Shown one piece after another: positions 1 through 37,872 of a stretch of DNA of 37,872 nt. This stretch comes from Nitrosopumilaceae archaeon (GTDB lineage Archaea > Thermoproteota > Nitrososphaeria > Nitrososphaerales > Nitrosopumilaceae): the NCBI GenBank assembly GCA_021296175.1, contig JAGWAX010000003.1, forward strand, positions 1 through 37,872, written 5' to 3'. The notes under the pieces are model-generated. The model saw nothing but the letters and a program-made list of their open reading frames with translations, made no database searches and was not told the DNA's origin. The first letter of the stretch is position 1. Each line of letters opens with the position of its first letter. Position numbers and translations under genes: made by a program.

Positions 1-73
1 CCTGCTCCTCTTTCGTCTTCTTCTGGAACTCATTGGGTGCGTGCCATACTATATGATCAATAAGCTTTTCCAT
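1..73 (-). CDS. N-terminal fragment of a protein truncated by the window edge (MEKLIDHIVWHAPNEFQKKTKEEQ...)
   Basis: Open frame on minus strand from ATG at 73 to the window edge (24 codons); TATA-like CTTAAAG about 25 bp upstream fits a leaderless start. Confidence 0.55.
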   Translation of the reverse strand, partial: MEKLIDHIVWHAPNEFQKKTKEEQ

Positions 74-298
74 CCGGAACCGCCCTGATCTTTAAGCTTT
101 TCGTCGTTTTTGCGGTACGTGATCTGGACAGCACCGGCCACGTTCACCACAAAGGGCTACAAGATCTGGTTCTCGTTGGATCGGGGGGACATTCGTCCGG
201 GCCCGTGCCAGACGGTGACCGATCGCGTCTTCTAGAGAACCCGATGTGATTCCTCCCGGCGCATCGCGGTTTGTAGCCGAATACGACATGTCGGCAAT

Positions 299-320
299 GC
301 GGCGGCGGCGGCGGCGGCGG
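299..320. repeat. CGG trinucleotide repeat
   Basis: gcggcggcggcggcggcggcgg directly visible. Confidence 0.9.
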
Positions 321-493
321 AAAGTGTACCGTGCTCGACGAGGCCGTCAAGGACCGCGGGACGCACACACGCAGATGAGGGGGAGGGGGAGGGGGTGACG
401 CAGCGCGGGAGGCGGGAGGAGGCTAATTTTCGGACTCCGCAACTTGCAACCAATCTGACAAAGGTATAAAATGTAGGCAGGGTCATTGCATCC

Positions 494-2680
494 ATGAGCC
501 AGAGCGGGCTGTCCCTAAAGGTTTTGGAGGCATACACCAGGGACGTGGGAAGGGGCGTTGCAAGGATAGACTACGACTCGATGGACACGCTTGGCGCCTC
601 GACTGGTGACGTAATCGAGATAAAGGGAAAGCGCCGAACGGTTGCAAAATGCCTTCCGCTCTACCCGTCAGACGAGGGCAAGGGGATCATAAGGATTGAC
701 GGCCTGGGCCGCAACAACTCCGGCATCGCGATAGGCGACACCATCATGGTCAAGAAGATAAAGGCCGTCGCGGCCGAGAGGGTGGTGGTGGCCCCGCTGG
801 AGTCGATACCGCCCATTGATGAGAGGTACCTGGCCGACGCGCTCGAGAGCGTCCCGCTGATAAAGGGCGACAACGTAATGGTCCCGTACTTTGGCGGTAG
901 GCTGACGTTCCAGGTCATATCGGTTACACCGGGATCCGACGCGGTGCTGATCACGCAAAAGACCACATTTACCATAGCAGAAAAGGGCGAGACCCTCCGC
1001 GGCGTGCCCCAGGTCACATACGAGGACATCGGCGGCCTGACAGACGAGATCAAAAAGGTCAGGGAGATGATAGAGCTTCCGCTCAGGCACCCCGAGATAT
1101 TTGAAAAGCTCGGCATAGAGGCGCCAAAGGGCGTCCTGCTGTACGGCCCGCCGGGCACGGGAAAGACGCTGCTTGCAAAGGCCGTCGCAAACGAGAGCAA
1201 CGCCCACTTTATCAGCATATCAGGGCCAGAGATAATGAGCAAGTTTTACGGCGAGAGCGAGGCCCGCCTCAGGGAGATATTCAAGGAGGCAAGGGAGAAG
1301 GCCCCGTCGATAATATTCGTAGACGAGATAGACTCGATCGCCCCAAAGCGCGAGGAAGTTACGGGGGAGGTGGAGCGCAGGGTCGTGTCGCAGATGCTCT
1401 CCCTCATGGACGGCCTCGAGGCCCGGGGCAAGGTCATAGTAATATCTGCCACCAACCGCCCCAACGCGATAGACCCAGCCCTGAGAAGGCCCGGCAGGTT
1501 CGACCGCGAGATCGAGATCAAGGTGCCGGACAAAAAGGGCCGCAAGGACATACTTGCGATACACAGCCGCAACATGCCGCTTGACGACGACGTCAACACT
1601 GACAAGATATCCGCAGTAAGCCACGGGTACGTCGGCGCGGACCTCGAGTACCTGTGCAAGGAGGCCGCAATGAAGTGCCTCAGGAGGCTGCTGCCCATAC
1701 TGAACCTGGAGGAGGAGAAGATTCCGCCCGAGACGCTTGACAAGCTTATCGTGAACCACGAGGACTTTACAAAGGCCCTCATAGAGGTCACGCCGTCCGG
1801 CATGCGCGAGGTCTTCATAGAGAACCCCGACGTAAAGTGGGAGGAGGTAGGCGGCCTGGAGGACGTAAAGAGGGACCTGCAGGAGGCAGTCGAGTGGCCC
1901 ATGAAGTATCCCGGGCTGTACGACAAGCTCGGGCACAACATGCCCCGCGGCATACTGCTGCACGGGCCCAGCGGGACCGGAAAGACGCTGCTTGCAAAGG
2001 CCGTCGCCACCCAGAGCGAGGCCAACTTTGTGTCTGTCAGGGGGCCCGAACTGCTCTCAAAGTGGGTCGGCGAGTCCGAGCGCGGCATACGCGAGATATT
2101 CAAGCGCGCGCGCCAGTCGGCGCCGTGCGTGGTGTTCTTCGACGAGATAGACTCCATCGCGCCGATCAGGGGCGCCGGGGGCGAGACGGCCGTGACGGAG
2201 CGCGTCGTGTCCCAGCTGCTCACCGAGCTGGACGGCATGGAGAACATGCACGGGGTTGTGGTTCTGGCCGCCACCAACAGGGCCGACATGATAGACACCG
2301 CCCTGCTGAGGCCCGGAAGGTTTGACAAGATAATACAGATTCCACTGCCCGACAAGGAGAGCCGCAAGAACATACTGCGCATAAACGCCAAGAAGATTCC
2401 GACCGTCGACAGCCCCGACGATCCGCAGAACATCAACTTTGACAAGATTGCCGAGATGACAGACGGCTTGAGCGGCGCCGACACCGCGTCGATAGCAAAC
2501 ACGGCAGTCTCGCTCGTGATACACGAGTTCCTCGACGCCTACCCCGACGTAAAGGACGTGGAGAAGAAGAGCGCCGAGGCCAGGGTTACGATGCGGCACT
2601 TTGAGGTGGCCGTCAAGAAGGTCAGGGAGCAGAAGGACCTGAAGATAGGCGAGAAGCTGGCCGTCTCTTACTACAGATAA
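494..2680 (+). CDS. cdc48: Cdc48/VCP-like AAA+ ATPase with two AAA domains
   Basis: Two Walker A motifs ([16 protein letters not shown]), Walker [14 protein letters not shown] and [11 protein letters not shown]-domain; TATAAAA at 465-471, about 26 bp before the ATG. Confidence 0.96.
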
Positions 2681-2689
2681 TTAATTAAG

Positions 2690-4189
2690 ATGGCACGGGG
2701 CAGACTGTCTGCCATGCGCGATACGGGCAGAGATGGTGATGACGGGCACCACAATAACGATACTGGCGGATACCGCGGCGCGGCGCTGCGGGCGCTGAAC
2801 GACGCGGGCGCCGCAGTCGGAGACTCCGTCGTCATAACCTACAAGGACGGCACCAGGCGCGCGGGGATCCTAATGCCCAGGTACGAACACGACGACGGCG
2901 CGCACGTCGTGACAAAGCTGAGCAGCGGGTACAATGCGGGCATCGACGTTGATCTGATAAGGGAGATTGCAGTGGACAGGCGCGGTGCCGTCACGGACAT
3001 AGGGAGGGGGGGCAGCGACGGTGACGACAGCGGCGCAGGCAGTGACGGCACGGCCGCGGAGCCTTCCGGACCGGCCCGGAGCCGCGCAGCAGAGAAGATA
3101 CTGCTGCTCTCGACCGGCGGCACGATAGCAAGCAGGATAGACTACAGAACCGGAGCCGTGACACCCGTGCTGTCGGCCTCGGACCTGCGTGACTCCATAC
3201 CGGAGCTGGCCGACATAGCCGAGATAGACTCGGAGGTGGTAATGTCCGAGTACTCCGAGAACATAATGCCAGAGCACTGGCTGACGCTTGCGCGGCGCAT
3301 AGACGAACGTGCCGGGGACGCCGGGGGTGACGGCGGCAAGTCTGGTACTGCCGCTGCCACCGCCGCATCGGCAGGAGGCGACAGGCCGTACGCAGGCATC
3401 ATAGTGGCGCACGGAACCGACACGATGCACTATACGTCCGCGTTCCTGTCGTTTGCACTTGCGGGGCTCACGGTTCCCATCGTTCTGGTGGGCGCGCAGA
3501 GGTCGTCGGACAGGGCGTCGTCGGACGCCGCGACCAACCTGATCGGGGCCGCAAGATTCATCACGTCATATAGTGGCGGTGGCGGCGTCTACATCGCAAT
3601 GCACGACGGCACCGGGGACGACGCGATAGCGTGCCACGTGGGCACCAGGGTCAGAAAGAACCATACAAGTAAGAGGGACGCCTTTGCGACCATAGGCGGC
3701 AGGCCGGCGTTTGTCGTATCTGCAGACGGCGGCATATCCCCCAGCAGTCAGGACGGCGCAGGCCGGCCGCGTCCAGGCCCCGAATACAGTCCCAAGATAT
3801 CGCTTGACCGGAGGGTTGCGCTCGTAAAGTACTATCCCGGGTATGACCCGGCCCATCTGGGGCACATAATCGACTCCGGATGCAGGGCCGTGATATTTGA
3901 GGGGACCGGCCTGGGGCACGTGGGAAGGGCCATGTACGGGCAGGTTGCAAGGGCCGGCGAGCGCGGCGTGTTCATGGGCATGACGTCGCAGTGCATAGAC
4001 GGCAGGACGGCAATGACCGTATACGAGAGCGGGCGCGATCTGATGGAGATGGGAGTGGTGCCGCTTGAGGACATGATACCGGAGGTCGCCCTGGTAAAGG
4101 CCATGTGGGCCGCCTCGCGCGCAGGGGACTCGGAGGGAATCAGAAGGATAATGCTTGAGAACGTCGCGTCGGAGATGACCGCACGGTGA
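2690..4189 (+). CDS. gatD: Glutamyl-tRNA(Gln) amidotransferase subunit D
   Basis: Asparaginase-type motifs LLLSTGGTIASR and IIVAHGTDTMHYT; followed immediately by gatE. Confidence 0.95.
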   Translation: MARGRLSAMRDTGRDGDDGHHNNDTGGYRGAALRALNDAGAAVGDSVVITYKDGTRRAGILMPRYEHDDGAHVVTKLSSGYNAGIDVDLIREIAVDRRGAVTDIGRGGSDGDDSGAGSDGTAAEPSGPARSRAAEKILLLSTGGTIASRIDYRTGAVTPVLSASDLRDSIPELADIAEIDSEVVMSEYSENIMPEHWLTLARRIDERAGDAGGDGGKSGTAAATAASAGGDRPYAGIIVAHGTDTMHYTSAFLSFALAGLTVPIVLVGAQRSSDRASSDAATNLIGAARFITSYSGGGGVYIAMHDGTGDDAIACHVGTRVRKNHTSKRDAFATIGGRPAFVVSADGGISPSSQDGAGRPRPGPEYSPKISLDRRVALVKYYPGYDPAHLGHIIDSGCRAVIFEGTGLGHVGRAMYGQVARAGERGVFMGMTSQCIDGRTAMTVYESGRDLMEMGVVPLEDMIPEVALVKAMWAASRAGDSEGIRRIMLENVASEMTAR

Positions 4190-6207
4190 GCGCGCAGGGG
4201 ACGCCAAGCCTCGGGGACCTGGGCGTCATGGTGGGGCTGGAGATACACCAGCAGCTTGCAACCGGCAAAAAGCTGTTCTGTGACTGCCCACCGGCCGAAC
4301 CCGATGCGCACCCCATAACATTCAGCCGGAGACTGAGATCATCAAGCGGCGAGGTCGGGGGACACGACCCGGCGGCACTCTTCGAGGGGGCAAGGGCCAA
4401 GACCGTCACATACTATGCAAACCGTAACAGCAGCTGCCTGGTAGAGCAGGACGAGGAGCCGCCGCACCGTCTGGATCCCGATGCCAAGAAGACGGCGCTG
4501 ACAATCGCATCCGCGCTCAAATCCAGGACATACACCGAGCTCCACACCATGAGGAAGACCGTGGTGGACGGCTCAAACACGACGGGCTTTCAGCGGACCA
4601 TGCTGGTGTCGGAGGGGGGATCGTTTGATGTGCTGCTGCCGCCCCCACCACCACCGCCACAGGGACAGCCAGATGGGGCGCCGGGCATCAGAAAGATCGG
4701 AGTCCAATCCATATGCCTGGAGGAGGATGCCGCAAAGATACTCGAGGCAGGAATCCATGCTGACGTGGGCGCCAAGGGATACGGCCTTGAGCGGCTCGGG
4801 ATTCCGCTAGTCGAGATTGCAACGGAGCCGTTTGACGTGTCTGATCCGGACACGGTAAGGGCCGCGGCCCTGTCGCTTGGAAGGATGCTGCGGGGCACCA
4901 GAATGGTGACGCGCGGCCTAGGCTCCATCAGGCAGGACGTCAACGTGAGCATAAGGGACGGCGGGGGCAGCGTGGTGGAGGTCAAGGGGGTGCAGCAGCT
5001 CGACCAGCTTGCAGACGTGGTGTCGTACGAGGCGTACAGGCAGCACGGGCTGACTGCCATATCAGCAAGGCTGCGGGAATGCCGGTGGGACCACGACACA
5101 TCGCGGGACAGGGCGGACGTAACCGGCGTGTTCAGGCAGTCCGCGTCATCGAAGATAATCCAGAAGGCCGTAAAACAGAACCATGTAATCATGGCAGTCG
5201 CGTTCAGGAACGCGGCCGGAATATTCGGATACTCCCCGCACAAGGACGTCAGGCTAGGCAAGGAGATTGCAGAACTCGTCAGGCGGTTCGGGGTGGGCGG
5301 CATATTCCACTCTGACGAGCTTCCGGCATACGGCATAACAGAGCGGGACGTGGCAGAGGTGGCCGAACTGCTACAGGTACGCCTCGACGCGGACGCGTTT
5401 ATCATGCTGGCGGCCCCGGCCGGCAGGACGGGCCCCATCATAGACCAGATAGTCTCAAGGGTGCGGCGCATAGCAACGGACGGCGTCCCGGCAGACACCA
5501 GGCTTGCCACGGCCGACGGCAGGACCGCGTTTCTGAGGCCCAGGCCCGGCTCTGCACGCATGTACCCGGAGACTGACGTCCCCACGATTACCATAACGCA
5601 GGAGGAGCAGGATCGCGCCGCGGCCGACGTGCCAAAGCCGTGGAGCGAGGCGGTATCATACCTGCAGGATACATACGGCATCAACAAGCAGCTTGCAGAG
5701 CAGCTCTGGGACTCGCCGTACCTAGAACTGTTCGAAGAGATTGCGTCCGGGCAGAAGAATGTCCCGGCGGCGGCGGAATCCACGTTTGTGGCATCCGCGC
5801 TCTGCTCGTCGATAACGAGGCTGGCTAGGCAGGAGGGCATGGATGCCGGACGGCTTGACGATCAGATGATACGCGAAACGTTTGAAATGCTCGGGAGAAA
5901 CGAGATCGCCAAAGAGTCAGTCGAGATGATATTCCAGTCCATAATGTCGGCCAAGGCCGGAACCGTCTCAGACGCCATAAAGTCCGCGTCCATACAGAGC
6001 GTAGGCGCAGACGAGCTCGAGGAGATAGTAAGCGGGATAATACAAGACAACATGGAGATGATCTCAAATCAGGGCGAGCGGGCGGCGGGGCCCCTCATGG
6101 GAATCGCCATGAAACGGCTCAGGGGCAGGGCCCCCGGACAGAGAGTCAACAAACTGGTCGTAAGCGGCATTGCAGACGCACTGCGGGAAGCGCAAAGTCG
6201 GCCATAG
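4186..6207 (+). CDS. gatE: Glutamyl-tRNA(Gln) amidotransferase subunit E
   Basis: GatB/E motifs (GLEIHQQL, ETDVPTI, C-terminal YqeY-like domain); GTG start overlapping the gatD stop (GTGA). Confidence 0.94.
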   Translation: MSAQGTPSLGDLGVMVGLEIHQQLATGKKLFCDCPPAEPDAHPITFSRRLRSSSGEVGGHDPAALFEGARAKTVTYYANRNSSCLVEQDEEPPHRLDPDAKKTALTIASALKSRTYTELHTMRKTVVDGSNTTGFQRTMLVSEGGSFDVLLPPPPPPPQGQPDGAPGIRKIGVQSICLEEDAAKILEAGIHADVGAKGYGLERLGIPLVEIATEPFDVSDPDTVRAAALSLGRMLRGTRMVTRGLGSIRQDVNVSIRDGGGSVVEVKGVQQLDQLADVVSYEAYRQHGLTAISARLRECRWDHDTSRDRADVTGVFRQSASSKIIQKAVKQNHVIMAVAFRNAAGIFGYSPHKDVRLGKEIAELVRRFGVGGIFHSDELPAYGITERDVAEVAELLQVRLDADAFIMLAAPAGRTGPIIDQIVSRVRRIATDGVPADTRLATADGRTAFLRPRPGSARMYPETDVPTITITQEEQDRAAADVPKPWSEAVSYLQDTYGINKQLAEQLWDSPYLELFEEIASGQKNVPAAAESTFVASALCSSITRLARQEGMDAGRLDDQMIRETFEMLGRNEIAKESVEMIFQSIMSAKAGTVSDAIKSASIQSVGADELEEIVSGIIQDNMEMISNQGERAAGPLMGIAMKRLRGRAPGQRVNKLVVSGIADALREAQSRP

Positions 6208-6228
6208 TGGTGGTGGTGGTGGTGGCGG
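6207..6228. repeat. GTG/TGG trinucleotide repeat beginning at the gatE stop codon
   Basis: tagtggtggtggtggtggtggcgg. Confidence 0.9.
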
Positions 6229-6334
6229 TAACCGTTCAATCCTCTCTTCCCCCCCCCCTCCCTTCACGGCGCAGGCGTTCTGCAGGAACCTGCCGTACCC
6301 ACGGACCCGGGGCAGGAAGGCGGGCAGTCCGGGC

Positions 6335-8176
6335 CTAATAGTAGTGATGCATCTGGCGCTGCTCCAGGCCCTCCTGCTCCCAGTGGTTGTGGTTCCTGCC
6401 GGGGTCCTTGTGGGCGTGCACGGTGCCGTCTATATGGCAGTGCGTGTTGTCGATCAGGTCCTTGACAAAGACATCATCCACGTTCAGGACGGCGCATGCG
6501 GCCTCGACGGAGCTCTTGAGAACCTGGGCCTTTACAGCGTACGGTTCTATGACACTGTAGGGTAGGCAGGAAACGTCGCATATGCTCCGGGAAGCATGGT
6601 CGACGCCGTACCAGCCCGAGGGGAGGCCGGTGGCGGCGCCGTTGTTGTTCCCACCACCAGCCCCTCCGGCATTATCACAGATGCGGGTCGTCGCAGCACG
6701 CGACCCACGGTGATCATCGTACACCTTTGAGCGCAGGAGCGGCAGTGCGTCCAGCGGCTCAATTCCGACGTTCTCGGCAAGGGTCATCGTAACCGACTCG
6801 AGCGCGTCTGCAAACCTTGCGGCTGCGACCTGCACTTTTCCGGTCATCGCGTCCGACTCGTCCCTGACCCGCCGTGCAAGAATGGCCTCGCACGAGCCCG
6901 CCCCGTACACCAGATATGGGCATTCGATAAAATCCCTCAACACATGCAGCACGTTGAGCGCGGTGCGGTGAAACTCGTCCAAGTACCTCTTTGAGTTGGC
7001 CCGCAAGAGAAGCGTCACGGACTTCACGTTGTCACGCCCGGACTCGACGAAGAGCATCCTGTCCCCGCCCACGTTCCTCTCACATACTAGGCTTGCATGC
7101 CCCATCTTCGCACTTGACATGTCGCGTATGTCCGTGCACGTGACGGCGCCCGTCGCCTTTTCAAGCCACCATATGTCGTTGTGTTTGACCCGCCTCACCG
7201 AGATTATGCCGCTCCTTGCAAGCAGCTCCTGGGCCTCGTCGTCAATCCCCTTGCGGGATATGACCACGTTGGCACCGCTGCCGATCACCCCGCTCACCAC
7301 GCCGCACACGTCGTCGGACTCCTGCCGCAGAAACTCCCCCATTTGTCCGGGAGAGTCCACCGCAATCTCCGACTCCGTCTTGGTGCGGCTGCGCTCAAGC
7401 GGCTCGCTCACAAGCAGTATCCGGGCATCACGCACGGCGCGGGGCATGGCGGCGCTGTCCACGGGCTTGTCGATTACGGTCCCCATTACCAGTTCGGTCT
7501 GCGCCGTGTTGCCGGGCTTTTCCTCTATCTTGACATCATCAGTAAGGGCGCGTCTGGAGGACACGTCCGATGTGCAGTATGCGGCTCGTACCAGCATGTC
7601 GACGATACCGCCGTTGTCGATGTCGCTGCCGCCGCCGTTGCCGCCATCCCCCCGGCCATCCCGGACGCGGCTCCCCTCGCAGAGATCCCCGAGCGCCTTG
7701 CCTCTGATGCAGCAGCGCGCCAAGTCATGCACGGTGCGGCGATCCGAGGCCCTGCCCTCAAACTTTATGCGCTCCAGTTCCGCCAGCGCTGCCACCAGTC
7801 CCGCCTCGTATCCTGCAATTATGCTGGCAGTCGGGATGCGCAGGGCGCGCATCTCTCTGGCATTCTTGAGCAGCGCCCCGATCAGCACCGCCGCGGTCGT
7901 AGTACCGTCACCCACGTGGTTGTCCACCGTGTTTACCGCGTCGACGACGGCCTTGGCAGCAGGATGATCCACGTCAATCTTGCGCAGAAACGCACCCCCG
8001 TGCACGGTCACGGTATCCTCGCCGAGGATGTCGACATACACCTTTGTCATGCCGCGCGGCCCGAGCGCCGTTTTTACCGTCCGGGTTACGAGCTCGCCGG
8101 CAACCATGTTGTACATCTGCGACTCCTGCACTCCGATGCGCGACAGGTCGGGATTGAATATGTCTGGGTACTTCAT
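6335..8176 (-). CDS. Divergent group II chaperonin (thermosome/TCP-1 family) paralog
   Basis: TALGPRGMTKVYVD, IDVDHPAAK, VGDGTTTAAVLIGALL and RFADALESVTMTLAENVGIEPLDAL are thermosome-like; several canonical motifs are altered and the C-terminus is His-rich. Confidence 0.88.
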   Translation of the reverse strand: MKYPDIFNPDLSRIGVQESQMYNMVAGELVTRTVKTALGPRGMTKVYVDILGEDTVTVHGGAFLRKIDVDHPAAKAVVDAVNTVDNHVGDGTTTAAVLIGALLKNAREMRALRIPTASIIAGYEAGLVAALAELERIKFEGRASDRRTVHDLARCCIRGKALGDLCEGSRVRDGRGDGGNGGGSDIDNGGIVDMLVRAAYCTSDVSSRRALTDDVKIEEKPGNTAQTELVMGTVIDKPVDSAAMPRAVRDARILLVSEPLERSRTKTESEIAVDSPGQMGEFLRQESDDVCGVVSGVIGSGANVVISRKGIDDEAQELLARSGIISVRRVKHNDIWWLEKATGAVTCTDIRDMSSAKMGHASLVCERNVGGDRMLFVESGRDNVKSVTLLLRANSKRYLDEFHRTALNVLHVLRDFIECPYLVYGAGSCEAILARRVRDESDAMTGKVQVAAARFADALESVTMTLAENVGIEPLDALPLLRSKVYDDHRGSRAATTRICDNAGGAGGGNNNGAATGLPSGWYGVDHASRSICDVSCLPYSVIEPYAVKAQVLKSSVEAACAVLNVDDVFVKDLIDNTHCHIDGTVHAHKDPGRNHNHWEQEGLEQRQMHHYY

Positions 8177-8215
8177 TATCGGTATTACGTCGACGATACG
8201 GACGGGTTAAAAACT

Positions 8216-9856
8216 TCAGGCTCCCTTACTCGGTACGCCGCCCGGCACGTTGCCGACCCCTTTTGCGCCGCCGTCCTTGCCACCGGCGCCCTCCTCGCCG
8301 TCGCCGCCCGAGTCCTGCGAGATTCCCTCGAGTCCCGAACTCATGAAGTCTTCCCTAAAGTGCTTTAGGTCCTCGCCTGCAATCACGTCCTCCTCGGGCG
8401 GCACATAGTCGCGCACGTCGTGCCTGGCCTTTCCCGGATACCGGTTCTGGGTCGCAAGGGCCACGGTGATGAACACCACGAACGAGACGACCGGCGGGAT
8501 CATGGTGTCCAGCCCCGCCCATTCCTCGGGCATGGTAAAGAAGAACGACAGCCGCAGGAACGACGCTATCAGGAGGGATGCGACGGCGGCAGGCATGTTT
8601 GCCTTCTTCCAGAACAGCCCCAAGGTGAGCGGGGCAAAGGCCCCCGCAAACATAATGTCAAAGGCCAGCACCAGGTAGACGCCGGGGTTGGGTACCAGGT
8701 ATCCCAGCGTGGTCCCCGCCACAATCATGGGAAATAGCGTGACCCGCGTCATCCACAACAGGCTCTGGTCGCTTGTGCCGGGCTTTCCAAGCCACCTCCT
8801 GCGTATTATCCTGTTTACGAGGTTGCGCGACACGACGCTTGATATGGCCAGCAGGCCCCCACTGGCAGTGGACATGGATGCGCCGATCACCCCCATGAGG
8901 ATGGCTGCGCCCACTGCAAAGGGCATGTGCAAGGTGCTGAGCAGCGGGAGCGCGAACCCGGGATCCGTGTCACCCGGCAGGTAGTAGAGCGCCACGATCC
9001 CAAGCATGCTGGTGGGCACGACGGTAAACAGTGTGAGGGCCCCGCCCATGTACGCGCCCCGCCTCGCCGTCCTCGGATCCTTTGAGGCAAACACGCGCTC
9101 CATAAAGTCCAATGCAATGATGTCGCCCAGCCCCAGCGCCAGTATGGCGCCCCAGTTTATCAGGGCCCCGTTCCCGATGTCAAACAGCCCCGACAGGTCC
9201 AGGAACTCGGGCGGCGCACTCGCGTATATGACAGCCCACGGGGCGTCTGCAAACCCCCCCGCAAAATACAGGAACCCGACCCAGAACGCGGCGATTGCAA
9301 GATACACCTGGAACAGGTTGGTGTACGCGGACGCAAACAGGCCGCCTGCGCAGGTATACGCAACCACCACCAAGGCCGAGAATAATATGCCCCAGAAAAA
9401 GTCAATCCCAAACACGATCTCCAGTATGAACCCGCTTGCGGCCAGGTTCCCCGCGACCAAGACGGTAAAGCTGATTATCATAAGTACGCTGGATATGCCC
9501 TCTGCCCCGTTGCCGTACCTCCTGTAGTAAAAGTCAGGCAGGGTTATCATCGACATCTTGTTGAGGGGTTTTGCGTAAAACGTGGCCGTGACCAGCAGGC
9601 ACACGCCCAGCCCTATGGGCACGACGGCCCCGGCCCAGAACCCAAACTCAAAGACCAGCGCCACGTTGCCAAGCGACGAGTTGCCGTCCACGGCCTGCGC
9701 GGCAAGCATCGTCCCGACCATGGCAAGCGGCAGGCTCTTGCCTGCAACAATCAGCCGCTTGCCGCTCTGCTTTATGAGCCGGCCTGACAGGACTCCCACT
9801 ACCAGTGTAAGCAGAATGAACAGTATGATCGCGGCCCCAAAGCCGTCTATCTCCAC
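8216..9856 (-). CDS. Solute:sodium symporter (SSS) family transporter
   Basis: Many hydrophobic helices; SSS-like core (QAVDGNSSLGNVALVFEFGFWAGAVVP, VLAGNLAASGFILE). Start moved to the GTG at 9856, with a TTTAATA box about 30 bp upstream. Confidence 0.82.
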   Translation of the reverse strand: MEIDGFGAAIILFILLTLVVGVLSGRLIKQSGKRLIVAGKSLPLAMVGTMLAAQAVDGNSSLGNVALVFEFGFWAGAVVPIGLGVCLLVTATFYAKPLNKMSMITLPDFYYRRYGNGAEGISSVLMIISFTVLVAGNLAASGFILEIVFGIDFFWGILFSALVVVAYTCAGGLFASAYTNLFQVYLAIAAFWVGFLYFAGGFADAPWAVIYASAPPEFLDLSGLFDIGNGALINWGAILALGLGDIIALDFMERVFASKDPRTARRGAYMGGALTLFTVVPTSMLGIVALYYLPGDTDPGFALPLLSTLHMPFAVGAAILMGVIGASMSTASGGLLAISSVVSRNLVNRIIRRRWLGKPGTSDQSLLWMTRVTLFPMIVAGTTLGYLVPNPGVYLVLAFDIMFAGAFAPLTLGLFWKKANMPAAVASLLIASFLRLSFFFTMPEEWAGLDTMIPPVVSFVVFITVALATQNRYPGKARHDVRDYVPPEEDVIAGEDLKHFREDFMSSGLEGISQDSGGDGEEGAGGKDGGAKGVGNVPGGVPSKGA

Positions 9857-10090
9857 CAACGCATCTGTTACGGACGCAGACCTATTAAATATTGAAAATT
9901 GAATGTAAAGTACGTATTACGCATAAAATATGATGTGTATACTACAAATTTATGTATAAAACGTAGTAAAAACAAAAAAAGATGCATTATGTAAAGATGC
10001 AACAAGCGGTGGGGCGCCCCTGCAGAAAGGAATGCTGCAAAGGCGGCCCGTATAGAGGCAACGGCGGTGGGGCTGCGGCTCATGGCGTGC

Positions 10091-10161
10091 TCTCTCTTCC
10101 CCCTCCTCCGCCTACTCTCCTCTTCCTACTCTTCTCCTCCCCCTCTCCTTCCTACTCTCCT
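10091..10161. repeat. Polypyrimidine (C/T) tract with recurring CCTACTCT units
   Basis: ctctcttccccctcctccgcctactctcctcttcctactcttctcctccccctctccttcctactctcctg. Confidence 0.85.
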
Positions 10162-10297
10162 GCCGGTACATGCACGGCGCGCCATCGGGATCCCGCACCA
10201 GACTTAATACAATAAAATGTCCAAGTGCTGTTTCGAACCGGCCAGACATACGGCATCGCCACGAACTGCTTTTAATCTACTAGTGCACATCTCGTCT

Positions 10298-10504
10298 GTG
10301 GACAAGCAGTTTGCGGCGGCAGTCATACTGATAATATTCGGTTTTGCCCTGACCCAGATGGGTGGTGGGGAGCAGGCGCAGGGCGGCGCAGACCAGAGCA
10401 TGCCGTTTCTGGCGGGACTTGGAGTCGGGACCGTCGCTATTGCATCGTTCTGGATAGTGATGCGGATCATATCAGACATCAAGAAGAACCGCGCGGGGCG
10501 GTGA
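10298..10504 (+). CDS. Small membrane protein, two predicted TM helices, unknown function
   Basis: Frame of ORF 10217..10504; TTTTAA box about 25 bp before an in-frame GTG favours the shorter start (VDKQFAAAVILIIFGFALTQMGG...). Confidence 0.55.
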   Translation: MDKQFAAAVILIIFGFALTQMGGGEQAQGGADQSMPFLAGLGVGTVAIASFWIVMRIISDIKKNRAGR

Positions 10505-10709
10505 CGGCAGGCGCGCCGACTGCAGGTGTTTACCGCGCTTGGCCGCACGCGTGCGCGGTGGAGGCGCAAGGTTTTGACGGCATGCACTAGAGTCGATTGA
10601 AGCTTTATACCCACAATTGCCAGGTGCAGGACGCGTCCAAGCATGAATTAAGCCGGCCGGAATGTACACTTTTGATGTATTCATAAAATAATATAAGCGC
10701 CAGCACGGT

Positions 10710-11243
10710 ATGCACTGCATGCCCGGCAGCGGATATTCTACAATCGGCCTCAAGCCGAGCATACTGGCGCTCCTCACAAGCGTCACGGACACGTTTTATC
10801 CGGGAATGTTTTTGCCAAGCACCCTGATAATTCTGATGAACGAGGTGAGGCAGGGACGGTATACGGTAAAGATGCACGGCCACAGGCTCGACCTCTCAGG
10901 CAAGTACAACACGCTGACCATACGCAACGACATAAAGGAGTGGATTGACGGCCACCACGAGGAATCCATGGGGGAGTACGCGTCAAAATACCGCATAAAG
11001 TGCTACTCGCACTTTGTCAGCTACTTTCTTGCAAACCTGTTCGAGTCAAAGTTCGAGTCGCAGAACGGGGTCATACGGCTGCAGGAGTCGGACTTTGAGT
11101 GGCTTCACTCCGAGTACGAGTCGCACCGTGGCGCGGCCGCAGGGTCCGGGAACGGCCAGATGACCTTTGACAGGTTTGCCGATGTGTACGTAAACAACAT
11201 CCTGCAAAAGATGAGGACCGCAAAGGAGATCCTCTCTGCCTGA
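10710..11243 (+). CDS. Conserved hypothetical protein, 177 aa
   Basis: Good coding character, AT-rich promoter ATAAAATAATATAA at 10683-10697; the second Met at 10719 is an alternative leaderless start. Confidence 0.7.
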   Translation: MHCMPGSGYSTIGLKPSILALLTSVTDTFYPGMFLPSTLIILMNEVRQGRYTVKMHGHRLDLSGKYNTLTIRNDIKEWIDGHHEESMGEYASKYRIKCYSHFVSYFLANLFESKFESQNGVIRLQESDFEWLHSEYESHRGAAAGSGNGQMTFDRFADVYVNNILQKMRTAKEILSA

Positions 11244-11247
11244 GCCG

Positions 11248-11502
11248 TCACAGCGGCGTCATGGTGTCGATCAGCCTGGCGTTTGTAACCTGGCAGTCCT
11301 TCTCCTGTATCTCGAGGTCCACGGTATACTTTAGCCCGTCACGCATAAAGTTCACCTGCACGTCCCACGCCACGCGCGGCCCCTTTTCAGGTATCTGAAA
11401 CGTCTCGTTGACCCTAAAGTCGGATATCGCGTCGCCGTACAGAGACGCGATGACGCGCCTGGACTCGCGCTCTATGTCCGCCGGCGTGCTTACCGCAACC
11501 AT
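11248..11502 (-). CDS. Small conserved hypothetical protein, 84 aa
   Basis: Compact ORF with mixed alpha/beta character; TTATAA box about 25 bp upstream on the minus strand. Confidence 0.65.
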   Translation of the reverse strand: MVAVSTPADIERESRRVIASLYGDAISDFRVNETFQIPEKGPRVAWDVQVNFMRDGLKYTVDLEIQEKDCQVTNARLIDTMTPL

Positions 11503-11649
11503 GCATGTGGTATGGCGTGGTATGTTATAAGATTTTTGTCACGGTGTTGTTGCAGATTACACACAACACTCTAGGGCCGGCTGCCTGCGTACAGTACGAA
11601 TTACCCGTCAGGCGGGCCCCGGATTGCGCGGGCGCGGGTTCCGCATTAA

Positions 11650-12912
11650 TTATGGCGGCAGCCAGCGGCCGCCCTTTCCTCTTTTGGCGGCTCTTTTTTG
11701 CGCCTTTGTGATTTTTTCCACAACCTTGTCCCGGTAGTGCTCGGCGGTGCGGTTGCCGGGATCAAGGGAGAGCGCCTTTTCGTACGACAGGAGGGCCTCG
11801 TCGTATCGCCCCAGCAGGTATAGCAGCTTTCCGCGATAACTGTGCGCGTACGCGTACTCCGGATCCGCGTCTATGGCCAAGTCGCAGTATTCAAGGGCCT
11901 CGGCGTGTCGCTTGCGGTGCTCCAAGATCCAGACCATGCTGCACAGGGCCTTGGGGTTCGAGGGGTCGGCGCGTATCGCGGCGTCACAAAAGAACACGGC
12001 CGCGGCATGCTGCTTTAGCGAGTGTAGCGCAATCCCCTTGCTGTACAGGGCCCTGACGTTTCTTGGATCATACTCGAGTATCCTGTCAAGGCACGCGACT
12101 GCCTTGCGGTACATGCCGGTCCGGTCATACAGGAAGCTCAGGTTGAGGTGGGCCTCGGTGCAGTGCGGGTCGATCCGTATGGCCTTCTCATAGAGCGGGA
12201 CCACGTCCTTTGAGGGGAGCCCCGCATAGTCTAGCGTCCAGCCCTTTGCCACGAGTGCGTCCGCGTTCTCCGGGTTCAGGCGCAGAGCCCTTGTGTACAT
12301 CTCCACCGCCTTCTCGTGCCTTTTCTGCCGTGACAGCGCCTTGCCCTGCTCGTACAGGGCGACGGACTGCCTGGCCTCGGCCTTCCTTGCGTCATCCAGG
12401 GCCGATATGGACTCGGCGTTCCTGTGCATCCGGCTCAGGACGCGGCTCCTGCAGTGGTGGGCCTGCACGTGGTCACCGCCGCTTCTCGATATTACCCCGT
12501 CAAGCATCGCAACCGCCTCGTCGTGATCCCCGAGTCCGCTCCTGCAGAGGGCCGAGTATGCCACGGCGTCGTCATACGTGGCGTCTATTGCAAGGATCCT
12601 CTCAAAGTTCACGAGGGCCTCCGCGTACCTGTGCTGCTTTTCGAGCGCAAGCCCCAGGCCCTGCAGGGCGTCTATGTTGGAGGGATCGGACTCGACTATC
12701 TCTGCATAGCAGCGTTCGGAGTCGCCGTACCTTCCCGTCTGGTAGTGTATGCCCGCAATGTGCATCAGGGCGGTCCCGTTGTGCGGGTTTATGCTCAAGG
12801 CCTTTGCGAACCTGGAGGTCGCCTTTGAGAGCTGCCCGTACCGCTCGCACCGGAGTCCCTCGTTTATGTGGCGCCACTCGTTTACGCCGCGCCCCTTTCC
12901 TGCAAATATCAC
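11650..12912 (-). CDS. Tetratricopeptide-repeat (TPR) protein
   Basis: Repeated 34-residue units (AEALVNFERILAIDATYDDAVAYSALC, AVEMYTRALRLNPENADALVAKGWTL, ALLSYEKALSLDPGN); TTATAAGC box about 26 bp upstream of ATG. Confidence 0.92.
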   Translation of the reverse strand: MIFAGKGRGVNEWRHINEGLRCERYGQLSKATSRFAKALSINPHNGTALMHIAGIHYQTGRYGDSERCYAEIVESDPSNIDALQGLGLALEKQHRYAEALVNFERILAIDATYDDAVAYSALCRSGLGDHDEAVAMLDGVISRSGGDHVQAHHCRSRVLSRMHRNAESISALDDARKAEARQSVALYEQGKALSRQKRHEKAVEMYTRALRLNPENADALVAKGWTLDYAGLPSKDVVPLYEKAIRIDPHCTEAHLNLSFLYDRTGMYRKAVACLDRILEYDPRNVRALYSKGIALHSLKQHAAAVFFCDAAIRADPSNPKALCSMVWILEHRKRHAEALEYCDLAIDADPEYAYAHSYRGKLLYLLGRYDEALLSYEKALSLDPGNRTAEHYRDKVVEKITKAQKRAAKRGKGGRWLPP

Positions 12913-13088
12913 GTGCGAATTAGTAGACGTACGCGCTTATAACTTTGGATATTGCCGCGCGGGTGGGATGTGTACGGACGGCCGTCTATCATTATACGAT
13001 CCGGCGCCGTCTTGTCGGTGCCGCACCGCACATTCGTAGTTTACTTGGAATCTTTATTTATCTACAATGCGTCACATGGTTGATTGCC

Positions 13089-14204
13089 ATGGGGATGGAG
13101 TTTTACGGTGACGATTACCGGGGGGCCGACGTCGCGCCGTTTGTGGGAATAAACACATTTCTGCACCTGCCCTGGATCAGAAGCCATGCCGAGCTGGTAG
13201 AGGCAAACCCCGACGTGGCGATAATAGGCGAGCCGTTTGACTTTGGTACCACGATACGGCCGGGCGCAAGATACGGCCCGCGGGCCCTGCGTGCCGCGTC
13301 CACCATACCGTCCCCGCCGTACGAGCGGTTCAACATAGAGACCGGGGCCGACCCGTTTGGCACGTTCAGAACCGTGGATTATGGCGACGTGCATGTCTCA
13401 CCGGGCGACGTGATAGAGTCACACAAGAGGATGACCGTAAAGGTCAAGGAGGTGCTCGAGCAAGACGGCATCCCGGTCATGCTCGGGGGGGACCACTCCA
13501 TAACGTATGCCAATGTAAGGGCATTTGCAAAAAAGTACAAGCGGATAGGCATGATACACTTTGACACGCACGCAGACTGCGCGCCGCAGGGCCTGACGGG
13601 CTACAAGTACGACCACGGGGCTCACATACGCCGCATAATGGAGATCGGGTGCATGAAGGGGCGCAACTACTCGCTTGTGGGACCGCGCGGATACTGGCCG
13701 GGGCCGGACCTTTACAAGTGGATGTCCGACCAGGACTTTCAATGGTTTACGATGCTCGACGTGGAGGAGATGGGAATAGACTATATCGCAAAGGAGATTG
13801 CGGACCGCGCAAACGACGGGACGGACGCAGTATACCTGAGCTGGGACATAGACTCGTTTGACCCCGCATACGCCCCCGGCACAGGGGAGCCGGAGCCCAA
13901 CGGACTGACATCCAGGGAGGGCATCCGCATGATCAGGCTGCTCTCGAAATCCTTTGACCCGGATCGCTTTGCGATGGATCTGGTGGAGGTCTCGCCGGCG
14001 TATGACGTCAGCGACAACAGCTCGTACAACGGCGGGATTACCTCGGGCCTTGGCCAGCGGCTGATAGTGGAGCTGCTAGCGGGACTCTCGCTTACAAAGA
14101 GGGGGCTTGAGGGCGGCAGCCCCGTCAGGCCGAGGGACTATCGTGGTACGGGCAACACGTACAACTTTGGAAACCCACGGGCGGAGATCCCTGATCGCGG
14201 TTGA
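13089..14204 (+). CDS. Ureohydrolase superfamily enzyme (agmatinase/arginase/guanidinase-like)
   Basis: Metal-binding motifs GGDHSI, FDTHAD (DxHxD) and SWDIDSFDPAYAPGTGEPE; N-terminal EPFDFGTTIRPGARYGPRALR. Start reassigned from 12945 to 13089 because TTTATTTA lies at about 13054-13061. Confidence 0.93.
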   Translation: MGMEFYGDDYRGADVAPFVGINTFLHLPWIRSHAELVEANPDVAIIGEPFDFGTTIRPGARYGPRALRAASTIPSPPYERFNIETGADPFGTFRTVDYGDVHVSPGDVIESHKRMTVKVKEVLEQDGIPVMLGGDHSITYANVRAFAKKYKRIGMIHFDTHADCAPQGLTGYKYDHGAHIRRIMEIGCMKGRNYSLVGPRGYWPGPDLYKWMSDQDFQWFTMLDVEEMGIDYIAKEIADRANDGTDAVYLSWDIDSFDPAYAPGTGEPEPNGLTSREGIRMIRLLSKSFDPDRFAMDLVEVSPAYDVSDNSSYNGGITSGLGQRLIVELLAGLSLTKRGLEGGSPVRPRDYRGTGNTYNFGNPRAEIPDRG

Positions 14205-14272
14205 CGCGTAATACACGCCGCCGCCCCCTGCAGTGCACCATACGGGTAACCGCGCGGGGAGCAGACAGGGAC

Positions 14273-14740
14273 ATGGGCCCGCTGACCAGGCGGTACGACA
14301 TTATGGACAGAAACGACGAGGAGATGCTTGCGGTGGCGGCCGATTCAATCCAGAACATGATCGCCGGCAACCGCAGAATAAACATTAACGACGTCATGCT
14401 GCTGTACGGGGCATGCGCGTACTCGTCTGCGGCGGCAGACCGGCAGGGCTCATGCATGTCTGCAATCGAGGAGTGGTTGCCGGACATGCTGTCTGACCAT
14501 CAGGTGATGATCGGCGTGCCGGACATGATCAAGCGCCTTGAGATCAGCATTACGGACAGGGCAGGAGGCGACGCGGTAAATGTTGTGATGCAGGATCCAA
14601 TCAGGCCCGCATCATATATGAAATGGGGATTGAGTCAGGGGCAATCAGCAGCATCAGCATCAGCATCGTTTAGCAACAGCAATGGCAGCGGCAGCAGTGG
14701 CGACATCAGCGGCAGGATGATCTCGGGAGATGTACCATGA
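14273..14740 (+). CDS. Putative degenerate urease-gamma (UreA)-like protein with Ser/Gly-rich tail
   Basis: By eye it aligns to this window's UreA: RRININDVMLL / [32 protein letters not shown]...VVMQDPI / [19 protein letters not shown]...[11 protein letters not shown] overlap with the downstream nickel transporter. Confidence 0.6.
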   Translation: MGPLTRRYDIMDRNDEEMLAVAADSIQNMIAGNRRININDVMLLYGACAYSSAAADRQGSCMSAIEEWLPDMLSDHQVMIGVPDMIKRLEISITDRAGGDAVNVVMQDPIRPASYMKWGLSQGQSAASASASFSNSNGSGSSGDISGRMISGDVP

Positions 14741-15591
14741 CCGTGCTGGACGGGCTGCTTGCAGGCGCATACCACGTGCCGTACGCAGAGGCTCCCCTGC
14801 TTTTGCTGGGAGCCGGACTGCTGGTAGGACTGTATCATGCATTGGAGCCGGACCACGTAACCGCAATGTTGTCGTCTGTCAGGCGAGGGCAGAGGGGGGA
14901 AGAGAAACAGAGCAGGAGGATGGCAGGCATAACGGGCTCCATATCGGGCCTGCTATGGGGGTTCGGGCACGCGTCTAGCATATTTCTAGTGGCAGTGTTG
15001 GTCATCATACTGTCCGTAAACATCCCACGCGAACTGTTTGATATATTCGAGATGGGGGTGGGGGCGATGCTGATCCTGCTTGGCGTGTCGGCAATATGTG
15101 AGGGGGCCGGCGGCACAAAAAGGTGGATGCTGCCATTCCTGTCACGGCTTTGGGCCCACTCGCACGTCCATACGCACGAGGACGGAACGACGCACTCCCA
15201 TCCGCACAACCACGACGACAAACGCGAGGGGGGTGGCGGCAGTACGGGCCACTCGCACAGCCACGTCCCGTACGTCATAGGATGCGTGCACGGCCTGGCC
15301 GGAAGCGGGGGGCTGGTGATATTGGCCCTGTCGGCCATGCCGGACGCAATAGCGTCGTCCGCGGCCGATGCCGGGGCGCTACTGCCGTTGCCGCTATTAC
15401 TTGCGTCAGTGTTTGGCGCGGGGTCGACGATCGGCATGGTGCTGGTGGCAGGCGCCCTGTCACTGCTGTTTGCGGCATGCGGCAGCACCAACACCGCAAG
15501 GAGGGCAATTCGGTACGCGTCAGGGGGCGCCGCCATACTGTTTGGCGCATATATCATTGCAGGCGGCGCGGCCGCGGCGCTGGGAATATAG
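14737..15591 (+). CDS. NicO/UreH-type nickel(cobalt) transporter with His-rich loop
   Basis: Multi-TM, LYHALEPDHVTAM (HX4DH-type), GLLWGFGHASS, His-rich loop HSHVHTHEDGTTHSHPHNHDD...GHSHSHV, IGCVHGLAGSGGL. Confidence 0.87.
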   Translation: MTVLDGLLAGAYHVPYAEAPLLLLGAGLLVGLYHALEPDHVTAMLSSVRRGQRGEEKQSRRMAGITGSISGLLWGFGHASSIFLVAVLVIILSVNIPRELFDIFEMGVGAMLILLGVSAICEGAGGTKRWMLPFLSRLWAHSHVHTHEDGTTHSHPHNHDDKREGGGGSTGHSHSHVPYVIGCVHGLAGSGGLVILALSAMPDAIASSAADAGALLPLPLLLASVFGAGSTIGMVLVAGALSLLFAACGSTNTARRAIRYASGGAAILFGAYIIAGGAAAALGI

Positions 15592-15747
15592 CGGTGTCAG
15601 GGCAGGAAACAACAACCAAGAGCACGGCGGCGTACCGGTGCAAAAATAGTGCAGGATCGCCACAAGAGAACTGCGCCCGTCAGACCCGTCCGGTGGCGCC
15701 AGCGGCAACGTCTGCAGAAACCGGTCCCCGCGCCGGAACCAAGAGCA

Positions 15748-16323
15748 CTAGCGAGTCGCAGTCTCCGGATTGTGCGGCTCGGCCCTGCCGCTGCCGTCTC
15801 CCCAGTTTCCGCGGGCCTGGCCCAGCAGCAGGCTGCGCGACTTTAGCGTCTTTCGAATCAGGACGAACCCGAGCGCGGTCGTAATGGCGCCAAACAGGAT
15901 GTGCGTCACGTTGGCATCCTCCCCAGTGGACATCATGGTAAAGCCCAGTCCCAGCAGCATCATCAGGCCGCCCAGCCCGGCAAAGATTATCATTACAAGG
16001 GGCAGCTTCTGCGGGGGCCTCGGCAGCTCGCCTTTTGACTTTGGCGCCGTGGGGACGGGAACGGCCCCGTTTGATACTGCCTCGTAGCAGACATGGCAGT
16101 AGTTGTGGTGGGTGCCGCCCTTGTTGTACGGCTTCATAAAGTAATAGTCGACACCGCACAGATCGCACTTCCTAGTAGGGCTTACAATCTTGGCGTGCTT
16201 GTCAAACTCCTTGCCGAGCTCCATCATGCAGGGCCTGCAATAGTAGCCCGGTATGCGCCACATGCGCTGGAACTTGTACTTTTTCCATCCAAGGGTGATG
16301 CCGCACCCGCCGCAGTGTGTCAC
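15748..16323 (-). CDS. Zinc-ribbon-containing membrane protein, 191 aa
   Basis: Three CxxC motifs (CGGC, CRPC, CDLC) plus CHVC, and two TM helices; directly downstream of the SSS gene. Confidence 0.75.
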   Translation of the reverse strand: MTHCGGCGITLGWKKYKFQRMWRIPGYYCRPCMMELGKEFDKHAKIVSPTRKCDLCGVDYYFMKPYNKGGTHHNYCHVCYEAVSNGAVPVPTAPKSKGELPRPPQKLPLVMIIFAGLGGLMMLLGLGFTMMSTGEDANVTHILFGAITTALGFVLIRKTLKSRSLLLGQARGNWGDGSGRAEPHNPETATR

Positions 16324-16329
16324 GAGGGA

Positions 16330-18561
16330 TCACGCCCCCGATTTTGCCCCGTCGTCCTTTCCGCGTTTGTCGGCGTCGTCACCACCGCTGTCGTCATCAC
16401 CACTATCGCCGCCGCCATCGCCGGCTCCATCGGCAGGATCATCCTCGACGGCCTCCTGCGCCCCGGATTCCGTGACGACCGTCTTTCTGCCCCTGGCGAC
16501 CTGTGCGATTCCATGCCTCGCTTCTATGATGGGCAGCCCAACTATAAAAAAGGTCGCGGCGCTCACCCATACGACGGCTATGCCGACCCAGAAAGAGTAG
16601 AATCCGATATCAAACACGTACCCGGAGAAGAACAGCGGCATGGGCCACGCTATGATCAGCACCAAGGTCATGATCCCGCCTCCCTTGAGGCTGAACTTGA
16701 ACGCGCGGGCAAGCGTCTTTTCGTCCGCGTCGAGCGCCGCCCTCTCGGCCTGGCTTATGTCCACCAGCTTTATCCTCTCCCTCATTATTGCCCAGTCGAA
16801 CTTGGTCCTGCTTGCCAGGCTTCCCAGTCCCGCAATGGCGCCGCCCGTAAGTATGCCGGCTATGTTACCGAAGAGCATCGAGTAGTTGTGGCCCAGACTG
16901 GCAAGCGACACCTCGCCCCCGAACTCTGGCAGCGACGCGGCCACGCCGACCCACGTGCCCAGCGCCACGAAGAGTCCCGCAACCGCGCCTATCGTGGCGG
17001 CGTACTTGTTTGTGCGCTTCCACGTGATCGTCAGGGCTATCGGTATCACGGCAGAGCCGATCAACACGCCCATCGCCAGGTATACGAATCCCAGTGACAG
17101 TCCCATGCTCAGCAGTATCACCGCCAGGCCCCCCATGCCCAGGCCGAACCCGACTATGGTGGCGCGCGAGACCTTTAGCAGCTGCTTTCCCGACGCCGAC
17201 GGGTTCTTGTACGTCCGGTACACGTCGTATGTGATCAGTGACGAGACGGCGATCAGCTCGGCGGAGCCCGCCGACGTCACGGCCATGAACAGCATGGTCA
17301 GCACCATCACGGCTCCCACCTCGCCCATCAAGACTGATGCGGCGGCGGGTACCGTAAGCCCGAGCTGGACCTGCTCCGGCGTCAGGTCCACGCCAAGCGC
17401 GACGGCCGTGAGGCCCATTGTAGTTGCAAGCGTAAACGGAATGGCAAACCAGCAGGCGCCCCCGAGCAGGAACCCCTTTACCGTGGACTGCGGGCGCGCA
17501 GCAATCGCGCGCTGCCAGTACGCCTGGTCCACAAACACGGTGCCAAAGTTGCCCACGATGTTGATCACGCCGAATATCAGACCCCCGAGGGACGCCATAG
17601 TAAGGTAGGCGCCCGCCGCGTTGCCCTCCACCGGGTTTATGCGCGCGGCCTCGACGAGCTTGTCGTACATCCCCTCGATGCCGCCCGTAACGGGGCTGAT
17701 AAAGTAGACCGTGCTGACGAATATCAGTATCACGATGAATATTATGATCGTATGCATGTAGTCCGCCACGAACGTGGCCTTTAACCCGCCGACCAGCGTG
17801 TATATCATCACGCCTATCGGAATCAGGAACGCGGCAATCGAGATGTCCATGCCGGTCAGCCCGTTGACGACTGCCGCTCCGCCGAGCAGCAGCATGGCGG
17901 TCACTATCATGTTTGTCATCAGTGCGAACACGAGAAAGACCCGATGGGCGCCGCCGCCGTACCTAGCCCTTATGATCTCCAAGAACGTGTGTGCATTGGG
18001 CGCCTTGCGCTTGAGCTCTATTGCCAGTATGCCGAAGAGAAGGACCTGTATGGACGCGCCTGCCGCATACCAGAACGGGCCACTTACCCCGTACTGGTAG
18101 GCAACCGTCGATGACTGCAGCAGCGTGGCGGCCCACGTCCAGGCAGATACAATGGCAGCCGCAGTAAGGCCTGTTTTGATCACCCTGCCCGCCGTGTTGA
18201 ACCACTCGGAGGTCTGGGAGACGCCTAGGTATCGTTCCTCTACCTTTGTCTCGACCGTAATTACGATCGCAAACACGGCGCCGAGGCCCACAACTATGAA
18301 CCAGCCCCAGCTCTCGTCGAGCACGTCACCTATCGTGAATCCTTCCGCGATGACACCGGCACCAAACGCCGGGTTTGGGACGCAGGATATAGCCAGTACG
18401 GCGACCAGCGCCACTGCCGCAGACGGCAAAAGTGCCTGCCGGGACATGATCGCCTTCTTGTTGGCCGCCGCAACAGATGCAATAGATTCAAGCGGCGCCA
18501 CCACTGATGCCGTTATCGTAGAGAGGGTGGTAGTCGCAGGCTGTCCGCGCTCCATGCGCAT
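16330..18561 (-). CDS. SSS-family transporter, DUR3-like (probable urea/Na+ symporter)
   Basis: SSS topology (SAWTWAATLLQSSTVAYQYGVSGPFWYAAGA, GGLKATFVADYMHT); close paralog of the 31240-33615 product; adjacent to ureC. Substrate inferred from context. Confidence 0.85.
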   Translation of the reverse strand: MRMERGQPATTTLSTITASVVAPLESIASVAAANKKAIMSRQALLPSAAVALVAVLAISCVPNPAFGAGVIAEGFTIGDVLDESWGWFIVVGLGAVFAIVITVETKVEERYLGVSQTSEWFNTAGRVIKTGLTAAAIVSAWTWAATLLQSSTVAYQYGVSGPFWYAAGASIQVLLFGILAIELKRKAPNAHTFLEIIRARYGGGAHRVFLVFALMTNMIVTAMLLLGGAAVVNGLTGMDISIAAFLIPIGVMIYTLVGGLKATFVADYMHTIIIFIVILIFVSTVYFISPVTGGIEGMYDKLVEAARINPVEGNAAGAYLTMASLGGLIFGVINIVGNFGTVFVDQAYWQRAIAARPQSTVKGFLLGGACWFAIPFTLATTMGLTAVALGVDLTPEQVQLGLTVPAAASVLMGEVGAVMVLTMLFMAVTSAGSAELIAVSSLITYDVYRTYKNPSASGKQLLKVSRATIVGFGLGMGGLAVILLSMGLSLGFVYLAMGVLIGSAVIPIALTITWKRTNKYAATIGAVAGLFVALGTWVGVAASLPEFGGEVSLASLGHNYSMLFGNIAGILTGGAIAGLGSLASRTKFDWAIMRERIKLVDISQAERAALDADEKTLARAFKFSLKGGGIMTLVLIIAWPMPLFFSGYVFDIGFYSFWVGIAVVWVSAATFFIVGLPIIEARHGIAQVARGRKTVVTESGAQEAVEDDPADGAGDGGGDSGDDDSGGDDADKRGKDDGAKSGA

Positions 18562-18605
18562 ACGTGTGGCCTGCTTGCCCCATATGCGTTCAAACCGTAT
18601 CTCGC

Positions 18606-18638
18606 CTTATATACAAAAAATTAGTCGATGTCGACTAA
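18606..18638 (-). promoter_or_regulatory. Palindrome TTAGTCGA-N2-TCGACTAA, T-run and TATATAAG box between ureC and the DUR3-like gene
   Basis: Minus-strand read: TAG(ureC stop) TTAGTCGACATCGACTAATTTTTTGTATATAAGG. 8-bp perfect arms, T6, then TATA box. Confidence 0.55.
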
Positions 18639-20351
18639 CTAGTACAGGCTGTACAGCCTTCCAAGAGACAGGCGCGTCGCCGGTTCGGCGGTGGCCGGCC
18701 TGCCGTCCACCACGACCTCGTAGGTCTCCGGATTGATGCGTATCTCAGGCGTCAGGCTGTTGTACAGCATGTCCTTTTTGCCTATGTTTCGGCAGTTCTC
18801 GACTGGCACCAGCCTCTTTGAGGTCCCAAGGCTGTCTGCAAGCCCGCGGGCGATGGCCAGCTTTGACGTGAACGTAACCGACGTCGAGTGCTTGGCCGAG
18901 CCGAGCGCCCCGAACATCGGGCGGTAGTACACCGGCTCGGTCGTGGGTATGCTCGCGTTGGGATCGCCCATCAGCGAGTACGCGACAAACCCTCCCTTTA
19001 TGATCATCTTGGGCTTTATGCCAAAGAACTGCGGCGTCCACACTACGATATCGGCAAGCTTGCCGGGCTCAAGCGAGCCGACGTGGGCCGATATCCCGTG
19101 CGTTATGGCCGGGTTTATGGTAATCTTGGCAAGGTACCTCTTTACGCGCACGTTGTCGTTGTCGCCGCGCTCGCCGGCAAGCCGCCCCGCACTGCGCTTC
19201 ATCTTGTCGGCGGTCTGCCAGTTTCTCGTGGTAACCTCCCCCACCCTCCCCATCGCCTGACTGTCAGAGGACATCATGGATATGGCGCCCATGTCGTGCA
19301 GGACGTCCTCCGCCGCTATGGTCTCGCCGCGTATACGCGACTCGGCAAACGAGAGGTCCTCCGGGACGGAGGGGTTCAGGTGGTGGCAGACCATCATCAT
19401 GTCGAGGTGCTCTGCAAGGGTGTTCACCGTAAACGGGCGCGTCGGGTTGGTGGAGGACGGCAGTATGTTCGGCTCCCCGGCCACCCTCATTATGTCGGGC
19501 GCGTGCCCCCCGCCGGCCCCCTCCGTGTGGTACGTGTGGATGGTCCGGCCCGCTATGGCCTGTATGGTATCGTCCACAAAGCCGCATTCGTTGAGCGTGT
19601 CAGTGTGTATCGCGACCTGCGTGTCCGTCTCGTCTGCCACGCGCAGGGCCGAGTCTATGGTGGCAGGCGTCGTCCCCCAGTCCTCGTGCAGCTTTAGCCC
19701 GCAGGCGCCGGCCCCCACCTGCTCCAAAAGCGACTCGGGCCTGGAGTCGTTGCCCTTGCAGAGAAACCCAAAATTCAGCGGGTACTCCTCGGCGGCCTCT
19801 ATCATGCGGTGTATGTTCCACGAGCCTGGCGTGCAGGTCGTGGCCTTTGTTCCGTCGGCGGGGCCCGTGCCGCCGCCTATCATGGTGGTGGTGCCGTTGC
19901 ATATGGCGTCCACCGCCTGCTGCGGCGAGATGAAGTGGATGTGGGAGTCTATGGTGCCCGGCGTGCATATAGTGTGCTCGCCTGCGATCACCTCCGTGTT
20001 CGAGGACACGGTCATCTCTATGCCGTCCATGATGTGGGGGTTGCCGGCGTTCCCGACGCCCACGATGAGCCCGTCCTTTATCCCGATGTCGGCCTTTACA
20101 ATGCCAAGCACCGGGTCCATGACGATCGCGTTTGTAATCAGCAGGTCAAGCGAGTCCTCCCGCAGGACGCCGCTGGCCTGGCCCATCCCGTCGCGCGCGC
20201 TCTTTCCGCCGCCAAAGACGATCTCGTCGCCGTGCACGAGCAGGTCACGCTCGATCTCTATTATCAGGTCCGTGTCGGCAAGCCGGACCCTGTCGCCGGC
20301 GGTGGGCCCGAACAGCTCGGCATACCGGCGCCGCGGAATCTCAAGCGTCAC
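18639..20351 (-). CDS. ureC: Urease alpha subunit
   Basis: [12 protein letters not shown] (carbamylated Lys motif), [22 protein letters not shown] flap, [11 protein letters not shown]. Confidence 0.98.
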
Positions 20352-20845
20352 TGCGACCTGTACCCCCTCTCCGCAGCAAGGCGCAGGGCCTCGTCCCTCT
20401 TCTGGTCGAGCGGCCCGTTGATCAGCCCGCCAAAGCCGTACACCGTCCTCTCCCCGCCGTACGCGACGAGGCTGACGGTGCGCGAGTCGCCCGGCTCGAA
20501 CCGGACGGACGTCCCGGCGGGAATGTTCAGGTGGAACCCGTACGCCTTTTGCCGGTCAAAGGACAGGGCCCTGTTTACCTCAAAAAAGTGGGCGTGCGAT
20601 CCGACCTGCACGGGGCGGTCCCCCGTGTTCGTGACCTGCACCGACGCGGTGTCCCTGCCACAGTTGAGCTCTATGTCGCCGTCGGCTATGATGTACTCGC
20701 CGGGCCTCTCGCGTGTGGTCATTGCCCGGCCGCCGCCCCCGTGGTTTTCAATGCAATCTTGGTTGTCGTCATCATAATTATCATTATCACCACCACCTGC
20801 CATCACCACAGTCTCCACCACGCAAGCACGACAGCATACCCTCAC
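20348..20845 (-). CDS. ureB: Urease beta subunit with acidic N-terminal extension
   Basis: [43 protein letters not shown] overlap with ureA and overlap with ureC. Confidence 0.96.
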
Positions 20846-21144
20846 TTTGCTATCGGGTCGTGGACGGTCACGAGCTTTGTGCCGTCCTCAAACGTGGCCT
20901 CCACCTGTATCGAGTGTATCAGGTCCGGAACCTGCGGCAGCACGTCGTCCTTGCAGAGCACGCTTCTTCCCGAGCTCATCAGCTCGGGCACGGTCCTGCC
21001 GTCGCGCGCGCCCTCCAGTATGTGATCCGTGATTACGGCGACTGCCTCCGGATGGTTGAGCTTCAGGCCGCGCGCCTTGCGGCGCATCGCAAGCTGGGCC
21101 GCAAGGAACACGTACAGCTTGTCCATCTCCCGCGGCGTGAGCAT
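20842..21144 (-). CDS. ureA: Urease gamma subunit
   Basis: [49 protein letters not shown]. Start moved to Met10 of the ORF because the TATA box lies only a few bases upstream of the ORF-track ATG. Confidence 0.95.
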
Positions 21145-21171
21145 CAATACCTGAACCTGCGTGCATGACAT

Positions 21172-21242
21172 ATTTAATAATTAAGGAGGGGGGGAGGAGA
21201 GGCGCAGGCAAAGTATAATTTGACGCGCCGGCCAATCAGGGC
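21172..21242. promoter_or_regulatory. Divergent promoter region for ureABC (minus) and ureEFGD (plus)
   Basis: ATTAAATA on minus strand near 21174-21183; TATAATT at 21214-21220, about 26 bp before the ureE ATG. Confidence 0.65.
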
Positions 21243-21809
21243 ATGCTGGACGTCTACACCAAGATAGCGGGCAACAAATTCAACGACGGTGACAAAAAAC
21301 TCAACGGCGACAAAAAGCGCACAAGGGGCGGCGAGGAATTGTTCGATACGGCCGTGATGCCGAGGGCCGACATGGCAAAGAGCAGGCAGCTTGTAAGGAC
21401 AAAGTCGGGGGCCGAGGTGGGGATAAACCTGAGCCGGGGCAGGACGCTGCGCCACGGGGACATACTGCAAAGTGATAACCCGAAGAGGCCCCCATTAATT
21501 ATCCAGCAGTCCCCCGAAAAGGTCATAGTGGCAAGGTTTCTGGCCTGGGATCCGGAGGACAACTATGACATGCCGCATGCCGACGATTACTTTGAATTAT
21601 GTATGGTCATAGGCCATGTAATAGGAAACAGGCACCGCCCCATCTCGATCAACGGGGAGGAGAAGACCGTGTCGTTCCCCATACAGGACGATTCTGAACT
21701 AGAGACGTTTGAGGGGCTGTTTGGCCAGGCGGGGGACGACGTCGAACTGAGTATTGCAAGGGAGATCTTTGTGCCGCATGCGGGGGCCGACGTGCATGGG
21801 CACCAGTGA
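21243..21809 (+). CDS. ureE: Urease accessory protein UreE
   Basis: LRHGDILQSDNPKRPPLIIQQSPEKVIVA, GHVIGNRHRPI; first in ureEFGD order. Confidence 0.9.
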   Translation: MLDVYTKIAGNKFNDGDKKLNGDKKRTRGGEELFDTAVMPRADMAKSRQLVRTKSGAEVGINLSRGRTLRHGDILQSDNPKRPPLIIQQSPEKVIVARFLAWDPEDNYDMPHADDYFELCMVIGHVIGNRHRPISINGEEKTVSFPIQDDSELETFEGLFGQAGDDVELSIAREIFVPHAGADVHGHQ

Positions 21810-22527
21810 CGCGGGGGCGGCGGGGGACGGCCCCGGCGCCTGCGCGCCGGACGATCTTGACGCCCTGCAGATATCAGACTCGCTGTTTCCCACCGGGATG
21901 TTTGCGTCATCAGGCGGGCTGGAGCTGATGTTTGCCAAAGGGATGGTAACCGGCGCGCGGGAGCTGTCGGCGCTGTGCAGGGATCTGATCACCCACCAAG
22001 TCGGCGTTGCAGACTGCGTGGCCCTTGCAAACGCGTACGACGCAGCGTCCCACGAAGACACGGATGCCATCGAGGAGATAGACGCCGCATGCTGCTCTGC
22101 AAAGACGGTGCGGGAGGCAAGGGACGCGTACGTGCGCTCCGGAGTGCAGCTGTGCAGGTGCGTCGCAGAGTTCTGCGGCGACGAGCGCCTGGCAAGATAC
22201 CGTGGCTGCATAAGGGACAAGAGGGCCAGCGGGGTCTATCCGGTTGCGCTCGGCGTGTGCTGCAGCGCGCTTCGAATCGGAAAGAGGAGGGCGGCGCACA
22301 TACTGCTGTACGGATTTGCCGCAAACATGGCGGGCGCCGCGCTACGGCTTGGGATGATACAACACTTTGAGGCGCAAAAGATGATCCACGAACTAAAGCC
22401 CGCCATGAGGGAGGCCGCAGAGTCATGCATTACAAGGGACGTCTCAGAGATGTGGCAGTTCTGCCCGCACGCCGAGGTGCTGCAGATGGCGCATGCAAGG
22501 GCGGATGAAAACATGTTCATTACATGA
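21796..22527 (+). CDS. ureF: Urease accessory protein UreF
   Basis: LQISDSLFPTGMFASSGGLELMFAKG; start chosen at ATG 21796, overlapping the ureE end. Confidence 0.93.
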   Translation: MGTSDAGAAGDGPGACAPDDLDALQISDSLFPTGMFASSGGLELMFAKGMVTGARELSALCRDLITHQVGVADCVALANAYDAASHEDTDAIEEIDAACCSAKTVREARDAYVRSGVQLCRCVAEFCGDERLARYRGCIRDKRASGVYPVALGVCCSALRIGKRRAAHILLYGFAANMAGAALRLGMIQHFEAQKMIHELKPAMREAAESCITRDVSEMWQFCPHAEVLQMAHARADENMFIT

Positions 22528-22550
22528 CAGACTGACAGACAGACAGACAC
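22526..22550 (+). repeat. GACA-type short tandem repeat between ureF and ureG
   Basis: gacagactgacagacagacagacac. Confidence 0.8.
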
Positions 22551-22560
22551 GGATGATGAT

Positions 22561-23238
22561 ATGGCGATGAATGAGAGAATACCTAGGATCGGAATAGGCG
22601 GGCCCGTGGGCTCCGGAAAGAGCATGCTGATTGAGCGCGTGGTGCCCGTGCTGGCGAGCCGCGGATACAGCGTGAGCATAATATCAAACGACGTCATATC
22701 AAAGGAGGACGCGGACCGCATGAGATCCAACCTGGCCACGGAGCGCGGCCTGCTGCCAGAGAACCTGGTCGTGGGGCTGGCGACCGGCGGGTGCCCGCAT
22801 ACGGCCGTGAGGGAGGATCCGTCAATGAACATATCGGTGATAGAGGACATGGAGGAGGAGCACCCCGAGCTGGACCTCATAATAATAGAGAGCGGCGGCG
22901 ACAACATAACCACCACGTTCAGCCCTCTGCTTGCAGACTATTTCATCTATATCATAGACGTGGCCGGCGGCGACAAGTATCCAAGGAAGGGCGGGCTTGG
23001 AATAACAAGCTGCGACCTGCTAGTGATAAACAAGACGGACCTGGCGCCCATGGTGGGTGCGGACCTGGGGGTGATGAGATCAGACGCCCTGAGGATCAGG
23101 GGCCCCGAAAAGCCGTTTGTCTTTGTGAACTGCATGACGGACAGGGGCATACCGGAGGTGGCCGATTTCATAGTGAGAAACCTGCTGTTCGGGGCCCTGC
23201 CAAAGGCCGGATCCAAAAAGGCAGGCGAGTCACAATGA
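22561..23238 (+). CDS. ureG: Urease accessory GTPase UreG
   Basis: GIGGPVGSGKSMLIERV, IIIESGGDNITTTFSP, VINKTDLAP. Confidence 0.97.
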   Translation: MAMNERIPRIGIGGPVGSGKSMLIERVVPVLASRGYSVSIISNDVISKEDADRMRSNLATERGLLPENLVVGLATGGCPHTAVREDPSMNISVIEDMEEEHPELDLIIIESGGDNITTTFSPLLADYFIYIIDVAGGDKYPRKGGLGITSCDLLVINKTDLAPMVGADLGVMRSDALRIRGPEKPFVFVNCMTDRGIPEVADFIVRNLLFGALPKAGSKKAGESQ

Positions 23239-24251
23239 CGGATGCCGCAGTCGAGGCCGGGGGGGTGGCGGCGACGGCAGCGACAGCGGAAGGAGGGGTC
23301 TTGCCTCGGGATGATACATACGCCATACCGCCCCACAGGACGGGCATGGAGGGGCGCCTGCACCTGTCGCTGCACCGCGATGGTGTCAGGACGGTCCTAG
23401 GATCCCAGCGTGCAGAGCCCCCCCTGTCTGTGCAGAGGGCGCTCTACTGCGAGGAGCTCCTGCCTGACATGGCATACGTATACATCACATCCACGTCAGG
23501 CGGCATGCTCCAAGGCGACAGGCACATCACAAGATTTGACCTAGACGCCGGTGCAAGGGCCCACATTACGACGCAGGGCGCCACTAGGATATACGGGGAT
23601 GACGAGGCGTCGCCGGGCATGGAAAAGCCGGCGGCCAGGTCGTCCCTCCGCATGTCGCTGGGCGAGAACTCGTACCTAGAGTACATGCCCGACCAGATAA
23701 TCCCGTACACAGGCTCTAGGTTTCAGCAGGATGCAGACATATTGGTGCACGAGACTGCGACCCTCGCATATGTAGAGACCGTGACGCCGGGGCGCGTCGG
23801 GATGGGCGAGTCGTTTGCCTACAAGTCGTGCAACCTCAAGATGCGCGTCACGGATCAGGGCGGGAGGTTCAGATTTATCGACGCGGCAAGGATGGAGCCG
23901 CGTGCTGCGCAGCCGTCATTATCGCAGCCATCATTACGGCCACAATCCAAAAACAGGTCAGAACTGGACATTAAATCATTTGGAATAATGGCAGAGTACA
24001 ACGTCGTATCCTCTCTGTATATAATTACGCAAAAAAAGCACGTAGACAAGCTGCAAAAAGACATCGACGGCATCATACTGCAGCATGACAAGATTGCAGG
24101 TGGCGCCACCACAATGCGCGGCAGTACGGGTGTGATGGCAAGGTTGTTGGGTCCCGACACCGAATCTGTAAAATCCGCCATAACGGAGGCCGCCGCTTAC
24201 GCAAGAAAAATTATTCTGGGCGCGCCCTTTACCGACATCAGGAAGAGCTGA
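23235..24251 (+). CDS. ureD: Urease accessory protein UreD (UreH)
   Basis: EYMPDQIIPYTGSRFQQDADILV, TSTSGGMLQGDRH, TTQGATRIY; true start is the ATGA overlapping the ureG stop rather than the 22791 start in the ORF track. Confidence 0.95.
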   Translation: MTDAAVEAGGVAATAATAEGGVLPRDDTYAIPPHRTGMEGRLHLSLHRDGVRTVLGSQRAEPPLSVQRALYCEELLPDMAYVYITSTSGGMLQGDRHITRFDLDAGARAHITTQGATRIYGDDEASPGMEKPAARSSLRMSLGENSYLEYMPDQIIPYTGSRFQQDADILVHETATLAYVETVTPGRVGMGESFAYKSCNLKMRVTDQGGRFRFIDAARMEPRAAQPSLSQPSLRPQSKNRSELDIKSFGIMAEYNVVSSLYIITQKKHVDKLQKDIDGIILQHDKIAGGATTMRGSTGVMARLLGPDTESVKSAITEAAAYARKIILGAPFTDIRKS

Positions 24252-24335
24252 CTGCCGCAGAGAGGTGTCTGTATCGCGCCGATGCGGCCGCCCTTGCCTC
24301 CGGCTGGGATCCGGACGACTCTTCAACACCCCGTA

Positions 24336-26792
24336 TCAGACGGCGCACTTCTCCGGTTCCTGCCGGACCGTGGTGGCTCCGGACGACTTTTCAACCTCAA
24401 AGACATGATCCGCGTGCGACGCCATCTCCGCGTCGTGCGAGACCAGTATGATCTGCTCCGAGTTCAGCCCGTCAAGCAGCTCCTTTACGTGTCCCAGCTG
24501 GCCCCTGGAGAGCCCGTCGGTAGGCTCGTCGAGTATCAGCAGGCTCGACTCCAGGCTCCTGGTCTCCATCCTTACCATGTGGTTGAGGGCCAACCGGTAG
24601 GAGAGCGCCACGCTAGTCTTCTCACCGCCGCTCAGGTACCCCACACTCTGCACGTACCCGTCCTGCTCCACTATGGGTGCAAACTCCTCGTCGATGTAGG
24701 AGTCCTTTGTCGGATCGTCTATCAGCTTGGCATACCACGTACGGTACGACTCGTTGAACGTCTGCTGCAGCGTCAGCAGGACGGTCTTTTCTATCCGTGA
24801 CACGGTGGGGGCGAAAAAGTCCGACAGCCAGTTCATGTGCGCGGCATACCTCCTGTGCCTTTCTTCAAGGCGCTCTGCCTCTGCAATATCGGCCTCCAGC
24901 CTGGACACGTTACGGTTTGCATTATCCAGGTTCGCCTTTTTTGCAGCGAGTTCCTCGCGTACGCCGGCAAGCGACTTGCGCGCTTCCTCGAATCTTGCCT
25001 TCGCGGCCGACGCCGCCTCGCCGTCGCCCTTGTACAACTCGAGCGCTGCGGAGACCTCGCCAAGCTCCGACTCTAGTCCGCGCGTGCGCTCCAGCGACTT
25101 TTCCATCTCCGTACGGTCGCTCTTGTTCGCCGCCTCCAGGCGCTCCAGCTCGCCGGCGATGTCGGCCGCGCGCCTCTTGTTGTTCTCGTATTCGGCAAGG
25201 GCATCCTTTAGGGCCGAGAGGTATTCGACCGGCGTCTGCGTGCGGCCGTGATCAGTCGGAAATCCGGGCTCCGGCGACACTACATTCTTTGCGTCAAGCG
25301 GCTTCAAATTGGCCTGGAGCCGTGCCAGTTCGTAGCTAAGCCGCTGGTGCTCCTTCGCGTCTGGCATCATGGCCTGCAGCGAGGCCAGCATATCTTTGAT
25401 CATCCCCGCGTCGTCCTCTGTCGCCCGAATCTGTTCGGACTCGACGTTGTACTTTACGTCTAGCGCGCACTTCTTTGACCGGGCGGCGGCCAGCGCCTCG
25501 CGCCTCTCCTGCTGCTGCTGCACTATGTGCTCCCTCGTCAGCGTGTGTCCGCACAGGCTGCACTTGGCCCCGAGCTTTTGAAGCGACGCAACGTCCTCGT
25601 TTAGCTTGCTTTCCTCGGCGGCGGCCGCCATCCTTGTGGTGCCGGTGTCCTCGTGCGCGCGGCGCATGTCATCGAGTAGGCGTATGCGCGCGCCAAGCTC
25701 CGACTCGCATTTGTCGACCTCCTCCCTTACGGCGCCCGCGTCCGTTCTTCCCTGCAGCTTTGCCCGCAGCGCGTCGATCCGCCCCGCCATCGAGCTGGCG
25801 TCGGCGCGGATCTTTACGATCTCCTCGTTGAGCGCCTCGAACCGCGCAATCTCCTCGCTTATCTGTCCCATGGTGTGCCCCGTGGGGCTCGGAATCCTTG
25901 GAATCGCGTCGGACTCGGCCCTGACGGAATCTATGCGGTCCCGGTTCTCTTCCATCCTCCTCCTGCATTCCGCGCGCATGTGCTCTTCCCCGCCTAGCCG
26001 GGAGCGGATGCCGGCATACTTTACCTCAAGCGCGCCCTTCTCGGCCATGCGGTCCTCGTACCGCGAGACCTCGTCCCTTGCAGCCTTCTCCAACCCCCCC
26101 AGATCCCGTTCTGCCTTGGATCCGGCGGATATCTCGGCCGTGATGTCGCGGACGTTCTGCTCCGTGTCCGCAAGCTCCGACCTCTTGTCGTCCAGGTTCT
26201 CGAACTTTGCCTGCAGCCTGTTTGCCTCGTCCCGCATCCTTAGCCTGAGGGAGTTCGCGTTCCTTATCGCCGTCTGGTACTCTTCCATGTGGAATATCTT
26301 GCGTATCGTCTCGAGGCGCATGTCGTCATCCCACAGTATGGACTTCATCTCGTCCTGGGGGGTGAACACGGCATACCGGTATATGCGGCTCTTGGCATTG
26401 GATCTGGACGGCTCGTTCAGCCCCAGTATGTCCAAGATGCGCCCGTTCAGCTGTGTCGTGGTGAGCGGCTCGAGCACGTCGTTTGCGCGGAGGTACGAGC
26501 CCTTGGGGTCCTGCGTGACCTTCTTGCGGACCCGCCTGAGCGTCCTGCCCACCTCGTACTTGGTGTCACCGACGTGGAACGCAAGCATTATTTCGCCGGA
26601 GTCCGCTCCCTTGGAGAGCAGGCTCTCCCCCTTGATGGACCCGTTCCCGAACAGCGCAAACTCGATTCCCATCAGTATGGTGGACTTGCCCGAACCGATG
26701 TCGCCGCTGAATATGGTGATGCCCGTCGGGAACCTTATCGCGGTGTCGCAGTGGCTCCGGATGTTGGTCAGCATAAGCGAGTCAAGAATCAT
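24336..26792 (-). CDS. rad50: DNA double-strand break repair ATPase Rad50
   Basis: GDIGSGKSTILMGIEFALFG, zinc hook CSLCGH, YLSGGEKTSVALSYRLAL, LLILDEPTDGL. Confidence 0.97.
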   Translation of the reverse strand: MILDSLMLTNIRSHCDTAIRFPTGITIFSGDIGSGKSTILMGIEFALFGNGSIKGESLLSKGADSGEIMLAFHVGDTKYEVGRTLRRVRKKVTQDPKGSYLRANDVLEPLTTTQLNGRILDILGLNEPSRSNAKSRIYRYAVFTPQDEMKSILWDDDMRLETIRKIFHMEEYQTAIRNANSLRLRMRDEANRLQAKFENLDDKRSELADTEQNVRDITAEISAGSKAERDLGGLEKAARDEVSRYEDRMAEKGALEVKYAGIRSRLGGEEHMRAECRRRMEENRDRIDSVRAESDAIPRIPSPTGHTMGQISEEIARFEALNEEIVKIRADASSMAGRIDALRAKLQGRTDAGAVREEVDKCESELGARIRLLDDMRRAHEDTGTTRMAAAAEESKLNEDVASLQKLGAKCSLCGHTLTREHIVQQQQERREALAAARSKKCALDVKYNVESEQIRATEDDAGMIKDMLASLQAMMPDAKEHQRLSYELARLQANLKPLDAKNVVSPEPGFPTDHGRTQTPVEYLSALKDALAEYENNKRRAADIAGELERLEAANKSDRTEMEKSLERTRGLESELGEVSAALELYKGDGEAASAAKARFEEARKSLAGVREELAAKKANLDNANRNVSRLEADIAEAERLEERHRRYAAHMNWLSDFFAPTVSRIEKTVLLTLQQTFNESYRTWYAKLIDDPTKDSYIDEEFAPIVEQDGYVQSVGYLSGGEKTSVALSYRLALNHMVRMETRSLESSLLILDEPTDGLSRGQLGHVKELLDGLNSEQIILVSHDAEMASHADHVFEVEKSSGATTVRQEPEKCAV

Positions 26793-28057
26793 TTTTGCTC
26801 CCCGTCCAGTTCGAGCGCCGCCATGGCCTCGCCTGTTATGCGTTCCTGATAGACGTTGAGCGGCTCGTTCTCAAGCGCGGGCCTGCCCAGTATGTCAAGC
26901 AGCCTCTTTGCAAGTTCCACCCCCCTCCTGCCGGTCAGCTCTGCGACCCCTGAGTCAACCTGGCCTATGTTCTCCCCAAAGGAGTTTACGGCGATCTCCT
27001 CGGCAGTCTCCCCCTTGGACTCTGTTATCTCGTACTCGGCAGAGGACAGCTGGCGCCTGCTGATCTTCACCTCGACTGCGCCCTTCTTCTGCAGGCTGTC
27101 GGATATGGCCGCAAAGTCGACGTCGGTGGTCTTTCCCTCCGACATCCTGCCTGACACGCTCAGTATGACTACCTTGTCGGCCGGCTCGGCTCCCGCAAGT
27201 TTCTGGCCGATCTCCTCGTTTACGGCATGCGACGTCTTGTGAGTCGCGTTTACCCGTACCATGTCATACTCGCAGTTCTTTATCTCGATCTGCCGCACGT
27301 CCGTGATGCCAGTATCGTCAAACTCGGCCAGTACGTATCCGCGCGTGGCGCCGCGCGCGTTCTCCTCCAAATCCGAGTGGAACCCAGCAAACAGCGTGCC
27401 GGGATACACCACGTGCGGGTAGTCGTCAAACTTGCCACGATTGTACCTGTGCATGTGGCCGCCCGCGTAATAGTCAAAATTCCGGGGCATATACGACAGC
27501 GGCATGGCCGCGTCCGCCGCCTGGGCCGCGTCGTCGGCGGTGCGCATCTCAGATATGGCCCCGTGTAACATGAATATGCGGAGGCCCTGCTCGGCCTCCA
27601 GCGGGCCGCGGTCGAGCTTTTCATAGTATGTGATGTCCTTTGACGCGCCAAGCCCGCTGATGCCGGCAAGCTTTGCGCCCGTCTTTTCGTCCGTGACAAA
27701 CCCCAGTGACATGGTGCCGTCATCGTTGCTCGCGAGCCTTTGGACGTTTGTGATGTAGCCCGTCTCCACAAGCAGGTCTATGACGGAGGTGGCCGACGGA
27801 GAAAAGTCGTGGCTGCCGTATATCACATATACGGGAATGCCGGCCTCGTGTACCCTGCGCAACGCCGCGAACGCGAACTTTTGCACCCGCATCTCCGGTA
27901 TGTTGGCGTGGAACGTGTCCCCGCATATCAGGATAAAGTCGACTGAGCGCCTTATGCAGTCATCCAGCGCGCGCTCAAAGACATCCTGCTCTACGTCCTG
28001 GAGCGGCCTTGACTTTTGGAACCCCAAGTGTATGTCTGAAAAGTGCGCAAACCTCAC
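26789..28057 (-). CDS. mre11: DNA double-strand break repair nuclease Mre11
   Basis: FSDIHLGF, CGDTFHA, YGSHDFSP, GGHMHRYN phosphoesterase motifs; ATGA overlap with rad50. Confidence 0.96.
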   Translation of the reverse strand: MRFAHFSDIHLGFQKSRPLQDVEQDVFERALDDCIRRSVDFILICGDTFHANIPEMRVQKFAFAALRRVHEAGIPVYVIYGSHDFSPSATSVIDLLVETGYITNVQRLASNDDGTMSLGFVTDEKTGAKLAGISGLGASKDITYYEKLDRGPLEAEQGLRIFMLHGAISEMRTADDAAQAADAAMPLSYMPRNFDYYAGGHMHRYNRGKFDDYPHVVYPGTLFAGFHSDLEENARGATRGYVLAEFDDTGITDVRQIEIKNCEYDMVRVNATHKTSHAVNEEIGQKLAGAEPADKVVILSVSGRMSEGKTTDVDFAAISDSLQKKGAVEVKISRRQLSSAEYEITESKGETAEEIAVNSFGENIGQVDSGVAELTGRRGVELAKRLLDILGRPALENEPLNVYQERITGEAMAALELDGEQK

Positions 28058-29868
28058 TGCCCGAACACCCTCACCCGTTGGCTGTTGCCGCGCTCCGACG
28101 TCCCTGCTGCTGCCCCGGCACCACCGCCCGCCAGATCCTCGAACTTTGGAACCTTGATCGGTATCGCAAACGGGACGAATATGCTGGTTATGATGGCCTC
28201 GCCCCTGTCCAGGCTCGCTATGTTCTTGTCGTCGCTTGACAGGTCCTGGGACGCGGACGCGATGAGCGCCTCGCGCTCCTGCTTCATCTCGTTGCCCAGT
28301 ATTATCTTTGTGTTCATGTTGGCCAGTATGGCCTTTGGGATCACGCTTGCAAGCTGCGTGACGGCCACGAGCCCCACCTGGAACTTGCGCCCTTCTCGCG
28401 CTATCGTGGCGTATATGTTGTCGTTCTTTGACGCAAGCACGTCCTCGCCTATCACGCGGGGCGCCTCCTCGATTACGATGGACGTGACGGGCTTCTGGCT
28501 CAGCGTGCCCTGGGTCTTGTAATACTTGTATTTTTCAAGAAGGCTCGTCGCAACTATGTTTCCGACCACGAGCTCCGCCGCGCTGTTGAGCTGCGACGTG
28601 TCAAGCACGACTATCTTGCCGGACTCCATGTCATGCACGATGTCCTGTACGGTGCTGGCGCCCTTCGTGTCCGGATCAAACACGGCATTCCGAGAGTGCA
28701 ACGTGCGGCTTTTCTTGCCCGTTGCGTATATGTCAAGCGTCATCTCCAGCTTGCGCCGCACGACTGACATGGTGGAGCGCGCCGGACCGTCGCTGCCTCG
28801 GCTGCCTTTGCCGCCTTCTTTGTTGCTGCCGTCGTCGTCGTTGCTTCTGCTGCTGCCATTATTGTCACGATCATTGGCGCCTGCCTCCCGCGGGGCATCA
28901 CTGTAATTGTTGCCATCGTTATAGTCGTGCGAGCCTTCGGCTGCAGCGGCGGCGTCGGCGTCACCGCCGGGGCCGGCGGCCCCCATTATGGCCGCGATCC
29001 AGTCCTCGCCATGCGTGGCGTAAAATCCGTGTATGGCCCTCAGCTGCGCGTCGGAGAACTCTACGATCCCCTCAAAGTGGCGCGGCTCCACGGCCCTGAT
29101 GTTTATCGAAAACGTGCGCGCCCCGGGCAGCGTGTGGCGCTCCGTGGTATAGTACACCAGCCTGTCCGCCGCCCTGCCGTGGTTCTTGAGCCCCCTGCCC
29201 GTCTTGCCATAGTACTCGTCGTGGGCATCAAGCACCAAGATCCCGACCCTAGTCCCCGAGTCCATCACGTTCCACAGCATCGACTTTACCAGGTTGGACT
29301 TGCCCCTGCCCGTGGTGGCCGGAATCAGCACGTGGTGCTTGAATATGTCCCTGACCGGCAGCATGACCCTGGCGTCCTCTATCACCTCCGAGCCGCTCCT
29401 TATGCTTCCGACAAAGAGGCCATCCTGGTTTCTCTTCTCCAGAAACGCCAGATCCTCCCTCCTGACGGGCCTCAGCGTGCTGTGAAACGGGGGCAGCGCC
29501 TTGGGGGTACTGACAGGCACGTCCCCGTCCCCGGCGGGCGCCGTCCCCACCCGGGCAAGCGGCCTTATACTTGCGATCACGTAGTTTACAATGTCCGGCT
29601 CGTAGAACGTGGAGCCCCCAGGCTGTCCCTCCTCCTCCTCGAGCGTCACGCCCGATATCATCTCGTGCATCTTGTCGTCTATCTGCGACGCGTACCTCAG
29701 GTCAAAGACGGACAGGACGAGGTTGTCTCCCGTCTCCCTCTCCTCCAAGATCAGTATGTCGCCGATCTCCAGGGTCGCGCCCGCCTTCTGCCGCACCAGA
29801 ATCTGGCCTAGCCCGCCCCCGATCACCTGGCCTATCACGTCAAGACTGCCGGCCCGCCCCCTCATCAC
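28054..29868 (-). CDS. herA: HerA DNA helicase/translocase
   Basis: HAS-barrel N-terminus, PATTGRGKSNLVKSMLW Walker A, IVIEEAPRVIGE Walker B; between nurA and mre11. Confidence 0.95.
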   Translation of the reverse strand: MMRGRAGSLDVIGQVIGGGLGQILVRQKAGATLEIGDILILEERETGDNLVLSVFDLRYASQIDDKMHEMISGVTLEEEEGQPGGSTFYEPDIVNYVIASIRPLARVGTAPAGDGDVPVSTPKALPPFHSTLRPVRREDLAFLEKRNQDGLFVGSIRSGSEVIEDARVMLPVRDIFKHHVLIPATTGRGKSNLVKSMLWNVMDSGTRVGILVLDAHDEYYGKTGRGLKNHGRAADRLVYYTTERHTLPGARTFSINIRAVEPRHFEGIVEFSDAQLRAIHGFYATHGEDWIAAIMGAAGPGGDADAAAAAEGSHDYNDGNNYSDAPREAGANDRDNNGSSRSNDDDGSNKEGGKGSRGSDGPARSTMSVVRRKLEMTLDIYATGKKSRTLHSRNAVFDPDTKGASTVQDIVHDMESGKIVVLDTSQLNSAAELVVGNIVATSLLEKYKYYKTQGTLSQKPVTSIVIEEAPRVIGEDVLASKNDNIYATIAREGRKFQVGLVAVTQLASVIPKAILANMNTKIILGNEMKQEREALIASASQDLSSDDKNIASLDRGEAIITSIFVPFAIPIKVPKFEDLAGGGAGAAAGTSERGNSQRVRVFGQ

Positions 29869-31112
29869 CCGGTCACCCTGTTGAGAATATCATGGAATAT
29901 AATCGAATCAGGATGGCGCGCCAGCATGCGCCGCTGCTCCGGACGCCCCTCCATGCGGGAATAGAGGGAGCGCCTGTACATTGCGGCCTCCTTTTTGCGC
30001 ACCTGCGCGTGCTTGTCCGCATCGATCAGCCCGTATGGATACCCCAGTGCCGCAACGTCGCCAGAGTTGGCCGCCAGGCTCCAGAACACGGCGTTTCTCT
30101 GGCCGTCGTCCATGTCCCGAAACTGCTTGCACAGCACGTCAATCCGAAATACGAACCGTGACCTTGGATGGAGCTTTGCCGCAAGCATCGAGGTCAGGCC
30201 ATCACCGAACATCCCTTCGGCAACGGGGACGTACCACCGGTCATGCCCCGCCTTGGCGGCGATCTCCGACGCGCGCGCCAGCAGTGGCTCGCCGGACTCT
30301 GTAAGCAGCCGGGTGGTCTTTGCGAGCCCGCAGACTATGACGCCCCTCTTCACCGCCGTATCGTACAGCCTGCCGGCATACTGCTTCTCGACGTCAAGCG
30401 AGGTCTGAAGCGAGCCGTCCATGACAAGGATGTCGCCGGGTCCAAGCTCGTCGGAAGCTATCCTAGTCGCGAGCCTGATCTCGGCAAGCCGCCTGGCAAG
30501 TGAGGCAAGCGGGGTGGAGCCGTCAAGGGCCGTGGTCTTGCCGTCTGAGATCGAGAGGAGCGCGTCATTGTCCGGAAGGCACCCAAGGAACTCTTGCCCG
30601 TACGGGTAGATCCGGGTGTCGAATGTCAGCGGTTCTGGGTGACTTGCGCTGCCGCTGCCGTCATCGTCACGCATGCCGCCGCGTGCGGCAGCGTCGTCCG
30701 CGTGCGGCAGCACGCACGACAGGAATGTCGCCGTCCTCCGCCTCGTCGGGCTGTCACCGTCACGGCCGCTGCCTTGGTTGCCGCCATTGTCATAGCCGTC
30801 GCCGCCGCGGTCGTCATATTCTGTACAACTGCACAGTCTGAGCTTTTCGGCTCCCCGGAACACGGAATAATACACGCGATTAATCACGATCAGATAGTCC
30901 GGCGCCTCGGCCAGTATTCCGTTGCCGCCGTCGACAAAGGCAGTCCTTCTGGGAGGCGACGGGTCGGGCCTTATTTCTACAAACCCCGACGGCCTCATCT
31001 CAAACCGGGTTTTTGCCACGGCCCGTACCCTGTCGGCGTGCGCACGCGCGGTGGCATGCGCCTCAAGATCAGACAAGAGCGGCTCGAACGGACCGCCGTT
31101 GTTGTTATTCAC
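29865..31112 (-). CDS. nurA: NurA 5'-3' nuclease
   Basis: AFVDGGNGI, ILVMDGSLQTS, CGLAKTTRLLTESGEPLL; GTG start; ATGA overlap with herA. Confidence 0.92.
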   Translation of the reverse strand: MNNNNGGPFEPLLSDLEAHATARAHADRVRAVAKTRFEMRPSGFVEIRPDPSPPRRTAFVDGGNGILAEAPDYLIVINRVYYSVFRGAEKLRLCSCTEYDDRGGDGYDNGGNQGSGRDGDSPTRRRTATFLSCVLPHADDAAARGGMRDDDGSGSASHPEPLTFDTRIYPYGQEFLGCLPDNDALLSISDGKTTALDGSTPLASLARRLAEIRLATRIASDELGPGDILVMDGSLQTSLDVEKQYAGRLYDTAVKRGVIVCGLAKTTRLLTESGEPLLARASEIAAKAGHDRWYVPVAEGMFGDGLTSMLAAKLHPRSRFVFRIDVLCKQFRDMDDGQRNAVFWSLAANSGDVAALGYPYGLIDADKHAQVRKKEAAMYRRSLYSRMEGRPEQRRMLARHPDSIIFHDILNRVTG

Positions 31113-31239
31113 AAGATGGAAGTCATGCCCGGACTATTAAGAGTGTGCAGCGTGGATTCGATCACGAGGGACGCCTGCCGCATCAATGCCAAAAAATAAC
31201 TGGCCAGGATACATCGCGAGAAAGCCCGGCAGCACCCGG

Positions 31240-33615
31240 CTAGTCAAGCAGGACCACCGGCTTCTGGGTCAGTCCGATCACCTCCATGGTGACGTGCCCC
31301 ATCGGCTCGTCGGTGCCGCCGAGTCCGCGGCGGCCCATTGCCACGAGGTCGACGCCGAGCCTGTCGGCCGTCTCTGCAATCTTTTTTGCAGGCGTGCCGA
31401 GCTTTACGATCCGGGTGCAGCTGTGCACCTCCTGCGGGACCGACACGCTGCGGAGTACTATGCGGCCCTCCTTGCGCATCTGGCTGCTCAGCTGCTCGTC
31501 CATGTCCTCCTCGCCGCCTGCATCGTCCTCGTCGGCCCATTCCATCACATACAAGAGGTAGACCTTTAGCGCCGAGACGTCCCTCAGAAGGCGGTTTGTG
31601 TTGTTGAGAGCGCGCAGCGAGCCGATGGAGCCGTCCACTGGAACCAGTACCTTGAGGAAGGACTGCGCTGCTGCTGCTGCTGCCGCGGCATCGTGCGCGC
31701 GGGCGGTTCCATGCGACGCCTCGGCATGTTGCTGCTGCTGTGCATACGCAGAGTCCTCGTGCCCGCCTGCGCCAAAGATCTTGGCCGCGACCTCCCTTAC
31801 GCTGCGACGTGCCTCCAGCAGGGGCAGCGCAATAACTGCCATAGCCGCGGCCGCGGCCCACACTACGGCCATGACCACCCATACGGCAAACGAGAACTCG
31901 GTGAACACGTACTCGGTAAGGTAGAGCGAGGCGGGCCACACTATCACCAGAAATATCGAGACTCCCAGGCCTATCCGCTTTGACAGTGCGGACATGCGCG
32001 CAAGCCTGCGCTCGTCCGCGTCGCGCCGCAGCATGGAGCGGACCCTGTCATCGACAAGGAGTATGCGCTGCTTGAGGTCCCTAAAGTCGAACCTCTCCGG
32101 AAACATAATGCTGCCAACAACCGTAACGACTAGCCCCGTCAGCATGGACGCGACGTTTCCGGCAAGCAGCGGCATGGAGCTGCCGGTGGACAGTATGCTG
32201 ATCTCCCCGTGTATGGCCGACGCGGAGCCCAGCCAAGCCCCGACCCCGGCTACCAGCCCTGTCACGGCCGCCACGGTGGCGGCGTTCCTGTTTGTGCGGC
32301 CCCACAGTATGGACAGGGAAATGGGGGCGACGGCCGATCCTATCAGGATCCCCATCGTCAGGTACACGTACTGCAGGCTGACGCCCAGTTGGAACAGCAT
32401 GGATGCCATCAGGCCCATCCCCACCCCGAACAGCAGTATGGCGTACCTGGAGACGCGCATCAGCTCCCTGCCCGTGGCCGACGGCTTGAGGTACGTCCGG
32501 AACACGTCGTATGTCATAAGCGACGAGACGCTGACCAGCTGCGAGGAGCCCGCCGCGGTCACGGCCGTAAACACGATGGTGAGTATCAGGATGGCGCCCA
32601 TGTCCCCCATGATCTCCACGGCCGCGGTGGGCGCGACGAGGCCCAGTCCTATCTGATCCTCGCTTAGTGTCACGCCGGTAGCAATGGCGGCCAGCCCCAA
32701 CGTGGTGGCAAGCGTGAACGGTATTGCAAACCATACCAGCCCCCCGATGATAAAGCCTCCCACCACAGAGCGGGGCCTGGCCGCGATCGCGCGCTGCCAG
32801 TACGACTGATCCACAAACACGGTGCCAAAGTTTCCCACGATGTTGATCACGCCAAACACGAGGGCCCCGGCCGACGCAAGCGTCAGGTAGCTTCCCATCG
32901 CGTTGCCCTCCACCGGGTTCAGCACGGACGCGGCGGACAGCTTGTCGTACATGCCCGATATCCCCCCTATGTCCGGCGACACAAAGTAGATCACCGACAC
33001 GAACGCCAGCACGACTACGAAGATAAAGCCCGCGTTGATGTACTCTGCAAAGAACGTGGCCTTGAGGCCGCCAAATATCGTATACAGTATTATCCCGGCG
33101 GGCAGCAGGAACGCGGCAAGCGTGATGTCGACGCCGGTAAGCGAGTTGACGACGGCGGCCCCGCCCAGCACGAGCATGGCGGTCACAATCGTGTTTGTCA
33201 TGAGCCCGAAGGACAGGAAGACCTTATGTGCGTGCTTTCCGTACCTGACGTTTATCATCTCCGCGAACGTGTGGGTCATGGGTGCCCTCCGCTTCAGCTC
33301 GACGGCCAGTATCGAGAACAGTATAACCTGTATGCACGCGCCCGCCGCGTACCAGAACGAGCCGGCCACGCCGAACTCGAACGTCACGGTGGAGGACTGA
33401 AGCAGTGTGGCGGCCCACGTCCAGGCCGACACTATCGAGGCCGCAATCAGCCCAGTCTTTATGGTGCGGCCCGCGGTATAGAACCACTCGGAGGTCTTGC
33501 GCGTGCCAAGCCACTTGGTCTCGGCCTTTACCATCAGCGTGACGGTCAGGGCCATCACAAGCCCCACACCTATCATCACCAGAAACCCGACGTTCTCGGG
33601 GAGTATCGCGGCCAA
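31240..33615 (-). CDS. SSS-family (DUR3-like) transporter with C-terminal universal stress protein (USP)-like domain
   Basis: N-terminal about 600 aa parallels 16330-18561 product; C-terminal SFLKVLVPVDGSIGSLRALNNTNRLL...DLVAMGRRGLGGTDEPMGHVTMEVIGLTQKPVVLLD resembles UspA fold. Confidence 0.88.
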   Translation of the reverse strand: MAAILPENVGFLVMIGVGLVMALTVTLMVKAETKWLGTRKTSEWFYTAGRTIKTGLIAASIVSAWTWAATLLQSSTVTFEFGVAGSFWYAAGACIQVILFSILAVELKRRAPMTHTFAEMINVRYGKHAHKVFLSFGLMTNTIVTAMLVLGGAAVVNSLTGVDITLAAFLLPAGIILYTIFGGLKATFFAEYINAGFIFVVVLAFVSVIYFVSPDIGGISGMYDKLSAASVLNPVEGNAMGSYLTLASAGALVFGVINIVGNFGTVFVDQSYWQRAIAARPRSVVGGFIIGGLVWFAIPFTLATTLGLAAIATGVTLSEDQIGLGLVAPTAAVEIMGDMGAILILTIVFTAVTAAGSSQLVSVSSLMTYDVFRTYLKPSATGRELMRVSRYAILLFGVGMGLMASMLFQLGVSLQYVYLTMGILIGSAVAPISLSILWGRTNRNAATVAAVTGLVAGVGAWLGSASAIHGEISILSTGSSMPLLAGNVASMLTGLVVTVVGSIMFPERFDFRDLKQRILLVDDRVRSMLRRDADERRLARMSALSKRIGLGVSIFLVIVWPASLYLTEYVFTEFSFAVWVVMAVVWAAAAAMAVIALPLLEARRSVREVAAKIFGAGGHEDSAYAQQQQHAEASHGTARAHDAAAAAAAAQSFLKVLVPVDGSIGSLRALNNTNRLLRDVSALKVYLLYVMEWADEDDAGGEEDMDEQLSSQMRKEGRIVLRSVSVPQEVHSCTRIVKLGTPAKKIAETADRLGVDLVAMGRRGLGGTDEPMGHVTMEVIGLTQKPVVLLD

Positions 33616-33663
33616 GCAGAGAGTCAGGCACGCACTAGTATTAAAATACGGCCCGGCTTCCAG

Positions 33664-33743
33664 AGTGTGAGTTCACGTCCTCCTACAATCAGGCACCAAC
33701 CCCACTGTAGATGTCTTTTACGCACAACAGGTGAACTCATACT
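33664..33743 (+). ncRNA. Candidate structured ncRNA or inverted-repeat element
   Basis: Arms AGTGTGAGTTCAC (33664-33676) and GTGAACTCATACT (33731-33743) pair over 13 positions (one G-U on plus); inner CTACA/TGTAG; TTAAAATA at 33641-33648 predicts a plus TSS near 33670. Confidence 0.4.
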
Positions 33744-33998
33744 TTCCCGCCGGTTGCCATGAATAAGTTGTCCGTGCGTCACGTTGCTCGTTGTTGCGCA
33801 TGCGGGGCATCACGCCATGCTGCTGCTGCCGCCGCACGTCAGTCTGCTGCTCATTCGTACGGCCAACCACCCGGTCACGCGCGTCAAGCCCAGCCTAGGC
33901 ACAGGGCGACAGGCGGCCGCCCGTGCCGGTAGCATGCGGGGGAGCCGCCGATCAAAAAAGTACATATGAGATGCCATACCATACTATACAGAAAGAAT

Positions 33999-34538
33999 AT
34001 GGTCGACAGGATTGACGAGATGATAATCTCGGCGCTGAGTCAGGACGCCAGACAGTCCGCGTTCGAGCTCTGGGATCGCGTCAGGGGGTTCGGATACAGC
34101 GTCACGGAAGAGGAGATAGAGTCCCGCAAGCAGGCCTTGGAGGACAGCGGCGTCATAAAGGGATACACGATATCGGTGGACACCAAAAAGCTGCCCGGCC
34201 GCATCATACGCGTCGACTTGGTCACGTTCAGGACGTCCCAGGCGCTGCAGAAGAGGCTGGAGGGGCTCAAGCGCTACCTGCAGGACGCGCCGTTCGTGGC
34301 GTTCTCCGGCAGGACCAGGGGCGGGTACGACTGGATCACCATAAAGTCGTTTCTGAGCGCGGAGATGGCCGACGAGGAGAACGACATTTACCGGAACCTG
34401 TTCGGCGACATACTCCAGACCTACGAGGTTTATGACTTTGTGCCACAATCAGAGGCGTCACTTTATTCCATGTCGTATACCGAGAAAGAGTATCAAGAGT
34501 TCCTCAAAGAGTGGATCCCGCCGTTCATCGGCAAATAA
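33999..34538 (+). CDS. Lrp/AsnC-family transcriptional regulator
   Basis: MVDRIDEMIISALSQDARQSAFELWDRV...EEIESRKQALEDSGVIKGYTISVD is the Lrp HTH plus linker pattern; start at second Met. Confidence 0.8.
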   Translation: MVDRIDEMIISALSQDARQSAFELWDRVRGFGYSVTEEEIESRKQALEDSGVIKGYTISVDTKKLPGRIIRVDLVTFRTSQALQKRLEGLKRYLQDAPFVAFSGRTRGGYDWITIKSFLSAEMADEENDIYRNLFGDILQTYEVYDFVPQSEASLYSMSYTEKEYQEFLKEWIPPFIGK

Positions 34539-34599
34539 CGCCGCCGCGCGCAAACGAACTGCAGTATTGCGCCGCGCGTAATCCTATCGTACGCAAATC

Positions 34600-35532
34600 C
34601 TATGTAGCCGCTCGGTGCTCCCGCTTGTACCTCAGCACATCATCTATCATCGCGTGCGCCTGCATTCTCATCTTCATCAGGAACTGTATCAGTTCGACCT
34701 GGCTGTGCGGGCCGTCCCTGCCCGCATCCTCTATCAGCTCGTCGATCCTTGAGAGCGTAATCCTGAGTGTAAGGATGCTGCGCTTTACGACGGCGGCTTC
34801 CCTGGTCTTGGCCGTGGCCGTACTGCTACTGCCGCCGGCGTCGCCGTGCGCGGCGGGCCGCGCTCTATCCGACCATCCGGGGGGCGCCATACCCGAATAG
34901 TCGTACGCCTCTGCCTGCTTTAGCTGGCCCTTGACCCGACGTATCTGCTTGACTGTCATCTTGTTGTCTATGATCTCCTGCGCCAGCTCCGAGGCGCGGC
35001 CGCCTAGCGCGGCATCGGTCAGTTCAAGGGCCTGGCTGATTCCCAGCACGCGGTCCCTTACCCTGTTGCGCACGTCCTCGGGTAGCCTCAGCAGCTGGAT
35101 CCTGTGAGAGATGTACTCTTCGCTCTTTCCTATCCGCCTCCCAAGCTCGCTGACACCGCCCCATCCAAAGTCATCCACATACCGCTGGTACGACATGGCC
35201 TCCTCGACTGGGTCGATCGTCTTGCGCTGTAGGTTCTCGGTTAGCTGCACCTCGTACGCCTCCTTGTCGTCAAACTCCACAATCTTGCACTGTATGAACC
35301 TCCATCTGAGCGACCTGCATGCGGCAAACCTGCGGTGCCCCGCAACAATCTCAAAGCCCCGCTCAAGCGGGCGCACTATTATGGGCTGCAGCAGCCCGTG
35401 ATCCCTGATGCTGGCCTTGAGGGCCTCAAGCTCCGGGGAGTCCTTCGGGTCGGGGCTGCGGGTGGGGAACTTTGACGGCCTTACCATCCTCAACTCTATG
35501 GGTTCGACGAGCGAGTTATCGTACGGTTCCAT
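34600..35532 (-). CDS. ParB-like nuclease/partition protein
   Basis: GLLQPIIVRPLERGFEIVAGHRRFAACRSL and VQLTENLQRKTIDPVEEAMSYQRYV, HTH ELGRRIGKSEEYISHRIQLLRLP. Confidence 0.9.
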   Translation of the reverse strand: MEPYDNSLVEPIELRMVRPSKFPTRSPDPKDSPELEALKASIRDHGLLQPIIVRPLERGFEIVAGHRRFAACRSLRWRFIQCKIVEFDDKEAYEVQLTENLQRKTIDPVEEAMSYQRYVDDFGWGGVSELGRRIGKSEEYISHRIQLLRLPEDVRNRVRDRVLGISQALELTDAALGGRASELAQEIIDNKMTVKQIRRVKGQLKQAEAYDYSGMAPPGWSDRARPAAHGDAGGSSSTATAKTREAAVVKRSILTLRITLSRIDELIEDAGRDGPHSQVELIQFLMKMRMQAHAMIDDVLRYKREHRAAT

Positions 35533-35782
35533 AATTACAGCCAAATCATGTACGTGCGCGGAATATTTATCACTTTTATAGTCATATTGTGATCGGCCGT
35601 GCCGGGGCGCGTCTCAGTCACAAGAACCACAACCGCCGCCAAAAAGGATCATGCCGGACATTACACCCGGTCTGAATGGCCGCTGCAGGGGCCTCCGTAT
35701 GCCCCGCGCCGGTGTGACGCCCCTTTCTCTGGCACGGCGGGCCTTTCTCCGCGTTATTATATGGGAATTCTTCATGCCATGT

Positions 35783-35944
35783 ATGACCAGCTATACTGAG
35801 ATCTACTGCTCCAGCTGCAAAAAGACGCTTGGCAGGTACAATACCAAATTTTACAACGATGACAAGATAAGGGATCTGCTAAAGACCACCCATTCGGTGC
35901 ACGTAAGGGACGGCCACGCCGTGGATATGATGAGGACGGACTAG
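35783..35944 (+). CDS. Small protein with CxxC motif (MTSYTEIYCSSCKKTLGRYNTKFYNDDKIRDLLKTTHSVHVRDGH...)
   Basis: TATTATAT box near 35755-35762 is about 26 bp before this in-frame ATG; shorter than ORF 35651..35944. Confidence 0.6.
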   Translation: MTSYTEIYCSSCKKTLGRYNTKFYNDDKIRDLLKTTHSVHVRDGHAVDMMRTD

Positions 35945-36014
35945 GGAGTTCTGCCGATACCGCGTCGCCGTAGCCGTCGCCACACGCACCACAAGCATCG
36001 CCAGCAAAGACGCC

Positions 36015-36644
36015 TTACTGGCTGCCGTGATAGCCGCTCCCAAGCGCCATGAGGGCGGCGGCCTCCGCTGCCTGCCCGAGGCTCGACACCCTGACTAGCC
36101 GCGGCGGGGAGTCTGCAACCGTGGCGTTCCACGGCTGCGTGTACAGGATTACCCGCTTGCCGTTGCGCAAAAACGCCTCCGCATTTACGGGCGAGTCGTC
36201 TATAAACACGTCATAGTCCAGGTCGGCCTTCATGTGTCCGGCCGCCACGTGCACGTACCTCCGGTACGATATGTTGTGAAGCTTGAGCCACATCCTTACG
36301 TGCCTGTTTGTTGCAGGCGACCTGGCCGTGACGATGTCCACCGCGCCTATGCGCGACAGCCCCTCCGTCGCACGGGCCAGATCCGGCTCCGTGGGGGGCA
36401 GGGAGTCCCATTCGTTCCAGCATGCGTCAAGCTGGGCGTAAAAGTCCCGCTTCTTGACGCCGTATCTTGACCAAAAGTCCCAGCCGGTCATGTCGGACTT
36501 GGAGAGTGGGCCGAGCCTGCCGGGGTTTGTCATGCGCAGCCACGCCTGCATCACGTCGGCCAGCACGCCGTCCACGTCCAAGGCTATCCTGCAGCTGCCG
36601 CTATGGTCGTCGTAGTCGTCACCGCTGTCGCTGCCGCCGTCCAT
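36015..36644 (-). CDS. HAD-superfamily 5'(3')-deoxyribonucleotidase-like protein
   Basis: IALDVDGVLADV motif I, IVTARSP, DYDVFIDDSPVNAEAF. Confidence 0.8.
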   Translation of the reverse strand: MDGGSDSGDDYDDHSGSCRIALDVDGVLADVMQAWLRMTNPGRLGPLSKSDMTGWDFWSRYGVKKRDFYAQLDACWNEWDSLPPTEPDLARATEGLSRIGAVDIVTARSPATNRHVRMWLKLHNISYRRYVHVAAGHMKADLDYDVFIDDSPVNAEAFLRNGKRVILYTQPWNATVADSPPRLVRVSSLGQAAEAAALMALGSGYHGSQ

Positions 36645-36649
36645 GGCAG

Positions 36650-37735
36650 CTAACCTTCCCTCTGAAACTCTTCGAGCAGCTGCCTTTGGGTGCGGTTGAG
36701 TTTTTTTGGTATCTCGACGGCAAGGTGCACCATCATGTCGCCCTTGCCGCGGCTGCGGACGTGCGAGACCCCCTTACCCCTCACCTTTATCGTATCGTTT
36801 GGCTGGCTGCCGGGATCTATCCTTATGGTCTCCATGCCGTCAAGCGTGGGAACCCTCATGGTGCATCCGAGCGCGGCGTCCACCATCGGGACGTGCAGGC
36901 GCATGTGTATATCCTTGCCGTCGCGCTCAAAGAGCTTGTGCCTCATAACCCTCACCCTCACTATCAGGTCGCCGTTCCGGCCCCCGGGCACCTCGTCGCC
37001 CTCCCCCTGTATGGTATAGTCCCCGTCATCGACTCCGGGGGGTATCTTGAATGCGATGGGCTTCTTTCCCTTGCGGCTGCCGTTCCCCTTGCACTTGCCG
37101 CACGGGTTCTCTATGGCCATGCCCTGGCCCCCGCACGCCGAGCAGGGCATTGCGGTTACAAAGGAGGCAAACCCCATCTGGCGCGTCTTTCTGATCTGGC
37201 CCTGGCCCCCGCATACGGAGCACGTCTTCCTTTCGGTTCCGGGGCGGCACCCCGTTCCGCTGCACTCCCCGCAGGTTATGCGCTTTTGAACCTCGATTTC
37301 CAGGTTCTTGCCATGCAGAACCTCCTCAAGGGTAACCGACGTCTCGACTAGGCGGTCGGCGCCCTCGCGGTGCCGGCCGAAGCCTCCGCCGCGGCCCCTG
37401 CCCCCAAAGATCTGCTCAAAGATGGACTCGAATCCGCCGCCGTCCCGGCCGAATATCTCGTCAAAGTTTCCGCGCGCCCCGCCGAAGATATCCTCCGTGC
37501 TGTACTGCCCGTCGACTCCCGCATGCCCGGCCCTGTCGTACAGCTGCCGCTTGGAGTCGTCGGACAGCACCGCATACGCCTCGGAGATCTCCTTGAAGTG
37601 CTCGGCGGCCTCGGCCGTGCTGTTGCGGTCGGGATGGAACTTTAGCGCCAGCTTGCGGTACTGTTTCTTTATCTCGTCGGCGGGCGTGTCCTTGGCAACG
37701 CCCAGAACCTCGTAATAGTCACGTTTCGAACTCAC
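36650..37735 (-). CDS. dnaJ: Chaperone DnaJ
   Basis: J domain RDYYEVLGVAKDTPADEIKKQYRKLALKFHPDRN, G/F region, four CxxCxGxG zinc-finger repeats. Confidence 0.97.
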   Translation of the reverse strand: MSSKRDYYEVLGVAKDTPADEIKKQYRKLALKFHPDRNSTAEAAEHFKEISEAYAVLSDDSKRQLYDRAGHAGVDGQYSTEDIFGGARGNFDEIFGRDGGGFESIFEQIFGGRGRGGGFGRHREGADRLVETSVTLEEVLHGKNLEIEVQKRITCGECSGTGCRPGTERKTCSVCGGQGQIRKTRQMGFASFVTAMPCSACGGQGMAIENPCGKCKGNGSRKGKKPIAFKIPPGVDDGDYTIQGEGDEVPGGRNGDLIVRVRVMRHKLFERDGKDIHMRLHVPMVDAALGCTMRVPTLDGMETIRIDPGSQPNDTIKVRGKGVSHVRSRGKGDMMVHLAVEIPKKLNRTQRQLLEEFQREG

Positions 37736-37798
37736 GGCACGTCATGCTCCGAATGTTTTACGTATAAACGATATCAAGCCGTACCGCGTGCCGCAGGG

Positions 37799-37872
37799 TC
37801 ACGACTGGCCCGTCTGGCGCGGATCCTTTTGCGCCGAGTCACCGTCGTTGCTGCTGCTGCTGCTGCTGCTGC
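37799..37872 (-). CDS. C-terminal end of a truncated CDS, possibly DnaK (...SSSSSSSNDGDSAQKDPRQTGQS*)
   Basis: Open minus-strand frame into the window edge ending in TGA (37799-37801); immediately upstream of dnaJ. Confidence 0.4.
   Translation of the reverse strand, partial: SSSSSSSNDGDSAQKDPRQTGQS
37850..37872. repeat. CTG trinucleotide repeat at right window edge (poly-Ser on the minus frame)
   Basis: gctgctgctgctgctgctgctgc. Confidence 0.85.

Follow-up and report, generated by a model that had tools for sequence, protein, structure and literature searches.

Our analysis of a 37,872-nucleotide stretch of DNA from a Nitrosopumilaceae archaeon (the window) points to a gene cassette through which ammonia-oxidizing archaea (AOA) could draw ammonia from guanidine or from a closely similar small guanidinium ion, an interpretation that we consider moderately probable. 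In the proposed pathway, the guanidinium ion would enter the cell together with Na+ through the sodium:solute symporter SSS2 (8216–9859, minus strand), the putative guanidine importer, and would be hydrolyzed to urea and ammonia at the binuclear metal site of a 371-residue ureohydrolase of the arginase superfamily, denoted UHY here (13089–14204, plus strand). The fold and catalytic residues of UHY are evident from Pfam, tree and alignment, whereas its substrate is predicted; the metal is probably nickel, and Glu267 takes the place of the substrate-limiting Trp of the bacterial guanidinase. The adjacent urease, for which the genes are present, would then turn urea into ammonia for ammonia monooxygenase, the conversion of urea to ammonia being established urease chemistry. 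A NicO-like Ni/Co transporter with an HX4DH motif and a His-rich loop (14737–15591, plus strand) would handle Ni2+, and a divergent group II chaperonin whose C-terminus forms a conserved His-rich tail (6335–8176, minus strand) may keep nickel in its folding chamber and load or assemble UHY and/or urease. Finally, a stand-alone protein with a predicted urease-gamma fold, referred to as UreA-like (14201–14740, plus strand), could act as a partner subunit of UHY or as an adaptor to the urease assembly machinery.

A conserved neighborhood and its link to urease

The window belongs to a 1.78-Mb genome (assembly about 91% complete); an identical UHY is encoded in the metagenome-assembled genome (MAG) p16x60bins.31, and proteins with 93–95% identity are found in MAGs named Cenarchaeum. 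Pfam and profile searches confirmed the claim of the sequence-only reading that the UHY, UreA-like and NicO genes are co-directional and lie beside a DUR3-like transporter and a ureABC-EFGD locus, and the ATGA overlap that it described between the UreA-like and NicO genes is indeed present at 14737–14740. The DUR3-like protein (16330–18561, minus strand) is an SSS transporter from a clade distinct from SSS2 and probably serves in urea uptake. The Pfam-assigned urease genes comprise ureC (alpha subunit; 18639–20351), ureB (beta; 20348–20845) and ureA (the true gamma; 20842–21171), all on the minus strand, and the accessory genes ureE, ureF, ureG and ureD (21243–24251, plus strand). A 191-residue protein with Cys pairs and hydrophobic stretches (15748–16323, minus strand) adjoins the DUR3 gene; a 53% identical copy in another locus (L065) likewise has a DUR3 gene beside it.

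The cassette had nevertheless been delimited too narrowly: SSS2, the His-tailed chaperonin and two proteins without a Pfam family, one of 177 residues (10710–11243, plus strand) and one of 84 residues (11248–11502, minus strand), had been missed, and all are tightly linked to UHY. A survey of gene neighborhoods in relatives, which had been put forward as a check (here, tblastn of the window genes in 112 loci), showed that the UHY locus has been maintained across Nitrosopumilales and Nitrososphaerales and is partly preserved in haloarchaea. In the two AOA orders, UHY is surrounded by SSS2, a TPR-repeat protein (11650–12912, minus strand, in the window; the usual UHY neighbor in Nitrosopumilaceae), the divergent chaperonin and the UreA-like gene, often by NicO, and frequently by urease.

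Orthologs of UHY were detected in 56 of 250 Nitrosopumilaceae genomes, with the presence cut-offs for all genes set by eye at clear E-value gaps. Urease, represented by UreC, is encoded in 52 of these 56 genomes and in all 33 with completeness of at least 90% and contamination of at most 5%. Conversely, UreC occurs without UHY in 44 genomes, so that the dependence runs from UHY to urease alone, a one-way relationship that is expected if UHY supplies urea. The UreA-like and 84-residue proteins are present in 49 and 48 of the 56 UHY genomes, respectively, and in none without UHY (for the latter, 48/48 carriers have UHY); the 177-residue protein is present in 46 (46/47 carriers, with 1 genome lacking UHY) and SSS2 in 50, with 4 occurrences outside the UHY genomes. 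The chaperonin is found in 41 UHY genomes, is absent at the cut-off used from 15, and occurs in 6 genomes without UHY. Because the genomes are related, the Fisher values for these associations are descriptive. Among the UreC-positive genomes, SSS2 is present in 49 of the 52 with UHY but in only 3 of the 44 without it; of these three genomes, two have a completeness of 60–69%, and the SSS2 gene of the remaining one is truncated at the end of a contig. Thus, SSS2 tracks UHY among urease-bearing genomes and belongs to UHY rather than to urea uptake, and we rejected its assignment as a urea transporter. One genome (G242) carries two copies of the genes for UHY, UreA-like, SSS2 and the 84- and 177-residue proteins, on contigs C1 and C46. 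One of the two small proteins could be a regulator.

The UHY enzyme and the SSS2 transporter

UHY extends from ATG 13089 to the stop at 14204, with a length and start region common to 72 distinct orthologs, and matches Pfam Arginase with 272.9 bits. It is a member of the ureohydrolase (arginase) superfamily, with the ligands of the GGDH, DxHxD and DxDxxD motifs in place; in the alignment, all six metal ligands (H136, D159, H161, D163, D253 and D255) are kept. The key positions of the guanidinase, Thr105, His222, Trp313 and Glu344 (PMC11410670), are occupied in the alignment by Thr55, His176, Glu267 and Glu300. Trp305 together with Thr97 has been reported to set guanidine specificity (PMC11410670); these residues correspond to Thr105 and Trp313 in Nitrospira inopinata, so that UHY retains the Thr (Thr55) and replaces the Trp with Glu267. 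This Glu is identical in every UHY row compared, from AOA and haloarchaea, whereas all compared enzymes of the SpeB/GbuA/GpuA type have Thr. Thus, UHY resembles GdmH in carrying a bulkier residue than Thr at this position, although in UHY the residue is charged; the placement of Glu267 in the pocket comes from the alignment, the AlphaFold model of UHY being too poor (pLDDT 57) for this purpose.

In a tree of 47 ureohydrolases, for which most reference sequences were segments returned by the structure search, with arginase, formiminoglutamase and metformin hydrolase left out, the UHY proteins of AOA and their haloarchaeal counterparts (50–52% identity) form a single clade (100/99), apart from GdmH (100/99) and from the group of SpeB, GbuA, GpuA and proclavaminate amidinohydrolase (92/90). 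GdmH, a Ni2+-dependent enzyme with solved structures from Synechocystis (7ESR, 7OI1) and N. inopinata (9FEK), shares with UHY the superfamily, the metal-ligand set, the Thr, His and Glu residues and the proximity of urease, and in Rubrobacter and Nonomuraea has a partner transporter of the SSS2 clade. It differs in falling into a separate clade (the haloarchaeal UHY relatives are about 38% identical to GdmH), in having Trp305/313 at the position of Glu267, and in the motif DRHVD, which reads DTHAD in UHY. We therefore rejected UHY as a member of GdmH, given the separate clades and the replacement of the Trp by an invariant Glu. The sequence-only reading had proposed a route from a guanidino compound through urea to urease; this part is strengthened by the strict co-occurrence with urease in the 33 good genomes and by the conserved neighborhood, whereas the kinship with GdmH that it had raised does not extend to membership. 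Within the GdmH clade itself, a protein of Embleya (L132, about 10001–10861) carries Thr at the position of the guanidine-specific Trp, and its substrate may be a different one.

The same tree, which the earlier reading had named as a check against characterized SpeB, guanidinobutyrase and GdmH, places UHY outside the agmatinases. Of the outcomes which that reading had listed as speaking against it, neither placement among the agmatinases nor loss of the neighborhood in relatives was observed. Published annotations would make UHY an extra SpeB agmatinase, acting in polyamine synthesis or urea balance, and SSS2 a low-affinity urea transporter, in line with the 2–3 speB copies counted in AOA (PMC10753782). 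We consider this improbable. UHY scores 157 bits against the TIGR01230 cut-off of 174.3, and both tree and active site exclude it from the SpeB group, while SSS2 is not a member of the DUR3 clade and is lacking in 41 of the 44 genomes that have urease but no UHY. Furthermore, the genome of the window encodes a second, different ureohydrolase (contig C117, locus L002, about 10569–11366), 36% identical to UHY and with Asn at the position of the GdmH Trp; this protein, too, falls outside the UHY clade, and its relatives are found in nearly all Nitrosopumilaceae. It is probably the agmatinase of the polyamine pathway and is a likelier agmatinase than UHY. SpeB (Escherichia coli, 7LOL) and the C117 protein share with UHY the superfamily and the common annotation name but belong to different clades, and unlike them UHY is essentially confined to urease-bearing genomes and paired with SSS2. 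That UHY might instead split arginine, as an arginase releasing nitrogen internally without any uptake, seems very improbable to us: the superfamily does include arginases, and arginine together with urease would release ammonia, but the transporter pairing is constant, the scores of UHY against arginases are far below those against GbuA and GdmH, and the CAPQGLTG loop that follows its DxHxD motif is unlike the arginase motif.

The transporter provides the best clue to the substrate. In a plasmid collection, the six best matches to SSS2 (36–38% identity, E 1e-64 to 1e-74) all adjoin a ureohydrolase gene; among the matches listed, the others are below 29% identity, with E no better than 1e-28. 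The Haloarcula and Halalkalicoccus matches adjoin the haloarchaeal UHY (the H. sinaiiensis pair by coordinates), and those of Rubrobacter indicoceani and Nonomuraea adjoin canonical GdmH, the Nonomuraea neighbors being divergent. The R. indicoceani GdmH is 65% identical to that of Synechocystis, with the Trp and DRHVD present, and is preceded, 80 bases upstream, by a guanidine-I riboswitch (75.7 bits, cut-off 63); the gene order is riboswitch, GdmH, SSS 122 bases later, and then formamidase and urease. Antisense to these urease genes is an Rfam 5_ureB_sRNA match (92 bits; L123, 12871–13160, minus strand) that may reflect the coding sequence of the opposite strand. In the SSS tree, AOA SSS2, the haloarchaeal SSS and the GdmH-linked SSS form one clade (100/99), in which the haloarchaeal UHY partners are sister to the GdmH partners (100/99); PutP, DUR3 and the SSS beside other haloarchaeal ureohydrolases lie outside it. 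One SSS clade thus accompanies GdmH in bacterial hosts and UHY in archaeal ones. By association in a small number of hosts, this is most simply explained if both hydrolases act on imported guanidine; the link covers four independent bacterial or haloarchaeal genera, with the bacterial relatives taken from plasmid records only. Counting against guanidine, a search for guanidine riboswitches in the window and four other archaeal loci returned none.

Two other haloarchaeal loci (L137, 2679–5329; L139, 3965–7571) also join a ureohydrolase to an SSS, but each from another clade than UHY and SSS2. Ureohydrolase-symporter pairing has therefore originated more than once, and other guanidino compounds may be the substrates in such cases. 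In Rubrobacter (L123, 10553–11797) and Haloarcula (L114, 4881–6152), fmdA, which encodes a formamidase, lies with the ureohydrolase-SSS pair; no formamidase was found in the genome of the window and, among 20 relatives, there were only weak matches in three other families.

It is conceivable, and we rate it as unlikely though not negligible, that UHY hydrolyzes another external guanidino compound imported by SSS2, such as methylguanidine, agmatine, guanidinoacetate, taurocyamine or 4-guanidinobutyrate, with the urea still feeding urease. Glu267 could be the counterpart of a positive group in a larger substrate, UHY lies outside the GdmH clade, and the best phmmer score for UHY among solved structures is that of the guanidinobutyrase GbuA (3NIO; 1e-51), a member of the same superfamily, as is the guanidinopropionase GpuA (3NIP); moreover, the closest solved relative of SSS2 is a choline transporter, so that other organic cations would fit. 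On the other hand, UHY is well outside the clade of GbuA, GpuA and SpeB, all of which have Thr at the position of Glu267, and its specificity loop, CAPQGLTG, differs from NDHMFG and NDRYFG of GbuA and GpuA, respectively. It is the SSS2 clade, which includes the partners of GdmH and among them that of the riboswitch-linked GdmH, that leads us to favor guanidine as the substrate.

The UreA-like protein, NicO and the His-tailed chaperonin

The UreA-like gene adjoins UHY and is not part of the ureABC operon. Its product matches the NCBIfam urease-gamma models weakly (E 2e-4 to 4e-3) and scores 15.2 bits against the Pfam cut-off of 23.9. An AlphaFold model of the ortholog from locus L053, built with 36 relatives, has a pLDDT of 92.6 and matches solved gamma subunits of urease (for 2kau_A, a Foldseek E of 5e-7 at a probability of 1.00, with a TM of 0.80 on the target); the sole significant solved relatives of the model are ureases, at their gamma part. 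With its relatives taken into account, the predicted UreA fold can be regarded as certain. The start annotated at ATG 14273 should, judging from the sequence, be moved to TTG 14201, which overlaps the UHY stop (TTGA) and adds an N-terminal strand, for a total of 179 residues, because the two genes overlap by 4 bases or 1 base in 49 of 61 loci. The arrangement suggests that UreA-like is translationally coupled to UHY.

The nickel side of the cassette is drawn largely from its gene content. NicO scores 27.2 bits, against a Pfam cut-off of 27.7, and carries the HX4DH motif as HALEPDH. Both GdmH and metformin hydrolase require nickel, with chaperones of the HypA/HypB type as their activators, and the operon of the Ni-dependent metformin hydrolase includes a HupE nickel transporter gene (PMC11399263); no HypA was found in the genome of the window, at about 91% completeness. 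The metformin/dimethylguanidine hydrolase (MefH/DmgH) operons likewise combine a Ni-type ureohydrolase with genes for a nickel transporter and metallochaperones, with urea metabolism genes nearby, but encode two ureohydrolase subunits and HypA/HypB, whereas the AOA cassette has one ureohydrolase, the UreA-like gene and the chaperonin. The comparison with the GdmH systems is similar: neither a riboswitch nor HypA was found with the UHY cassette, which has the chaperonin and the UreA-like gene instead.

The cassette chaperonin differs from both of the normal thermosomes of the genome, which end in Gly/Met or Gly/Pro stretches. It matches Pfam Cpn60_TCP1 with 370 bits but scores 405.8 against the thermosome cut-off of 450, and the AOA cassette proteins form a clade of their own (100/100). 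All 41 AOA chaperonins examined have a conserved His-rich tail, with 8–10 His in the last 45 residues (for example, NTHCHIDGTVHAHHDGGKAHNHFEQEGLEQRQMHHYY), and the tail is kept in both AOA orders. The nucleotide-binding GDGT motif is retained; at the position matched to Mm-cpn D386, the presumed catalytic aspartate, the Nitrosopumilaceae rows have Asn, whereas those of Nitrososphaeraceae mostly have Asp. The C-termini of group II chaperonins sit at the base of the folding chamber, so that the His tail would place metal where substrate proteins fold. A comparable case is HspA, the GroES of Helicobacter pylori, which has a His-rich nickel-binding C-terminal tail and is linked to urease nickel supply; however, HspA is a bacterial co-chaperonin and the AOA protein a group II chaperonin subunit, so that the likeness would be functional rather than homologous. 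We infer that UHY uses nickel and that NicO and the chaperonin deliver it. The fuller proposal, that AOA possess a guanidinase of their own, from a new clade, with its nickel site filled inside a dedicated His-tailed group II chaperonin, is put forward tentatively; to our knowledge, metallocentre assembly by metal loading is known for no other group II chaperonin.

Alternatively, the chaperonin, the two small proteins and the TPR gene might be mere syntenic neighbors of UHY, which would be compatible with guanidine import by SSS2 and its hydrolysis by UHY; we regard this as a serious but somewhat doubtful explanation. The genes occupy one locus in related genomes, so that the co-occurrence counts are not independent, and the chaperonin near UHY in Haloarcula, considered as a possible ortholog of the AOA protein, belongs to a different, unrelated lineage. 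Against this, the co-occurrence spans more than 10 genera and holds where gene order differs, and both AOA orders have retained the His tail. Divergent TCP-1/cpn60 genes also occur within catabolic gene groups of haloarchaea (L143, 4953–6722; L144, 4347–6101), with a spermidine/putrescine-type ABC transporter and a hydantoinase as neighbors. It may be more usual than supposed for a chaperonin to serve one particular pathway.

Earlier accounts and implications

Extra ureohydrolase genes of AOA have been counted as copies of speB (PMC10753782), the clustering of an SSS gene with SpeB, noted in a single soil clade, has been interpreted as urea transport and agmatine cleavage (PMC11131427), and a general agmatine route has been given (PMC6790972). 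A screen for guanidine-use genes published in Nature found none in any AOA (PMC11410670), and none were reported in AOA or floodplain nitrifiers (PMC12625717). We found no further account of guanidine use by AOA or haloarchaea in the open literature, and a description elsewhere may exist. In the literature searched, some of these genes have thus been noticed, though neither recognized as a guanidine system nor connected with the UreA-like and chaperonin partners. Although UHY is not GdmH by membership, its cassette probably functions as the GdmH pathway does.

Few nitrifiers on Earth are as abundant as AOA, and ammonia oxidizers have been shown to draw energy from ammonia, urea and cyanate and, in the case of comammox, from guanidine. 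Should UHY prove to be a guanidinase, guanidine use could extend to about half of the Nitrosopumilaceae genomes in our set that encode urease (52/96), as well as to many Nitrososphaerales and some haloarchaea. Archaea would then need a place in ideas on guanidine turnover in soil, sea and sponges, and the current annotations as SpeB and urea transporter would have to be replaced by new names. The chaperonin would be a further unexpected element, making the loading of nickel in AOA without HypA directly testable.
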